DNA from: Rhodophyticola porphyridii
GTDB taxonomy: Bacteria > Pseudomonadota > Alphaproteobacteria > Rhodobacterales > Rhodobacteraceae
NCBI RefSeq assembly: GCF_003688285.1
Contig: NZ_RCNT01000005.1
Location: 197,106 to 261,105, forward strand
DNA: 64,000 nt
Reading direction: 5' to 3'
Below, piece after piece: positions 1 through 64,000 of the stretch. The first letter of the stretch is position 1. The number at the start of each line of letters is the position of its first letter. Made by a program: the position numbers and the translations under genes. The notes under the pieces were generated by a model that searched no databases, had not been told where the DNA came from, and saw nothing but the letters and a program-made list of their open reading frames with translations.

Positions 1-478
1 CGCGTTGATCCCGGGCAAGCGGATCTGGTTTTTCGCGACCGGTACGGGCTTTGCGCCCTTTGCAAGCCTGTTGCGCGATCCGCAGACCTACGAGGATTAC
101 GAAGAGGTTATCATCACCCATACCTGTCGCGAGGCAGGCGAGTTGGCCTATGGTGCCGAGCTGATCGACAGCATACGCAAGGACGAGGTTCTGGCCGAGC
201 TCTTCGGCGAAGGCTTTGCCGACAAGATCAGGTATTATCCGACCACGACCCGCGAAGAGAGCCCGAAAATGGGCCGGATCACCGACCTGATGCGCTCGGG
301 CGAGGTGTATGCGGATCTGGGCGTCGAACCGCTCTGCCCCGAGAATGACCGGGCGATGATCTGCGGCAACCTGGCCTTCAATCTGGAACTGAAGGCGATG
401 CTGGAGGAATACGGGCTTGAGGAAGGCGCCAATTCCAAACCCGCCCAATATGTGGTGGAAAAGGCGTTTCTGGACTGA
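1..478 (+). CDS. fpr: Ferredoxin--NADP+ reductase, C-terminal part (cut by window edge)
   Basis: This frame is open from the first base and ends at TGA 476-478, so only the last ~159 residues of a family usually near 258 residues are present. The visible part is the NADP-binding lobe: a glycine-rich GTGFAPFASLLRD stretch, a CREAGELAYG segment, a CGN motif (ICGNLAF) and the C-terminal tail YVVEKAFLD that stacks near the flavin in this family. The enzyme moves electrons between NADPH and ferredoxin/flavodoxin in the cytoplasm. The start and FAD-binding half lie outside the window. A bidirectional hairpin follows it. Family assignment is strong; its physiological role here is inference. Confidence 0.93.
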   Translation, partial: ALIPGKRIWFFATGTGFAPFASLLRDPQTYEDYEEVIITHTCREAGELAYGAELIDSIRKDEVLAELFGEGFADKIRYYPTTTREESPKMGRITDLMRSGEVYADLGVEPLCPENDRAMICGNLAFNLELKAMLEEYGLEEGANSKPAQYVVEKAFLD

Positions 479-534
479 TCCCGGCGCATCAGCGCCGCGC
501 CCAAGCTGAAACGTCTTTCCGGCCGACACATGAA

Positions 535-561
535 AACCCCGCACCGGTCCGGTGCGGGGTT
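535..561. terminator. Bidirectional hairpin terminator between fpr and the Ala/Glu-rich gene
   Basis: Arms CCCCGCACC (537-545) and GGTGCGGGG (551-559) form a perfect 9-bp stem with a 5-base loop. Flanking AA/TT extends it and a short A tract (533-536) gives U residues on the minus strand. It separates two convergent genes, so it can serve both. Confidence 0.75.
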
Positions 562-591
562 GCGTCGTCATGGGGCTGGCCCGGCTTCGAG

Positions 592-1248
592 TCAGAGGCC
601 AAGCGCCTCGCGGATCTGCGTCACCACGCCTTCGACCAGCGCCGGGTTGTCGCGGGCCGCTTCGATGGCGGTGCGCAGGCCCAGCTTCGTGCCTTCGCCC
701 AGATCGGAGTTTTCCACGGCCTGGAGCGCGGCATCGGCATCAAACCCGTCAACCGTCAGCGCGGCGTTTGCTTCGGCCGACACTTCCGCATCGGCTGCGG
801 CGCCTTCAACCGCGTCTGCGGCCTCGGTCGCGGCATCCTCGACCGCCTCTGCGGCGGCGTCGGCAGCGGCTTCGACCTCTGCCGCGGCTTCGGCGGCGGC
901 GGCTTCCGCAGCGGCGGCCTCAGCCTCGGCGGCGGCAGCGGCTTCCGCTTCTGCGGCAGCGGCGGCTTCTTCAGCGGCGGCGGCTTCCGCTTCGGCGGCG
1001 GCAGCAGCTTCTGCCTCGGCGGCGGCGGCCTCTTCAGCGGCGGCGGCAGCTTCTGCCTCGGCGGCGGCGGCGGCCTCTTCAGCGGCGGCGGCGGCTTCCG
1101 CCTCCGCCTCGGCCGCGGCGGCTTCGGCGTCTTCGGTCGTGCTTTCGACCGCGTCGGCCACGGGTGCCTCATCCGCGCCCTGGGTCAGGAAGTACCCGCC
1201 CACCGCGACAACGATCAGCACCGCAACAATGATCAGAATCCGATTCAT
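592..1248 (-). CDS. Membrane-anchored alanine/glutamate-repeat protein
   Basis: 218 residues. ATG at 1246-1248 is chosen over an in-frame TTG at 1258-1260 because GGGGGAT lies just before the ATG as a ribosome site. An N-terminal hydrophobic segment ([20 protein letters not shown]) should anchor it in the inner membrane. About 120 residues of near-uninterrupted Ala/Glu repeats follow ([14 protein letters not shown]-like units), likely a long highly charged helix spanning periplasm. The C-terminal ~65 residues are a normal-complexity domain ending IREALGL. At DNA level the repeat is an imperfect GC-rich tandem array (about 840-1130) that opens long shadow frames on the other strand. No enzyme motif is seen; function unknown. 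A second protein of similar composition lies at 10229-12004. Confidence 0.8.
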
Positions 1249-1418
1249 CTTATCCCCCAAGGGTGTTCAACTTCATATGACTCGGCACATAATTGCCCCG
1301 CAGCGTCGGCACAATGGGAAAGCGGCGTCTCCGCTCCCCTCGGCAAGGGGCCGCCATCAATTCGCCTTGAAAGCCGACGGTGGTACGGTTAGATTTGCGG
1401 CCCGAACCTCAGGCTACA

Positions 1419-1435
1419 GAAGGAAAAATCCAATA
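1419..1435 (+). promoter_or_regulatory. Ribosome binding site and probable ATA start of infC
   Basis: GAAGGA (1419-1424) sits 8 bases before ATA at 1433-1435, which is followed directly by codons for ARRPHN, the N-terminus I expect for IF-3 of this group. The nearby ATG at 1452 is out of frame, and I see no in-frame ATG, GTG or TTG close by; the next in-frame ATG lies well inside the conserved domain. A rare start codon on infC fits the autoregulation known for the AUU start of E. coli infC. Confidence 0.65.
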
Positions 1436-1975
1436 GCCCGCAGACCCCATAATGCGCCGCCCACGCGCGAGACAGGACCCCGCGTCAATGAACGCATCCG
1501 GTCACCCGAAATACGCCTTATCGGCGCCGAAGGCGAAAATGTCGGCGTCGTGACACCCGCCCGCGCCATGGAAATGGCTGAGCAGGCCGGCCTTGATCTG
1601 GTGGAAATTTCTCCGAATGCGGACCCGCCGGTCTGCAAGATCATGGATTTCGGCAAGTTCAAATACGAACAGCAAAAGCGCGAATCCGAGGCGCGGAAGA
1701 AACAGAAGATCATCGAGGTGAAGGAGGTGAAATTCCGCCCCAACACCGACACCCATGATTATGACGTGAAAATGCGCAACGTGACGCGGTTTCTGGAAAA
1801 TGGCGACAAGGTGAAGGTGACCTTGCGCTTTCGCGGCCGCGAAATGGCTCACCAGAATCTGGGACGCGAGCTTCTGGAACGTGTGGCCACCGATATCGAG
1901 GGTCTCGGCAAGGTGGAAAACATGCCCAAGATGGAAGGCCGCCAGATGGTGATGATGATTGGCCCGGCCAAGTAG
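1433..1975 (+). CDS. infC: Translation initiation factor IF-3
   Basis: 180 residues with the ATA start described at 1419-1435. IF-3 binds the 30S subunit, blocks premature 50S joining and proofreads the start codon. The N-domain carries [20 protein letters not shown] and [20 protein letters not shown]; the basic linker follows ([16 protein letters not shown]); the C-domain shows [16 protein letters not shown] and [16 protein letters not shown]. Length is normal for the family. It stands alone, without the usual rpmI-rplT neighbours inside the window, and is followed by a hairpin terminator. Identification is certain; only the start codon is open to discussion. Confidence 0.95.
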
Positions 1976-2003
1976 GCCTTCGGCCCGAAACGAAACATGA
2001 GAC

Positions 2004-2034
2004 GCGCGCGGGGCGGACCCGCCGCGCCTTTTTG
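2004..2034 (+). terminator. Rho-independent terminator of infC
   Basis: A GC-rich stem-loop built from GCGCGGGGCGG and CCGCCGCGCC-type arms is followed by CTTTTT (2028-2033), just after the infC stop. From here to the acetyltransferase stop at 2276 (about 240 bases) I see no gene or further clear signal. Confidence 0.7.
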
Positions 2035-2275
2035 CTGCGCGCCGGATCGGTGAGGCAGACGGCCCCCATTGTGCAGCAATCTTTCGACGGGACGCGGCGC
2101 TGTTCAATCAAGACGGCGTGGTGCCGGTCAAGCCGGAGCATTGCCCGAAGGTGAATGCCGACGGGGCGGCGGCCTTCACCCGGTGGCTGCTGCGGAAGAG
2201 GGTCAGGGTGCCATCGCGTCCTTTGTGCTGGACGGGGAGCCGCTGTTTTTCCCAGACCCGGACGGATCCGGCGGA

Positions 2276-2827
2276 TCAGCCGGGCCTTGCCCGCGCGGGC
2301 ATGCCGGTCACCGTCTGCCCCGGGGCCACGTCCCGGGACACGACCGCGCCCGCCCCCACGATCGCGCCATCGCCGATGCGGACCCCGGGCAACAGGATCG
2401 CGCCGCCGCCGATCCAGACATTTGCCCCAAGCGTGACCGGCCGTGCGATCTCCAGCCCTGCCGCGCGGCGGGCGGGATCGTGATCGTGTTCCGCGCAATA
2501 GATATGCACGCCCGGGCCCAGCATCGTGTGCGCCCCGATGCGCACCGGCGCGGTATCCAGGATCACGCAGCCCGCGTTCATGTAAACCCGGTCGGCCAGC
2601 GAGATATTCACCCCGTAGGCGCAGTGAAACGGCGCCTCCAGCATCACATCGGCCCCGACCGAGGCGAACAGATCGCGCAGCAGCGGGGCCATCCCGCCGC
2701 GCGGATCGGGCGCCATTGTCGCATGCTGATGCACGGCCCGCCGGGCGACCATGCGCATCTCCTCAAGCTCCTCGTCGAGGCAGGAATACCACGTGCCGGC
2801 CGCCATCTTTTCACGTTCCGACATCAT
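2276..2827 (-). CDS. Sugar O-acetyltransferase, maltose/galactoside acetyltransferase (Maa/LacA/NodL) type
   Basis: 183 residues (182 if the second of two tandem ATGs is used). These left-handed beta-helix enzymes transfer acetyl from acetyl-CoA to sugars. Seen: N-terminal EREKMAAGTWYSC maltose-acetyltransferase cap, hexapeptide repeats from about residue 60 (VYMNAGCVILD, GAHTMLGPGVHIYCAEHDHD containing the catalytic-type His) and VWIGGGAILLPGVRIGDGAIVGAGAVVSRD-type coils (quoted in part). The start overlaps the TGA of the upstream LysR gene as ATGATG, so translation is probably coupled. The sugar substrate cannot be read from sequence. Confidence 0.85.
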   Translation of the reverse strand: MMSEREKMAAGTWYSCLDEELEEMRMVARRAVHQHATMAPDPRGGMAPLLRDLFASVGADVMLEAPFHCAYGVNISLADRVYMNAGCVILDTAPVRIGAHTMLGPGVHIYCAEHDHDPARRAAGLEIARPVTLGANVWIGGGAILLPGVRIGDGAIVGAGAVVSRDVAPGQTVTGMPARARPG

Positions 2828-3741
2828 CCCGCCCGCGCCTCCCGCGCCCGCCATTGATGGACCGAGGCCTCCATTTCCGCCTTCAGCCAGCTTGTGAACT
2901 GTGCGATGGCGCGTGCCCGCAGGCCTGATTGGCGGGCAATGACCCAGTAATGGACGCCGGTCTGGAACCGCTGCGGAAAGGGGCTGACAAGCTGGCCCAT
3001 CTCCAGCGCCGGACAGGCCAGCGTTTCCCAAGCCAGAAACACCCCCTGCCCCGCAATCGCCGCGTCGAGGCACAGCGATGCATCGGCATAGGTCGGCCCC
3101 TCGCCCAGAATATCGGGGCTCAGACCCTGGGCCCCCAGCCACACATCCCAGCCGAACAGCGCCTCGTTCTCGCGGATCACGGGGACATGGGCAAGATCGG
3201 CGGGCGCGGCCAGCCGGCCGGCCATCTCTGCCGCACAGACAGGAAACACGCGCTGATCAAGAAGCTTTTCCGCCACCACACCGGGCCAGCCGCCGCGGCC
3301 TACGCGGATGCACACGTCCACATCCGCCTCATCGGGATTGACCAGCGCAATATCGGGCTCGATCCGCACACGAATATCCGGAAAACGCGCATGAAAATCG
3401 CTCAGCCGCCAGACAAGCCAGCGGCTTGCAAAAATCGGTGCGACGGAGACGACCAGCCTATCTTCCGCGCCGCGCCCGGCGAGACGCACCGCAGTGGCCA
3501 GTTCGGCCATGCCCCGGCCCAGATGAACCAGAACCTCGTCCCCCGCCCTGGTCGGTCGCATCCCCGCCGGGGTGCGGTGGAACAAGGTGCGGCCAAGTGC
3601 TGCCTCGGTCTTCTTGACCTGCTGACTGACCGCGCCGATGGAAACGCCCAGCTCGTCAGCGGCGCGCTGCAATCCGTGCAGGCGACCCACGGCCTCCACC
3701 GCCCTGAGGCCCGACAAATGCACGCGGTTCAGCTCTCTCAT
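2824..3741 (-). CDS. LysR-family transcriptional regulator, GcvA-like
   Basis: 305 residues. The N-terminal winged helix-turn-helix is clear (LQRAADELGVSIGAVSQQVK, about residues 24-43), followed by the LysR linker helix and an effector domain beginning near LVVSVAPIFASRWLVWRL, typical of GcvA-type members. It shares a 71-base divergent region with a 58-residue gene on the other strand, the classic geometry for a LysR regulator and its target, and it overlaps the acetyltransferase gene downstream. It likely autoregulates and controls one or both neighbours; effector unknown. Confidence 0.88.
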   Translation of the reverse strand: MRELNRVHLSGLRAVEAVGRLHGLQRAADELGVSIGAVSQQVKKTEAALGRTLFHRTPAGMRPTRAGDEVLVHLGRGMAELATAVRLAGRGAEDRLVVSVAPIFASRWLVWRLSDFHARFPDIRVRIEPDIALVNPDEADVDVCIRVGRGGWPGVVAEKLLDQRVFPVCAAEMAGRLAAPADLAHVPVIRENEALFGWDVWLGAQGLSPDILGEGPTYADASLCLDAAIAGQGVFLAWETLACPALEMGQLVSPFPQRFQTGVHYWVIARQSGLRARAIAQFTSWLKAEMEASVHQWRAREARAG

Positions 3742-3812
3742 TCAGTTTTCCTAAAGTCTCCTGCCAGAATACTCCATAACATACGGGTAAATCCACCGCT
3801 ACCTCTATAGCC

Positions 3813-3989
3813 ATGACACAGGTTTTCCGATATCCGCTACATCTGCTGCGTCTCTGGCGATGCCGCCAGGCCGAAGAGGCAAGGCAGCAATGGCGGCGCG
3901 ATCCACTCTCGCATCCCGACATCGCCCGGATGAATAGACGCGAACTGGCCGACCTGCCTTTCGACCCGGCCCGGATCAAGCCCGAATGA
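3813..3989 (+). CDS. Small conserved-looking protein, 58 residues, divergent from the LysR gene
   Basis: Reads from ATG 3813 to TGA 3987-3989. The product is basic and Arg-rich at the N-terminus (RYPLHLLRLWRCRQAEEARQ), then SHPDIARMNRRELADLPFDP, a pattern reminiscent of DUF1127/YjiS-like small proteins that end in a short helix with LSD/LADL-type residues. No strong ribosome site is visible. It is bounded by a divergent regulator and a bidirectional terminator, which supports it being a real transcription unit. Function unknown; likely target of the LysR protein by position only. Confidence 0.6.
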   Translation: MTQVFRYPLHLLRLWRCRQAEEARQQWRRDPLSHPDIARMNRRELADLPFDPARIKPE

Positions 3990-3993
3990 CAAC

Positions 3994-4026
3994 AAAAAAA
4001 GCCCCGCCGCAATGGCAGGGCTTTTT
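3994..4026. terminator. Bidirectional terminator between small gene and coxM-like gene
   Basis: AAAAAGCCC...GCC, then GGC...GGGCTTTTT: the A tract on one side and T tract on the other make it an efficient terminator in both directions between two convergent genes. Confidence 0.85.
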
Positions 4027-4046
4027 CAATTCGAGCCTCTCCCGGC

Positions 4047-4838
4047 TCAGGTGGCGGCGGACACCGCCCGCCGGGTCATGACGCCGACCAGATGCGCCCG
4101 GTAAGCACCCGAGCCGTGCAGATCGGAGATCATGTCATCGGCAGGCACCGACAGATCGGCGATCGCATCGGCAGAGAAATCCGCTGACAGGGCCGCCTCC
4201 GCCTCGCTCCAGCGGAACACGCCATCCTCCGATGCGCCGGTCACCGCGACCCGCACCCCATCGGCATATTTTGCGACGAAGACACCGACGAGGGCGAAGC
4301 GTGAGGCGGGTTGGACGAATTTCTGGTAATTCGCGGCCTCGGGTACAGGAAAACGCACCTCGGTGATGATCTCGCCTTCATGAAGGGCGGTCGTGAACAT
4401 CCCCTCGAAGAAATCATCGGCCGCGATGTCGCGGGTGTTGGTCTTGATCGTGGCCCCGGTGCCAAGCACCGCGGCAGGGTAGCAGGCGGAGGGGTCGTTA
4501 TTGGCCAGCGATCCGCCTATGGTCCCGCGATTGCGGACCGCCGGGTCGCCGATACGCCCGGCAAGGGCCGCCAGCGCCGGGAAATGCGCCGCCGCTTCGG
4601 CCTCCACCACCGCGTGCGGCGTGGCGCCGCCGATGCAGACCCGGCCGTCATCGTCGAGACAGACACCCTGCATCTCGGGAATGCCGGTCAGGCTGACCAG
4701 GGTTGCCGGGGCGGCGAGCCGCTGTTTCATCGTCGGGATCAGGGTCTGCCCACCGCCCAGCGCCTGTGCCTCTTCGCCCTGAAGCGCCGTCGCGGCCTCA
4801 TCAATGCTACCGGGGCGCGCAAAGTCGAAATTATACAT
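4047..4838 (-). CDS. coxM: CO dehydrogenase-like medium subunit (FAD-binding, CoxM family)
   Basis: 263 residues. This subunit carries FAD and passes electrons from the iron-sulfur subunit. Two FAD-contact motifs are present: ALGGGQTLIPTMK near residue 33 and TIGGSLANNDPSA near residue 110. The start at 4836-4838 has GGAG upstream and matches the family N-terminus (MYNFDFARP); a longer frame upstream has no family similarity. It is last in an S-L-M order, which together with the CoxL active-site loop marks the form II family rather than proven CO dehydrogenases. A likely aerobic molybdenum hydroxylase; substrate uncertain. Confidence 0.9.
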   Translation of the reverse strand: MYNFDFARPGSIDEAATALQGEEAQALGGGQTLIPTMKQRLAAPATLVSLTGIPEMQGVCLDDDGRVCIGGATPHAVVEAEAAAHFPALAALAGRIGDPAVRNRGTIGGSLANNDPSACYPAAVLGTGATIKTNTRDIAADDFFEGMFTTALHEGEIITEVRFPVPEAANYQKFVQPASRFALVGVFVAKYADGVRVAVTGASEDGVFRWSEAEAALSADFSADAIADLSVPADDMISDLHGSGAYRAHLVGVMTRRAVSAAT

Positions 4839-4924
4839 CCGTGTCTCCTCCCGAGAGGGGTAAGCGCCCTCTCCTTGTTCGAAATAGTCAGGCGGGCCCG
4901 CCCGTGTGGCGGCCCCCGCCCGCT

Positions 4925-7291
4925 TCAGCCTTGCATTGCCTGCCACACCCGCGAGGGGCTGAGCGGCATGTCGATATGGGTCACATGGGTGTGCCCCGCC
5001 CGTTGCAGCGCATCCACCACCGCATTGACGACCGATGGCGGCGACCCGATCGCGCCCGCCTCCCCGCAGCCTTTCACGCCCAAGGGGTTGTGGGTGCAGG
5101 GCGTCACGCAGGAATGATCCACCCGGTAGAACGGGACATCGTCGGCGCGTGGCATCGTGTAATCCATGTAGGAGGCGTTCACCAATTGCCCGTTCTCGTC
5201 ATAAACGGCCTGTTCCAGCAGTGCCTGGCCGATACCCTGCGCCACGCCGCCATGCACCTGCCCGTCGACGATCATCGGGTTGACGATATTGCCGAAATCA
5301 TCCGCCGCGGCGAAGGACAGGATCTGCACCTTCCCGGTTTCGGGATCCACCTCCACCTCGCAGGCATAGGCGCCGGACGGGTAAGTGAAGTTGCTTGGGT
5401 CGTAGAACGCGGTTTCCTCCAGCCCCGGTTCGATCTCCTCGATCGGGTAGTTATGCGGCACATAGGCGGCGAGGGTCACATCGCCCCAGGCCACGGATTT
5501 ATCCGTGCCCGCGACGCTGAACTGGCCCTCCTTCAGCTCGATATCCGCTTCGGAGGCTTCCATCAGATGGGCCGCGATCTTCTTGGCCTTGTTGATGATC
5601 TTCTCGGTCGCGCGCACCATGGCCGAGCCGCCCACCGCGAGGCTGCGGGACCCGTAGGTGCCCATACCCATCGGCGTGTTGGCGGTATCGCCATGAACGA
5701 TCTCGACCATGCTTTCGTCGATGCCGATCATGTCGGCCACCACCTGCGCGAAGGAGGTCTCGTGCCCCTGCCCGTGGCTGTGGCTGCCGGTCATCACGAC
5801 CAGACCGCCGGTGGCATTCACCCGCACCGTGGCGCTTTCATAAAGCCCCGCGCGCGCGCCCAACTGCCCGACAAGGGCCGAGGGCGCGATCCCGCAAGCC
5901 TCGATATAGCAGTTCACGCCGAGCCCGCGCAGCTTGCCGTTCCTGGCGCTTTCAGCGCGCCGCGCCTCGAACCCGTCGCGGTCGATCATCTCGAGGAGCT
6001 TGTCCATCGTCGCGTTGTAATCGCCGGTGTCGTATTCCACCGCCACCGGGGTGGCGTAGGGGAACTCGGTGATGAAGTTCTGCCGGCGCAGCTCCACCGG
6101 GTCCACGCCCAGTTCGCGTGCCGCCTTGTCGATCACCCGCTCAAGCTGGAACGTGGCCTCGGGGCGGCCCGCGCCGCGATAGGCATCGACCGGCACGGTA
6201 TTGGTGAAGACCGCCTTCACATTTACGTAGATATTGGGCGTCTTGTAATTGCCCGCCATCAGAATACCATGCAGATAGGTGGGTACCGACGGCGCGAAGG
6301 TCGACAGGTAGGCCCCCATATTCGCATAGGTTTCGGTGCGGATGGCGGTGAAATTGTTCTCCGCGTCCAGCGCCAGTTCGATCCTGGTTACGTGATCGCG
6401 GCCATGGGCGTCGGAGATGAAGGCCTCCGACCGGGTGGAGGTCCATTTCACCGGACGTCTGAGCTGTTTCGCGGCGAAGGTGCAGAAGGCCTCCTCCGCG
6501 TAGTGGAAGATCTTGGAGCCGAAACCGCCGCCCACATCCGGGGCCACGACCCTGAGCTTGTGTTCCGGAATGCCCAGCACGAAGGCGCCCATCAGAAGGC
6601 GGATCACATGGGGGTTCTGCGAGGTGGTGTAGAGTGTGCTTTCGTCTGAATGCTTGGCGTAATCGCCCACGGCCACCCGCGGCTCCATCGGATTGGCCAC
6701 CAGCCTCTGGTTGACCAGTTCCAGCGTCGTCACATGGGCCGCCGCCTCGAAGGCCGCATCGGTCGCCGCCTTGTTATCCTCGATCCAGCCCCAATCATAG
6801 CACAGGTTGCCGTCCAGTTCGTCATGGACCTTGGGCGCATCGTCGGCGAGCGCGGCTTTCATATCCACGACCGCCGGCAGCTCATCCAGGTCCATCTCGA
6901 TCGCCTCGGCCGCGTTGCGGGCCTGGGCATAGGTCTCGGCCACAACCGCGGCAATCGGATCGCCCACATGGCGGGCCTTGCCGCGGGCCAGAACCGGGTG
7001 GGCCGGTTCCTGCATCGGGTTGCCTTGCCTGTCGGTCACCTGCCAGCCGCAGGGAATGCCGCCCACCGCCTCGAAATCCGCGCCGGTGAAGACGCGCAGC
7101 ACGCCGGGCATGTTCTCGGCGGTGGATGTGTCGATCCTGTTGATCCTTGCATGCGCCATGTCGGACCGCAGGAAATACACATAGGCCTGCCCCGCCAGGT
7201 TGATGTCGTCCGTGTAGCGCCCTTCCCCGGTCAGAAACCGCAGGTCTTCGCGCCGCTTGGAACTTGCGCCTATGCCACTGTCTTTCGGCAT
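4925..7291 (-). CDS. coxL: CO dehydrogenase-like large subunit, form II (molybdopterin-binding)
   Basis: 788 residues, normal for the family. It holds the molybdopterin cytosine dinucleotide active site. The active-site loop is AYRGAGR at residues 370-376, the form II signature (form I, true CO oxidisers, has AYxCSFR). Other Moco contacts seen are VGGGFGSK, the [13 protein letters not shown] segment and [13 protein letters not shown] with the conserved Glu at residue 744. GGGAGGAC-like ribosome site precedes the ATG. It lies between coxS and coxM on the minus strand. Known form II enzymes have been linked to CO only weakly, so I infer an aldehyde/purine/other hydroxylase as equally likely. 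Confidence 0.92.
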
Positions 7292-7438
7292 GGTTGTCCT
7301 CCCTTATCTCTGTGTCCTTCCGGCACCGCCACCATAGGGGGCCTCCGAAGGATCATCCCAAGGGCCACCGGCCCTGTCTTGTCGTCGCGTCCGGTCCTCC
7401 GGCCGGGTTGGCGCCGTCCTCGGGCGCCGGGTCCGGCG

Positions 7439-7924
7439 CTATTCCGCCGCGATCGCCGATACGTCCTGCCCGCTGGCCGCCATGATCGCCTTGACGATGT
7501 TGTGGTAGCCCGTGCAGCGGCAGATATTGCCTTCCAGATATTCCCGTATCTCGGCCTCGCTCGGCGACGGATTGTCTTTCAGAAGTGCCGCCGCCGACAT
7601 CACCATGCCTGGCGTGCAGAAGCCGCATTGCAGGCCGTGGTGGTCCTGAAACGCCTGCTGGATGGTCCCGAGCGATCCGTCCGCATTGGCCATTCCCTCG
7701 ATGGTCGTCACCTCCGCGCCTTCCAGCTCCAGCGCCAGAACCGCGCAGGCCTTCACCGCCTTGCCATCCACATGCACAACGCAGGCGCCGCACTGGCTGG
7801 TGTCGCATCCCACATGGGTGCCGGTCATGCCCTGGCCTTCGCGCAAAAACTCGACCAGCAGCGTCCGCCCTTCCACGTCACCGGAAACAGCCTCGCCATT
7901 CACGGTCATGGTTACCTGGGTCAT
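7439..7924 (-). CDS. coxS: CO dehydrogenase-like small subunit ([2Fe-2S] protein, CoxS family)
   Basis: 161 residues. It carries two [2Fe-2S] clusters: a plant-type site with Cys40, Cys45, Cys48 and Cys60, and the second with Cys100, Cys103, Cys135 and Cys137 (CGFC and CRC motifs). The ATG at 7922-7924 has GGGAGG seven bases upstream. First gene of the S-L-M operon. The 147-base gap to coxL holds a small hairpin (AGGGCC/GGCCCT, 7361-7375) without a U tract, which may set the S:L ratio. Confidence 0.94.
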
Positions 7925-8036
7925 CCAAATCCTCCCTTGGTTGTCCCGCCCATCCAACCATGGATCGGCGGAATCGCAAAAAGGATTTTCTGTGCATTTT
8001 CCGACAGCCCGGCCCGGGCCTGCCGGCGCGGCGCCG

Positions 8037-9047
8037 TCAGCGGCGTTTCGGCCGGTCGCGCGGCTGCGGGCGGGTCGGGATTTCCTTCAGGAGCCCGCCC
8101 ACGCCCATCGCCGCGATATCCGCGCCGGTCACCTCGAGCCCGCAGGCCACGCGTTCCAGCACCCAATCGGCCCCATTCAGCGCTGGCGACCGGGCGCAGC
8201 CCGGCAGCCCCACCACAGGTTTGCCCGCAAGATCGCCCAGAAACAGCAGGTTGCCCGGATCCACCGGCATCCCGAACCGGGTCAGCGCGCCCCCGGCCCG
8301 GCCCAGGCCCGCCGGGGCCACATCATGGGCATCCGACGTGGCCGAGGCGGTCAGGATCAGGGCCATCTCCGCCTCCGAGCCGGCAAGCGCCTCGGCGATT
8401 GCGGCGGTGTCATGCGCCACGATCCGGATTCGCGCCAGCACGATCCCGAGGGCGTCCAGCCGGCCGGCCACGGCGCGCACGCCCTTGTCCTCGGGGCCGG
8501 CCGGGGCGCCGGGCACCTCCGTCACGATCAGATCGGCGCTGCGCCGCCGGACCGGCACCCGCCACAGCGCGCCGCGCGCCGCCGCCAGCGCCCGGTCCAG
8601 CGCCGCCCGCGGCACCGCGTAGGAGATGATCTTGACGGTGCCCACCATCATCCCCTCGCTGACGCGCTGATGCTCGGGCAGGCTGGCCAGCGTGATCATC
8701 GGATCCACCGCGTTCAGCGCGACAATCGCGGCGGCATCCAGCCCCACGATGCCCGGCCCGGTGGCGCGGATGTTCACCCGGCCCGTGAAGGGCGCCTCGA
8801 CGGACAGCCCGGCGGCGTCGGGATCTGGCACCAGCGCATCGGCCAGCGCGGCGGCGGCGGCATTCTCATCCACGTCGCCCGGGTCCAACCGCGCGACGAT
8901 CACCTCCGTCTGGCCGGCCTCGCGGAGCGCCGCGATATCCTCCGCGCCCAGCACCCGGCCCTTGCGCAGCCGCCCGCCGGGCAGCGCCAGCGAATGGGCC
9001 AGAACCGCGCCCTGCGCCTCTGTCACTGGAACCGGACCGAATTTCAT
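8037..9047 (-). CDS. Molybdopterin-binding protein, MoeA/MoCF-domain family
   Basis: 336 residues. The C-terminal two thirds looks like a MoCF (molybdopterin-binding) domain: an [17 protein letters not shown] segment, a [13 protein letters not shown] stretch and [20 protein letters not shown], which resemble the pterin-binding sites of MoeA/CinA-type proteins. The N-terminus ([13 protein letters not shown]...GRLRKGRVL) is MoeA-like. It overlaps the XdhC-like gene by 4 bases (ATGA) and precedes coxS, so it most likely matures the cofactor for the hydroxylase. The nucleotidyltransferase half that some homologues carry is absent. Exact reaction is inference. Confidence 0.8.
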
Positions 9048-10012
9048 CCCAATCGCAACCCCTGGGTGATCTCCGCCATGATCGCCACGGCGATCTCCGC
9101 GGGGCCCTGCGCGCCGATATTCAGACCCACGGGGGCGTGGATGCGCCCGATCTCCTCCAGCGTGAACCCCGCCTCGCTCAGCCGGCCGACCCGTTTCGCA
9201 TGGGTCCGGCTGGACCCAAGACAGCCAAGATAGAACACCTCCGAGCGCAGGGCGGCCGTGATCGCGGGGTCGTCCAGTTTCGGGTCATGGGTCAGCGTCA
9301 CCACCGCGGTGCGCGCATCGAGGCCGATCCCGGCCAGCGCCGCATCGGGCCAGTCCTCCACGATCCGCTCGCCGGGGAACCGGGCCTGCGCGCCGAAGGC
9401 CGGGCGCGGGTCGACCAGCACCGGATCATACCCCGCCATCCGCGCCATCGGCACCAGGGCCTGCGCGATATGGACGGCGCCCACGACGATCATCCGAAGC
9501 GGCGGGTTGTGGATGCCGATGTAGCGGTTGGCATCCATGCCCGAGCGATCCTCCCGGAACCGCGCGGCAAGCCCGTCATCGCCCGGTCCCGCCAGCCAGC
9601 GCTGCCCCTTCTTGATCTCGACCACATAGGCGACGGGCTGGCGCGCGGCGCGCGCATCGACCAGCGCCTCCAGCATTTCCACCGGCAGGACCCGGCCCAC
9701 GGGTTCGACCAGCACCTTGATCGTGCCGCCGCAGGCCAGCCCCACGGCAAAGGCCTCGTCATCGCTCACGCCGAATTCCAGAAGCTGTGCGTCACCCGCC
9801 TCAAGCGCCTCCATCGCCTCGACCACGACCGCGCCCTCGACACAGCCGCCGGAGACCGAGCCCTCCATCTCCCCTTCCGAGGACACCAACAACTGGCTGC
9901 CCACCCGGCGCGGCGCGCTGCCCCAGGTTTCGACCACGGTCGCCAGCACCGCGCCCTTGCCCTGGCGATGCCATTCCAGCGCCCGTTCGGGCAGCTTTTC
10001 CAGATCGTCCAT
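9044..10012 (-). CDS. XdhC/CoxF-family molybdenum hydroxylase maturation factor
   Basis: 322 residues. XdhC proteins bind Moco, help sulfurate it and insert it into xanthine-dehydrogenase-type enzymes. The N-terminal XdhC_CoxI domain is shown by [19 protein letters not shown] and [13 protein letters not shown]; the C-terminal Rossmann-like domain by [19 protein letters not shown] and [15 protein letters not shown] longer upstream reading frame lacks similarity, so the ATG at 10010-10012 is used. Translationally coupled to the MoeA-like gene. Together they form the maturation half of the cox-like cluster. Confidence 0.9.
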
Positions 10013-10154
10013 CCTGGCCCTCCCGGTGAACCCGCGCGTCTTGCCGCGCGCGTCCGCCTTTCCCGCACCAATCAGGCCGGAAGTGCGGTAGCTCTGCAAG
10101 GAAAATCGACCCCGCGCACCGGGGCGCATGGGGACTGGCGCGGGAGCGGGCAAG

Positions 10155-10186
10155 GAAAAACGCGCGCCCCGGATCGGGGCGCGCGC
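10155..10186 (-). terminator. Rho-independent terminator of the OmpA-like gene
   Basis: GCGCGCCCCG, a 3-base loop and CGGGGCGCGC form a near-perfect 10-bp stem, followed in the minus direction by TTTTT (10156-10160). It lies about 40 bases after the stop at 10229 and isolates the gene from xdhC. Confidence 0.9.
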
Positions 10187-10228
10187 GAGGATGTCCGGGT
10201 GTCGTCTTCCGGTCTCCGCGGGCGTGCG

Positions 10229-12004
10229 TTACTGCGCGGCGGCAACCTGCAGGAGCGGCGTGATCCGGCGCACGACCGCCCGGCGGTTGGCGCGCTCCGG
10301 GCCGTCTGTCTGCACCCGCAGATTGGATTCGCCGTAGCCCTGCACCACCAGATTTTCCGGCGGCACGTCGAAGTATTCCGAAAGGGCCAGAGCGACGGAT
10401 TCCGCCCGCCGGTCGGACAGGGTCAGGTTCATCGCGGCCCCGCCCACGGCATCGGTGTGGCCTTCGATCAGGAAGATCTCGCCCGGGTTCTCGTCGATCA
10501 TGTCGCTGAGCAGCCGGCCGATCATCGTCAGCTCCTCCGCCTGGGAGGGCGAGATAGCGGCGGAGCCGGTTTCGAAGGTGATGTTGTCCAGATCGATGGC
10601 GGGCGCCAGCAGGCGGACCTCGCGGATGTCGCGCACCTGCGCCAGCGAGAAGCGACGGTCGATCAGCGCCTGACGTTCCAGCGCCGCCCGCAGATCTCCG
10701 TCATTCGTGGTCTCGATCGGGGTCGGCAAGGTGGCCACATCCACCGGCTCGGCCCGGTTCGTATCGTCGATAAGCACGGTTTCGGTGCCGTCCGGCGCGA
10801 TCGAGACGCGACGGACCACCCGCAATTCGGCATCGCGCACGGTGATCACCTGAAAGCCGTCGGGCCGGGTGACCGTGGTCAGCGTCGAGCCGTCGGAGAA
10901 GGTCTGCGTCTGGACTTCGGAGCCCGGCTGGCGCAGCAGCGCGTTGTCGTCCTTCAGAATCTCGTAGCTGCCGTCGCTTCGCTGCACCACGACGCGGTCA
11001 TCGGTCTGGCTTACGACTTCGCGGTTGCCGTTGAGGATCGAGCCGACGACGACTGCACCCGCCCCGATCAGCAAGGCGCGTTCGAGGTTCGAGAGCCCGT
11101 CATCGTCATTGCCGGCCGCGGGGGCGGCGGTCGTTTCGGCACCGGCCTCCGCCGTGGCCTCGCCCGAGGCGGATTGCTCGAAATCCTCGGAACTGGAGCG
11201 GGAGTTCTCCTCGGTCACGGTTTCGGTCGTGACCTCGGCCTCAGACTCGCCCTCGGCGCCCAAGGCCGCGAGGGGGGCTTGCGTCTCCTCCTCGGTGGCG
11301 GCGGCGTCGGCCTCAGCGGTCGCGGTTTCGGATGTCGCGGTCTCTGTCGATCCCGCGTCCGTCGTTTCGGTTTCCGTGACCTCGGTGTCCTGTGTCTCGG
11401 CGGTGTCCGATATCTCCGCCGGGGGTGTCCCGGCCTCGCCAGTGACGGCAGCCTCGGCTTCGGTCTCGACCGTCGCGTCGGTTTCAGTCTCCGCCGTGCT
11501 TTCGGGGGCCGGCGTCTCCGTCTCGGATGTGGCGTCCCCCTCGGCAGCGGCTTCCGCTTCGACAGCGGTTTCGGCGTCCGCGGCGGGCGCCTCGGCGGTG
11601 GCGTCTGTCTCTGCCCCGGCCTCGGTCTCGGTCTGTGTTTCGGTCTGCGCCTCCGCTTCGGCAGCGGCGGCTTCTGCTTCTTCCACTGCGGCCTCCAGCT
11701 CAGCCTGTGCGGCGGCTTCGGCCTCTGCGGCGGCGGCTTCGGCGTCCGCGGCGGCCTGAGCCTCCGCTTCGGTGGCGGCCTCTGCCTCCACGGCAGCCTC
11801 GGCGGCTGCGGCCTCGGCCTCGGCTTCGGCGGCTGCGTCTGCCGCGGCCTGTTCGCCAAGCAGAAGGCAATCCGCCTCTGACGTGCCCTCGGGGCATTCG
11901 AATTCCGGTACGGCCTCTCCCAATCCCTGCGCCGGCAACGTTCCCGGCATGGCGAGGGCGAGGCTGGCAATCAGGGCGGTGGACGTTTTCAGCGAAAGTC
12001 GCAT
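10229..12004 (-). CDS. OmpA-family protein with long Ala/Glu/Thr-rich low-complexity region
   Basis: 591 residues. N-terminal signal peptide (LIASLALAMPGTLPAQ), then residues ~50-290 of Ala/Glu followed by Glu/Thr/Ala repeats, a short hydrophobic helix (LERALLIGAGAVVVGSIL, ~305-322), a beta-rich linker with repeated VVQRSDGSYEILKD-like units, and a C-terminal OmpA peptidoglycan-binding domain (ITFETGSAAISPSQAEEL, IEGHTDAVGGAAMN, LSDRRAESVA, VQGYGESN). It probably links the envelope to peptidoglycan. It interrupts the cox-like genes but has its own terminator. The repeat composition matches the protein at 592-1248. Confidence 0.88.
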   Translation of the reverse strand: MRLSLKTSTALIASLALAMPGTLPAQGLGEAVPEFECPEGTSEADCLLLGEQAAADAAAEAEAEAAAAEAAVEAEAATEAEAQAAADAEAAAAEAEAAAQAELEAAVEEAEAAAAEAEAQTETQTETEAGAETDATAEAPAADAETAVEAEAAAEGDATSETETPAPESTAETETDATVETEAEAAVTGEAGTPPAEISDTAETQDTEVTETETTDAGSTETATSETATAEADAAATEEETQAPLAALGAEGESEAEVTTETVTEENSRSSSEDFEQSASGEATAEAGAETTAAPAAGNDDDGLSNLERALLIGAGAVVVGSILNGNREVVSQTDDRVVVQRSDGSYEILKDDNALLRQPGSEVQTQTFSDGSTLTTVTRPDGFQVITVRDAELRVVRRVSIAPDGTETVLIDDTNRAEPVDVATLPTPIETTNDGDLRAALERQALIDRRFSLAQVRDIREVRLLAPAIDLDNITFETGSAAISPSQAEELTMIGRLLSDMIDENPGEIFLIEGHTDAVGGAAMNLTLSDRRAESVALALSEYFDVPPENLVVQGYGESNLRVQTDGPERANRRAVVRRITPLLQVAAAQ

Positions 12005-12024
12005 GGTCTTATTCCCGAAATGTT

Positions 12025-13335
12025 TCAGTGCGAGAGGTTAACGGCCCCGTCAGCCAAAAGTTCCCGCTCCGGCCCGGGCGCCTCGCGCGCCAGCCACTCG
12101 CGCAGACGCGCGGCCTCTCCCGGATCGGCCCCATCCGACAGCGCCGCGGCCAGCCCTTCCAGAGCGGCGATGTTATGGCCCGCGCGGAACGTATCCACAT
12201 GGGGCAGGATCGCGCGGATGCCCGCCGCTTTCGGCGCGAACCCCTCCCACCGCAGCAGCGGGTTCAGCCAGATCACGCGCCGCGCCGACAGGTGCAGCCG
12301 CTCCATCTCGCGGGCCAGGGCCTCCGGGTCGTCCCGGTCGAGCCCGTCGGTGATCAGCAAGACCACCGCGCCCTGCCCCAGCACCCGGCGGGACCAGTCG
12401 CGGTTGAACGCATGCAGGCAGGCCCCGATCCGCGTGCCCCCCTCCCAGTCCTGCGCCTCGGCCCCGGCCGCGGCCAGCGCCGCGTCCACATCCCGCTGAC
12501 CCAGATGCCGGGTGATATTGGTCAGCCGGGTGCCGAAGGTGAAGGCATGCACCCGCGCCCAACCCGCGCCCTTGCGGTTCGCAACCGCATGCAGGAAATG
12601 CAGAACCGCCCGGGAATAGGCGGACATCGAGCCCGAGATATCGCAAAGGCACACCAGATTGGGCCAGCGCAGGCGGCGTCGGCGCATCTCGAACCCGGTG
12701 ATCTCCCCGCCCTGCCGCATCGCCGCCCGCATGGTGCGCCGCCAATCCGGCAGGGCACCGCCGCGCGCGGCCATGGTCCGGCGGCTTTGCAGGGGCCGGA
12801 CCGGCAGGCTCAGAGCCGCCAGCATCCGTTTCGCCGCCGCGATCTCGGCCGTACTCATCTGTTCGAAATCGAGGCTGCGCAACCTTTCCTCCCCGGACAT
12901 GGTGAAGGAGGCATCGACCTCGATCTCGGTGCCCTCCTCCTCGCCCATGCCCTCGGGCAGATCCCGCGCCGCCCCGTCGAGCAGCGCCTCGGCGGCCCGT
13001 TTCTCCGCCGGTTTGGCAAGACGGTCCTCGGCGACGCCGCGGATCGCCGGCAGCATCATCGCCATCATGTGTTCCAGATAACGCGGATCGCGCCAGAACA
13101 GCCGGAACACCTGCGCGAAAACAATGCGCTGTTCGGGGCGCGAAACGAAACAGGCGTGAAGCGTCCAGTAGAAATCGGTCCGGTCAGAGAAGCCCGCGGC
13201 CTCCACCGCACGGATCGCCTCGACCACCCGCCCCGGACCGATGGGCAAGCCCGCCTTGCGCAAGGCCCGCGCGAAATGGGTGATGTTGCCCGCAAGGCGC
13301 GGAGTTTCAGGAAGCTCCAGCGGCGTATGCTCCAT
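12025..13335 (-). CDS. coxE: CoxE-like von Willebrand factor A protein
   Basis: 436 residues. The VWA domain in the C-terminal half has an intact metal-ion-dependent adhesion site: DISGSMS, a GGTRIG threonine and LLITDGLDRDD. The N-terminal part matches the DUF58/CoxE helical region. CoxE works with the AAA+ ATPase CoxD to build the Cu/Mo site in Oligotropha carboxidovorans CODH; other members pair with MoxR ATPases. Start at 13333-13335 has AAGGA upstream. Its ATPase partner is the gene at 13855-14754, separated by an opposite-strand broken gene. Role in maturing the form II enzyme is inference from context. Confidence 0.87.
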   Translation of the reverse strand: MEHTPLELPETPRLAGNITHFARALRKAGLPIGPGRVVEAIRAVEAAGFSDRTDFYWTLHACFVSRPEQRIVFAQVFRLFWRDPRYLEHMMAMMLPAIRGVAEDRLAKPAEKRAAEALLDGAARDLPEGMGEEEGTEIEVDASFTMSGEERLRSLDFEQMSTAEIAAAKRMLAALSLPVRPLQSRRTMAARGGALPDWRRTMRAAMRQGGEITGFEMRRRRLRWPNLVCLCDISGSMSAYSRAVLHFLHAVANRKGAGWARVHAFTFGTRLTNITRHLGQRDVDAALAAAGAEAQDWEGGTRIGACLHAFNRDWSRRVLGQGAVVLLITDGLDRDDPEALAREMERLHLSARRVIWLNPLLRWEGFAPKAAGIRAILPHVDTFRAGHNIAALEGLAAALSDGADPGEAARLREWLAREAPGPERELLADGAVNLSH

Positions 13336-13471
13336 GGTTTGTCCTTCTGCGAAAGCCAAATCCGAAAATCGCGGGGCCGCCACCTTGGCCGCGCAACGGT
13401 CTGTTTTTGAACCCGGCATGTCAAGCACGCGACCCACGGGCACAACATCAACACATCATGGACCTCAAGCA

Positions 13472-13828
13472 ATGACAAAGACTGCAGTTGCGGTGGTTTC
13501 AGCCCTTTTGATCACCGCCATCGGCATCCCGTTCGCGCCCATGGCCGAGGCATAGTCGCGGGACGTCGGCGGTGGTTTCGCAGAAACACCGAACGACGGC
13601 GGATCGCGCCCGGATCGTGGCGGCGATGGATTTTCCCCATCGGGTGGTGACAACGACCATGAAAGAAACGGGTCCGGCGGCAGCTTTAGCTGTCCGCCAA
13701 CCAGCGACCCGGATGCAACCGGTGTCTGCGGATTGCCGCTTCTGGCCAAAGACGCTGTGTGCAACGGGCGCGGAGGCGGCAGCAGCACAGGGCCTGATGG
13801 TGGGTTTGTCTGTACCGTTCCAGACTGA
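13472..13828 (+). pseudogene. Secreted Cys/Gly-rich small protein split by an in-frame TAG
   Basis: ATG 13472 opens a 27-codon frame encoding a textbook signal peptide (AVAVVSALLITAIGIPFA, then PMAEA) that stops at TAG 13553-13555. The same frame then stays open for 90 codons to TGA 13826-13828 and reads as a coherent Gly/Asp-rich mature domain with four cysteines (SCPPTSDP, GVCGLP, AVCNG, FVCTVPD). A single change (for example CAG to TAG at codon 28) would restore a 118-residue secreted protein. Options are a recent nonsense mutation, a sequencing error, or amber readthrough. It sits alone on the plus strand between coxE and moxR. Confidence 0.6.
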
Positions 13829-13839
13829 CAGCATACACG

Positions 13840-13863
13840 GTGACCTGAGCCAGCTCAGGTCAC
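13840..13863. terminator. Perfect palindrome at the convergent ends of the secreted-protein gene and moxR
   Basis: GTGACCTGAGC (13840-13850), loop CA, GCTCAGGTCAC (13853-13863): an 11-bp perfect stem. It contains the moxR stop codon (13855-13857) and has no U tract, so it may terminate, stall, or protect the 3' end of either transcript, or bind a dimeric protein. Confidence 0.45.
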
Positions 13864-14754
13864 TGCGACCGCGGCGCGCGCCTCGTCCAGAATCCGTTTC
13901 GCTTCGGAGCCTTCGAGACGCTGGATATCGTCCTGATACTTCAGGATCGCGCCCAGTGTGTCGGCGATCACATCGGGGCTCAGTTCGACCACATCCAGCG
14001 CCAGCAGGCATTTCGCCCAATCGATCGTTTCCGCCACGCCCGGTTTCTTGAACAGATCCTCGGTTCTGAGCCGCTGGACGAAAGCCACGACTTCGCGGCT
14101 CAAGGCCTCGGACGCGTCGGGAACGCGGGCCCGGATGATCCGCATCTCGCGGTCGAAATCGGGGTAGTCGACCCAGTGATAGAGGCAGCGGCGTTTCAGT
14201 GCGTCATGCACCTCGCGCGTGCGGTTCGAGGTCAGGATCACGATGGGCGGCTCGGGCGCCCGGATCGTGCCCAGTTCGGGGATCGTCACCTGAAAGTCCG
14301 ACAGCGCCTCCAAAAGGAACGCCTCGAACGGCTCGTCGGTCCGGTCCAACTCGTCGATCAGAAGCACCGGCGCGCCCGCCGCATCCGGTCGCATCGCTTG
14401 CAACAAGGGCCGTTCGATCAGGTAATCGGCGGAAAACAGCGCCTTGGTCAGCACCTCCTTGTCCGCCCCGCCCTCGGCCTCGGCGGCGCGGATCGCGACC
14501 ATCTGCGCCGCGAAATTCCATTCATAGACGGCGCTGGCCGCATCCAGCCCCTCGTAACATTGCAGGCGGATCAGGCGGCGTCCGAGGCTTGCCGCAATCG
14601 CCTTAGCGATCTCGGTCTTGCCGGTGCCGGCCTCGCCTTCGAGAAACAGGGGACGGCCCAGTTTCAGGGACAGGAACACCACCGTCGCCAACGGTCGGCC
14701 ACACACGTAATTCTGCGCAGCGAGGGCTTGGGTGACCGCATCGATGCTTTGCAT
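13855..14754 (-). CDS. coxD: MoxR/CoxD-family AAA+ ATPase
   Basis: 299 residues. Walker A GEAGTGKT with Lys46, Walker B VLLIDELDRTDE, sensor-type ILTSNRTREVHDALKRRC. The ATG 14752-14754 follows a strong AGGAGGAGAGG ribosome site; a longer frame upstream has no family similarity. MoxR ATPases act as chaperones with a VWA partner, here the CoxE-like protein encoded just downstream. In CODH clusters CoxD promotes active-site maturation. I infer the same for the local hydroxylase. Confidence in family is high, in the specific symbol moderate. Confidence 0.9.
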   Translation of the reverse strand: MQSIDAVTQALAAQNYVCGRPLATVVFLSLKLGRPLFLEGEAGTGKTEIAKAIAASLGRRLIRLQCYEGLDAASAVYEWNFAAQMVAIRAAEAEGGADKEVLTKALFSADYLIERPLLQAMRPDAAGAPVLLIDELDRTDEPFEAFLLEALSDFQVTIPELGTIRAPEPPIVILTSNRTREVHDALKRRCLYHWVDYPDFDREMRIIRARVPDASEALSREVVAFVQRLRTEDLFKKPGVAETIDWAKCLLALDVVELSPDVIADTLGAILKYQDDIQRLEGSEAKRILDEARAAVAVT

Positions 14755-14984
14755 GGCCTCTCCTCCTTGAGCGCCCATCAAGGCGGCGCAGATCATCACC
14801 GTCAAGCCCCGCCTTGGGCCGCCACGAAACAATCGCGCCCTTTCGTTGACCCGATTACCCCTTCTGACACCGTTAAGGTTTTGGTAACTATTCCCCCAAG
14901 AAAAACCACATCCGATGCGCGGCGCTGCCACAGTTGTCTCCCATGACGGCAGCGGTACGAGTTGATTAGTTTTGAGAGAGTGTC

Positions 14985-15923
14985 ATGAGTAACCCGACCC
15001 CGCCGAGCCACGACTCGCGCCAGTCCTGGCTGGCCCACCTGACCGAGATCGGTCGTGCGCATGGTTTTTTCGAACGGATCGGGAAGCGGCATTCGGCGCT
15101 GTTCGTCGAAGAGGGCCCCACCCTTCTGGTCACGTTCGACGAGGCCGCCCGCGTCTACGGCCAGACGGAAGACGGCCTGCCCATCGGTTTCGATGCCGTG
15201 CAACGCCATGAATGGTCGCTTCTGAACATCATGGCCTCGGGGCAAAGCTGGTTCCGCGACGCAGATCTCTATGCGTTTTTCGACAAGCTGGTGGACGAGG
15301 GCTTCTTCGACAGCTTCGACCGGGTGGTGTTTCTGGGGGCGGGGCCGATGTGCGGCTATGCGGCCTGCGCCTATGCGGTGACTTCGCCGGGGGCGCGGGT
15401 GCTGGCGCTTGGGCCGGCGGCTACGCAGGATCGCGAAGACGCACCCTTCGACATGAGGTTCCGCGGCGCCCGGCGGCTGAACTTCACCGATCGCTACGGC
15501 TATGCACCCTATATGGTAGACGGTACGACCCAGACGACCATCGTCTATGACCCCTACGATCCGCCCTCGGCGGCGCATGCGGCACTGTTCCGCGCGCCCA
15601 ACACCATGCGCCTTCCCATGCGCTGGTGCGGGGCCAACCTGTTCCCGCTTCTGGCACGCGACGGCGCGCTCGCCCGCCTGCTGCAGGACGCCGCACGGGG
15701 TAGAATGACAGTCCACGGTTTTGCGAAGATCACCCGCAACGCCCGGCGCAACGACCCGGCCTATCTGAAACGGCTGATGGCCCGCGCGCTCGACAAGGGG
15801 CGCCGCGCCCTGGCCCGCAAGGTCGCTGCCCATGGTGCCGAGGTAACCGGCCACCCGGACTTCGCCGCCGCGCTGCAGACGCTCGGTGCGGCGCCCGGGT
15901 CACAGCCCACCCTCCCGGCGTAG
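14985..15923 (+). CDS. Conserved protein of a roseobacter family sometimes named PAPS reductase, probably wrongly
   Basis: 312 residues. The family is recognisable from [52 protein letters not shown]-type (part) and [12 protein letters not shown]. The [11 protein letters not shown] turn resembles a nucleophile elbow of alpha/beta-hydrolase folds, with Met-Cys where Ser would be expected. I see none of the motifs of phosphoadenosine phosphosulfate reductases. The last 24 bases overlap the 3' end of ureG on the opposite strand. Start has no strong ribosome site but begins at the conserved region's expected offset. Function unknown. Confidence 0.7.
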
Positions 15924-16511
15924 GAACGCCACCACCTCGGCCACGCCCCGGCCCTCGCGCAGGGTCGCCATCACGAAGGGCCGCGCGCCCCGCGCCGTCT
16001 CCGCATCGCGCCGCAGCATGTCCAGATCGACGCCCACATAGGGCGCCAGATCGGTCTTGTTGATGATCAGCAGATCGGAACGGGTCAGACCCGGCCCCTT
16101 CTTTCGCGGAATGTCCTGCCCGGCCGCCGTGTCGATCACATAGAGCGTCAGATCGGCCAGTTCCGGGCTGAAGGTCGCGGCCAGATTGTCGCCGCCGGAT
16201 TCGATGAAAATCACATCCAGATCGGGCAGCCGTTCGCGGAACTCCGCCACCGCCGCAAGATTGATCGAGGCGTCTTCGCGGATCGCCGTATGCGGGCAGC
16301 CCCCGGTTTCCACGCCCTTGATCCGGTCGGCGGGCAAGACCTGCGCGCGCAGCAGGAACTCCGCATCCTCGGCGGTGTAGATATCGTTGGTGATGACAGC
16401 CACGGAAAACTCCGCCGCCATCGCCCGGCAAAGCTCCGCCGTCAGCGTGGTCTTGCCCACGCCCACCGGCCCGCCGATCCCGACCCTGAGGGGCCCGTTC
16501 GCATGTGCCAA
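15900..16511 (-). CDS. ureG: Urease accessory GTPase UreG
   Basis: 203 residues from a TTG at 16509-16511, preceded by AAGGGAG; an ATG at 16593-16595 would add 28 basic residues not typical of UreG. UreG hydrolyses GTP to load Ni2+ into apo-urease with UreD-UreF. Seen: P-loop [20 protein letters not shown], metal-binding [25 protein letters not shown] and guanine motif NKTD. Length is typical. Last gene of the urease run; its 3' end overlaps the convergent neighbour by 24 bases. Confidence 0.93.
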
Positions 16512-16610
16512 TAATCCGATCTCCCTTCCGATCTGCCGCCCGGCCCGATGCGATCGGAGCGGGCGGCGTTTGCTTCGGTATTCCGTGTGCGCCACGCGCG
16601 CCCGGGCGAT

Positions 16611-17279
16611 TCAGCTGCGAAACAGCCGCACCTCCAGCCGCTCATGGATCATCGCCGCCAGATCGGACCCGAAGGCCGCGCCGCCGAGATCGTCAAGCGT
16701 GGCCCCAACCGCGTCTGCCGCCACCTCCGTCACGACATCGTGCAACCCGGCCAGCACCGCCTGCCCCTGCGACTGCCCCAACGGGATGAACCGCACCCCC
16801 GCCGAGACGAGATTGGCGGCGAAGGCATGCAGCATCAGCCGCGCGACCGTTTCCGCCGGCACCGCCAGCTCCGCCGCCGCCACGCCCAGAGCCACCGGAT
16901 AGGGCAAGGGCGGCACCGGATGGCCCATTGCCGTCAGGGTCCGCGCCAGCGCCGCGCCCTGATCACGGGTTTCTTCCCAACGTTCGGCGGAGCCCGCAAG
17001 CGCTTCGGCATGTTCGGCAAGGCCGGCGGGGTCCTCCCCGGCCATGGCGCGGCCCAGCAGGATTGCGTCATTGCGCCCCGCGCCCGCGCGCAACACTCCC
17101 TCGATCCAGAGCGACAGGCTTGCCGCGTCGGTCACCTCGCCCGCGTCCATCGCCGCCTCCAGCCCATGGGAATAGGCATAGGCGCTGACCGGAAAACCCG
17201 GCGACAGCCATTGGGTCAGGCGCAAGAGCCCATCGCCGGGCGATGCGGCCTCAATGGGCATGGGAATGAGTGCGGCCAT
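16611..17279 (-). CDS. ureF: Urease accessory protein UreF
   Basis: 222 residues from ATG 17277-17279; an internal ATG at 17259-17261 is also possible, and neither has a clear ribosome site. UreF is the GTPase-coupling factor in the UreD-UreF-UreG complex. Family signatures: LLRLTQWLSPGFPVSAYAYSHGLE-like N-terminus (quoted in part), RNDAILLGRA, and the helical C-terminus with VRFIPLGQSQGQ. The start overlaps the 3' end of ureE, so the two are probably translated in a coupled way. Confidence 0.9.
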   Translation of the reverse strand: MAALIPMPIEAASPGDGLLRLTQWLSPGFPVSAYAYSHGLEAAMDAGEVTDAASLSLWIEGVLRAGAGRNDAILLGRAMAGEDPAGLAEHAEALAGSAERWEETRDQGAALARTLTAMGHPVPPLPYPVALGVAAAELAVPAETVARLMLHAFAANLVSAGVRFIPLGQSQGQAVLAGLHDVVTEVAADAVGATLDDLGGAAFGSDLAAMIHERLEVRLFRS

Positions 17280-17694
17280 GTCCGTAGGCGCCGCCTTCCG
17301 GCGTGAAGGGCGCGGTGAGGGCCACCGTCTCAGCGCCGAGGCCCGCAAGCATCCCGGCCAGCACGTGGTCGGCGCGGATCAGCAGGTGGTCGCCCATGAT
17401 CTGGCAGGGCGTGTGCCGGTTGCCGATATGCCAGGCCAGCCGAGGCAGATCGCCAGTCACTTTCAGCACCGGCTCCGCCGCCGCACGGATCTCGATCATC
17501 TCCCCCAGGCCGGTTTCCAGCGCGTCGCCGTCGTCAAGCGATACGGTCTCGGCCAGATCCACCATCAGCTCGGCCCCCGCCTCGGTCACCAGCCGCTTGC
17601 GGCGCAGAAAACGCGCCTCGTAATCCAGCACAAGCCGGTCGGCGGCGGGGCCGGACCAATGCCCGGCTTTATGAACGATCTGGGCGGCGGTCAT
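17251..17694 (-). CDS. ureE: Urease nickel metallochaperone UreE
   Basis: 147 residues. UreE dimer delivers nickel to UreG/urease. Seen: N-terminal peptide-binding-like domain, a central metal-binding domain with HIGNRHTPCQI and DHVLAGMLAGLGA, and a short His-rich tail (HGRTHSHAH) for nickel buffering. Start ATG 17692-17694 matches the family; a long upstream open frame covers a structured, probably non-coding leader. Overlaps ureF. Confidence 0.93.
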   Translation of the reverse strand: MTAAQIVHKAGHWSGPAADRLVLDYEARFLRRKRLVTEAGAELMVDLAETVSLDDGDALETGLGEMIEIRAAAEPVLKVTGDLPRLAWHIGNRHTPCQIMGDHLLIRADHVLAGMLAGLGAETVALTAPFTPEGGAYGHGRTHSHAH

Positions 17695-17721
17695 GGGCGG
17701 CGGTGTCCTTGATTTCGGCTG

Positions 17722-17822
17722 GTGCAGGGGCGGGTCGCGAGAGACGATAAAGGGCGTGCCGGCGGGTGCAATCCCCGTACCGGGCCAAGGTCGGGCCGGC
17801 AGCAACGACCTGCCCGCCAATT
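17722..17822. other. Hairpin-rich leader upstream of ureE (candidate structured RNA)
   Basis: About 100 bases rich in nested complementarity: TGCCGGC pairs with GCCGGCA around an inner GGG-TGCAAT-CCC loop; AGGTCG pairs with CGACCT around a 12-base loop; outer GGGCGGG-type and CCTGCCCGCC arms can close the whole. It lies between the DUF1127 terminator and the ureE start, so on the minus strand it would be the ureE 5' UTR; on the plus strand it could be a small RNA. I could not match it to the SRP RNA core (no GGAA tetraloop stem) or to a nickel-cobalt riboswitch. Confidence 0.45.
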
Positions 17823-17835
17823 CATCGCATTGCAC

Positions 17836-17866
17836 AAAAAAAAGGCGCCCCTTGACGGACCGCCTT
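17836..17866 (-). terminator. Terminator of the DUF1127 gene
   Basis: On the minus strand, AAGGCG ... CGCCTT hairpin (17842-17866) followed by eight T (17836-17843), about 25 bases after the DUF1127 stop at 17892. It implies that ureE needs its own promoter downstream, or antitermination. Confidence 0.7.
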
Positions 17867-17891
17867 CCTGCAGTGCCAGCGCGCTGGCGGT

Positions 17892-18128
17892 TCAGCCAAC
17901 CATGTCGCGAAAGACGTGGCGCACGATGTTCTCGCGCTTCAGCCCCCGGCGCGCAAGCTGCGCATCGCTCAGGGCGTTGAGCTTTTCGACCTCGCGAACC
18001 CGGTCGTTGCCATCCATCATCCGCACAAGGAAACCGCCGATTGCCGCGAAAGGTTTCGCGATCAGCGCGGCAAGTCCCGCGAGAGGTCTGATGGGGGCCG
18101 TTCTGATACTGGCTGCACTCGATGCCAT
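17892..18128 (-). CDS. DUF1127 (YjiS-like) small protein
   Basis: 78 residues. The C-terminal ~45 residues match DUF1127: VREVEKLNALSDAQLARRGLKR then IVRHVFRD. Strong ribosome site AAGGAG before the ATG 18126-18128. Members are small Arg-rich RNA-binding or regulatory proteins in alphaproteobacteria, some linked to small-RNA turnover and phosphate or C1 metabolism; none is a known urease factor. It has its own terminator and sits inside the urease gene run. Confidence 0.85.
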   Translation of the reverse strand: MASSAASIRTAPIRPLAGLAALIAKPFAAIGGFLVRMMDGNDRVREVEKLNALSDAQLARRGLKRENIVRHVFRDMVG

Positions 18129-18279
18129 GTGGAAACTCCTTCAAGGTCGTGTCAGGTGTTTCCTCCCTTGACTCATAGCTAGGCGTGGCGCTCAGCCCGG
18201 GCAATTGCCATTCCTGCAACCCCGGTCTGCGCTGGACGGGCAGCCGCAACGCATGGATCGGGCCGGGCGGAGTTGACGA

Positions 18280-18972
18280 CTACTTGGCCGGGGTCGCGTC
18301 GCCCGCCGGCGGGAGCAGTGCCGCGCCACCGCCCTGTCCGCCGTCATCTTCCGGCTCCGTCTCCGGCGGCTCGAAGCCAATCGTCAAGGGGATCGCCGGG
18401 CGAACCGTCTCCGACGCGCCGCCGCCGGCCAGATAGATCCCGATGCCCAGTTGCGGCAGGTACAGCATCCGTTCCACATAAGGCTCGCCTGCGGTGCCGT
18501 CGGTCCGGGTCACCTGCACCGGGAGCGTCTCGTAGCTGCAGGCGCCAAGGCGGAGCTGCGTCGGCTGCGCCACATCGACCGTCATCGTATCGGCCGACAC
18601 GCTCCCGTCGGAGAAACGGGTCTGTGTCGCAGCGCTCCAGCGCAGACCGGCGCTAAGCTGCGGCAGATCCGCGGACGGGACCGCAAAGGATGTCCGGTGA
18701 TGCGATCCGGCCAGCAGCCGGCCGTGCTCCATCTTCCAGCTGTCGGTCACGAAGACGCCGCCACGGGTCAGGAACCGAAAGGTGGAACTGCCGTCGAAAT
18801 GGGTTTCAACCTCCTCCATGCTGCCGTCGCGGCGCAGCTGATACCGCATCGCATACCCGTCGAACCCGACATAGATGCCATCGGTCACGTCCTCCCGGCT
18901 GGCGGGACAACTGGCGATGGCGGGGCTCGCCGCGATCAGGGCCAGACAAGCCGCCATCAGATAATCGCGCAT
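18280..18972 (-). CDS. Secreted/periplasmic protein of unknown function
   Basis: 230 residues. Signal peptide MRDYLMAACLALIAASPAIA with cleavage before SCPASRED. The mature part is beta-rich with two or three cysteines (SCPASRED, LGACSYET) and ends in an acidic Pro/Gly-rich tail (PPETEPEDDGGQGGG). The ATG at 18970-18972 has AAGGGG upstream. A TTGACA hexamer at 19078-19083 on the minus strand may be the -35 of its promoter. It lies between ureC and the DUF1127 gene; no recognised domain. Confidence 0.75.
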   Translation of the reverse strand: MRDYLMAACLALIAASPAIASCPASREDVTDGIYVGFDGYAMRYQLRRDGSMEEVETHFDGSSTFRFLTRGGVFVTDSWKMEHGRLLAGSHHRTSFAVPSADLPQLSAGLRWSAATQTRFSDGSVSADTMTVDVAQPTQLRLGACSYETLPVQVTRTDGTAGEPYVERMLYLPQLGIGIYLAGGGASETVRPAIPLTIGFEPPETEPEDDGGQGGGAALLPPAGDATPAK

Positions 18973-19132
18973 GGATAAACCCCTTCCTTCATCCGGGCGG
19001 ACCAAGCGGGCCGTGCCGGTCACCGGACGGCTCTTCCGCGTCGCCCACATCCCATGGGGGCGGAGCTTGGCCTTTTTTGTCAAGGCTTGCCCGGCCCGAA
19101 CCGCCCCGACGACTGCCGCCGGAAGGGCGGCC

Positions 19133-20842
<1,710 letters not shown>

Positions 20843-20968
20843 GGGTAATCTGTTCCTTATTTGTTTCCGCGATCAATCATGCCGCACAACGGAGGAAAGC
20901 GTCTTTAGTGAAGGGAGTGCCCGCATAGCGGGTGATTCGTTTACGCCCGAAATGGAAAGGCACCCGGC

Positions 20969-21067
20969 ATGGAACCCATCGAGCTCTGGCTGAGAATCGC
21001 CGAGATCAGCGCCATCATTGCTATACCGATAATCGTGAGCATCGGGGCCAAACGAAATTGGTGGTAG
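20969..21067 (+). CDS. Possible 32-residue membrane micropeptide
   Basis: ATG 20969 to TAG 21065-21067 on the plus strand, with AAAGG ten bases upstream. The peptide begins MEPIELWLRIAEIS, has a hydrophobic centre (AIIAIPIIVSIGA) and ends KRNWW, the shape of a single-pass small membrane protein. It lies in the 506-base gap between ureC and the CMD gene. Coding status rests only on the start, hydrophobic segment and ribosome site. Confidence 0.35.
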   Translation: MEPIELWLRIAEISAIIAIPIIVSIGAKRNWW

Positions 21068-21074
21068 ACACGAA

Positions 21075-21348
21075 AGCGCCATCGACGGGCCGCGGTGCGT
21101 CGAGCCGGCCTTTGAGCTCGCGTGCTTTATGGCAGCCCTATCCGAACGACCGAAGAGCGGTGCGCCAAGACCAGCCCAATCGACGTGCCGTCGCGCCAAA
21201 GGCGCGCCAGGGAATCTCAGCGCACCTATGGTGCGACGGGCGGCCCGTCCCCTCTCGGCAGATCTTGCAATGCAAGATCGCCTGCCGGGCAGCGGATGGC
21301 GCGGCGGCTGCGCCTTTGCTCCGCGCCAGCGGGCTTTCCACAAACCGA
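21075..21348. repeat. Hairpin-rich, repeat-like intergenic patch
   Basis: A run of consecutive palindromes: GCGCC-AAA-GGCGC (~21192), CGCACC-TAT-GGTGCG (~21220), GACGGGC-G-GCCCGTC (~21235) and GATCTTGCA-A-TGCAAGATC nested in CGGCA...TGCCG (~21256-21286), then GC-rich pairs up to the CMD stop. No convincing gene in either strand. The density of perfect arms resembles dispersed intergenic repeats (BIME/MITE-like) rather than a single terminator. Copy number cannot be judged from one window. Confidence 0.45.
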
Positions 21349-21744
21349 TCACGCCTTGAACACCTCGTCCACCTCGACCTGCAGAGCGGTCACCAGGCCA
21401 TTGGTCTGCATGGCCATTCCGATCACGGCCAGCAACTCACCATGCATCTCAGGCGTCATGCCCTTGGCCTTGGCCGCGGCGGTGTGGCTGTGGATGCAGT
21501 AGGAACATCCATTGGCCGTGGAGACCGCCACATAGATCATCTCCTTGACCAGCGGATCGAGAGCGCCGGGCGCCATCACCACCTTGATCCGCTCCCAGGT
21601 CGCCTTCAGCGTGACTGGATCATGGGCCAGGGCGCGCCAGAAATCGTTCACGAAATCCGAGCCGCGCACCGCCCGGATATCGTCGAAGACGGCCTGCGCC
21701 TCAGGCGACAGCGCGTCATCGCTCAAAAGCCGGACTGTACCCAT
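21349..21744 (-). CDS. Carboxymuconolactone decarboxylase (AhpD-like) family protein
   Basis: 131 residues. The AhpD core motif is present: CSYCIHSHT, giving the CxxC redox pair and nearby His of peroxidase/disulfide-reducing members. Flanks (FWRALAHDPVTLKATWERI, KEMIYVAVSTANG) fit the all-helical CMD fold. It would act as a cytoplasmic thiol-dependent oxidoreductase or peroxidase; substrate unknown. It lies in the urease run between ureB and ureC, with only 52 bases to the next upstream gene. Confidence 0.88.
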   Translation of the reverse strand: MGTVRLLSDDALSPEAQAVFDDIRAVRGSDFVNDFWRALAHDPVTLKATWERIKVVMAPGALDPLVKEMIYVAVSTANGCSYCIHSHTAAAKAKGMTPEMHGELLAVIGMAMQTNGLVTALQVEVDEVFKA

Positions 21745-21796
21745 CCCCTACCCCCTCCCGGTCCGGACCGTCGCCGCTGAATCGCCCCATGGCATC

Positions 21797-22108
21797 TCAA
21801 CGTCTCCTCTGCGGGCCGCGCCGCGCCAGCCGCCGCCGGTTCGTCGCCGCATGCCGGTTGAGCGGTGCGACGGTGGCGGACACCACACTGGCCGGGGGCT
21901 GGCCCCGCAACATCGCCTCCACCCCGCGGCCGGTCGCCTCCACGAATGCGCCCGGTTTTTCCCGCATCATCCGCCAGCTTTCGTCAAACGGCGTATTCCA
22001 CACCCCCGCCAGCCCCATCATCCGCATCCAGACGACCGAACTGGCCTCCACGCCCAGTTGCGCAAGCTCGAACCCGGTGCGCCAGTAATCAAACGGAGAG
22101 GATTTCAT
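21797..22108 (-). CDS. Small helical protein coupled to ureB, weakly phasin-like
   Basis: 103 residues. Predicted helical with [25 protein letters not shown] and [15 protein letters not shown], followed by a very basic C-terminus ([20 protein letters not shown]). Similar proteins occur beside urease or phasin genes in this family of bacteria, but I know of no assigned function. The start overlaps the ureB stop by 4 bases (ATGA), so it is co-translated with ureB. Confidence 0.75.
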
Positions 22109-22410
22109 AAAGCCCCCATAACTTTCTGGTTGAAGCCCCAGACGATCCGGTTCCCACCATAGGGCACCAGTTGCACATCGCGGGTCTGGCCCGGTTCGAA
22201 GCGGACTGCGGTGCCGGCGGGGATGTCCAGCCGATGACCCCGGGCCGCGTCGCGATCGAAGGTCAGCGCCTCGTTGGCCTCGGCGAAATGGTAGTGGCTG
22301 CCGACCTGCACCGGCCGGTCGCCCGTATTCGCCACGCGCAGCGTGACCGCCGCGCGCTCCGCATTGAGCGTGATGTCGCCCGGCGCGGTGATGATCTCTC
22401 CGGGGATCAT
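22105..22410 (-). CDS. ureB: Urease beta subunit
   Basis: 101 residues, typical length. Family signature seen: [50 protein letters not shown], and C-terminal [10 protein letters not shown]. Structural subunit of the (alpha beta gamma)3 enzyme. Overlaps the upstream membrane-protein gene by ATGA and the downstream small gene by ATGA, so three genes are translationally linked. Confidence 0.97.
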
Positions 22411-22976
22411 GATTTCGGCGTCCGGGATCGCGTCTTGCCCTTGGGCGGGCTGGCCGTCGCGGGTGCGGTCTCTTCCGCAGGCGAGGTATCCTCGACGGGC
22501 GCGGTATCCTCGGCGGGCGCGGTATCCTCGGCCGGTATGGTATCCTCGGCGGGCACCGCGTCTTCGGCGGACGTCTCCGCCGCGGGCTCTGTCTGAGGGG
22601 CCTCGGCCACGCTCACCGGTTCGGCCGCCACAACCCCTGCATCCGCAGGCGCAGCGGGGGAGGCCGCCGCCGCATAGCGCGCGCCCGTGCCCGGGTTTTC
22701 CGCAACGCCCGGATTCACGATCGCCTTGTAGATATGCTTGCCGAAAAGCCCGCCAAGCGCCCCCAGCAACAGCAGGAACGCCGAACTGTCCCCCCCGAAA
22801 AGCCAGACCAGGATCGCCGCCGCCATCAGCAGCAACACCAGCGTCAGCATGTCGTATTCGGTCTTGCCGACGGGGATTTCGGCCTGCACCAGCTCTTTGA
22901 GCACCCGTTTGACATGCGGTTCGGCCATCGGTGTCAGATAGCCCGCGACCGCCCCCAGGATCAGGTTCCACAACAT
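22407..22976 (-). CDS. Two-helix membrane protein with EDTAPA repeats, between ureA and ureB
   Basis: 189 residues. An amphipathic N-terminal region, then hydrophobic segments [18 protein letters not shown] and [14 protein letters not shown] (about residues 43-77), then a disordered Ala/Pro/Glu-rich tail with a six-residue unit repeated ([24 protein letters not shown]) and a basic end ([11 protein letters not shown]). AGGAG precedes the ATG. Location within the structural urease genes suggests a membrane-associated role, but nothing in the sequence shows one. Confidence 0.8.
22467..22566. repeat. 18-base tandem repeat inside the ureA-ureB intervening gene
   Basis: The decamer GGTATCCTCG recurs exactly every 18 bases at 22485, 22503, 22521 and 22539, with decayed copies on both sides. 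It encodes the EDTxPA hexapeptide repeat. In-frame unit length means copy-number change would lengthen or shorten the tail without frameshift. Confidence 0.85.
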
Positions 22977-23101
22977 CCGTCTCTACTCCTTTGCCACAGC
23001 AGCTTTGCCAGGGGCCCCGAAGAGGACCCGCCCCCGACGATACCACAGACCGGCGGAGCGTGCGGGCGATTGGGATGTCGCAGGCATGCCGGCCGCTCCG
23101 C

Positions 23102-23404
23102 TCATCGGATCGGGTGATGCACGGTCACCAGCTTGGTGCCGTCGGGAAATGTCGCCTCGACCTGGACGTCATGGATCATCTCGGGCACTCCTTCCATGCA
23201 TTGATCGGCGCGGATCACACCGGCGCCCGCCGCCATCAGATCGGCCACGCTCCGCCCATCCCGCGCGCCCTCGATCACGAAGTCCGTAATCAACGCGATG
23301 GCCTCGGGATGGTTCAGCCGGACACCGCGCAGCAGGCGGTTGCGCGCCACCATCGCGGCAAGGCTGATCAGCAACTTGTCTTTTTCGCGGGGGGTCAGGT
23401 TCAT
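23102..23404 (-). CDS. ureA: Urease gamma subunit
   Basis: 100 residues, exact family length. Seen: [40 protein letters not shown] and the C-terminal VTVHHPIR tail. GAGGAGACC precedes the ATG 23402-23404. Second gene of the urease run after ureD, 16 bases away. Confidence 0.97.
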
Positions 23405-23420
23405 CCGGTCTCCTCGAAGC

Positions 23421-24233
23421 TCAAATCTGCCAGACCCGCGGCAGCGGCTGGCGGGTCAGAAAAGTCACGGCGCGGGCCACGCAGCGGCGCAGGGCGAAGG
23501 CATCCGCCGAGACAAGCCGCGCGGTCAGCCGCCCGCCCCAGGCCGACGCCGCGGCCCGCACACCATCGACAGGCAGGATCCGGCGAAGCCCGGCCAGCCG
23601 ATCCACGGCATCGGGCGCGATCACGCTGAGGCTGGCCAGCGCCCGCGCCCCGTTCAGCCCGGCCGCGCCCGGGCGCATCAGGTCGGCGGCGTCCATCCGG
23701 ACGGATTCAAGCAGAACCAGCCGTCCGTCCCGACGCACCGCGCGCCGGTCGCGCAGGTGCAGATCGGCCAGCGTCTCGCCCATGGCCATCCGGCCCAGAA
23801 CCAGCGTTTCCAGCATCACCAGCGTCGCATCCGCCGCCATCTCCACCTGCAGATCCCGCTCCAGCGCGGCGCCGTCGAAGAGGATCAGTTCCTGCGGCAG
23901 CCAATGCAGCTCTGCACGCGCGCCCAGTGTCAGACGGGTACGTACCCGCCCCACACCGCCCGCGGCGCGATAGGCGCGTTCGGCGGTCTGTGTGGTGCCC
24001 ACGGCCCGGCTTCCCGGGGCCAGATCCAGCGCGTAGTCCAGCCTGTCGCCGCCGGTGATCCCGCCGCTTGTGTTCAGAAACACCACCTCGGGCCGGCGGC
24101 CGTGCATCCGGGGCAGCATCGCCTTGGCCGCGCCTTCCTGATGCAGATGAGTCAGCCGGCCATCGGCCATCGCCACCCGGGCCCGCCCGCGGGTGCGTTG
24201 CAAACCGGTGGCGGTGCTGGTTGCGTCGAACAT
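23421..24233 (-). CDS. ureD: Urease accessory protein UreD
   Basis: 270 residues from ATG 24231-24233; an in-frame TTG at 24321-24323 would add 30 residues without family similarity. UreD scaffolds apo-urease for nickel insertion. Seen: [43 protein letters not shown] and [15 protein letters not shown], all UreD landmarks. First gene of the urease run, divergent from pyrC with 177 bases between starts. I saw no clear sigma-54 or NtrC site there. Confidence 0.92.
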
Positions 24234-24410
24234 CGGCCAAGCTTTGGCACGCTTTCGGATGGTGACAAGCGGTCCCCGACCGGACCCGCCCGCGCCTTGC
24301 AGGTTCGCCCAAAATTCAGGCAAAGCGCCGCGAAAATCGGCAGGCCGCGCATCACGCTGCGGCGGACTTCCCCCTTGGCAGCGCCGCCGCCCCGGTGTAG
24401 CGGAGAGTCC

Positions 24411-25448
24411 ATGACCTCACTTCGTCTCCGCCGCCCCGACGACTGGCACCTGCACCTGCGCGATGGCGCCATGCTGGAGGCCGTTCTGCCCGAAACCGCC
24501 CGCCATTTCGCCCGCGCGATCATCATGCCCAATCTGGTGCCGCCCGTGGTCCGCGGGAGCGATGCCGCCGCCTATCGCGACCGGATTCTCGCGGCCCTGC
24601 CCGAAGGCGCCGATTTCACCCCGCTGATGACGCTCTATCTGACCGAGGAGACCGATGCCCGCGACGTGGCCGCGGCCCATGCCAGCGGATTGATCACGGC
24701 GGTCAAGCTCTACCCCGCGGGGGCCACCACCAACTCGGCCTCCGGCGTGACCGATTTCGACCGGGTGCGCGGCGTTCTGGAGACGATGGCCGAAATCGGC
24801 CTGCCACTGTGCATCCACGGCGAAGTGACCGATCCGCAGGTCGATATCTTCGACCGCGAACAGGTGTTTCTGGACACGGTGCTGGACCCGCTCCGCCGCG
24901 CCACCCCCGGCCTGACGGTTACGCTGGAACATGTCACCACCAGCCATGGAATTGACTATGTTGCTGATGCGGATGGGAAAATCGCCGGCACCATCACCAC
25001 ACATCACCTGATGATCAACCGCAATCATATTCTCGCAGGCGGGATCCGGCCGCATTACTACTGCCTGCCGGTCGCCAAGCGGAACACCCATCAGCAGGCA
25101 CTTCGCCGCGCCGCGACCTCGGGCAATCCACGCTTCTTTCTGGGCACCGATTCCGCCCCTCACACGGATCCGAACAAGGAAAGCGCATGCGGCTGCGCCG
25201 GTTGCTTCACCGCCACGAACACGCTCTCCTGCCTCGCCCATGTGTTCGAGGAGGAGAACGCGCTCGACCAGCTAGAAGGCTTTGCGTCGCTGCACGGCCC
25301 CGCCCATTACGGGCTGCCCCCGAACACGGACATGATCACACTCACCAAACAGGCCACGCCCGTCACCTACCCCGCCAAGCTCGAAACCGGCGACGGGCCG
25401 GTCACCCTGTTCGATCCCGGCCACCCGCTGTACTGGGCCGTGACCTGA
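24411..25448 (+). CDS. pyrC: Dihydroorotase (class II)
   Basis: 345 residues, typical of E. coli-type PyrC. Closes carbamoyl-aspartate to dihydroorotate. Zinc ligands visible in [10 protein letters not shown], the carbamylated Lys in [15 protein letters not shown], His in [10 protein letters not shown] and [10 protein letters not shown], and the Asp in [13 protein letters not shown] 24411 has GGAGAG just upstream. It is followed by pyrE after 67 bases and forms a pyrimidine operon with it. Confidence 0.96.
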
Positions 25449-25515
25449 TCGCACCTTCGCTTTCGACACATGGCCGCCGGAGGCATCCCGCGGTCAGCCA
25501 AGGAGACCCGCGCCG

Positions 25516-26196
25516 ATGATCCCCGCCACCTATCTTTCCCCCGCTGACATGGCGCAGATGACCGCCCGCATGCTGCTGGACATACGGGCCGTCCACTTCA
25601 ACGCGACCGAGCCCTTCACCCATGCCTCGGGCAAGCAGGCTCCGACCTATATCGACTGCCGCAAGCTGATCTCCTACCCGCGCATCCGCTCCACGCTGAT
25701 GGATTTCCTGACCTGCACGATCCTGCGCAATGCCGGGCTCGAAGCCTTCGACAATATCGCGGGCGGCGAAACCGCGGGCATACCCTTCGCCGCGCTTGTC
25801 GCCGAACGCATGGCGCTGCCGATGACCTATGTGCGCAAGAAGCCCAAAGGCTATGGCCGCGACGCCCAGATCGAAGGCCAGATGAACGAAGGCGAGCGGG
25901 TCCTCTTGGTGGAGGATCTGACGACCGATGGCGGATCGAAGCTGAAATTCGTCGAGGCGATCCGCAAGACCGGCGCAAGCTGCAACCACACGGCAGTGGT
26001 TTTCTTCTACGACATCTTTCCCGACACGGTGCCGACGCTGGCCGCGGAAGGTGTGGCGCTCCATTACCTCTGCACCTGGGCAGATGTGGTTGCCGAGGCG
26101 CGCCGCGCCGGTGATTTCGACGAGCATACCCTGACCGAGGTGGAGCGATTCCTTGCCGCGCCGGAGGGCTGGCAAGCCGCAGGTGGCGGCGCCTGA
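25516..26196 (+). CDS. pyrE: Orotate phosphoribosyltransferase
   Basis: 226 residues. Converts orotate and PRPP to OMP. PRPP-binding motif [13 protein letters not shown], catalytic loop [15 protein letters not shown], and substrate region [17 protein letters not shown] are intact. AAGGAG precedes the start. Second gene after pyrC. Confidence 0.96.
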
Positions 26197-26265
26197 TCCC
26201 AGAATGCGGGAATAAATCGCGGGCGTGGTCTTTGCGCCACGCCGCCGGCTGGCAGACACCAGATG

Positions 26266-26295
26266 TTGACGCTGGCGGGGGAAGTAAGGCAATAT
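26266..26295 (+). promoter_or_regulatory. Candidate sigma-70-type promoter for dnaB
   Basis: TTGACG (26266-26271), 18-base spacer, CAATAT (26290-26295), about 125 bases before the dnaB start. Only hexamer resemblance supports it. Confidence 0.35.
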
Positions 26296-26319
26296 TCGCC
26301 CCTAAATTCAGCCCACAGG

Positions 26320-26328
26320 CTATCCACA
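26320..26328 (+). promoter_or_regulatory. DnaA-box-like 9-mer upstream of dnaB
   Basis: CTATCCACA differs from the E. coli consensus TTATCCACA at one position and lies 92 bases before the replicative helicase gene, downstream of the candidate promoter. A single box could let DnaA tune dnaB; chance occurrence is quite possible. Confidence 0.3.
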
Positions 26329-26419
26329 GGGATATCCCGATTGACCCCCGCGCAGCGACTCCTGTAGGCCCGTGACCACTGTCGGGGGGCAGCGATCCAA
26401 ATCAAAAAAGGGCAGCGTC

Positions 26420-27922
26420 ATGAACGAGGTGAAGGCCATAAACCCGACCGGTGCCGCACTGGAAGCCGCGCCCGAGCTGCCACATAATATCGAGGCCGAA
26501 CAGCAGCTTCTGGGCGCGATACTGTCCTCCAACGACGTGCTGGACCGGGTCGACGATCTGGTCAAACCCGATCATTTCTACGATCCGGTGCATGGCGAGA
26601 TCTTCGCCACCGCCGCCAGCCGGATCACCAAGGGCCTGCAGACCGACGCCACCACGCTCAAGAACTTCCTTGCCGATCACCCGGGGCTGAAAGATCTGGG
26701 CGGCGCGGAGTATCTGCTGCGCCTGCAGCTTTCCGCCATCGCCACCTCCGCCGCGCGCGATTACGCGCAACTGATTCACGATCTGGCGCTCCGGCGCGAA
26801 CTGATCGATCTGGGGCGCACCATAGCCGACCGGGCGCAGACCGTGCGCGACGACGCCACCCCCGACGAGCAGATCGTCGAGGCAGAGGCCGATCTGTTCA
26901 AACTCGCCTCCTCCGGCACCACCTCGCGCGGCTTTCAGAGCTTCCTGCGCGCGCTGACCGATGCGGTCGATATCGCCAATGCCGCCTATAACCGGGGCGG
27001 CGGGCTTGCCGGCATTTCCACCGGCCTTGTCGATATGGATAAGATGTTGGGCGGGCTGCACAATTCCGACCTGTTGATCCTGGCCGGGCGACCGTCGATG
27101 GGCAAGACATCGCTGGCCACCAACATCGCCTTCAACGTGGCCAAATCGTGGAAGCGCGGGCAGAAGCCCGATGGCTCCGACGGCACGGTGGACGGGGGCG
27201 TGGTGGGGTTCTTCTCGCTGGAGATGTCGGCCGCGCAGCTTGCGCAGCGGGTCCTGTCCGAGGCCGCCGAGGTGCCTTCCGAACTGATCCGCAAGGGCGA
27301 CCTGAACGAGCAGGAGTTTCAGCGCTACCTGCGTGCGGCGCAGGACCTGGAAAGCTGCCCGCTTTACATCGACGACACGCCCGCCCTGCCGATCAGCCAG
27401 CTGGCCGCCCGAGCCCGGCGCCTGAAACGCTCCCCGCAGGGTCTGGATCTTCTGATCGTCGATTATCTCCAGCTTCTCCGCGGCGGCGGAAAATCGGAAA
27501 ACCGGGTCAACGAGGTCTCGGAGATCACCCAAGGGCTGAAGGCGGTTGCCAAGGAGTTGAACATCCCCGTGATCGCCCTGTCGCAGCTTTCCCGGCAGGT
27601 GGAGCAGCGCGAAGACAAGCGCCCGCAACTGAGTGACCTGCGCGAATCCGGTTCGATCGAACAGGATGCCGATGTGGTGATGTTCGTCTATCGCGGCGAA
27701 TACTACAAAGAGCGCGAGAAGCCCGGCGAGGACAATCTTGAGGCCATGGCCAAATGGCAGCAGGAGATGGAGCAACTGCACGGCAAGGCCGAAGTGATCA
27801 TCGGCAAGCAGCGTCACGGCCCCGTGGGTTCGGTCGATCTCAGCTTCGAGGGCCGCTTCACGCGGTTCGGCAATCTGGTCAAACCGTGGCAGGCGGCTGT
27901 CGAAGGCGACGGGTTCCGCTGA
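26420..27922 (+). CDS. dnaB: Replicative DNA helicase DnaB
   Basis: 500 residues from ATG 26420 (AAAGGG upstream; a GTG at 26372 is less likely). Hexameric 5'-3' helicase of the replisome. N-terminal domain [20 protein letters not shown]; RecA-like domain with Walker [12 protein letters not shown] near residue 228, Walker [13 protein letters not shown], and [23 protein letters not shown]-terminal [20 protein letters not shown] is complete. No intein is present. Confidence 0.98.
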
Positions 27923-27999
27923 ACGCCCGATGGCGGAAGGCGTTCTGGGCAGACCCCTTGGTGGCGGGAGGCCTCCTGCGGCGGCGTCCTGCACCGGAA

Positions 28000-28025
28000 A
28001 AGGCCCGCGCCAGCGCATGGGCCTT
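28000..28025. terminator. Hairpin between dnaB and alr
   Basis: AAGGCCC (28000-28006) and GGGCCTT (28019-28025) form a perfect 7-bp stem with a 12-base loop, without a U run. A second short palindrome (GGAGGCCTCC, near 27967) precedes it. Could end dnaB transcripts inefficiently or lie in the alr leader. Confidence 0.4.
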
Positions 28026-28059
28026 GACGCCTCTGCCCGGAACGCGGACAGAAGAACCC

Positions 28060-29106
28060 ATGGCATGCGGGCAGCTTCATATCGATTTGGATGCGGTGAT
28101 CGCCAACTGGCGGGCTCTGGATGCTCTGTCGGCAGGCGAAACCGGTGCGGTGGTCAAGGCCGATGGCTATGGGCTGGGCGCGGCGCATGTGGCCCGCGCG
28201 CTGGCCGGTGCGGGCGCCCGCAGCTTTTTCGTGGCAACCGCACGGGAAGGCGCCGATCTGCGCGACGTTCTTGGCCCGCCGGCGGAGATATACGTCTTTT
28301 CCGGCCATATGGCGGGCGATACAGATCCGATCCGCGACGCCGCGCTGATACCGCTGCTCAACAGTGCCGAACAGGCCGCGCGCCACCGCGTGGCGTTGCC
28401 CGATGCGCCCTATGGCGTACAGCTTGATACCGGCATGAACCGGCTGGGGCTGGAAGCCGCCGACTGGGCCGGGCTGCGCGATGGGCTGGAAACCGGCCCG
28501 ATGCGGCTTGTGATGAGCCATCTGGCCTGTGCCGACGAGCCCGCCCATGCGCAGAATGCCGCGCAACTGGCCGCCTTCACCACCATGACCGAGGGCGTCA
28601 CCGTGCCCCGCTCCCTTGCTGCGACGGGCGGCATCCTGCTTGGGCCCGCGTATCATTTCGACCTGACGCGCCCGGGGGTCGGACTTTATGGCGGGCTGCC
28701 CTATGCCTCTGCCCGCCCCGCGATCCGCTTGTCCCTGCCGGTGGTGCAGGTGCGCGATCTCGCGCCCGGCGAAACGGTCGGCTATTCTGCGACCTACACC
28801 GCCCCGGCGCCGCGAAAGATAGCCACCGTGTCCGGCGGCTATGCAGACGGGCTGATCCGCGCGCTGAGCGGCCGGGCCACGCTCTACGCGGGGGACACAC
28901 CCTGCCCGGTCGCGGGCCGCGTGTCGATGGACCTGATCACCGTGGACGTGACCGGCCTCCGTGACATGCCCGATCACCTCGATATCCTCTGCCCCGCGCA
29001 GACGGTCGATGACTTGGCCGAGGCCGCGGGCACCATCGGCTATGAAATCCTCACCTCTCTGGGCGCGCGCTATGACCGCCTGTATTCCGGGTGCATCACG
29101 GCATGA
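28060..29106 (+). CDS. alr: Alanine racemase
   Basis: 348 residues. PLP-dependent L/D-alanine interconversion for peptidoglycan. PLP lysine is in [12 protein letters not shown] near residue 34; catalytic Tyr in [22 protein letters not shown] and [13 protein letters not shown] are family motifs. Upstream frame has no similarity; ATG 28060 chosen. Its TGA overlaps the mlaE ATG, linking it to lipid-transport genes. Confidence 0.95.
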
Positions 29107-29885
29107 TCCTGCTTTCTCCGCTCGGGGCCATCGGCCGTTCGACCCTGTCGATGCTGGGCCTGATCGGGCGCGTCGCGATCTATGCCGCGCAGGCGATCAG
29201 CCATCTGGTCCGGCCCCCCTTCTACCCGCGCGAATTCGCCCAGGCCCTGCTGCAGATCGGCTGGCTCAGTCTGCCGGTGGTGGGGCTGACGGCGCTGTTC
29301 ACCGGCGGCGCGCTCGCCTTGCAGATCTATGCCGGCGGCGCGCGGTTCAACGCCGAGGCCGTGGTGCCCTCCATCGTGGCCATCGGCATGGTCCGCGAAC
29401 TGGGGCCGGTTCTGGGCGGCCTGATGGTCGCCGGTCGCGTCGCCTCGGCCATCGCCGCCGAAATCGGAACGATGAAGGTGACCGAGCAGATCGACGCGCT
29501 TGTCACGCTCTCGACGCATCCGATGAAGTACCTGACCGCGCCGCGGGTGCTGGCCGCCACGCTCAGCCTGCCGGTTCTGGTGGCCGTGGGCGACGTGATC
29601 GGCATCTTCGGCGGCTATCTGGTGGGGACCTCACGGCTGGGGTTCAACCCGGCCACCTATCTCGACAACACGGTCGATTTCCTGGAGCTTTGGGATGTGC
29701 TTTCGGGCCTTGTGAAGGGGGCCGTCTTCGGCTTCATCGTGGCGCTGATGGGCTGCTATCACGGGATGAATTCGGGCCGCGGCGCCCGCGGTGTGGGGCG
29801 CGCCACCACCAATGCCGTCGTCTCGGCCTCGATCCTGATCCTGGCCTCGAACTATCTGCTGACGGAGCTGTTTTTCACCGCATGA
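29103..29885 (+). CDS. mlaE: MlaE-family ABC transporter permease
   Basis: 260 residues from ATG 29103 (ATGA overlap with alr; a GTG at 29091 is possible). Permease of the Mla phospholipid transport ABC system. Seen: several hydrophobic helices, and the family loop [22 protein letters not shown] followed by [15 protein letters not shown]-terminal [13 protein letters not shown]. Overlaps mlaF by ATGA. No MlaD or MlaC gene follows within the window, so the system is split. Confidence 0.93.
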
Positions 29886-30628
29886 TCACACTTGAGGGCG
29901 TTCATAAATCCTTCGGGCCCAAACGGGTGCTGCGCGGCGTCGATCTGAACATCGAACGCGGCCAGAGCATGGTGATCATCGGCGGCTCGGGCACGGGCAA
30001 ATCCGTGTTGCTGAAATGCATCCTTGGTCTGATCCGGCATGACAGCGGCACCATCACGCTGGAGGGCGAGGACGTGCTGACCGCCGAGCGCGATGCGTTC
30101 CTTGCGCGCTTCGGGATGCTGTTCCAGGGTGGTGCGCTGTTCGATTCGCTCGCCGTCTGGCAGAATGTCGCCTTCCGGCTTCTGCGCGGCTCTCTCAAAC
30201 GGCCGATGGCCGAGGCGCGCGAGATCGCCATTGAGAAACTGCGCCGCGTAGGTCTGACCCCGGATGTGGCGGATCTCTTCCCCTCCGAATTATCGGGGGG
30301 CATGCAGAAACGCGTGGGGCTGGCCCGCGCCATCGCCGCGGAACCGGATGTGATCTTCTTCGACGAACCGACCACAGGCCTCGACCCGATCATGGCGGGC
30401 GTCATCAACGAGCTGATCCGGGAAATCGTGGTCGAGATGGGCGCGACCGCGATGACCATCACCCATGACATGTCGTCGGTGCGCGCCATCGCCGACAGGG
30501 TGGCGATGCTGCATGACGGGGTGGTGAAATGGGAAGGCCCGGTGGCGCGGATGGATGACGCGACCGATCCCTATCTGCATCAGTTCATCACCGGATCGGC
30601 CGACGGGCCGATCGAGGCCGTGCGCTGA
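29882..30628 (+). CDS. mlaF: MlaF-family ABC transporter ATP-binding protein
   Basis: 248 residues. Walker A GGSGTGKSVLLK, Q-loop LFQGGALFDSL (typical MlaF), signature LSGGMQKRVGLARA, Walker B VIFFDEPTTGLDP, His switch TITHDMSS. Partners MlaE to power phospholipid movement between membranes. Start and stop both overlap neighbours (ATGA with mlaE; TGATG with the mini-ORF). Confidence 0.96.
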   Translation: MITLEGVHKSFGPKRVLRGVDLNIERGQSMVIIGGSGTGKSVLLKCILGLIRHDSGTITLEGEDVLTAERDAFLARFGMLFQGGALFDSLAVWQNVAFRLLRGSLKRPMAEAREIAIEKLRRVGLTPDVADLFPSELSGGMQKRVGLARAIAAEPDVIFFDEPTTGLDPIMAGVINELIREIVVEMGATAMTITHDMSSVRAIADRVAMLHDGVVKWEGPVARMDDATDPYLHQFITGSADGPIEAVR

Positions 30629-30702
30629 TGGAGCCCGAACGCCGCGCCGACAATACGCCGCCCCCCCTCGGCACCGCACTGCCGGAGGCGGCGAGCAGAT
30701 GA
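30628..30702 (+). CDS. Mini-ORF, 24 codons, bridging mlaF and the next gene
   Basis: ATG 30628-30630 shares its A with the mlaF TGA, and its own TGA (30700-30702) overlaps the ATG of the next gene (30699). It encodes MEPERRADNTPPPLGTALPEA then ASR, Pro/Ala-rich and likely unstructured. Perfect stop-start chaining at both ends is the only support. It may carry ribosomes across the 70-base gap rather than make a functional peptide. Confidence 0.3.
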   Translation: MEPERRADNTPPPLGTALPEAASR

Positions 30703-31067
30703 CCCCTATCGCCGCCATCGAGGCGATTGCCACGATCCTGTGGGTCTATGCGGGGGCCGGGCTGCTGGAATGGCTGCTGCGCGCCGCGCGCGCCGAGCGG
30801 CGGCAGCATATCCCGATGGTCACCGAGCTTCTGGCCAATCTCGTGCCGGTGATGATCGCGCTGGTGGTGGTGGTGATGGCAGGCGCCGTGGTCGGCCTGC
30901 CCTCGGTCGTGGTGATCATCGCACTGCTGTTTCCCGCCGGATTGGCCTTCGGCTTGCACCAGTCGCTCAACGACATGCGGGACGCCAACTGGCGGTTCGA
31001 AACAGTCAAGCTGCTGGTGGTTCTTGCGGTTGCGGCCGTCACAATCTGGCGGCGGCAGTTCAGTTGA
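30699..31067 (+). CDS. Small three-helix membrane protein
   Basis: 122 residues. Hydrophobic segments: IEAIATILWVYAGAGLLEWLL, VPVMIALVVVVMAGAVVGLPS through IIALLFPAGLAFG (quoted in parts), and LLVVLAVAAVTIW at the C-terminus. No domain recognised. Its start overlaps the 24-codon mini-ORF, making it the fourth or fifth member of the alr-mla transcription unit. Function unknown; envelope role inferred from context. Confidence 0.75.
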   Translation: MTPIAAIEAIATILWVYAGAGLLEWLLRAARAERRQHIPMVTELLANLVPVMIALVVVVMAGAVVGLPSVVVIIALLFPAGLAFGLHQSLNDMRDANWRFETVKLLVVLAVAAVTIWRRQFS

Positions 31068-31091
31068 CAGCGCGAACCCTATAAAATCTCT

Positions 31092-31682
31092 CTAAATCAA
31101 TTCCTTGCGCATGATCGGCCGCGTGTCCGACCGGCGGGCGACCTCGACAAAGCCCGCACGCCGGAAGCTGCCCGCAAATCCTGTCCAGGCATAAACCGGC
31201 GGATAGGTCCGTTTCGGCGTATCGACCGGATATCCTTCCAGCATATCCGCGCCGCTGTCCCGCGCGAAGCCGCAAGCCGCGCGCAGCAACTGCACCGACA
31301 GGCCCATGCGCCGAAACCGCTTGTCGATCAGAAAGCATGACACGCTCCAGACCGGTCTGTCATCCACCGGTCGCAGCACCCGCGACCGCGCAAGCCGGGT
31401 GAATTCCGTGCGTGGGGCGACCTGCATCCAGCCCACGGCCAGACTGTCATGATAGGCGATCAGACCCGGCGCCTGACCATCTGTGAACAGCGCCTTCATC
31501 GCAGCCCGGTTGCCCGCGCCCATGCCCGTCTCCATCTCCGCCCTGGATTGCCGCCACAACATGCACCAGCATCCGCCGCAACCGCCCTTTTCACCCATCA
31601 CGCTGGTAAACCCGGCCCAGTCGGCGGGTCGGATGTCGAAGGTCATCGAAGGTCCACCGGGCGTCCCGTCACGCGTCTGCAT
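31092..31682 (-). CDS. GNAT-family N-acetyltransferase with Cys-rich N-terminus
   Basis: 196 residues from ATG 31680-31682, which has GGAGAAG seven bases upstream; a second ATG at 31644-31646 is possible. Acetyl-CoA loop region is seen in SCFLIDKRFRRMGLSVQLL, and the C-terminal TGFAGSFRRAGFVEVARR is typical of GNAT proteins. The N-terminus has the cysteine cluster GGCGGCWCMLWRQ found in one GNAT subfamily. Substrate unknown. The upstream region holds a perfect SOS-type box shared with the divergent PqiA-like gene. Confidence 0.87.
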   Translation of the reverse strand: MQTRDGTPGGPSMTFDIRPADWAGFTSVMGEKGGCGGCWCMLWRQSRAEMETGMGAGNRAAMKALFTDGQAPGLIAYHDSLAVGWMQVAPRTEFTRLARSRVLRPVDDRPVWSVSCFLIDKRFRRMGLSVQLLRAACGFARDSGADMLEGYPVDTPKRTYPPVYAWTGFAGSFRRAGFVEVARRSDTRPIMRKELI

Positions 31683-31761
31683 CTATCTTCTCCGCCAATA
31701 GTCCTGCACCGGTCCGCGGGCCGGCCGCCAAGAAGCTTTTCCCGGGGCAAGGACGATATAA

Positions 31762-31776
31762 GAACATATAGTGAAC
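31762..31776. promoter_or_regulatory. Alphaproteobacterial LexA (SOS) box
   Basis: GAAC-ATATAGT-GAAC is an exact GAAC-N7-GAAC, the reverse complement form of the GTTC-N7-GTTC direct repeat bound by alphaproteobacterial LexA. It lies in an AT-rich promoter-like stretch (GATATAAG, ATTATACC) 80 bases before the GNAT start and 110 before the PqiA-like start. Confidence 0.6.
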
Positions 31777-31885
31777 ATTATACCGATCGGGGCGATATCC
31801 CAAACAGGATCTTTCGACGGAGACTTGTCTGGCCGAGCGCATCGGGTCATCTGCGTCAGAGAACCCGTTACAAAAAGGCCCCTCC

Positions 31886-32338
31886 ATGCGTGCGCTTCAA
31901 GTCGCCAATCTGGCGCTGCTGATCCTGTTCCCCATCTCCTGGACCGCGCCGCTGATGCGGGCGGGCGTGCTGCCGCTCTTCGGGCTGGAGGAAATCTCTG
32001 TCCTGTCGGGCATCGCGGCACTTTGGGAGGATGAGAAGCTGCTGGCCGTTCTGGTCACGATCTTCGCCCTGATCGCGCCCATGGCCAAGACGATTGCCAT
32101 CGCGCTGATCCATCTGGGCCGGTTGCCCGGTCGTGCACTGCGCGTCACCACGACGCTCGGCAAGCTGGCGATGGCGGATATCTTCCTGATCGCGCTTTAC
32201 ATCGTTCTGGCCAGGGGCGTCAGCGTCGGGCGCATCGAAACCGCATGGGGGCTCTGGCTGTTCACGGCCTGTGTACTCACCTCGCTGGCGATCAGCGTGG
32301 TGAGCGACAAGCGTCTTGCTTCAGCCAGGGTAACCTAG
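31886..32338 (+). CDS. PqiA-domain membrane protein
   Basis: 150 residues. Single paraquat-inducible-protein-A domain with four hydrophobic segments (ANLALLILFPISWTAPLM, LLAVLVTIFALIAPMAKTIA, LGKLAMADIFLIALYIVLAR, GLWLFTACVLTSLAISVV) and the family stretch LGKLAMADIF. AAAGG before the ATG. PqiA-type proteins work with MCE proteins in lipid traffic in other bacteria; here it stands alone. Its TAG and the autotransporter TAG share the palindrome CTAG (32335-32338). Confidence 0.85.
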   Translation: MRALQVANLALLILFPISWTAPLMRAGVLPLFGLEEISVLSGIAALWEDEKLLAVLVTIFALIAPMAKTIAIALIHLGRLPGRALRVTTTLGKLAMADIFLIALYIVLARGVSVGRIETAWGLWLFTACVLTSLAISVVSDKRLASARVT

Positions 32339-33753
32339 ATGCGCATCTCGAAGCGCAGATTGCCAGACATCGTGCGAAGATCGGACCCAAGACCGCCCAC
32401 GGCAACACCGGCGGCCAGACGGCTGCGATCCGACAGATCAAAATCGGCCCCCAGTTCCACACGGCCCGACCAGCCCTCTTCATCGAAACTTCCCGAGGCC
32501 AACGCCGTCGTCGCATCGGTCGACAAATGGTCCCCGTAAAGGCCGAGATAGGCCCCACCGAACGCCGTGGGGAAACTGTAGCGCGCGCCGAGCGAGATTT
32601 CCGTATAGTCGATATCTTCCGTCCCGGCAGCGGCCAGTGTCCCACCCGTTCCGGTGATCTCTTCCTGACCGGTCAAAACCGTGATCGACGGCGTCAGGGT
32701 CCGATCGCCGAATGCGATGTCACGGGCGAGCGCTACACTCACCGCAACGGTGTCGCTTTCGGCGCTGCCCGCACCGCCGGCATCGACCTGGTCGTAATCG
32801 CTCTGACCATAGACGAGACTGATATCGGCCGACCACGATCCGTTCCGATAGCTTGCATAGGGCTGAATGAACCGGAACGTGCCGTCCTGCGCAAATCCGT
32901 TTGCCGAGGCATTCAGATCGGCTGCGCCCAGGGAAACGCCAACGATCCAGTTCGGCGACAATGCGATATCGGCGCCGAATTGCAGCCCCCGACCGGAATA
33001 GTCCCGGCTGTCGGACCGGCCAGAGGCCTCATATCCGGTGAATTCGAACCATGTGTATACATTGCCGACCAGATCGGGAGACCGCGACGAGACCGCAACA
33101 ACCTGTGGGGTGCCATCTTCGGCAGGGGCGAGTTCATAGCTCAGCGCCCGGCCCCGGGCGACAAAACTGTCCTCGGCGGATGACCGGGCCACGGCGAAAG
33201 AAGAGGCGGAGGATCTGCGGCTCAAGGCGCCGGCGGCCCCGACAAGTTGCGCAAACTGTTCGTTGATTGAAGGACCCCAGCCCAGAACGGCACCGGTAAA
33301 CGTTTTGGTAATCGTGAACACTTCACTAAAAGTGTCCAGATGATCCGGCATGAACAAAATCGTGTATTGACCGTTAGACAGGCCCGAAGGCCCATTGGTC
33401 GTGCTGCCTTGGAACAAAGTGGACTGTCCGGCATACCCATCGATCCCGGAAAGAGCCGAGGTGCTGGTCGCATTACCCGGAAAAGGCGCCGATCCGGTAT
33501 GGAAGTAAACAAGGGTTCCGTAGTGCTCATCTCCGCAGCACCCGTTGACGACGGTCTGAAGGTCGCGGCGTATGGAGAAGACGGATACATCGGTAATGGT
33601 TACCTGAACCGTGCTGTAAGGTTGAGAAGGGGAGAGCCTCTGCGTACCCGTTGCATCTATCGTTGACACATGTGTGAAGCTTTCCTGCGCGAACACCGCC
33701 GAAGACAGCAGGGTGCTTGCGGCCAGAGCCGTTGAAAACCGAACGAAATTCAT
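32335..33753 (-). CDS. Autotransporter-type outer-membrane barrel protein
   Basis: 472 residues. Signal peptide FSTALAASTLLSSAVFA, a short N-terminal passenger (~20-200) with a paired-cysteine NGCCGDEHYG, then a C-terminal ~270-residue beta-barrel: alternating aromatic strands such as VYTWFEFTGYEASG, FGADIALSPNWIVGVSLG, RFIQPYASYRNGSWSADISL, ISLGARYSFPTAF and VAVGGLGSDLRTMSGNLRFE. The strand pattern fits autotransporter beta-domains although the last residue is Ile rather than Phe. Passenger too short for a typical beta-helix adhesin. Function unknown. Confidence 0.8.
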   Translation of the reverse strand: MNFVRFSTALAASTLLSSAVFAQESFTHVSTIDATGTQRLSPSQPYSTVQVTITDVSVFSIRRDLQTVVNGCCGDEHYGTLVYFHTGSAPFPGNATSTSALSGIDGYAGQSTLFQGSTTNGPSGLSNGQYTILFMPDHLDTFSEVFTITKTFTGAVLGWGPSINEQFAQLVGAAGALSRRSSASSFAVARSSAEDSFVARGRALSYELAPAEDGTPQVVAVSSRSPDLVGNVYTWFEFTGYEASGRSDSRDYSGRGLQFGADIALSPNWIVGVSLGAADLNASANGFAQDGTFRFIQPYASYRNGSWSADISLVYGQSDYDQVDAGGAGSAESDTVAVSVALARDIAFGDRTLTPSITVLTGQEEITGTGGTLAAAGTEDIDYTEISLGARYSFPTAFGGAYLGLYGDHLSTDATTALASGSFDEEGWSGRVELGADFDLSDRSRLAAGVAVGGLGSDLRTMSGNLRFEMRI

Positions 33754-33810
33754 ACGGGGAGCCTTATGCCTGTATTGCGCAATTCCGCGCTTGTTTTACC
33801 ATTCCACTAT

Positions 33811-33826
33811 AGGCGGAATACCGCCT
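33811..33826. other. Short palindrome in the autotransporter-radA intergenic region
   Basis: AGGCGG-AATA-CCGCCT, 6-bp arms, 58 bases before the autotransporter start and about 120 before radA. May be an operator or a leader hairpin; nothing more can be said. Confidence 0.3.
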
Positions 33827-33948
33827 GTCGACTCATCAAGTCAATATTTTTCCCCTGAAGAAAACCCGCATCTTGCGCGTGTTGCCGCCTGACAGCAGGC
33901 GCAATCAGCGCCATGGTCTTTCTGCATTCCGCAAGGTACCTACCCGCC

Positions 33949-35313
<1,365 letters not shown>

Positions 35314-35371
35314 GCGCGCCGGGGCAAGGACGGCGCCAACAGCAGGGGCGCAGAAAGAAACGAGGGCAGCC

Positions 35372-35965
35372 ATGGACGGCTTCACCATCATCGACGGCGT
35401 CGTCGCCGGGGTCATCGTGATTTCCGCGATTCTGGCCTATTCCCGGGGCTTCGTGCGCGAGGTCATGGCCATCGTCGGCTGGATCATCGCGGCGGTCGTG
35501 GCCTTCATCTTCGCCCCCACCGCCTTTCCGCTGGTGGACGAGATCCCCTATCTGGGCACTTTCATCGGCGGCAGCAACGAACTTGGGATCATCGTCGCCT
35601 TCGCCGGTGTCTTTGCCATCGCGCTGGTCATCGTCTCGATCTTCACGCCGCTCTTTGCCAGCGCCGTGCAACGCTCGGTGTTGGGGGGGCTCGATGCCGG
35701 TCTGGGCTTTCTCTTCGGGGTCGCGCGGGGCATTCTGCTGACCGTGGTGGCGCTGATCGTCTATGACCGGGTGTCGGGCGATCAGGCGGTGCCGATGGTC
35801 GATGACAGCCGCACCGCCCAGATCTTCGGCCAGCTTCAGGACCGGATCGAGGCGCAGATCCCCAGCAACGCACCGGCCTGGATTCTCGACCGGTATGAAG
35901 AGCTGATCAACTCCACCGAGTCCGCAACCGACGAACCGGCGGCCCCCGAAACGACCGGCAACTAG
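35372..35965 (+). CDS. cvpA: CvpA family membrane protein
   Basis: 197 residues with four hydrophobic segments in the first ~135 residues; family landmarks SRGFVREVMAIVGWIIAA and LLTVVALIVYDRV. The C-terminus is acidic and polar. CvpA is needed for colicin V production in E. coli and is commonly next to purF, as here. Molecular function remains open. Confidence 0.92.
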   Translation: MDGFTIIDGVVAGVIVISAILAYSRGFVREVMAIVGWIIAAVVAFIFAPTAFPLVDEIPYLGTFIGGSNELGIIVAFAGVFAIALVIVSIFTPLFASAVQRSVLGGLDAGLGFLFGVARGILLTVVALIVYDRVSGDQAVPMVDDSRTAQIFGQLQDRIEAQIPSNAPAWILDRYEELINSTESATDEPAAPETTGN

Positions 35966-36091
35966 GGCATCGCCGCAACAATTGTGACAGCTTGATGAAG
36001 CGGCGCGTGACAGCCCCTGTCCGACGCCCTACATACAACCTGAAATCTGACCCCGGATTCGGCCCTGACCTGCTGCCACAGGAGCGACTGA

Positions 36092-37597
36092 ATGAGCCAC
36101 CCGACTGGCGCTGACGACCGGTTTCCCGCCCATCCTTTCGACCCGTTCTCCGATGATGACAAACTGCATGAGGAATGCGGCGTCTTCGGTGTGATCGGTG
36201 TGACCGATGCGGCCAATTTCGTGGCCCTCGGCCTGCACGCACTTCAGCATCGCGGGCAGGAGGCGGGCGGGATCGTCGCCCACCACCCCGATCACGGGTT
36301 CAATTCCGCCCGGCGCTTCGGCTATGTGCGGGACAATTTCACATCCCACAAGGTAATGGAGACCCTGCCCGGCCCACTGGCCATCGGCCATGTGCGCTAT
36401 TCCACCACCGGCTCCAAGGGCAATACCGCGATCCGTGACGTGCAGCCCTTCTTCGGGGAGTTCGCCATGGGCGGCGCGGCCATCGCCCATAACGGCAATA
36501 TCGTGAACGCCGAAGAACTCCGGCGGGAGCTGATCGGGCGCGGCTCGATCTTCCAGTCTTCGTCGGACAGCGAATGCATCATTCACCTGATGGCGCGCAG
36601 CTATCAGAAGAACATCCCCGAGCGGATGAAGGACGCGCTCAGGCGGGTCGAAGGCGCGTTTTCCATCGTCGCGATGACCCGCACCAAGCTGATCGGCGTA
36701 CGCGATGCGCTTGGCGTACGGCCGCTGGTTCTGGGCCGGATCGGTGACGGGGCCTGGGTGCTCAGCTCGGAAACCTGCGCGCTGGACATCATCGGCGCAG
36801 AGTTCGTGCGCGAGGTCGAGCCCGGCGAGATGGTGGTGATCAATGGCGACGGCATCGAAAGCTACATGCCCTTCGAGCCGCGCAAGCCCCGCAGTTGTAT
36901 CTTCGAGCATGTGTATTTCTCCCGGCCCGACAGCATTCTGGGCGGCCAGTCGGTCTATGAAACCCGCCGTCAGATCGGGGTGGAACTGGCCCGGGAGGCG
37001 CCGGTGGATGCCGATCTGGTCTGCCCCGTCCCCGATAGCGGCACGCCCGCAGCCATCGGCTTCAGCCAGGAAAGCGGCATTCCCTATGCGATGGGCATCA
37101 TCCGCAACCAGTATATGGGCCGCACCTTCATCGAGCCGACCGAACAGATCCGCAATATGGGCGTGCGCCTGAAGCTGAACGTGAACCGGGCACTGATCCG
37201 CGGCAAGCGCGTGATCCTTGTGGATGACAGCGTGGTGCGCGGCACGACCTCCCGCAAGATCAAGGAAATGATCCTGGATGCCGGCGCGGCGGAGGTGCAT
37301 TTCCGCATCGCCTCCCCGCCGACCGCATGGCCCTGCTTTTACGGCGTCGACACACCCGAACGCGAAAAGCTTCTGGCCTCGACGATGTCGGAGGAGGAGA
37401 TGCGCGCGCATCTGCAGGTGGACAGCCTGCGCTTCATCTCGCTTGACGGCCTCTACCGCGCCGTGGGCGAGCCCAAGGGTCGTGACGCCAGATCGCCGCA
37501 ATATTGTGATGCCTGTTTTTCGGGCGACTACCCTGTGCGCCCCACGGATATGGAAGCCAAGGGCTTCGAGTTTCGACAGCAGGAACCGGCCGAGTAG
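36092..37597 (+). CDS. purF: Amidophosphoribosyltransferase
   Basis: 501 residues. First committed step of purine synthesis (PRPP + Gln to phosphoribosylamine). N-terminal propeptide of 28 residues must be cut to expose nucleophile Cys29 (EECGVFGV). PRPP motif VILVDDSVVRGTTSR. Cysteines at RSCIFEHVYF, AWPCFYGVD and the YCDACF pair match the [4Fe-4S] ligands of the Bacillus-type enzyme, so this is the Fe-S form. AGGAG upstream. Confidence 0.97.
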   Translation: MSHPTGADDRFPAHPFDPFSDDDKLHEECGVFGVIGVTDAANFVALGLHALQHRGQEAGGIVAHHPDHGFNSARRFGYVRDNFTSHKVMETLPGPLAIGHVRYSTTGSKGNTAIRDVQPFFGEFAMGGAAIAHNGNIVNAEELRRELIGRGSIFQSSSDSECIIHLMARSYQKNIPERMKDALRRVEGAFSIVAMTRTKLIGVRDALGVRPLVLGRIGDGAWVLSSETCALDIIGAEFVREVEPGEMVVINGDGIESYMPFEPRKPRSCIFEHVYFSRPDSILGGQSVYETRRQIGVELAREAPVDADLVCPVPDSGTPAAIGFSQESGIPYAMGIIRNQYMGRTFIEPTEQIRNMGVRLKLNVNRALIRGKRVILVDDSVVRGTTSRKIKEMILDAGAAEVHFRIASPPTAWPCFYGVDTPEREKLLASTMSEEEMRAHLQVDSLRFISLDGLYRAVGEPKGRDARSPQYCDACFSGDYPVRPTDMEAKGFEFRQQEPAE

Positions 37598-37606
37598 AAA
37601 CCGCGC

Positions 37607-38011
37607 TCAACCTGCCGGGATCTCCCGGCGCAACCGGCGAAACACGGACACGAAATCCTGTGCGGACGCGTGGTCCAGCACACCATCGGCCACCGCGTCC
37701 CGGTCCCACATCCAGCCCCGCGCCGGGTCGTCCAGCATATCCCATTCCCCGAAAAGCCGCTCGGTCACCGGGCCGTCGCTGCGCAGGGTCACATCCAGAT
37801 GGCGGTCGTCGCGGATGATGCTTTTATAGATCTCCGCAACCGCCGGTTCGGGCCCTTCGAGAAGCTGGAGATAGAGATCCGCCCGACAGATCAGCGCGCC
37901 GGTCACCCCGGCCGCGGAATTGCGCCCGCGAGCGGTGACGAGAATGCCGTTCAGCGTGGCCTGATCATAGCCGAAGGGGCGCGAGGAATAGATCAGCTGA
38001 ACAAGGTGCAT
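37607..38011 (-). CDS. Single-domain BLUF blue-light photoreceptor
   Basis: 134 residues. FAD-binding BLUF domain with all signalling residues: Tyr8 (LIYSS), Asn31 (GRNSAAGVTG), Gln49 (LYLQLLEG), Trp90 and Met92 (FGEWDM). Spacing Tyr-Asn is one shorter than in AppA/PixD. About 35 C-terminal residues follow, with no output domain, so it should act through a partner protein. A GGCGGGC/GCCCGCC hairpin lies 22 bases before the start (38033-38052). Neighbours purF and bioY give no clue to its output. Confidence 0.92.
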   Translation of the reverse strand: MHLVQLIYSSRPFGYDQATLNGILVTARGRNSAAGVTGALICRADLYLQLLEGPEPAVAEIYKSIIRDDRHLDVTLRSDGPVTERLFGEWDMLDDPARGWMWDRDAVADGVLDHASAQDFVSVFRRLRREIPAG

Positions 38012-38213
38012 CGGCAAACCGCTTTCGACCCGGGCGGGCGATTGTGCCCGCCACCGCAGGCAGCCTGCGACGCCACGCCACGCAAGTCCAGCTTTCTTCT
38101 GCGCCGACGGTCCTGGCCGCGGTTCGGGCGCCCCTGCAACACAAAACACCGCCCCCGCGGACGGAGACGGCGCTTTGAATGTGGCAAGGGGCCAACGGAG
38201 GCCCGGAAGGCTC

Positions 38214-38819
38214 TCAGCCGCGCTTGCGCAGCACCGTCCAGGCGCCGGTGACGATCAGAGCCGCGAGCACCGCCTTGATCGCATCGCCGATCAGGAAGGG
38301 CGCTACGAAACCGGCCCAGACCGCCGAGGCGTCCAGACCGACCCAGCCGGCCTCAACGCCGAGCGCACCCGCCACGGCCATCGGCCAGATCGCACCGGGG
38401 ATATAGAGCAGCGCCGAGATCACCACGCCCGCAAGCGCGGTGCCGAGGAAGCCCTTGGCCAACCCGCGTTCCGCCGCCAGGCCGGCCAGCCAGGCCATCC
38501 CGACAAAGCCCACGAGGAAGCCCGCGGTCGGGCCGACGAAGGCCAGCGGCCCGAGTGCGGTGGTGGGCGTGAAGACCGGCAGACCGGCCCAGCCCTGCGC
38601 CAGATAGACCAGCAGCGTCACCGCACCCATGCGCGAGCCGAAGGCGAAGCCGACAGTCAGAATGGCCAGGGTCTGCAGGCTGATCGGCGACGGCCAGAGC
38701 GGAACGCTGACCTTTGCGGCAAGCGCGATCAACAAGGTGCCGAACACCACCATCAGCGTCTTGCGCAGCAGACCATCGGTTCCGAAGGCGGCTTGGCTCA
38801 GGGTCATTTCGCGGCTCAT
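38214..38819 (-). CDS. bioY: Biotin transporter BioY
   Basis: 201 residues, six hydrophobic segments. BioY family signature seen in VPLWPSPISLQTLAILTVG and LPVFTPTTALGPLAFVGPT then GFLVGF. Substrate-binding component of an ECF biotin transporter, often solitary in this group, as here. I found no BioR-type palindrome in the upstream 120 bases. Confidence 0.95.
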   Translation of the reverse strand: MSREMTLSQAAFGTDGLLRKTLMVVFGTLLIALAAKVSVPLWPSPISLQTLAILTVGFAFGSRMGAVTLLVYLAQGWAGLPVFTPTTALGPLAFVGPTAGFLVGFVGMAWLAGLAAERGLAKGFLGTALAGVVISALLYIPGAIWPMAVAGALGVEAGWVGLDASAVWAGFVAPFLIGDAIKAVLAALIVTGAWTVLRKRG

Positions 38820-38942
38820 CGGCCTCTCCTTGAATAATGTCCGTGTCGGGGGATGTTGTCTGATGCAGGCGCGGCAAAGTCAAGCAATCCGCCGCAGGCT
38901 GCACCCCTTGCCAAGCGGCGCCAGACGCGGCATTTGGCGGCC

Positions 38943-39608
38943 ATGGAAAAGATACTGGACGGACAGATCGCGCTGGTGACCGGCGCTTCCCGCGGGATCG
39001 GCGCGGCCAGCGCCGAATGGCTGGCGGCACGGGGTGCGCATGTGGTGGCTGTGGCCCGCACGACGGGCGCGCTGGAGGAACTGGATGACCGCATCCAGGC
39101 CGCGGGCGGAAAGGCCACGCTTGCCCCCATGGATGTGACCGATGAGGGGGCGATGGCGCATCTTTGCCGGTCGATACATGACCGGTGGGGGCATGCCGAT
39201 ATCTGGGTCCACAGCGCCTTTCACGCGACGGCGCTGACCCCCACGCCGCATCTGACGGCCAAGGATCTGGACCGGCTGATCGCCACCAATATCCGCGCGC
39301 TGGCCCGGCTGATCGCGCTGGTCGATCCGTTGATCGCGCCCAGCCCGGCCCCCAAGGCGGTCTTCTTCGACAGCGACTGGGATCGGAAATTCGCGGGCGG
39401 CTATGGCATGTCTAAGGCGGCGCAGCGTGCGCTGGTGGAAAGCTGGCAGGCCGAAACCGCGAAATCCGGCCCGGAGATCCACCTGCTCAGGCCCGAGCCG
39501 ATGCCCACCGCAATCCGGGCGCGGTTCTATCCCGGTGAGGACAGGGACGCCCTCACTTCCCCCCGCGACGAGGCCGCGCGCCTGCTCCCGGTTCTGCTCG
39601 GAGCCTGA
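38943..39608 (+). CDS. Short-chain dehydrogenase/reductase
   Basis: 221 residues. NAD(P) motif TGASRGIGAA, the NAxG-equivalent region (IWVHSAFHATALT, slightly altered), catalytic Tyr/Lys in YGMSKAA with a preceding FFDSD serine. Start ATG 38943. Substrate unknown. Convergent with the serine hydrolase. Confidence 0.9.
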   Translation: MEKILDGQIALVTGASRGIGAASAEWLAARGAHVVAVARTTGALEELDDRIQAAGGKATLAPMDVTDEGAMAHLCRSIHDRWGHADIWVHSAFHATALTPTPHLTAKDLDRLIATNIRALARLIALVDPLIAPSPAPKAVFFDSDWDRKFAGGYGMSKAAQRALVESWQAETAKSGPEIHLLRPEPMPTAIRARFYPGEDRDALTSPRDEAARLLPVLLGA

Positions 39609-39617
39609 GCGTCGGCG

Positions 39618-40820
39618 TCAGCCCCCCGCGACATGCCGGGCGATAGCGCGAAACGCCGCGACGGTTTCATGATCGCGGGTATCGAACCCCGCGTCGGCGC
39701 TTTTCTTCACGATCACGATCTCGCGTGACGGGTCGATATAGATGTATTGCCCCCAAATGCCGATGGCGAGGTAATCGCCCTGCGGATCTTCGGGGATCCA
39801 CCAGTGATACCCGTAGCCGAAGCGCCAGAACGAGGCCGGGTTGTCACCCGGTTGCAGATGCGGCGCCTCAGGGGTGATGCTGGCCTCGATCCAGTCCTGC
39901 GGCACGATCTGCACGTCATCCCGAGCCCCGTTCTGCAGATAGAGATGGCCGAACCGGCCATAGTCCCGCAGCGTGGCGTTGAAGCAGCACATCGCGATCG
40001 TTTCGCCGGAGACGCTGTGGCTCCAGGTGGCATCGGCCTCCGCCCCCATGGGGGCCCAGAGCCGGGTTTGCGCATATTCCGCAAGTCCGATACCGGTCGC
40101 GCTTTCCAGCACGAGACCGAGCACCAGACTGTCGCTGCTGATATAGTTGTTATAGATGCCGGGCTCCCGCTCCGCCTCGTATCCGGCCAGAACCTCGGCC
40201 AGCGGTGTGCCCGTGGAAAAGCTCATGAAGATGCGGTACACATCCGACAACGGGTTGTCATAGTTCTCGTCGAACCCTATGCCCGATGACATGGTCAGCA
40301 CATGCCGGATCGGAACCGCGCCATATGCCGACCCGTCCAGCGCGCTTACGTAATCCGCGACCGGATCGTCGATGGACGTGATATACCCTTCCTCCAGCGC
40401 GATACCGATCAGGGCCGACAGCATTGATTTCGCGACCGACCATGACGTGAAAAGCGAGGTCTCGTCCGCCCCGAGCCGGTAGTCCTCGTGGGCGATCCGC
40501 CCCTGATGCAGGACAAGCAGTCCTGTCGTCTCGGTTCTGTCCAGGAATGCGGCCAGGTCCCGGTTTTCGCCCTCGAACCCATAGCCGTCCGGCAGGCTGT
40601 GGGGCGCTTCCCCCAACGCCCAGACCGTCGTGCCGCGCCGGACCGGATCGGACGGGAACAAGGCGTCGAGATTGCGGAAATTCTCAACTCGCGTGCCTTC
40701 GGAAAACAGCATGAGACCGTCCCAGGCCGGGCTGTTGCGCAGCAAGATGTAGCCCCCGGTCCCGGCCATGATCAGAATCAGCCCCAGCCCAAGGAACACC
40801 CGCAGCACGACCCGCTTCAT
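39618..40820 (-). CDS. Beta-lactamase-like serine hydrolase, membrane-anchored
   Basis: 400 residues. N-terminal hydrophobic anchor (FLGLGLILIMAGTGGYILL). Class C/EstB-type motifs: SVAK (SxxK) in FTSWSVAKSMLS and YNN in PGIYNNYISSDS. The ATG 40818-40820 has GGGGTG upstream. Likely periplasmic esterase or peptidase; family members also include 6-aminohexanoate-type hydrolases. Substrate unknown. Confidence 0.88.
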   Translation of the reverse strand: MKRVVLRVFLGLGLILIMAGTGGYILLRNSPAWDGLMLFSEGTRVENFRNLDALFPSDPVRRGTTVWALGEAPHSLPDGYGFEGENRDLAAFLDRTETTGLLVLHQGRIAHEDYRLGADETSLFTSWSVAKSMLSALIGIALEEGYITSIDDPVADYVSALDGSAYGAVPIRHVLTMSSGIGFDENYDNPLSDVYRIFMSFSTGTPLAEVLAGYEAEREPGIYNNYISSDSLVLGLVLESATGIGLAEYAQTRLWAPMGAEADATWSHSVSGETIAMCCFNATLRDYGRFGHLYLQNGARDDVQIVPQDWIEASITPEAPHLQPGDNPASFWRFGYGYHWWIPEDPQGDYLAIGIWGQYIYIDPSREIVIVKKSADAGFDTRDHETVAAFRAIARHVAGG

Positions 40821-40976
40821 TTTCACCCCTTTGAAACTCGACGGGACACGCCCGGCGGGGCAAAGAATAGGCCAAGCCATCTGTGAGATGAATGCCGCTG
40901 CGCAGGGTCAACCCGAAGGGGTCAATCGAATAAACCTATGAGCCATAGGCACAATCCGCGGCAGACCGGCGCGGAG

Positions 40977-41399
40977 CTATCCGCGCGCCCGGTCGAGCGT
41001 ATCGGCCATTGCTTCGGCCCGTGCGGCCAGTTCCGCCAGACCATCGGTCACCTGCGCCGGGATCACGGCAATCTCGGCGGGCGGCGCCGCCTCTTCCAGT
41101 TCGGCGATCCGGCGCGCCCGGTCGTCCAGACGGTTCTGCGCCGCGGTCAGGGCCGATTGCATCGCCTCAATCTCGCTCTGCATCCGGCCCAGATCCTCCT
41201 CCAGACCGGCGGTCTTGTCGGCAAGCATGAGGCCCGCCATCAGCAACATGCGCTCGGGCGGCATCCGGCCGATCTGGCCCAGAACCACCGCCGCCTCGGT
41301 ATCCAGCATGCGGGCGGCGGATTCCAGAAACGGCTCTTCACCTTCCTGACAGGCAACGGCAAATGTGCGGCCGCCGATTTCGATATCCAGCTCAGGCAT
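40977..41399 (-). CDS. zapA: Cell division protein ZapA
   Basis: 140 residues. N-terminal ZapA domain (DIEIGGRTFAVACQEGEE, then ERMLLMAGLMLADK) and a C-terminal coiled coil. Binds and bundles FtsZ at midcell. The start overlaps the upstream coiled-coil gene by 8 bases. Confidence 0.9.
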   Translation of the reverse strand: MPELDIEIGGRTFAVACQEGEEPFLESAARMLDTEAAVVLGQIGRMPPERMLLMAGLMLADKTAGLEEDLGRMQSEIEAMQSALTAAQNRLDDRARRIAELEEAAPPAEIAVIPAQVTDGLAELAARAEAMADTLDRARG

Positions 41400-42261
41400 T
41401 GGCTTTGTCTCCGCTTACCAGGGGGGTCAACTCGTCCACGATATCCTGCATCTCGGCCGCATCCGCCGCGCGCTCCGCCTTGAGCGCGAGCAGTTCGGCG
41501 GCCAGCGCCGCATTCAGCAGGTCGGCATCCACCGCGTCGCCGGCTGCCGCGTTCCGGCGCATCTCCTCGCTGGTTGCGACCAGTTCCGCATTGGCCAGCC
41601 GCAACTTGCGCAGTTCGGCGCGCAGTGCGGCCTCCGGCATTGCAGCGCCATCCGAATCCGACGCGCGCAACTCGTCCAGCGCATCCTGCGCCTCGTCGCG
41701 CGCGGCCATGGCGGCGTGGCTTTCGCTGCGCAACCGCTTGACCCGGCGGCGCAGAATCTCGACCTCGTTTTCCAACTGGGCGATCCGGTCCTTGTCGGCG
41801 GGATCGCCCGCGTCAGCCGAAGACGCGGTATCCGCCTCCGCGACCTTGCCACGCAGCTCTTCGATGGTGCCGCGCGCCTGTTCCAGTTCGGCCTTCATCT
41901 CGTCGAGATGGCCATCATGGGCGCTGGCGGCGCGGGCCAGTTCATCCCGGCTTGCCTGACGGGAGGCCTCCAGCGCGCGAACCTGCTCGGTCAGCTCGGC
42001 ATTGGCGGCCTGTTCTGCGGCCAGCGCGGCCTGGGTTTCGGCCAGCGCCTCGCCCCCTGCCCCCTCGGCCTCGGCCAGACGGGCGGCAAGTTCGGTCGCG
42101 CGCGCCTCGGCGGCCTCCAGCGCGGCTGCGGCGGCGTCCATATCTTCGGCGGCACCGGTCTGGCTCTGCAAGGCGGTCACGCCCGCGGCAATCCGGTCAA
42201 GCGCGGCGGCAAGACGCCCCTCCAATGCGGCAATCTGGTCCATATCTGCGGTCTCGCTCAT
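41392..42261 (-). CDS. Long coiled-coil protein upstream of zapA
   Basis: 289 residues, almost entirely heptad-rich Ala/Glu/Leu helix (for example IAQLENEVEILRRRVKRLRS). No enzyme domain. Overlap with zapA by 8 bases suggests a joint role; by position it could be a ZapB-like or ZapA-associated organiser, but this is inference. ATG 42259-42261 chosen because the longer frame loses coiled-coil character. Confidence 0.78.
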   Translation of the reverse strand: MSETADMDQIAALEGRLAAALDRIAAGVTALQSQTGAAEDMDAAAAALEAAEARATELAARLAEAEGAGGEALAETQAALAAEQAANAELTEQVRALEASRQASRDELARAASAHDGHLDEMKAELEQARGTIEELRGKVAEADTASSADAGDPADKDRIAQLENEVEILRRRVKRLRSESHAAMAARDEAQDALDELRASDSDGAAMPEAALRAELRKLRLANAELVATSEEMRRNAAAGDAVDADLLNAALAAELLALKAERAADAAEMQDIVDELTPLVSGDKANA

Positions 42262-42463
42262 ACTCTGCCGATGCCCCCGGTCTCTGGCGCCCCCTTTGGA
42301 CGGGGGCCGTTTTTCACCTCGTCCGGCGGGCCTGTCGCCGTATTCCGGACCCTCATACCTAGCGAATCTTATCCGGGCCGGTTTTGCAACCGTTTCCGGG
42401 GTTTTCCCGGTCGCGCACGTATTTTTCGCCACCAAATCGGCACCGCCACCGACGCAGGCCCGC

Positions 42464-42491
42464 TTGCACTTCGCCCGACCTCTGCTATCAC
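42464..42491 (+). promoter_or_regulatory. Candidate promoter for tkt
   Basis: TTGCAC (42464-42469), 16-base spacer, TATCAC (42486-42491), 39 bases before the TTG start of tkt. The rest of the 268-base divergent region to the coiled-coil gene shows no other clear signal. Confidence 0.4.
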
Positions 42492-42529
42492 CGCCCCGAC
42501 CTAACGCCACTTGAGACAGGACGCCCGCC

Positions 42530-44548
42530 TTGGACCTTTCCGCCCTTGACGCACAGAACCCCGATCATTGGCGCCGCGCCGCCTGCATCCGCACCCTGAC
42601 GCTCGACGCGGTCGGTGCCGCGAATTCCGGCCATTCCGGCATGCCGATGGGCATGGCCGATGTGGCGACCGTTCTGTTCGAGAAACATCTGAGTTTCGAT
42701 GCAAGCGCCCCGGACTGGCCCAACCGCGACCGGTTCATCCTGAGCGCGGGCCACGGCTCGATGCTGATCTACAGCCTGCTGCACCTTACGGGCTATGCGG
42801 ACATGACCATCGACCAGATCCGCAACTTCCGCCAACTGGGCGCGATCACCGCGGGCCATCCGGAATACGGCCATGCCAAAGGCGTGGAGACCACGACCGG
42901 CCCGCTCGGGCAGGGCATCGCAAATGCCGTGGGCTTTGCCATGGCCGAGGAAAGCCTGCGTGCCCGGTGGGGCCGCAAGCTGATCGACCACTACACCTAT
43001 TGCATCGCGGGCGACGGCTGCCTGATGGAGGGGATCAGCCAGGAAGCGATCGGCCTTGCCGGCCGCCACGAGCTGAGCCGGCTGATCGTGCTGTGGGACA
43101 ACAACAACATCACCATCGACGGCGCGGTGTCGCTCTCGGACCGGACCGATCAGAAGGCGCGTTTTGCCGCCTCCGGCTGGGATGTGTTCGACTGCGACGG
43201 CCATGACCCCGCCGATATCGACCGCGCCCTTGGCGAGGCGAAGGCGTCCCCGCGCCCGGCGATGATCGCCTGCAAGACGCATATCGCCATCGGCTCCGCC
43301 GCGCAGGACACCGCCAAGGGCCATGGCGCGCTGACCGATCCCAAGCTTATCGCCGACACCAAGGCCGCCTACGGCTGGAAATACGGACCGTTCGAGATCC
43401 CCGGGGATCTGAAAGCCGAATGGGAAGCGATCGGCTCACGCGGCCGCGCCGCGCGCGAGGCCTGGGAGGCGGAGTTTGCCCTGCAATCGGCCACCAGACA
43501 GGCAAGTTTCACGCGGGCCTTCGCGGGCGACATGCCCCCGAAACTGTCGGCCACGATCAAGGCGCTGAAAAAGCAGATATCCGAAACCCGGCCCAAGGTG
43601 GCCACCCGCAAGGCCAGCGAGATGGCGCTTGAGGTGATCAACCCGATCGTGCCCGAAACGCTTGGCGGTTCGGCCGATCTGACCGGGTCGAACAACACGA
43701 AGACCGCCGATCTCGGCGTGTTCTCGCCCGAGGACCGGAAAGGCCGCCACATCCATTACGGCATCCGCGAGCACGGCATGGCGGCGGCGATGAACGGGAT
43801 GGCGCTTCACGGCGGTGTGCGCCCCTATGGCGGGACCTTCATGTGCTTTACCGATTATGCGCGGGGCGCCATCCGGCTGAGCGCGCTGATGGGCGTCTCG
43901 GTGCAATATGTGATGACCCATGACAGCATCGGTCTGGGCGAGGACGGTCCCACCCACCAGCCGGTGGAACATCTGGCGATGATGCGCGCCACCCCCAACT
44001 GCCTTGTTTTCCGCCCTGCCGACGCAGTGGAGACCGCCGAGGCCTGGGAACTGGCGCTGTCACAGAAATCAACGCCATCCGTTCTGGCGCTCAGCCGTCA
44101 GGGGCTGCCCACGGTCCGGGTCGACCACAAGACCCGCAACATGGTCGCCCAGGGCGGCTATGTGCTGGCCGATGCCGAGGGCAAGCGGCAGGCGATCCTC
44201 ATGGCGACCGGATCCGAGGTGGCGATTGCCATGGCCGCCCGAGATCTGCTTCAGGCCGACGGGATCGGAACCCGCGTCGTCTCGATGCCATGCTGGGAGT
44301 TGTTCGAGGAGCAGCCCGAAGCCTACCGCAAGCGCGTTCTGCCCGGCGGGCCGGTCCGCGTCGCGGTCGAGGCGGCGGTGCGGTTCGGCTGGGACCGCTG
44401 GCTTTTCGGCGAGCGTGGCAAGCGGGAGAAATCCGGCTTCGTGGGCATGCATGGCTTTGGCGGATCGGCCCCAGCGGAAGATCTCTACGCCCACTTCGGC
44501 ATTACCGCCGAAGCCGTGGCCGAAAAGGCGAAATCCCTGCTGAAATAG
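42530..44548 (+). CDS. tkt: Transketolase
   Basis: 672 residues from TTG 42530 (AGGA upstream; no in-frame ATG before the conserved region). TPP enzyme of the pentose phosphate/Calvin pathways. Seen: [17 protein letters not shown] motif [13 protein letters not shown] then NNNITIDG, catalytic region [16 protein letters not shown]. First gene of the central-carbon block on this strand. Confidence 0.96.
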
Positions 44549-44679
44549 GCGCTGCGCCCTGATCGGCGCGCCTTCTGTGTGGCCAGCCCCCGATGTTCAT
44601 CGCCAGTCCTGGTCTGGCGTACGGTTTCTCGGGTCGGGCCGGACGGGCGGTCCGCAGGCGCGAGGAACGGGCCGCGGCA

Positions 44680-45108
44680 TCACTCGGCGAACAGCTTGCG
44701 GATGTCCTTGGCAAAGCTCTTGCGCACATGGGCCATCTCGCCCGGGGATATGCGGCTGTCCAACGTATCGAAGACCGCGCCGATGGCATCTTCGGCGTCT
44801 CCCATCGGGTCACCTGAAAACGCCTCCTGCACCCGGGCGACAAACCCGGCGCGACTGCGCTCGATCACAGGGGTTCGGGACGGATCCCACCCCTCGTAGA
44901 ACAACCCCCGGATCAGCATCGGCATCTGCGCGGCCAGCTGCGCGGCTTCATCCACGCTCAGATGGTCCCGCAGCGCGTGCAGAACCGCGCGCAGCAGGCG
45001 ATAAGCCCTCTGCTTGTCGCTCCATCCCGTGCGATAATCCACATCGTTGACCCAGATATTGGCCTGTTGCACGGACTCGTCGATGATCTTCAATCCAAGC
45101 GCACTCAT
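44680..45108 (-). CDS. DUF2267 protein
   Basis: 142 residues, all-helical, matching DUF2267: NIWVNDVDYRTGWSDKQRAY then RLLRAVLHALRDHLS and LPMLIRGLFYEGWDPS-like (MPMLIRGLFYEGWDP). Function of the family is unknown. Follows the DUF808 gene by 76 bases in the same direction. Confidence 0.9.
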   Translation of the reverse strand: MSALGLKIIDESVQQANIWVNDVDYRTGWSDKQRAYRLLRAVLHALRDHLSVDEAAQLAAQMPMLIRGLFYEGWDPSRTPVIERSRAGFVARVQEAFSGDPMGDAEDAIGAVFDTLDSRISPGEMAHVRKSFAKDIRKLFAE

Positions 45109-45184
45109 ACCGGATCCTCCTCCTGCGTGCGGCTCCCATGTATGAGATCACAGCAGGAACCGCGCGGTCGGGCATTAACCTGGA

Positions 45185-46162
45185 TCAGTGGCCGCCGGAT
45201 CCCGCCCCCAGACCCACGGCGCGCAGAACCGGAGCAATCACACCGGTCGCAACCGGGATCAGCAGCAGACCGAGCACGAGGCCCAGAATGCCGTCGATGA
45301 CGGCCTTGACCATCCATTCGACGAAGCCGGCCAGACCGGCGGGCACCAGATGCGCCACGGCCTCGGCCGCGTGGTGGATCCCGTCTTCGGGCGCGTGCCA
45401 GCCCAGCTCCGCCAGCCCGTGCACGATGATCGACCCGCCAACCCACAGCATCGCCGCCGTGCCGACCCAGGTCAGCACCGTCATGAAACCCGGCATACCC
45501 CGGACGATTGCCCGGCCCGCGCGGCGGGTCACGCCCAGGCGCCCCTCCGCGGCCATATGCAAGCCGACATCGTCAGCCTTCACGATCAGCGCGACGCTGC
45601 CGTAGACCAACACCGTGATGCCCACCGCTACGATGGCCAGCGCGGCCGCCTCGAACCACAGGTTGCTTTCCGGCAAGGCCGCCAGTGCAATGGTCATGAT
45701 CTCGGCCGACAGGATGAAATCGGTCTTGATCGCGCCCCTGACCTTTTCCTCTTCCAGATGGGCGGCATCCTTCAGCTTTTCGTCGATGGGGATCTCCGGA
45801 TGCGGCGTGGGGTTCAGCTTGTGCCAGATCTTCTCCGCCCCCTCGAAACAGAGATAGGCGCCCCCCAGCATCAGCAGCGGCGGGATCATCCAGGGTGCGA
45901 AAACGGACAGCAGCAGCGCCACCGGCAACAGGATCACCAGCTTGTTGAAGATCGAACCGCGCGCGATCCGCCAGACAATCGGCAACTCACGTTCGGCCGC
46001 GAATCCGTGGACATATTTCGGCGTCACCGCGGCATCGTCGATCACCGCGCCCGCGGCCTTGGCACCGGCTTTCGTCGCCTGCCCGATCACGTCATCGACC
46101 GACGCCGCCGCAACCTTGGCAATCGCAGCCACATCGTCCAACAGTGCCAGTAGCCCGCTCAT
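45185..46162 (-). CDS. DUF808 (YedI-like) membrane protein
   Basis: 325 residues from ATG 46160-46162. Family start MSGLLALLDDVAAIAKVAA, VTPKYVHGFAAERELPIVWR, and several hydrophobic segments in the C-terminal two thirds. Inner-membrane protein of unknown function. Its promoter region is shared with gap1, which carries two carbon-regulator-like sites. Confidence 0.9.
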   Translation of the reverse strand: MSGLLALLDDVAAIAKVAAASVDDVIGQATKAGAKAAGAVIDDAAVTPKYVHGFAAERELPIVWRIARGSIFNKLVILLPVALLLSVFAPWMIPPLLMLGGAYLCFEGAEKIWHKLNPTPHPEIPIDEKLKDAAHLEEEKVRGAIKTDFILSAEIMTIALAALPESNLWFEAAALAIVAVGITVLVYGSVALIVKADDVGLHMAAEGRLGVTRRAGRAIVRGMPGFMTVLTWVGTAAMLWVGGSIIVHGLAELGWHAPEDGIHHAAEAVAHLVPAGLAGFVEWMVKAVIDGILGLVLGLLLIPVATGVIAPVLRAVGLGAGSGGH

Positions 46163-46274
46163 CCTGCCCGCCTTGTGTGCAACTTGTGTCCCCACTGGTG
46201 GCCCAATCAGCCCCGGAAGGCAACGTTTGCGCTTGCGGGCGGTTCCCCCGGTCCGGGTGCGTGGGTTCGGATTT

Positions 46275-46318
46275 CGTTAGCGCCACCATGGCCGTTTTGA
46301 AAGGGGTTTGCGCTAACA
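46275..46318. promoter_or_regulatory. Two palindromic carbon-regulator-like sites upstream of gap1
   Basis: CGTTAGCGCCACCA (46275-46288) and GGTTTGCGCTAACA (46305-46318) match an ideal TGTTAGCGCTAACA at 11 and 12 of 14 positions. They lie 95-140 bases before gap1. The first is identical to the site upstream of fba. Confidence 0.5.
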
Positions 46319-46412
46319 TGCGGGAAACATGTCGGTTTTTCCTTTCGATCCCGGGCGCGGTTTTGTATTCGGGCCGGGAAATGCGACGCGCGACGACAAA
46401 AGGACACCGGGC

Positions 46413-47417
46413 ATGACTGTCACCATCGGGATCAACGGCTTTGGCCGCATCGGGCGCTGCACGCTGGCGCATATCGCCGAAAGCGGGCGCAACGATGTGC
46501 AGGTGGTCAAGATCAACGCCACCGGCCCGATAGAGACCAACGCCCATCTGCTGAAATACGACAGTATCCATGGCCGGTTCGGCGGCGAGGTGCGGGTCAG
46601 CGGCGACACGCTGGATCTGGGTCGCGGGCCGATGAAAGTTTTTTCCACCTACGAGCCGCGCGAGCTCGACTGGTCCGGCTGCGACGTGGTTCTGGAATGC
46701 ACGGGCAAGTTCAACTCCCGCGATCAGGCGGCGGTGCATCTGGAGCACGGGGCGAAACGCGTGCTCGTCTCCGCGCCCGCGAAAGGCGCCGACAAGACCA
46801 TCGTCTATGGCGTGAACCACCGGGAGCTGCGGCCCGAACACCATGTGGTCTCCAACGGCTCCTGCACGACAAATTGCCTGGCGCCGCTGGCCAAGGTCCT
46901 GAATGACGCGATCGGCATCGAACGCGGGATCATGACCACGATCCACAGCTATACCGGCGACCAGCCGACGCTGGACCGGCGCCATGCGGATCTGTACCGC
47001 GCGCGGGCCGCGGCGCTGGCGATGATCCCCACCTCAACCGGGGCCGCCAGGGCGCTGAAAGAGGTGCTGCCGGAACTCGACGGCAAGCTCGACGGGACCG
47101 CGCTGCGGGTGCCCACTCCGAATGTCTCGGCGGTCGACCTCACATTCGAGGCGGCCCGCGATGTCACCGTGGAGGAGGTGAATGCCGTGGTCGCCGAAGC
47201 CGCCGCCGGGCATATGGGCGCGGTTCTGGCCTACGACCCAGAGGCCAAGGTTTCGATCGATTTCAATCACACGCCGCACTCCTCGATCTTCGCGCCGGAT
47301 CAGACCAAGGTCGTGGGCGGGCGCACGGTGCGGGTTCTGGCCTGGTATGACAATGAATGGGGCTTTTCCGTCAGGATGGCGGATGTGGCGGGCGCAATGG
47401 GGCGGCTGCTGCACTGA
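46413..47417 (+). CDS. gap: Type I glyceraldehyde-3-phosphate dehydrogenase, paralogue 1
   Basis: 334 residues. Nucleotide fold INGFGRIGR, catalytic Cys in [13 protein letters not shown]-terminal [14 protein letters not shown]. Position 36 (KINATG) is Ala where paralogue 2 has the Asp that selects NAD in most GAPDHs, so NADP use and an anabolic role are plausible. AAAGGA upstream. Followed by a 47-residue membrane protein and the second gap. Confidence 0.95.
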   Translation: MTVTIGINGFGRIGRCTLAHIAESGRNDVQVVKINATGPIETNAHLLKYDSIHGRFGGEVRVSGDTLDLGRGPMKVFSTYEPRELDWSGCDVVLECTGKFNSRDQAAVHLEHGAKRVLVSAPAKGADKTIVYGVNHRELRPEHHVVSNGSCTTNCLAPLAKVLNDAIGIERGIMTTIHSYTGDQPTLDRRHADLYRARAAALAMIPTSTGAARALKEVLPELDGKLDGTALRVPTPNVSAVDLTFEAARDVTVEEVNAVVAEAAAGHMGAVLAYDPEAKVSIDFNHTPHSSIFAPDQTKVVGGRTVRVLAWYDNEWGFSVRMADVAGAMGRLLH

Positions 47418-47483
47418 GGGGTTGCGCCCGGCCCCGGCCCGGACCAGTCTGCCGCGACAGATCAGCCCCGGGATCCTGCCCAG

Positions 47484-47627
47484 ATGACCAATACGCTCGC
47501 GCTCTGGCTGGCGGCCATCATCATCGCCGTTTTCGCCGCGGATTTTCTGATCTTCGGCTGGGATCTGCACCTGATTCTCGGGGAGTTGCTTCTGCGCCTT
47601 CTCGACTGGATGGCCTTCTGGCGCTAG
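47484..47627 (+). CDS. 47-residue membrane protein between the two gap genes
   Basis: ATG 47484 to TAG 47625-47627. Hydrophobic N-terminal helix (LALWLAAIIIAVFAADFLIF) then an amphipathic Trp/Leu-rich end (LLLRLLDWMAFWR). No strong ribosome site, but codon use (GC-rich third positions) and clean hydrophobic pattern support coding. Likely conserved next to gap in related genomes, though I cannot check. Function unknown. Confidence 0.65.
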   Translation: MTNTLALWLAAIIIAVFAADFLIFGWDLHLILGELLLRLLDWMAFWR

Positions 47628-47667
47628 CCGGTCTTTCCATCCCGACATCATACCGTTACAAGCGGAC

Positions 47668-47681
47668 TGTTACCGCTAACA
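47668..47681. promoter_or_regulatory. Best carbon-regulator-like palindrome, upstream of gap2
   Basis: TGTTACCGCTAACA matches TGTTAGCGCTAACA at 13 of 14 positions and the generic LacI-type TGnTAnCGnTAnCA fully. It lies 73 bases before gap2, just upstream of a CATAAT element at 47706. Confidence 0.6.
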
Positions 47682-47753
47682 TGTGCCATTCGTCAGCGCG
47701 ATCTGCATAATGGCACCGAGAGCATCCAGAGTTACATGGCGAGGAGACAGATC

Positions 47754-48758
47754 ATGGCCGTCAAAGTTGCAATCAACGGGTTTGGACGGATCGGGCGCAA
47801 TGTGCTGCGCGCCATCATCGAGCAGAGCCGCACCGATATCGAGGTGATCGCGATCAACGATCTGGGGCCGGTCGAAACCAACGCTCATCTTCTGCGTTTC
47901 GACAGTGTTCACGGCCGGTTTCCCGCCACCGTCACGACCACCGATGACAGCATCGACGTGGGCCGCGGCCCGATCGCCGTCACCGCCATCCGCAACCCCG
48001 CCGATCTGCCGTGGTCGGACGTCGATATCGTTCTGGAATGCACCGGCATCTTCAATTCGAAGGAGGCCTGCCAGGCGCATCTGGAGAACGGCGCCAGCCG
48101 GGTGCTGATCTCGGCCCCCGGCAAGAACGCGGACGCGACCATTGTCTACGGTGTCAACCACGAGCTGCTGGACGCCGACAAGATCGTCGTCTCGAACGCA
48201 TCCTGCACCACTAATTGCCTGGCGCCCGTGGCCAAGGTTCTTAACGACACGATCGGCATCAAGCGCGGGTTCATGACGACGATCCATTCCTATACCGGCG
48301 ACCAGCCGACGCTCGACACGATGCACAAGGATCTCTACCGCGCACGAGCCGCCGCGATGAGCATGATCCCGACCTCGACGGGCGCGGCAAAGGCCGTGGG
48401 CCTTGTCCTGCCGGAGCTGTCCGGCAAGCTTGACGGCGTGGCGATCCGCGTGCCCACGCCTAACGTCTCGGTGGTCGACCTGACATTCGAGGCCGGTCGT
48501 GACACAAGCCCCGACGAGATCAACGCCGCGATCCATGCCGCCGCCGCCGGTGGCCCGCTGAAAGGCATTCTCGGCGTCACCGACGACAAGCTGGTGTCGA
48601 TGGATTTCAACCATGACCCACACTCCTCGATCTTCGCCACGGACCAGACCAAGGTGATGGACGGCAACATGTGCCGCGTGCTCAGCTGGTATGACAACGA
48701 ATGGGGCTTCTCCTGCCGGATGGCGGATACGGCCGTTGAAATGGGCAAATACCTCTGA
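47754..48758 (+). CDS. gap: Type I glyceraldehyde-3-phosphate dehydrogenase, paralogue 2
   Basis: 334 residues from ATG 47754 with GAGGAG upstream. [15 protein letters not shown], Asp36 in [10 protein letters not shown] (NAD-type), [12 protein letters not shown] catalytic site, [15 protein letters not shown]. Probable glycolytic enzyme feeding pgk 85 bases downstream. Confidence 0.96.
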
Positions 48759-48843
48759 CACTTGCAGGGAGATCGGTTTCTTCGAAACGCCCGGCCCCCG
48801 CGCCGGTTTCAAAGATGCGGCCCGCGGCCGCAAGGAGCGTGAC

Positions 48844-50022
48844 ATGACCTGGAAAACCCTTGACGAAATGGACCTGTCGGGCAAGCGCGTGCTGACGCGG
48901 GTGGACATCAATGTGCCCGTGGAGAACGGAGAGGTCACCGACACCACGCGGATCGACCGGATCCTGCCCACTGTGAAGGACATCCTCGCCAAGGGCGGCC
49001 TGCCCGTTCTGGTCGCGCATTTCGGCCGCCCCAAGGGCAAGGTCGTCCCCGAGATGAGCCTGCGCCAGCTTCTGCCGGCCCTGCAAAAGGCCTTCGGGCA
49101 GCCGGTCACCTTCGCCGATGGCGATTATAGCGCTGCGGTGCAGGCGATGCAGCCGGGCGAGATCCTGCTTCTGGAGAACATCCGCTTCGCTCCGGGGGAA
49201 GAGAAGAACGACCCCGATTTTGCCGCCCGTCTGGCCTCTCTTGCAGATATCTACTGCAACGATGCATTTTCAGCCGCCCATCGGGCCCATGCCTCGACCG
49301 AGGCCGTGGCCCGGCTTCTGCCGGCCTGCGCCGGGCGGCTGATGCAGGCCGAACTGAGCGCGCTGGAGGCCGCCCTTGGCACCCCCAAACGCCCGGTTGT
49401 GGCCGTCGTGGGCGGGGCCAAGGTCTCCACCAAGCTCGATCTGCTCGGCAACCTCGTGGAAAAGGTCGATCATCTGGTGATCGGCGGCGGCATGGCGAAC
49501 ACCTTCCTGTATGCGCAGGGCCATGAAATCGGTACCTCTCTGGCCGAAAAGGACATGGCCGGAACCGCCCGCGACGTGCTGACGAAGGCCGACGCCGCCG
49601 GCTGCACGATCCACCTGCCCAGGGATATCGTCGTCGCCCGCGAGTTTGCCGCCGAGGCCCCGCACGAGACCCTGCCCGCCGATGCCTGCCCGCCGGACGC
49701 GATGATCCTGGATGCCGGGCCGCAAACCGTGGCGGCGCTGGAGGCGGTGTTCGCGGCCTGCGAAACGTTGATCTGGAACGGCCCGCTTGGCGCGTTCGAG
49801 CTGAAACCGTTCGATGCCGCCACCAATCGCGCCGCCGAGGCCGCGGCACGCCTGACCGCCGCGGGCGATCTGATCACCGTGGCGGGGGGCGGCGACACGG
49901 TCGCAGCCCTGAACCAGGCCGGCGCGGCGGATCGTTTCACCTATATCTCCACCGCCGGTGGCGCGTTTCTGGAATGGATGGAGGGCAAGACCCTGCCGGG
50001 CGTGGCCGCGCTGGAGGGATGA
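48844..50022 (+). CDS. pgk: Phosphoglycerate kinase
   Basis: 392 residues from ATG 48844 with AAGGAG upstream. Substrate site [11 protein letters not shown] and [10 protein letters not shown], hinge [14 protein letters not shown], nucleotide site WNGPLGAFE and GGGDTVAAL. Produces ATP and 3-phosphoglycerate. Probably co-transcribed with gap2. Confidence 0.97.
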
Positions 50023-50063
50023 AGCCGGCCCGACCGCACACGACAGGCCGGGTGCCGGGCGGA

Positions 50064-50083
50064 GTAAGGGAAACCCCCCTTAC
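50064..50083. terminator. Hairpin after pgk
   Basis: GTAAGGG (50064-50070), 6-base loop, CCCTTAC (50077-50083): perfect 7-bp stem without U tract, 40 bases after pgk and 57 before the next gene. Weak terminator or operator. Confidence 0.4.
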
Positions 50084-50139
50084 CAAATGGCAAATCTGCG
50101 GTACTCTCTGCCCCGGACATTTCTGAGGGGAGATTTTTC

Positions 50140-51738
50140 ATGCGCCTTTTCACCATGCTGCCGCGGGCCGCACTTGTCGTCGCCGCGCTGAGCCTGCCCG
50201 CCGCGGCCCAGGAGGGCGACCCGCGCCCGGGCTACGGCGAGATTTTCGCGCCCGATCGTCTGGCCGCCGCACTCGCCAATGTCGGCATTGCCGCGATCCG
50301 GACCCAGATGGAACTGGAATACGAGTATCTGTCCACCGATGTCCTGCGGGGCACGCTGTCCCTGTCCGGTGTCACCGCCCGCCCCCGCCTGCCCTATGAC
50401 CGTGCCGGACAGTGCGAGATCACCGTCGAACGGGCTGTGCTCAGCTCCGACCTGTCGGAACCTTTCGCCGTCTCCTCCGAGGTTGCGCTGACGCTGATCG
50501 GAGCCGATGCCGCCATCGCCTGCCTGCCACCGGAGGCATCGCTCGGGCTTCGCACGGCCGGTTTCAATGCCATCACCCTCGACCGGCTGACCGTAACCGC
50601 GGATTACGTCTACGGCACCGGCGCCACGCTTTTCGATCTGTCCGCGGCGCTGAACGGGGTGGCCATTCTGGATGTCTCCGCCGCCGGGACATTCCTGCCG
50701 CGACCGGGCGAATTCGGGCAACCGGGCGATCCTGCCTTTCGCGTCACCCGGGCCGTGGCCAGCCTGCGCGACACCGGCGGATGGGCCGCCTTGTCGCAAT
50801 TGCTGCCGGAAAACCTGCGCGCGCCCGAAACCATCCGCGCACTTGGGAACGAGCAGTTGACTCAGGCCCTTTCCGAAGGTGGAACCCGCAATCTCAGCGC
50901 CATCGAACGCAACTTCATCGATGCGCTGATGACGCAGGTGGAAGCCTATGTCCGCGACCCGGGCGAAATCACGATCGAGGCCGATCTGCCGCCCGGCGGC
51001 ATCGTGCTGGAACCCGACACCTACGCCAAACCCCACGGTCTGATCTCGGCGCTGGCTCTGGATGCGCGGATGACGCCCCTGTCGCGGTCACGCCTGATCG
51101 ACACCGACCTTCTGACGCAGATCGACGGCGGCGAGCTGACCATCGCCGAGCGGCTCGATCTGGCCCGGGCACTGATGTCCGGAGAAGGCGTGCCACTGGC
51201 CACCTCGCTTGTGCCCGAGCTTCTGGCTCCGGTCCTCGGCAGTGACGATGACCGCGCCGCCGAAGCCGCCGGTCTTGTGGCCAGTGCGCTGGCCCGGACC
51301 GATCCGGAAACCGCCTATGGCCACGCGCTGCGCGCCACAGCCGCCGAGGTGCCCGGGGCCATTTCGATGCTTGACGCGCTTGAGGCGCGGCTGACCACGC
51401 CGACCGTCGTCGCCGCGCAGAATGTCAATCTGACCGGCAGCCCCGCCGACGCGCTTGGTACCGGCACCGACCCGCGCGATCTCAGGGCGCTGGCGCTGGC
51501 CCATTTCACCGGCCTCGGTGCGCCACGGGCCTATGCGCGGGCCTATTACTATGCGCTTCTGGCCGAAGCAGCCGGCGATATCGGCGCCACCGCGCTGCGC
51601 GAGGAGATCGAGGCACGCTTTGGCGCCCGCGGGCCCGCGGTTGCGGCCTTCTGGTCCGATCTGAGCGCAGAAACCCAACGCGCGGCACTGGCGGACTGGA
51701 TCGCGCTCGATCTTGCCAGCCGCTACCGCGCCCCGTGA
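50140..51738 (+). CDS. Secreted protein of unknown function between pgk and fba
   Basis: 532 residues. Signal peptide LPRAALVVAALSLPAAAQ. Two parts: a beta-rich N-terminal half and, from ~330, helical repeats with ALALAHFTGLGAPRAYARAYY and VASALARTDPETAYGHALRA, resembling tetratricopeptide/Sel1-like packing but not a confident match. GAGGGGAG upstream. Function unknown; periplasmic location inferred. Confidence 0.75.
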   Translation: MRLFTMLPRAALVVAALSLPAAAQEGDPRPGYGEIFAPDRLAAALANVGIAAIRTQMELEYEYLSTDVLRGTLSLSGVTARPRLPYDRAGQCEITVERAVLSSDLSEPFAVSSEVALTLIGADAAIACLPPEASLGLRTAGFNAITLDRLTVTADYVYGTGATLFDLSAALNGVAILDVSAAGTFLPRPGEFGQPGDPAFRVTRAVASLRDTGGWAALSQLLPENLRAPETIRALGNEQLTQALSEGGTRNLSAIERNFIDALMTQVEAYVRDPGEITIEADLPPGGIVLEPDTYAKPHGLISALALDARMTPLSRSRLIDTDLLTQIDGGELTIAERLDLARALMSGEGVPLATSLVPELLAPVLGSDDDRAAEAAGLVASALARTDPETAYGHALRATAAEVPGAISMLDALEARLTTPTVVAAQNVNLTGSPADALGTGTDPRDLRALALAHFTGLGAPRAYARAYYYALLAEAAGDIGATALREEIEARFGARGPAVAAFWSDLSAETQRAALADWIALDLASRYRAP

Positions 51739-51770
51739 ACGGCCGCGGCGGGCAACCGGGTCGGGCGCGT

Positions 51771-51784
51771 CGTTAGCGCCACCA
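51771..51784. promoter_or_regulatory. Carbon-regulator-like site upstream of fba
   Basis: CGTTAGCGCCACCA, identical over 14 bases to the distal site upstream of gap1, 72 bases before the fba start. Confidence 0.5.
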
Positions 51785-51855
51785 ATCTTGCCCGCCGCCG
51801 CCGCAGCGCATAAGCACAGGGTCATCCGCTTCCTGCAACGAAAGGCCCTGTCCCA

Positions 51856-52746
51856 ATGACCGATGCCCAAGCCGCCCAAATGACCTCGGCCCCCGGTTTC
51901 ATCGCCGCGCTGGACCAAAGCGGCGGCTCCACGCCCAAGGCGCTGCGTCTCTACGGAATCGAAGAGGATGCCTATGGCTCGGAGGCGGAGATGTTCGACC
52001 TGATCCACCAGATGCGCGCGCGCATCGCCCAGGCCCCCGCCTTCACCGGCGACAAGGTGATCGGGGCGATCCTGTTCGAGATGACGATGGACCGGGAGAT
52101 CGGCGGCAAGCCTTCGGCGCGGTTTCTGTGGGAGGACCGGGGCGTCGTGCCGTTTCTGAAAATCGACAAGGGCCTTGAGGAGGAGGCCGATGGCGTCCAG
52201 TTGATGAAACCCATTCCCGAGCTTGACGCCCTGCTTGACCGCGCGGTCGCCGCTGGCATTTTCGGCACCAAGATGCGCTCGGCCATCAACGCGGCCTCGG
52301 AAAACGGGATTGCCGCCAACGTGGCGCAGCAGTTCGAGATCGCGGCGCGGATTTCGGCCAAGGGCCTGATGCCGATCATCGAGCCGGAAGTGACGATCTC
52401 CATCGCCGACAAGGCCCGCGCCGAGGAGATGCTTCTGGCCGAGCTTGCCCGGCATCTCGACGCCCTGCCCGAAGGCCAGCAGGTGATGCTGAAACTGACC
52501 CTGCCGGACCAGCCCAACCTCTACCAACCGCTGGTGGAGCATCCCGCCGTGATGCGGGTCGTTGCGCTGTCCGGCGGCTATTCGCGGGACGAGGCGAACG
52601 CGAAACTGGCGCAGAATACCGGCGTCATCGCCAGCTTTTCCCGCGCCCTGACCGAAGGTCTGTCGGCCCGGCAATCGAATGCGGAGTTCAACGCCGCCAT
52701 CGGCAAATCGATCGATACGATCTACGCGGCCTCCGTCGCCGGCTAG
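51856..52746 (+). CDS. fba: Fructose-bisphosphate aldolase class I
   Basis: 296 residues. Bacterial class I aldolase: FIAALDQSGGSTPKAL, VPFLKIDKGLEEEADGVQ (Lys-rich active region) and MPIIEPEVTISI. Schiff-base mechanism, no metal. Its presence beside gap and pgk fits gluconeogenic or Entner-Doudoroff-linked metabolism. Confidence 0.94.
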   Translation: MTDAQAAQMTSAPGFIAALDQSGGSTPKALRLYGIEEDAYGSEAEMFDLIHQMRARIAQAPAFTGDKVIGAILFEMTMDREIGGKPSARFLWEDRGVVPFLKIDKGLEEEADGVQLMKPIPELDALLDRAVAAGIFGTKMRSAINAASENGIAANVAQQFEIAARISAKGLMPIIEPEVTISIADKARAEEMLLAELARHLDALPEGQQVMLKLTLPDQPNLYQPLVEHPAVMRVVALSGGYSRDEANAKLAQNTGVIASFSRALTEGLSARQSNAEFNAAIGKSIDTIYAASVAG

Positions 52747-52817
52747 CACCGGGCCGGCGGGTCGGGCGCGTCTCTTTCCGCGCGGCATGACAGGACAGAG
52801 CGTGGCAGGCCGCCCCG

Positions 52818-54407
52818 CTACCGCCCCAGCCGCGCGATCAGCGCGTCCATGTCCAATCCGCCGACGCTTCCGGCCACATGGCCCCGCACCCCGGCCAGCC
52901 GGGTCGCGCAAAACCCGTCGGCAACCGCACCCGGCGCATGGCGCAGCAGGACCGACGCCGTCAGCAAAAGCGCCAGACGCTCCGCATACCACCGCGCCTC
53001 CGCCTCCTCCGGCAGGCCGGGCCAGCGCGCGCGGTGGTCGGCCAGCGCCGCGTCATAGGCCCGGTCGGCGCCGCGCGCGGCCTCCAGCTCCTCGCCCAAT
53101 GTCGCCGCGGCCAGCCCGTCCCTCGCCAACGTCCGCAGGATATCAAGGCAGATCACATTGCCCGACCCTTCCCAGATCCCGTTCAGCGGCGCCTCCCGGT
53201 AGAGCATCGGCAGGGGTGTGTCCTCCACATAGCCCATGCCACCCAGCCCCTCCATCGCCTCCACCACCACGCGCGGGCAGAGCTTGTTGTTGATGAATTT
53301 CGCCAGCGCGACACCGATCCGGGCGAAGGCGCGGTCTTCGGCGCTGTCGCCGTCGAACGCGCGCGCCACGCGCAGACCGAGTGCGGCGGCCCCTTCCCAG
53401 TCCAGAACCAGATCGGCCAGAAGGCTCCGCATCAGCGGCTGATCGATCAGGCTGCGCTGGAACACCCGGCGATGGGACACCCAGTGGTGCAGATGGACCA
53501 GCGCCGCCCGCATGAGCCCCGCCGGTGCCAATGCGGTGTCCAGGCGGGTGTGATGCACCATTTCGATGATCCGCTGAACTCCCTCCCCCTCCTCGCCGAT
53601 CAGATGGGCCTGCGCGCCGTGATACTCGATCTCGGCGGAGGCGTTCGCGCGGTTGCCCAGCTTGTCCTTCAGGCGCAGCAGGTGGATGCCGTTGCGGCCT
53701 GTCTCCAGCCAGCGGGGCACCAGAAAGCAGCTGAGCCCGCCGGGCGCCTGCGCCAATGTCAGAAACCCGTCGGACATGGGCGCGGAACAGAACCACTTGT
53801 GCCCGGTCAAGCGATAGACCGCCCCGTCGCGCTCGGCGCGGGTGGTGTTCGTCCGCACGTCCGACCCGCCCTGTTTTTCCGTCATCGCCATGCCAAGCGT
53901 CGCGGCCCGCTTGCTGCCGATCGGGGCAATCGCCGGATCATGCTCCCGTGCCGAGAGCTTCGGCACCCACTCTCCGGCCAGGGGCGTGTTCGCGAGCACC
54001 GGGATCGCGGCATAGGTCATCGTCATCGGGCAGCAGGTGCCGGGCTCCACCTGGGAATGGAGATAGACCATCGCCGCATGGGTCAGATGGCTGCCGCCGG
54101 TCCACGGCCCGCCGGCGTATCCGGCCTCGAGCCCCGCCTGCAGCAGGCTGTGATATGCCGGGGCGAACCGCACCTCGTCCAGACGCCGCCCGCCCGCATC
54201 GAAGAGACGCAGTTCAGGGCCCGGATGCTGCGCCTGCCGGGCGATCTCGGCCCAGTCCGGTCGGCTCAACTGCTCCGCATAGGGGGCTGCATCCGCATCG
54301 GCGTAGCTGCGCAACACCGGATCGTCATGCCAGAGATGCCGTTCGGGCGGGCCCGGCGGCTGGTTGGTGACCTCATGGGTCGGCAGATGCGATTGCGGGT
54401 CGATCAT
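52818..54407 (-). CDS. AidB-like acyl-CoA dehydrogenase family flavoprotein
   Basis: 529 residues from ATG 54405-54407 (AAAGG upstream). AidB landmarks: N-terminal THEVTNQPPGPPERHLWHDD, TLGMAMTEKQGGSDVRTNTT (FAD/substrate motif), WFCSAPMSDGFLTLAQ, and EGLGGMGYVEDTPLPMLYRE. In E. coli AidB is induced by alkylation and binds DNA; family members elsewhere oxidise acyl-CoAs. Role here undecided. Divergent from ftsB. Confidence 0.9.
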   Translation of the reverse strand: MIDPQSHLPTHEVTNQPPGPPERHLWHDDPVLRSYADADAAPYAEQLSRPDWAEIARQAQHPGPELRLFDAGGRRLDEVRFAPAYHSLLQAGLEAGYAGGPWTGGSHLTHAAMVYLHSQVEPGTCCPMTMTYAAIPVLANTPLAGEWVPKLSAREHDPAIAPIGSKRAATLGMAMTEKQGGSDVRTNTTRAERDGAVYRLTGHKWFCSAPMSDGFLTLAQAPGGLSCFLVPRWLETGRNGIHLLRLKDKLGNRANASAEIEYHGAQAHLIGEEGEGVQRIIEMVHHTRLDTALAPAGLMRAALVHLHHWVSHRRVFQRSLIDQPLMRSLLADLVLDWEGAAALGLRVARAFDGDSAEDRAFARIGVALAKFINNKLCPRVVVEAMEGLGGMGYVEDTPLPMLYREAPLNGIWEGSGNVICLDILRTLARDGLAAATLGEELEAARGADRAYDAALADHRARWPGLPEEAEARWYAERLALLLTASVLLRHAPGAVADGFCATRLAGVRGHVAGSVGGLDMDALIARLGR

Positions 54408-54537
54408 GATCACCTTTCCCTTGCCATTATAGCGCAACAATATGTTTTCAAGGGATTCCCTTTTCAAAGCAGATATGCGAATCTCCCCCATGCAGCGATC
54501 CGACAGAGACCGCGCGGCATTGAGGCGACACGATCAG

Positions 54538-54831
54538 ATGACCAAAAAACGCTCCGCTTCCGGGCTGTTGATCCCGATGGTGCTTCTGCTCGTGGGGGCG
54601 TATTTCACCTTTTCCGCGGTGCAGGGAAACTATGGCCTGTTCCACCGGATACAGGTGGAGGCGGAGGTTGCGAGCCTGACCGAAGAGCTTGCCATGCTGC
54701 GCGAGGAAACCGCGGAGATGGAGATCCTGACCCGGCGCATGTCGGACGAGTATCTCGACCTGGATCTGCTGGACGAACAGGCCCGCACAGTTCTGGGCTA
54801 TATGCGCGCCGACGAGATCGTGTTGCCCTAG
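54538..54831 (+). CDS. ftsB: FtsB/DivIC-family septum formation protein
   Basis: 97 residues from ATG 54538 (an upstream ATG at 54490 is possible). One membrane helix (LLIPMVLLLVGAYFTFSAV) and a periplasmic coiled coil (ASLTEELAMLREETAEMEI) with the C-terminal DLLDEQARTVLGYMRADE. Binds FtsL/FtsQ in the divisome. Adjacent to the pdh operon as in relatives. Confidence 0.9.
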   Translation: MTKKRSASGLLIPMVLLLVGAYFTFSAVQGNYGLFHRIQVEAEVASLTEELAMLREETAEMEILTRRMSDEYLDLDLLDEQARTVLGYMRADEIVLP

Positions 54832-54933
54832 CGCGGATGCCGGCTGCACAGGGCGCACCCGGACGGCCACCCATCCGTCGCACGACGCTTTGACGCAACG
54901 TCGAATTCCACTGGTGCAATTCCTCAAATCCTT

Positions 54934-54947
54934 TGCTAACGATAGTT
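54934..54947. promoter_or_regulatory. Carbon-regulator-like site upstream of pdhA
   Basis: TGCTAACGATAGTT fits the generic TGnTAnCGnTAnCA at 8 of the 10 defined positions, failing only at the last two. It lies 42 bases before pdhA, so it probably overlaps the promoter. Weakest of the set. Confidence 0.35.
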
Positions 54948-54988
54948 CAACGCTAAACTATCTGCCCAAGGCTGGAGGAGCCGTTCGC

Positions 54989-56017
54989 ATGGCCGCACGG
55001 AAGACAACGGCAAAAACTGCCGCGAAACCAAATGTTTCCGCCGAAGAGCTGCTGGAATACTACCGCGAGATGCTGCTGATCCGCAGATTCGAGGAAAAAG
55101 CCGGTCAGCTTTACGGCATGGGCCTGATCGGCGGCTTCTGCCACCTCTATATCGGTCAGGAAGCGGTCGTCGTGGGCCTTGAGGCCGCCGCCGAGGAGGG
55201 CGACAAGCGCGTCACATCCTACCGCGATCATGGCCATATGCTGGCCTGCGGCATGGACCCAAAGGGCGTGATGGCCGAATTGACCGGGCGCGAAGGCGGC
55301 TATTCCAAGGGCAAGGGCGGCTCGATGCACATGTTCTCGAAAGAGAAGCATTTCTACGGCGGCCATGGCATCGTCGGCGCGCAGGTGCCGATCGGTGCGG
55401 GCCTCGCCTTCGCCGACAAGTACCTTGGCAATGATCGCGTGACCTTCACCTATTTCGGCGATGGCGCGGCCAACCAGGGGCAGGTTTACGAGGCCTACAA
55501 CATGGCCGAACTCTGGGACCTTCCGGTGGTTTTCGTGATCGAGAACAACCAGTACGCCATGGGTACCTCCACCAAACGCTCCACCAAATCGCCGTCCTAC
55601 TGGGAACGCGGGGCGGCCTATGGCATCCCCGGCGAGGAAGTGGACGGGATGGATGTGCTGGCCGTGAAGGCCGCGGGCGAAAAAGCCGTGGCGCACTGCC
55701 GCGCGGGCAAGGGCCCCTACATCCTCGAAATCAAGACCTACCGCTATCGCGGCCATTCCATGTCGGACCCGGCCAAGTACCGCACCCGCGAAGAAGTGCA
55801 GAAAATGCGCGAGGAGCGCGACGCGATCGAACATGTGCGCGAGCTGCTCCTGCAGGGCAAACACGCGACCGAGGACGATCTCAAGGCCATCGACAAGGAC
55901 ATCAAGGCAATCGTGAACGAGGCGGCGGAGTTCGCCAAGGAAAGCCCGGAACCCGCGCTGGACGAGCTTTGGACGGATATCTACGCCGATGAGGTTCCGC
56001 AGGAGGCCTCCGCATGA
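54989..56017 (+). CDS. pdhA: Pyruvate dehydrogenase E1 alpha subunit
   Basis: 342 residues from ATG 54989 with GGAGGAG upstream. N-terminal YYREMLLIRRFEEKAGQLY, TPP motif GDGAANQGQVYEAYNMA then ENNQYAMGTS, and phosphorylation-loop region YRYRGHSMSDPAKYRT. Lys/Thr-rich N-terminal tail is typical. The stop overlaps the next gene (ATGA). Confidence 0.97.
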   Translation: MAARKTTAKTAAKPNVSAEELLEYYREMLLIRRFEEKAGQLYGMGLIGGFCHLYIGQEAVVVGLEAAAEEGDKRVTSYRDHGHMLACGMDPKGVMAELTGREGGYSKGKGGSMHMFSKEKHFYGGHGIVGAQVPIGAGLAFADKYLGNDRVTFTYFGDGAANQGQVYEAYNMAELWDLPVVFVIENNQYAMGTSTKRSTKSPSYWERGAAYGIPGEEVDGMDVLAVKAAGEKAVAHCRAGKGPYILEIKTYRYRGHSMSDPAKYRTREEVQKMREERDAIEHVRELLLQGKHATEDDLKAIDKDIKAIVNEAAEFAKESPEPALDELWTDIYADEVPQEASA

Positions 56018-56556
56018 GGCGTGCCGCCCCGATGCTTGGCCTCGCGCTGGCGGTGCCCGTGGTCGCCTTGGCCCAGACCACCGATGCCCGCATGGCGTCC
56101 TATCTCAACGGGCAGAGCAATGACGGCTCGATCCTGTTCGGATACGAGAGCGACGGCTGCACGGCCACCGCGACCATGACCCAGGTCTATTCGGACGGGG
56201 CCGAGCGCACGACCCGCACCCCGATCGACTATGCCGACATCCGCACCGACATCAACGAGCTTGGCACGGTCGATACGCTGGACATCGCGCAGATCAACCT
56301 GTTTCTTCGCGACGACGCGGAGCCGGTGATGGTCGATATCACGCTGACCACGACCGAGCCCGAAACCCGCGCCTCTTGGACACAGCAGGGCGCGACCTGC
56401 TCCGACACGGCCTGCACCATCACGCTCGAACATCCCGCCCGGGCCGACGCGCCCTCGGCCTCGCTCGTTGTGGGCGGCCCGATGGCCGGCTCCCGGGCCG
56501 AGTTCGTGCTCGACGATATCCGCGCGCTCGCGTCCCGCTGCGCCGCGCCCGACTGA
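56014..56556 (+). CDS. Secreted protein of unknown function inside the pdh operon
   Basis: 180 residues. Signal peptide [16 protein letters not shown] then [10 protein letters not shown]. Beta-rich mature domain with cysteines in [21 protein letters not shown] and SRCAAPD. Overlaps pdhA by ATGA and is 13 bases before the pdhB start, so it is co-translated with a cytosolic enzyme complex although exported. No recognised domain. Confidence 0.8.
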
Positions 56557-56569
56557 AGGACGACTACCC

Positions 56570-57961
56570 ATGGCAACCGAAATTCTCATGCCGGCACTCT
56601 CTCCGACGATGGAGGAAGGCACGCTGGCCAAATGGCTGGTCAAGGAGGGCGATACCGTCTCTTCCGGCGACATTCTGGCCGAAATCGAAACCGACAAGGC
56701 GACGATGGAATTCGAAGCCGTGGACGAAGGCGTCATGGGCAAGATCCTTGTCGAGGAAGGCACCGAGGGCGTGAAGGTGAACAGCCCCATCGCCGTACTG
56801 CTGGACGAGGGCGAGGACGCCGACAGCGCGACAGTGGAGAGTAGCCAGCCGCAGCAGCCCGCGCCGGCCGAAAAGGCCCGGTCGTCCGAGGATGAGCCGG
56901 CCGCAGGCATGGACCACCCTGCCCCGGCCACGCCCGCACAGGCCCGGAAGTTGGAACCGGACTGGCCCGAGGGCACAGAGGTGAAGCAGACGACCGTCCG
57001 CGAAGCGCTCCGCGATGCCATGGCCGAGGAAATGCGCCGCGACGACACGGTCTTCCTGATGGGCGAGGAGGTCGCCGAGTATCAGGGCGCCTACAAGATT
57101 TCCCAGGGTCTGCTGGACGAGTTCGGCGCCAAGCGCGTCATAGATACGCCGATCACCGAGCATGGCTTTGCCGGGATCGGCGTCGGCGCGGCATTCGGCG
57201 GTCTGCGCCCCATCGTCGAATTCATGACCTTCAACTTCGCCATGCAGGCGATGGACCAGATCATCAACTCGGCCGCCAAGACGCTTTACATGTCCGGCGG
57301 GCAGATGGGGGCACCGATGGTGTTCCGGGGGCCCAACGGCGCCGCCGCCCGCGTGGGCGCGCAGCACAGCCAGGATTATGCGGCGTGGTATTCCAGCGTT
57401 CCGGGCCTGAAAGTGGCGATGCCCTACTCGGCCTCCGACGCCAAGGGGTTGCTGAAAACCGCGATCCGAGACCCGAACCCGGTGATCTTCCTGGAAAACG
57501 AGATCCTGTATGGCCGCAGCTTTGACGTGCCGGTGATGGACGATTTCACAGTGCCCTTCGGCAAGGCCCGGATCTGGCGCGAGGGCGGCGATGTCACCAT
57601 CGTCAGCTTCGGCATCGGCATGACCTATGCTCTGGAAGCGGCCGAGAAGCTGGCTGAGGATGGGATCGAGGCCGAAGTGGTCGATCTGCGCACGCTGCGC
57701 CCGCTCGACTATGACACGGTGATCGCGAGCGTGCAGAAAACCAACCGCTGCGTGACCGTGGAGGAAGGTTTCCCCGTGGGCGCCATCGGCAATCACCTGT
57801 CGGCCTATATCATGGAAAACGCCTTCGATTACCTTGACGCGCCGGTGATCAACTGCACGGGCAAGGATGTGCCGATGCCCTATGCGGCGAACCTTGAGAA
57901 ACACGCACTGGTCACCACCGACGAGGTGATCGCGGCAGTGAAGCAAGTGACCTATCGCTGA
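56570..57961 (+). CDS. pdhB: Pyruvate dehydrogenase E1 beta subunit with N-terminal lipoyl domain
   Basis: 463 residues. Residues 1-80 are a lipoyl domain with lipoyl-Lys43 in IETDKATME, nearly identical to that of pdhC; an Ala/Pro linker follows; the transketolase-like E1-beta domain ([49 protein letters not shown]) fills the rest. This fusion is common in alphaproteobacteria. GAAGGA upstream. Confidence 0.97.
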
Positions 57962-57965
57962 TCGG

Positions 57966-58226
57966 ATGGATGTGCTTGGCAAAACCAAAGACGGAGCGGC
58001 CTACCGGGTCGCCATCGGTTTGGACGGCAAGCCGCCGGTCGAACTGTGGGTCAGCGATGCGCTCCTGTCCTCGGAATACGGCCGGGATGCCCGTGTCAGC
58101 CACACCGAAGCCTATGAATGGATTGCGGCCAATCAACACGCGCTGGCCGATGCGGCCCGCGTTCTGGCCAATGGAAAGACCCCGCGCGCGCCATATGACG
58201 GCCTGGCGCTGGCAGAGGAGAGTTAA
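57966..58226 (+). CDS. 86-residue protein between pdhB and pdhC
   Basis: Starts 4 bases after the pdhB stop and ends 3 bases before pdhC, so clearly in the operon. Sequence (VLGKTKDGAAYRVAIGLDGK, ELWVSDALLSSEYGRDARVS, HTEAYEWIAANQHALADAAR) suggests a compact alpha/beta domain without membrane segments. I cannot name it securely; a DUF of the pdh operon in this family is likely. Confidence 0.8.
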   Translation: MDVLGKTKDGAAYRVAIGLDGKPPVELWVSDALLSSEYGRDARVSHTEAYEWIAANQHALADAARVLANGKTPRAPYDGLALAEES

Positions 58227-58229
58227 GCG

Positions 58230-59579
58230 ATGCCCACGGAAATTCTGATGCCCGCCCTCAGCCCCACGATGGAGGAAGGCACGCTTGCCAAATGGCTGGT
58301 CAAGGAAGGCGACGAGGTCAGTTCCGGCGACCTTCTGGCCGAGATCGAGACCGACAAGGCCACGATGGAGTTCGAGGCGGTGGATGACGGCGTGATCGGC
58401 AAGATCCTCGTGGCCGAGGGCACCGAGAACGTCAAGGTCAACAGCCCCATCGCCGTGCTTCTGGCAGATGGAGAAAGCGCCGACGATATCGGCAGCACCG
58501 ACAGTGCGCCCAAACCGGCGGAGACCTCGTCGCAGACCGCGCCCGCGGAGGCATCGGAGCAGACCGCGCCCGCCAAGGGCCATGGCCGTGGCGAGACGGA
58601 GGCCACGCCCGCCCCCGCCGCCCCCACATCGGGCGATGGCACGCGCATCTTCGCCAGCCCGCTGGCGCGGCGCATTGCGGCGGACAAGGGCCTTGACCTC
58701 GCCGCGATCAAAGGCTCCGGCCCCAGAGGCCGCATCGTGAAATCGGATGTGGAAAACGCCACCGCCGCACCCAGGGCGGACGCGCCCGCCAGCGCGCCCT
58801 CGGCGGCCCCCGCTGCTGCCGCGACGGCGGGAGGGGCGATGCCCACCGGTCCGGCCACCGAGACCGTGCTCAAGATGTACGAGGGTCGCGAGTTCGAAGA
58901 GGTCAAGCTCGACGGGATGCGCAAGACCGTGGCCGCCCGCCTGACCGAGGCGAAGCAGACGATCCCGCATTTCTACCTGCGCCGGGATATCCGGCTCGAT
59001 GCGCTTCTGGCCTTCCGCGGCCAGCTCAACAAGCAACTTGAAGCCCGCGGCGTGAAACTCAGCGTCAATGATTTCATCATCAAGGCCTGCGCCAACGCCC
59101 TGCAACAGGTTCCGGCGGCCAATGCGGTCTGGGCCAACGATCGCATGCTGCGACTGAAACCCTCCGATGTGGCGGTGGCCGTCGCCATCGAAGGCGGCCT
59201 GTTCACCCCGGTTCTGAAAGACGCGGAGATGAAATCCCTGTCCGCCCTCTCGACGGAGATGAAGGATCTCGCCGCGCGGGCGCGGGAACGCAAACTGGCA
59301 CCCCATGAGTATCAGGGCGGCACCTTCGCGATCTCCAATCTCGGCATGTTCGGCATCGACAATTTCGACGCGGTGATCAATCCGCCCCATGGCGCGATCC
59401 TTGCGGTCGGCGCGGGCGTCAAGAAACCGGTCGTCGGCAAGGATGGCGAACTGGCCGTGGCCACCGTGATGTCGGTCACGCTCAGCGTCGATCACCGGGT
59501 CATCGACGGGGCACTTGGCGCGGAACTGCTGCAAGCCATCGTCGACAACCTGGAAAATCCGATGGTGATGCTGGCCTGA
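58230..59579 (+). CDS. pdhC: Pyruvate dehydrogenase E2, dihydrolipoyl acetyltransferase
   Basis: 449 residues. One lipoyl domain (Lys43), Ala/Pro linker, peripheral subunit-binding domain (~145-180: [20 protein letters not shown] and [12 protein letters not shown]), and catalytic CoA-transferase domain with HRVIDG near the C-terminus. Core of the PDH complex. No lpd gene follows before the terminator, so E3 is probably encoded elsewhere. Confidence 0.97.
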
Positions 59580-59614
59580 TCGCGGTCTTCGGTCGCAAGC
59601 AAGAGCCTGTCGCA

Positions 59615-59648
59615 AAACGGGCGGTGCCGGAACCGGTGCCGCCCGTTT
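59615..59648. terminator. Bidirectional terminator after pdhC
   Basis: AAACGGGCGG-TG-CCGG and CCGG-TG-CCGCCCGTTT form a long stem with one internal mismatch pair, flanked by A and T runs, between two convergent genes. Confidence 0.85.
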
Positions 59649-59657
59649 CGATTTCGG

Positions 59658-60458
59658 CTAGCGGTAGTCCGGCTTGCGCTTCTGCATCTGCGCCATCACC
59701 GTCTCGATCTGGTTCGGCGCCCCAAGCAAGCCGGCCTGAAGGCGCGCCTCCAGCGCCAGATCGGCCTCCGTCTCCCCGGCCCAGAGCGCATCGGCCAGCA
59801 CCTTGGCCGCGCGCACGGCGTCGGGCGATTTCGCCGCAAGCTCACCGGCAAGGACCCGCGCGGCGGCCAGCGGGTCCGGGGCCACCCGCGTCACGAGCCC
59901 CTCGGCCAGCGCCGCCTCGCCCGACAAGACCTGCCCCGTCATGATCAGCGCCTTGGCCCGGTCCACCGGCATCAGGCGCGGCAGGGACAGGCTTATGCCC
60001 ATATCCGGGATCAGGCCCCATTTCGCCTCCATGATCGACAGCCGGGCCTCCGGGGCGGCAATGCGGAAATCCGCCGCCAGCGCGATCTGTAATCCGGCAC
60101 CGAAACACACACCCTCGATGGCTGCGATCACCGGGACGGGGAGATCCATCCAGACCTGCGCCGGGCGCTGAAACCGGTTGGCGGTGCGGCCGTCGGGCGG
60201 GGCCAGCATCTCGGCCTTCACCTGGTCCAGCTTGCCCGCCATCTGCATCAGAACGCCGGTGTCCATCCCGGCGCTGAAATCGCCGCCCTCCCCCGTCAGG
60301 ATGACCGCGCGCAGGTCGTCCCGGTCTGCCAGCGCCTCGCCAAGCTCCACCAGCTCGTCCAGAAGCTCCAGCGTGACCGCATTCTTCTTCCGCGGGCGGT
60401 TCAGCCGCACCTCCACCACCGGGCCCTGTTCATCGATGACGGAAACCAGCGTGCCCAT
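59658..60458 (-). CDS. Enoyl-CoA hydratase/isomerase family protein
   Basis: 266 residues. Crotonase fold: GGDFSAGMDTG oxyanion region, AAIEGVCFGAGLQIALAAD, and ARLSIMEAKWGLIPDMG with the catalytic-type Glu. Starts VVEVRLNRPRKKNAVTLELL. Substrate not predictable; likely fatty-acid or amino-acid catabolism. Confidence 0.92.
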   Translation of the reverse strand: MGTLVSVIDEQGPVVEVRLNRPRKKNAVTLELLDELVELGEALADRDDLRAVILTGEGGDFSAGMDTGVLMQMAGKLDQVKAEMLAPPDGRTANRFQRPAQVWMDLPVPVIAAIEGVCFGAGLQIALAADFRIAAPEARLSIMEAKWGLIPDMGISLSLPRLMPVDRAKALIMTGQVLSGEAALAEGLVTRVAPDPLAAARVLAGELAAKSPDAVRAAKVLADALWAGETEADLALEARLQAGLLGAPNQIETVMAQMQKRKPDYR

Positions 60459-60534
60459 GGATGCTCTCCCCTTGCTACCCGCGACCGAACAGACCGGTCG
60501 AAGGGCGCGGGGTCAAGCCTGACCGGGCGTCGCG

Positions 60535-61110
60535 CTATCGCCGGAACGGGCTGGGCCGCAGTCCCGCGCGGGCGCTTTCCACCACCTCATCGACACGCCT
60601 GATGCGGGTCGGCGCGGTTTTGGCGGTCTTGATCCATTCCAGCGTGCCGCGTTTCACGCTGCGCGGCCAGCCGTTCCAGACGGGCATCAGCGGCCCCAGA
60701 GCCTCGGCAAGATCGTCCGGCACCTCCAGACGCTCCACATCGTCCAGAAACTGCCACATGCCATTGGCCTCCGCGGCGGCGATCTTCGCCTCGCCGGCCG
60801 GCGTCATCCGGCCTTCGGCCCGCATCCGCGCCACGATCTCCTTGTTGACCGCCGACCAGGCCGAGCTTTCGTTGCGCGGGGCCACGCGGTGCTTCATCCG
60901 GTCCGCGTCCAGCGCGGCCACCTGCGCATCGACCCAGCCCCAGCAAAGCAGTTCCTCCACCGCCTGCCCCCATGGCAGGTAATCGGGGTGATGTTTCTTG
61001 TAGGTGGCAAGCCAGGCGGTCCTGGCGGTGGCATGGTTTTCGGCCAGCCAGTCGCGCAACTCCGCGCGCGACCTGACGATCACAAGAGGTGTATCCTCCG
61101 GCCCCGTCAT
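60535..61110 (-). CDS. YdeI/OmpD-associated family protein
   Basis: 191 residues from ATG 61108-61110. Family landmarks: AELRDWLAENHATARTAWLA, LPWGQAVEELLCWGWVDAQV, and the C-terminal SVKRGTLEWIKTAKTAPTRI helix. Cytoplasmic protein of unclear function. Ends 76 bases upstream of the enoyl-CoA hydratase gene start, same direction. Confidence 0.88.
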   Translation of the reverse strand: MTGPEDTPLVIVRSRAELRDWLAENHATARTAWLATYKKHHPDYLPWGQAVEELLCWGWVDAQVAALDADRMKHRVAPRNESSAWSAVNKEIVARMRAEGRMTPAGEAKIAAAEANGMWQFLDDVERLEVPDDLAEALGPLMPVWNGWPRSVKRGTLEWIKTAKTAPTRIRRVDEVVESARAGLRPSPFRR

Positions 61111-61156
61111 GCGGACGACAGGCGCAGGGCCCGCATCACCTCTACGCGCCCGGGTC

Positions 61157-63958
61157 TCAATGCGCCTGGGCCCAGTTCGCCCCCTGCCCCGCATCCACGG
61201 TCAGCGGCACCGAAAGCTGCACCGCCGGGTCGGCGGCGGCCTCCATCACCTCGCGGGCGCGGGCGATCAGATCGTCCACCGCGTCCTCCTCCACCTCAAA
61301 CAGCAACTCGTCATGCACCTGCAACAGCATCCGGGCCGGGCACCCTTCGATGGCGTTTTCCATGCGGATCATCGCACGCCGGATCACATCGGCCGCCGTG
61401 CCCTGAATCGGGGCATTGATCGCCGCGCGATAGGCAAAGCTGGCCTTCGGCCCCTTGGCATTGATCTCGGGCGTATGGATCTTGCGCCCGAACAACGTCT
61501 GGACATAGCCGTTCGATTTCGCGAAATCCCTGGTCGCGTCCATGTAGTCGCGGATACCGGGGAACCGCTCGAAATAGCGGTCGATGAAACCCTGCGCCTC
61601 GGCCCGGGGAATGCGCAGATTGCGCGCCAGACCGAAGCCGGAAATGCCGTAGATCACGCCGAAATTGATCGCCTTGGCCTGCCGGCGCACATCCGGCGTC
61701 ATCTCGTCCAGCGGCACGTTGAACATCTCGGACGCGGTGATCGCATGAATGTCCTGGCCCTCCCTGAACGCCTGTTTCAGCGCGTCGATCCCCGCGATAT
61801 GAGCAAGAATCCTCAATTCGATCTGTGAATAATCAAGCGAAACCAGAACCTTGCCCGGCTCGGCGATGAACGCCTCCCGGATCCGCCGGCCTTCTTCGGT
61901 GCGCACCGGAATGTTCTGCAAGTTCGGATCGGTCGAGGCCAGCCGCCCGGTATTGGCGCCCGCGATGGAATAGGACGTGTGGACCCGGCCGGTCTCCGCG
62001 TTGATATGGTCCTGCAAGGCATCGGTATAGGTCGATTTCAGCTTGGAAAGCTGCCGCCAGTCCAGCACCCGCGCGGGCAGATCATGGCCCTGCGCGGCCA
62101 GATCCTCCAGCACGTCTGCGCCCGTGGCATAGGCCCCGGTCTTGCCCTTCTTGCCCCCCTCCAGACCCATCTGATCGAACAGGATCTCGCCCAGTTGCTT
62201 GGGCGAGCCCACGTTGAACGGCGTCCCCGCCAGGGCGTGGATCTCATGCTCCAGCCCGGCCATTTTCTGCGCGAATGCGTTGGACATGCGGCTGAGCGTA
62301 TCGCGGTCAACCTTGATCCCGGCCATCTCCATGCGCGCCAGCACCGGCACCAGCGGGCGCTCCAGCGTTTCATAGACCGTGGTCACCTGCGCGCGGTGCA
62401 AGGCGGGCTTGAACTGCTGCCAGAGGCGCAGGGTGATATCCGCATCCTCCGCCGCATAGGGCGCCGCATCGGCGATGCCGACCTCGGCAAAGGTGATCTG
62501 CGATTTGCCGCTTCCCAGGAGGGATTTGATCGGGATCGGCTGATGCCCAAGATAGCGGTCCGAGAGCGTGTCCATGCCGTGCCCGTGAAGCCCCGCATGC
62601 ATCGCGTAGGACATCAGCATCGTATCGTCGATGGGCGCCACATCCACCCCGTAGCGGGCAAGGATCTTGGCGTCGTACTTCATGTTCTGCCCGATTTTCA
62701 GGATCGACGGTTCCTCCAGCATCGGCTTCAGCGCATTCAGCACATCGGTCAGCGGCAGTTGACCATCGACCCGTTTCTCTCCGCCGAAAAGATCGTCCCC
62801 GCCCTCCCGGTGGCCCACGGGAATGTAGCAGGCCAGGCCCGCCTCCGTCGATAGGCACACGCCCACCAGATCGGCGGTCATCTCGTTCAGGCTGGTGGTT
62901 TCGGTATCGACCGCCACGTATCCCACGGCATGGGCCCTGGCGATCCACGCCTCCAGCGCGGCCATGTCGCGCACGATCTCATAGGCGGAATGGTTGAAAG
63001 GCACGGCTTCCGGCGCGCCCTCGGCCACGGGGGCGGGCGTATCGGCGATCTCGGGCGCCTCCACACCCATCTGCTCGGCGATCCGGCGGGTGAGCGTGCG
63101 AAACTCCATTTCCGCCAGAAACGCCATCAGCGGGCCTGGCTCGGGGTCCTTCACCTCCAGCTCTTCCAGAGTCACCTCGATCGGTGTTTCCGTATCCAGC
63201 GTCACCAGCCGTTTCGACAATCTGATCTGCTCGGCAAACTCGATCAGCGTCTCGCGCCGCTTGGGCTGCTTGATTTCGTCCGCCCGCGACAGAAGCGTCT
63301 CCAGATCCCCGTATTCGTTGATCAGCAGCGCGGCGGTCTTGACGCCGATGCCGGGCGCGCCCGGAATGTTGTCGACGCTGTCGCCCGCCAGCGCCTGCAC
63401 GTCCACCACCCGATCCGGGCCGACGCCGAACTTGGCCTCGACCCCCTCGCTGTCGATGCGCAGGTTCTTCATCGCGTCCAGCATTTCGACGCCGCCACCG
63501 ACAAGCTGCATCAGGTCCTTGTCCGACGAAATGATCGTGCAACGCCCGCCCGCCTCGCGCGCCTGCCGTGCCAGTGTCGCGATGATGTCATCGGCCTCGT
63601 AGCCCTCCAGTTCCAGACAGGCGAGGTTGAACGCGCGCGTGGCTTCCCGCGTCAGCGGGATCTGCGGGCGCAAATCCTCTGGCATTTCATCGCGGTTGGC
63701 CTTGTACTGGTCGTACATGTCATTGCGGAACGTGTGCGATCCCTTGTCGAAGACAACCGCCGCATGGGTCGGCGCATCGGGTCCGGTGTTCCCCTCGATC
63801 ATCTTGTGGATCATGTTGCAAAAGCCGCTCACCGCACCGACGGGCAGACCGTCGGATTTGCGCGTCAGCGGCGGCAGCGCATGGTAGGCGCGAAAGATGA
63901 AGGCCGACCCGTCCACGAGGTGCAGATGATGTCCCTTGCCGAATTTGTCGCCCGCCAT
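61157..63958 (-). CDS. polA: DNA polymerase I
   Basis: 933 residues from ATG 63956-63958 with GGGAGA upstream. All three domains are complete: 5' nuclease (LHLVDGSAFIFRAYHAL, TIISSDKDLMQLV), 3'-5' exonuclease (VDTETTSLNEM, QNMKYDAKILARYG, YAAEDADITL) and polymerase (VSLDYSQIELRILAHIAG, INFGVIYGISGFGLARNL, QVHDELLFEVEEDA). Works in Okazaki-fragment processing and repair. Start lies 42 bases from the window edge, so its promoter is probably outside. Confidence 0.98.
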   Translation of the reverse strand: MAGDKFGKGHHLHLVDGSAFIFRAYHALPPLTRKSDGLPVGAVSGFCNMIHKMIEGNTGPDAPTHAAVVFDKGSHTFRNDMYDQYKANRDEMPEDLRPQIPLTREATRAFNLACLELEGYEADDIIATLARQAREAGGRCTIISSDKDLMQLVGGGVEMLDAMKNLRIDSEGVEAKFGVGPDRVVDVQALAGDSVDNIPGAPGIGVKTAALLINEYGDLETLLSRADEIKQPKRRETLIEFAEQIRLSKRLVTLDTETPIEVTLEELEVKDPEPGPLMAFLAEMEFRTLTRRIAEQMGVEAPEIADTPAPVAEGAPEAVPFNHSAYEIVRDMAALEAWIARAHAVGYVAVDTETTSLNEMTADLVGVCLSTEAGLACYIPVGHREGGDDLFGGEKRVDGQLPLTDVLNALKPMLEEPSILKIGQNMKYDAKILARYGVDVAPIDDTMLMSYAMHAGLHGHGMDTLSDRYLGHQPIPIKSLLGSGKSQITFAEVGIADAAPYAAEDADITLRLWQQFKPALHRAQVTTVYETLERPLVPVLARMEMAGIKVDRDTLSRMSNAFAQKMAGLEHEIHALAGTPFNVGSPKQLGEILFDQMGLEGGKKGKTGAYATGADVLEDLAAQGHDLPARVLDWRQLSKLKSTYTDALQDHINAETGRVHTSYSIAGANTGRLASTDPNLQNIPVRTEEGRRIREAFIAEPGKVLVSLDYSQIELRILAHIAGIDALKQAFREGQDIHAITASEMFNVPLDEMTPDVRRQAKAINFGVIYGISGFGLARNLRIPRAEAQGFIDRYFERFPGIRDYMDATRDFAKSNGYVQTLFGRKIHTPEINAKGPKASFAYRAAINAPIQGTAADVIRRAMIRMENAIEGCPARMLLQVHDELLFEVEEDAVDDLIARAREVMEAAADPAVQLSVPLTVDAGQGANWAQAH

Positions 63959-64000
63959 TGCCGTCTCCCACACTGATGCTCTTGGTTCTACCCAAGTGCC

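Follow-up and report, generated by a model that had tools for sequence, protein, structure and literature searches.

The split reading frame described here lies between two co-oriented genes of the window, by which we mean the whole 64,000-nt stretch of DNA that was analyzed. On the minus strand, a MoxR/MadB-like AAA ATPase gene occupies 13855..14757 and a CoxE-type VWA protein gene occupies 12025..13335, leaving an intergenic slot of 519 nt (13336..13854). The CoxE-type start at 13335 was chosen from the conserved N-terminus, and the longer ORF, which extends to 13443, matched Pfam VWA_CoxE with an E value of 3.3e-64. The ATPase reading given starts one codon before Met; its longer ORF, to 14931, matched AAA_5 (E 1.1e-10) and scored 262.8 bits with MadB_ATPase, below the 475-bit cut-off. 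The pair resembles CoxD/CoxE of carbon monoxide dehydrogenase maturation (compare PMC3471820 and PMC4240915). The antisense split frame shows no link to the function of the pair.

The slot contains two open stretches on the plus strand. The leader ORF (13472..13555) runs for 27 codons from ATG 13472, is signal-peptide-like, ends with Ala-Glu-Ala and is stopped by TAG 13553-13555. The downstream open frame (13556..13828) has 90 sense codons followed by TGA 13826-13828, and its translation is Gly-rich (22 Gly) with four Cys. Reading of the sequence places the leader, the TAG and the 90-codon part in one frame, which is antisense to the moxR-coxE pair inside its gap, divergent from the CoxE-type gene and convergent with the ATPase gene. 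A sequence-only reading had described a frame continuous across TAG 13553, with a signal peptide upstream, a four-Cys, Gly/Asp-rich domain downstream, and the split near the expected cleavage site. The coordinates and translation bear out the continuous frame, the composition of the 90 codons agrees with the domain, and the position of Ala-Glu-Ala directly before TAG agrees with the placement of the split. The signal peptide was recovered using simple hydropathy and motif rules.

Those rules, applied by script and combined with a reading of the translation, define what is called signal-peptide-like here. The leader has a charged start with a Lys, a hydrophobic core with a best 12-residue mean hydropathy of 2.76, and an A-x-A site. 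Because Ala-Glu-Ala forms the leader end, signal peptidase I is predicted to cut right where the TAG stands. A cleavage site in this position argues for a former secreted-protein gene. Small membrane proteins with a single helix form a known class, and the 27-residue peptide could itself be what the locus makes, a short hydrophobic peptide of the membrane to which the downstream frame is irrelevant. The leader codon score of 0.222, the best among its six frames, is in favor of such a peptide. Against it, there are only 27 codons, the A-x-A end resembles a cleavage site and not the end of a membrane peptide, and no clear ribosome-binding site was seen by eye. We regard this as very unlikely.

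The TAG was next to be explained. The sequence-only reading offered a nonsense mutation or a recoded/readthrough gene; the description of the locus stood, while recoding found no support. TAG is not a rare or avoided stop in this genome region, as it ends 13/39 confident window ORFs (TGA ends 25 and TAA 1). No CUA anticodon was present in the 39 tRNA genes read, which are 38 over the RF00005 cut-off plus a tRNA-Tyr (GTA) found by pattern, a list that is incomplete since tRNA-Ile, tRNA-Ala(TGC) and tRNA-Leu(TAA) were unseen. The pyrrolysyl-tRNA synthetase model TIGR02367 gave a best match of 32 bits versus a cut-off of 178.15 bits; as a control, the model had matches in 13/14 control genomes, one of them over the cut-off. 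The RNA folds no differently from its shuffles, either over the 98 nt beginning with the TAG (z 0.60) or over the leader (z 0.33). The best reading of the TAG that follows codon 27 is an ordinary stop, and the common use of TAG as a true stop is compatible with a gene that died by acquiring one.

If the TAG were read through, by a programmed mechanism or by leakiness, a low level of full-length secreted protein would be made; this would fit a frame that continues on both sides and lacks an independent start soon after the stop. PMC7918605 reports bacterial genes with in-frame stops under purifying selection, and the frame here is like them in having one in-frame TAG with the frame open on both sides. 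The genes reported there are orthologous with measurable dN/dS, whereas no homologue of the split frame was found, so selection is not measurable. With no conservation seen, no CUA tRNA among the 39 tRNA genes read, no PylS match above the cut-off, and no special RNA fold after a stop that is in common use, readthrough is highly improbable. A still bolder version, a putative orphan four-Cys secreted protein with export gated by a stop exactly at the cleavage site, is the least probable reading we considered. Termination would then yield a bare leader and occasional readthrough the full precursor.

An independent start for the downstream part, which the sequence-only reading named as evidence against a split gene, was not seen. 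There is no ATG after TAG in the frame of the 90-codon part, and the earliest start-like in-frame codons are TTG 13733, CTG 13742 and GTG 13757. Since start-like codons occur only from 13733 on, most of the 90 codons lie before any candidate start.

Given an ordinary stop, the split frame is most probably either dead or a product of chance. In the first case it would be a lineage-specific (orphan) small secreted-protein gene, lying opposite to moxR-coxE in a variable slot and now dead, which we hold tentatively and at somewhat less than an even chance. In the second case the whole 519-nt slot would be non-coding spacer, in which a leader and a Gly-rich frame coincide by chance in GC-rich DNA; this is nearly as likely.

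Codon usage was scored relative to 39 confident window ORFs (15,250 codons), selected for their length and GC pattern, from which 279 comparison windows of 90 codons each were cut. The 90-codon part scored -0.152 per codon, below all 279 real-gene windows (minimum -0.108, median 0.367), and two other frames of the same stretch scored better (-0.042 and -0.115). Synonymous choice alone was also poor (-0.107 versus a 1% point of -0.057). GC by codon position in the downstream part was 0.67/0.66/0.60, without the third-position excess found in seven nearby genes (0.79-0.88). The other frames and the opposite strand of the stretch were considered as genes in their turn; at -0.364 to -0.042 per codon they are not gene-like. 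A coding signature on both sides of TAG was thus not found. These values favor a chance frame and count against a dead gene, although a foreign gene taken up recently might fail a codon-usage test too, and atypical codon use would fit one. Also against a dead gene, no sigma-70-like promoter was found within 13250-13950, and single-sequence structure prediction for the 90-aa part gave a mean pLDDT of 43.6, without a confident structure.

The weak coding signal applies as well to a fifth explanation, in which, through a sequencing error or strain polymorphism, the gene is broken in this assembly alone while the living population carries it whole. The frame is open but for one stop, which speaks for such an event. 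On the other side, an assembly error of one base is improbable to begin with, and the searches turned up no other genome of the species for comparison. We judge this explanation to be very unlikely.

Homologues of the downstream 90 codons, a check proposed in the sequence-only reading, were sought at several taxonomic depths. The genome samples overlap, include the window's own genome, and cover part of the family, order and class. Among 7 genomes of the genus, the 90-aa part matched itself alone. Among 394 genomes of the family there were 16 matches at E <= 0.01, comprising its own and 15 short stretches with E 3.6e-4 to 0.0099. All 15 (L009-L016 and L017-L023) were read in context and none had a leader plus a similar Cys layout. 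Among 385 genomes of the class, two matched at E <= 0.001, its own and L165 (E 6.4e-6). L165 was rejected as a homologue and judged chance; it lies in a Gly/Asp-rich frame interrupted by a TGA, and the match stops short of the last three Cys. Genome contigs, plasmids, phages and viral contigs gave no convincing homologue of the 90-codon part.

The 50-aa Cys part was searched against 390 genomes of the order, and 59 matched at E <= 0.1, own included. Nineteen of these loci were read (L105-L123). Two, L107 and L118, come from genomes of the same family and hold small frames that resemble lipoproteins and have a comparable Cys/Gly stretch; the other loci read were judged chance. Like the C-terminal part of the split frame, L107 and L118 have a Cys-flanked, Gly-rich stretch, Cys-x3-Gly-Gly ... 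Cys. Identity was 43% over positions 5-45 for L107 and 45% over positions 4-47 for L118, but with E values of only 0.0037 and 0.02. Both seem to carry what we take to be a lipobox, not a signal peptidase I site. L107 itself had one weak match in 147 relatives, with a TGA inside, and no match at E <= 0.01 in the window's genome. This sequence likeness may be regarded as a lead only.

Neither half of the split frame matched Pfam or NCBIfam up to E 1, and a 35-aa piece gave nothing in these databases up to E 10. In PHROGs, with the 90-aa part as sole query, the single match was phrog_6000 at E 0.16. A likeness to the DUF333 Cys/Gly pattern was considered and set aside, as Pfam does not support it.

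As far as these searches reach, then, the 90 codons have no convincing homologue, and none with a continuous frame across the TAG was found in the 7 genus, 394 family, 390 order and 385 class genomes. This is expected of a chance frame and speaks against a dead gene. Since neither a homologue nor another genome of the species turned up to show a codon at the TAG site, relatives cannot date a nonsense mutation.

The frequency with which chance gives such a layout was estimated using 3000 dinucleotide shuffles of the 519-nt gap. An open run of at least 90 codons occurred in some frame in 2966/3000 shuffles, so the open frame alone means nothing, and to this extent a chance frame is favored. The composite of a leader, an A-x-A-like end and at least 85 open codons was rare (10/3000), which favors a dead gene. 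The same composite was counted in 700,616 bases from 80 relatives' loci, which are mostly genes. Five cases were found, or 0.46 per 64 kb, a rate that counts for a chance frame. Restricting the leader to a hydropathy of at least 2.7 left one case, or 0.09 per 64 kb; the rarity of a leader this hydrophobic in such a layout favors a dead gene and, together with the Gly-rich composition with four Cys, speaks against a chance frame. A second, weaker case is present in the window at 4393, where a signal-peptide-like stretch is followed by TAG and then 99 open codons. It is probably chance, and adds to the case for a chance frame. The stretch at 4393 is antisense to a long ORF, 4047-4946. Overall the layout is uncommon, yet it was chosen from 64 kb after the fact.

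Beyond the TGA lies an inverted repeat (13840..13863) with a perfect 11-bp stem and a 2-nt loop. It starts 12 nt past the TGA and overlaps the MoxR-type stop codon. The 46 nt at 13830-13875 fold with a z of -4.26, and 0/200 shuffles were equally stable. Perfect stems of at least 11 bp number three in the window versus 4 in ten random 64-kb sequences. The corresponding position was compared among 85 rows, each covering the last 15 nt of the ATPase gene and the 45 nt beyond it. The rows are the window, 80 loci, and four loci from the genus, among which L004 duplicates L024. Only the window had a stem this long; L063 had 7 bp, and 83 rows had none of 7 bp or more. In 59/76 relatives coxE lies within 128 nt of moxR, so a terminator at this point would be hard to account for if no convergent unit ended here. 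The hairpin suggests the end of a plus-strand (convergent) transcription unit, and its occurrence in the window row alone supports a dead gene over a chance frame. It is possibly a bidirectional terminator. On the other side, it has no U-run and could serve the MoxR-type ATPase gene instead. The two other perfect long hairpins of the window are at 535-561 (12 bp), just inside the start of a long ORF, 530-1975, and at 10161-10185 (11 bp), just downstream of an OmpA-domain gene, 10229-12004, on the minus strand.

The slot was then compared among relatives using the best 80 named loci of 589 ATPase loci, 76 of which have a VWA gene in reach. It is 128 nt or shorter in 59/76 and more than 400 nt in 17/76. 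The long slots hold frames unlike the split frame. Eight slot proteins were scanned; one matched AAA_18 at 28 bits, slightly under the curated cut-off of 29.4, one was SpoIIAA-like, one matched Glyoxalase, and five had nothing at E <= 0.001. The SpoIIAA-like frame, in L086, is opposite to the operon, as perhaps is one in L081, showing that the slot can hold a frame oriented as a dead gene here would be. Slot cargo in relatives includes secreted-looking and kinase-like frames. The slot proteins of L025, L026, L030, L043, L050 and L091 are secreted-looking and have a similar C-terminal part with the pattern D-T-x-L-x-x-N-x-P-D-G-x-W ... S-S-N-N-P-A, preceded by Cys-rich repeats in L043, L050 and L091. 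That of L026 has no Pfam match at E <= 0.001.

In the closest relative, Boseongicola sp. H5 (L024), the ATPase is 96% identical and the gap is 488 nt. Its most protein-like frame by eye has 130 aa and runs in the operon direction, overlapped by a 170-aa frame on the opposite strand; the 130-aa frame has no Pfam match. A forced alignment of the window's gap with the sister-genome gap was random-looking by eye, and a DNA search of genome G005, probably that of the same relative, with the region matched solely inside the ATPase gene. In three further genomes of the genus the gap measures 45, 179 and 179 nt. When all six frames of the window's gap were compared with 84 relatives' loci, no peptide matched below E 0.05, and the gap DNA gave five matches of 19-42 nt there (best E 5.8e-4). 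With a sister-genome gap that is unlike and gaps in other relatives that are shorter or different, the split-frame stretch appears specific to this lineage, in a slot of differing content.

If the split frame was once a gene, the course of events may have been as follows. A stop would have arisen by mutation after codon 27, and with TAG acting as an ordinary stop, at most the 27-residue leader would be made. The Gly-rich four-Cys part would be left untranslated, and the hairpin at 13840-13863 may be the terminator of the former gene.

As it stands, a single broken or chance orphan frame has little meaning. If translation did run across the TAG, the locus would be an unusual instance of recoding where a signal peptide joins its mature part. 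The variable slot between two co-oriented genes makes a modest point on where Rhodobacterales genomes acquire genes.
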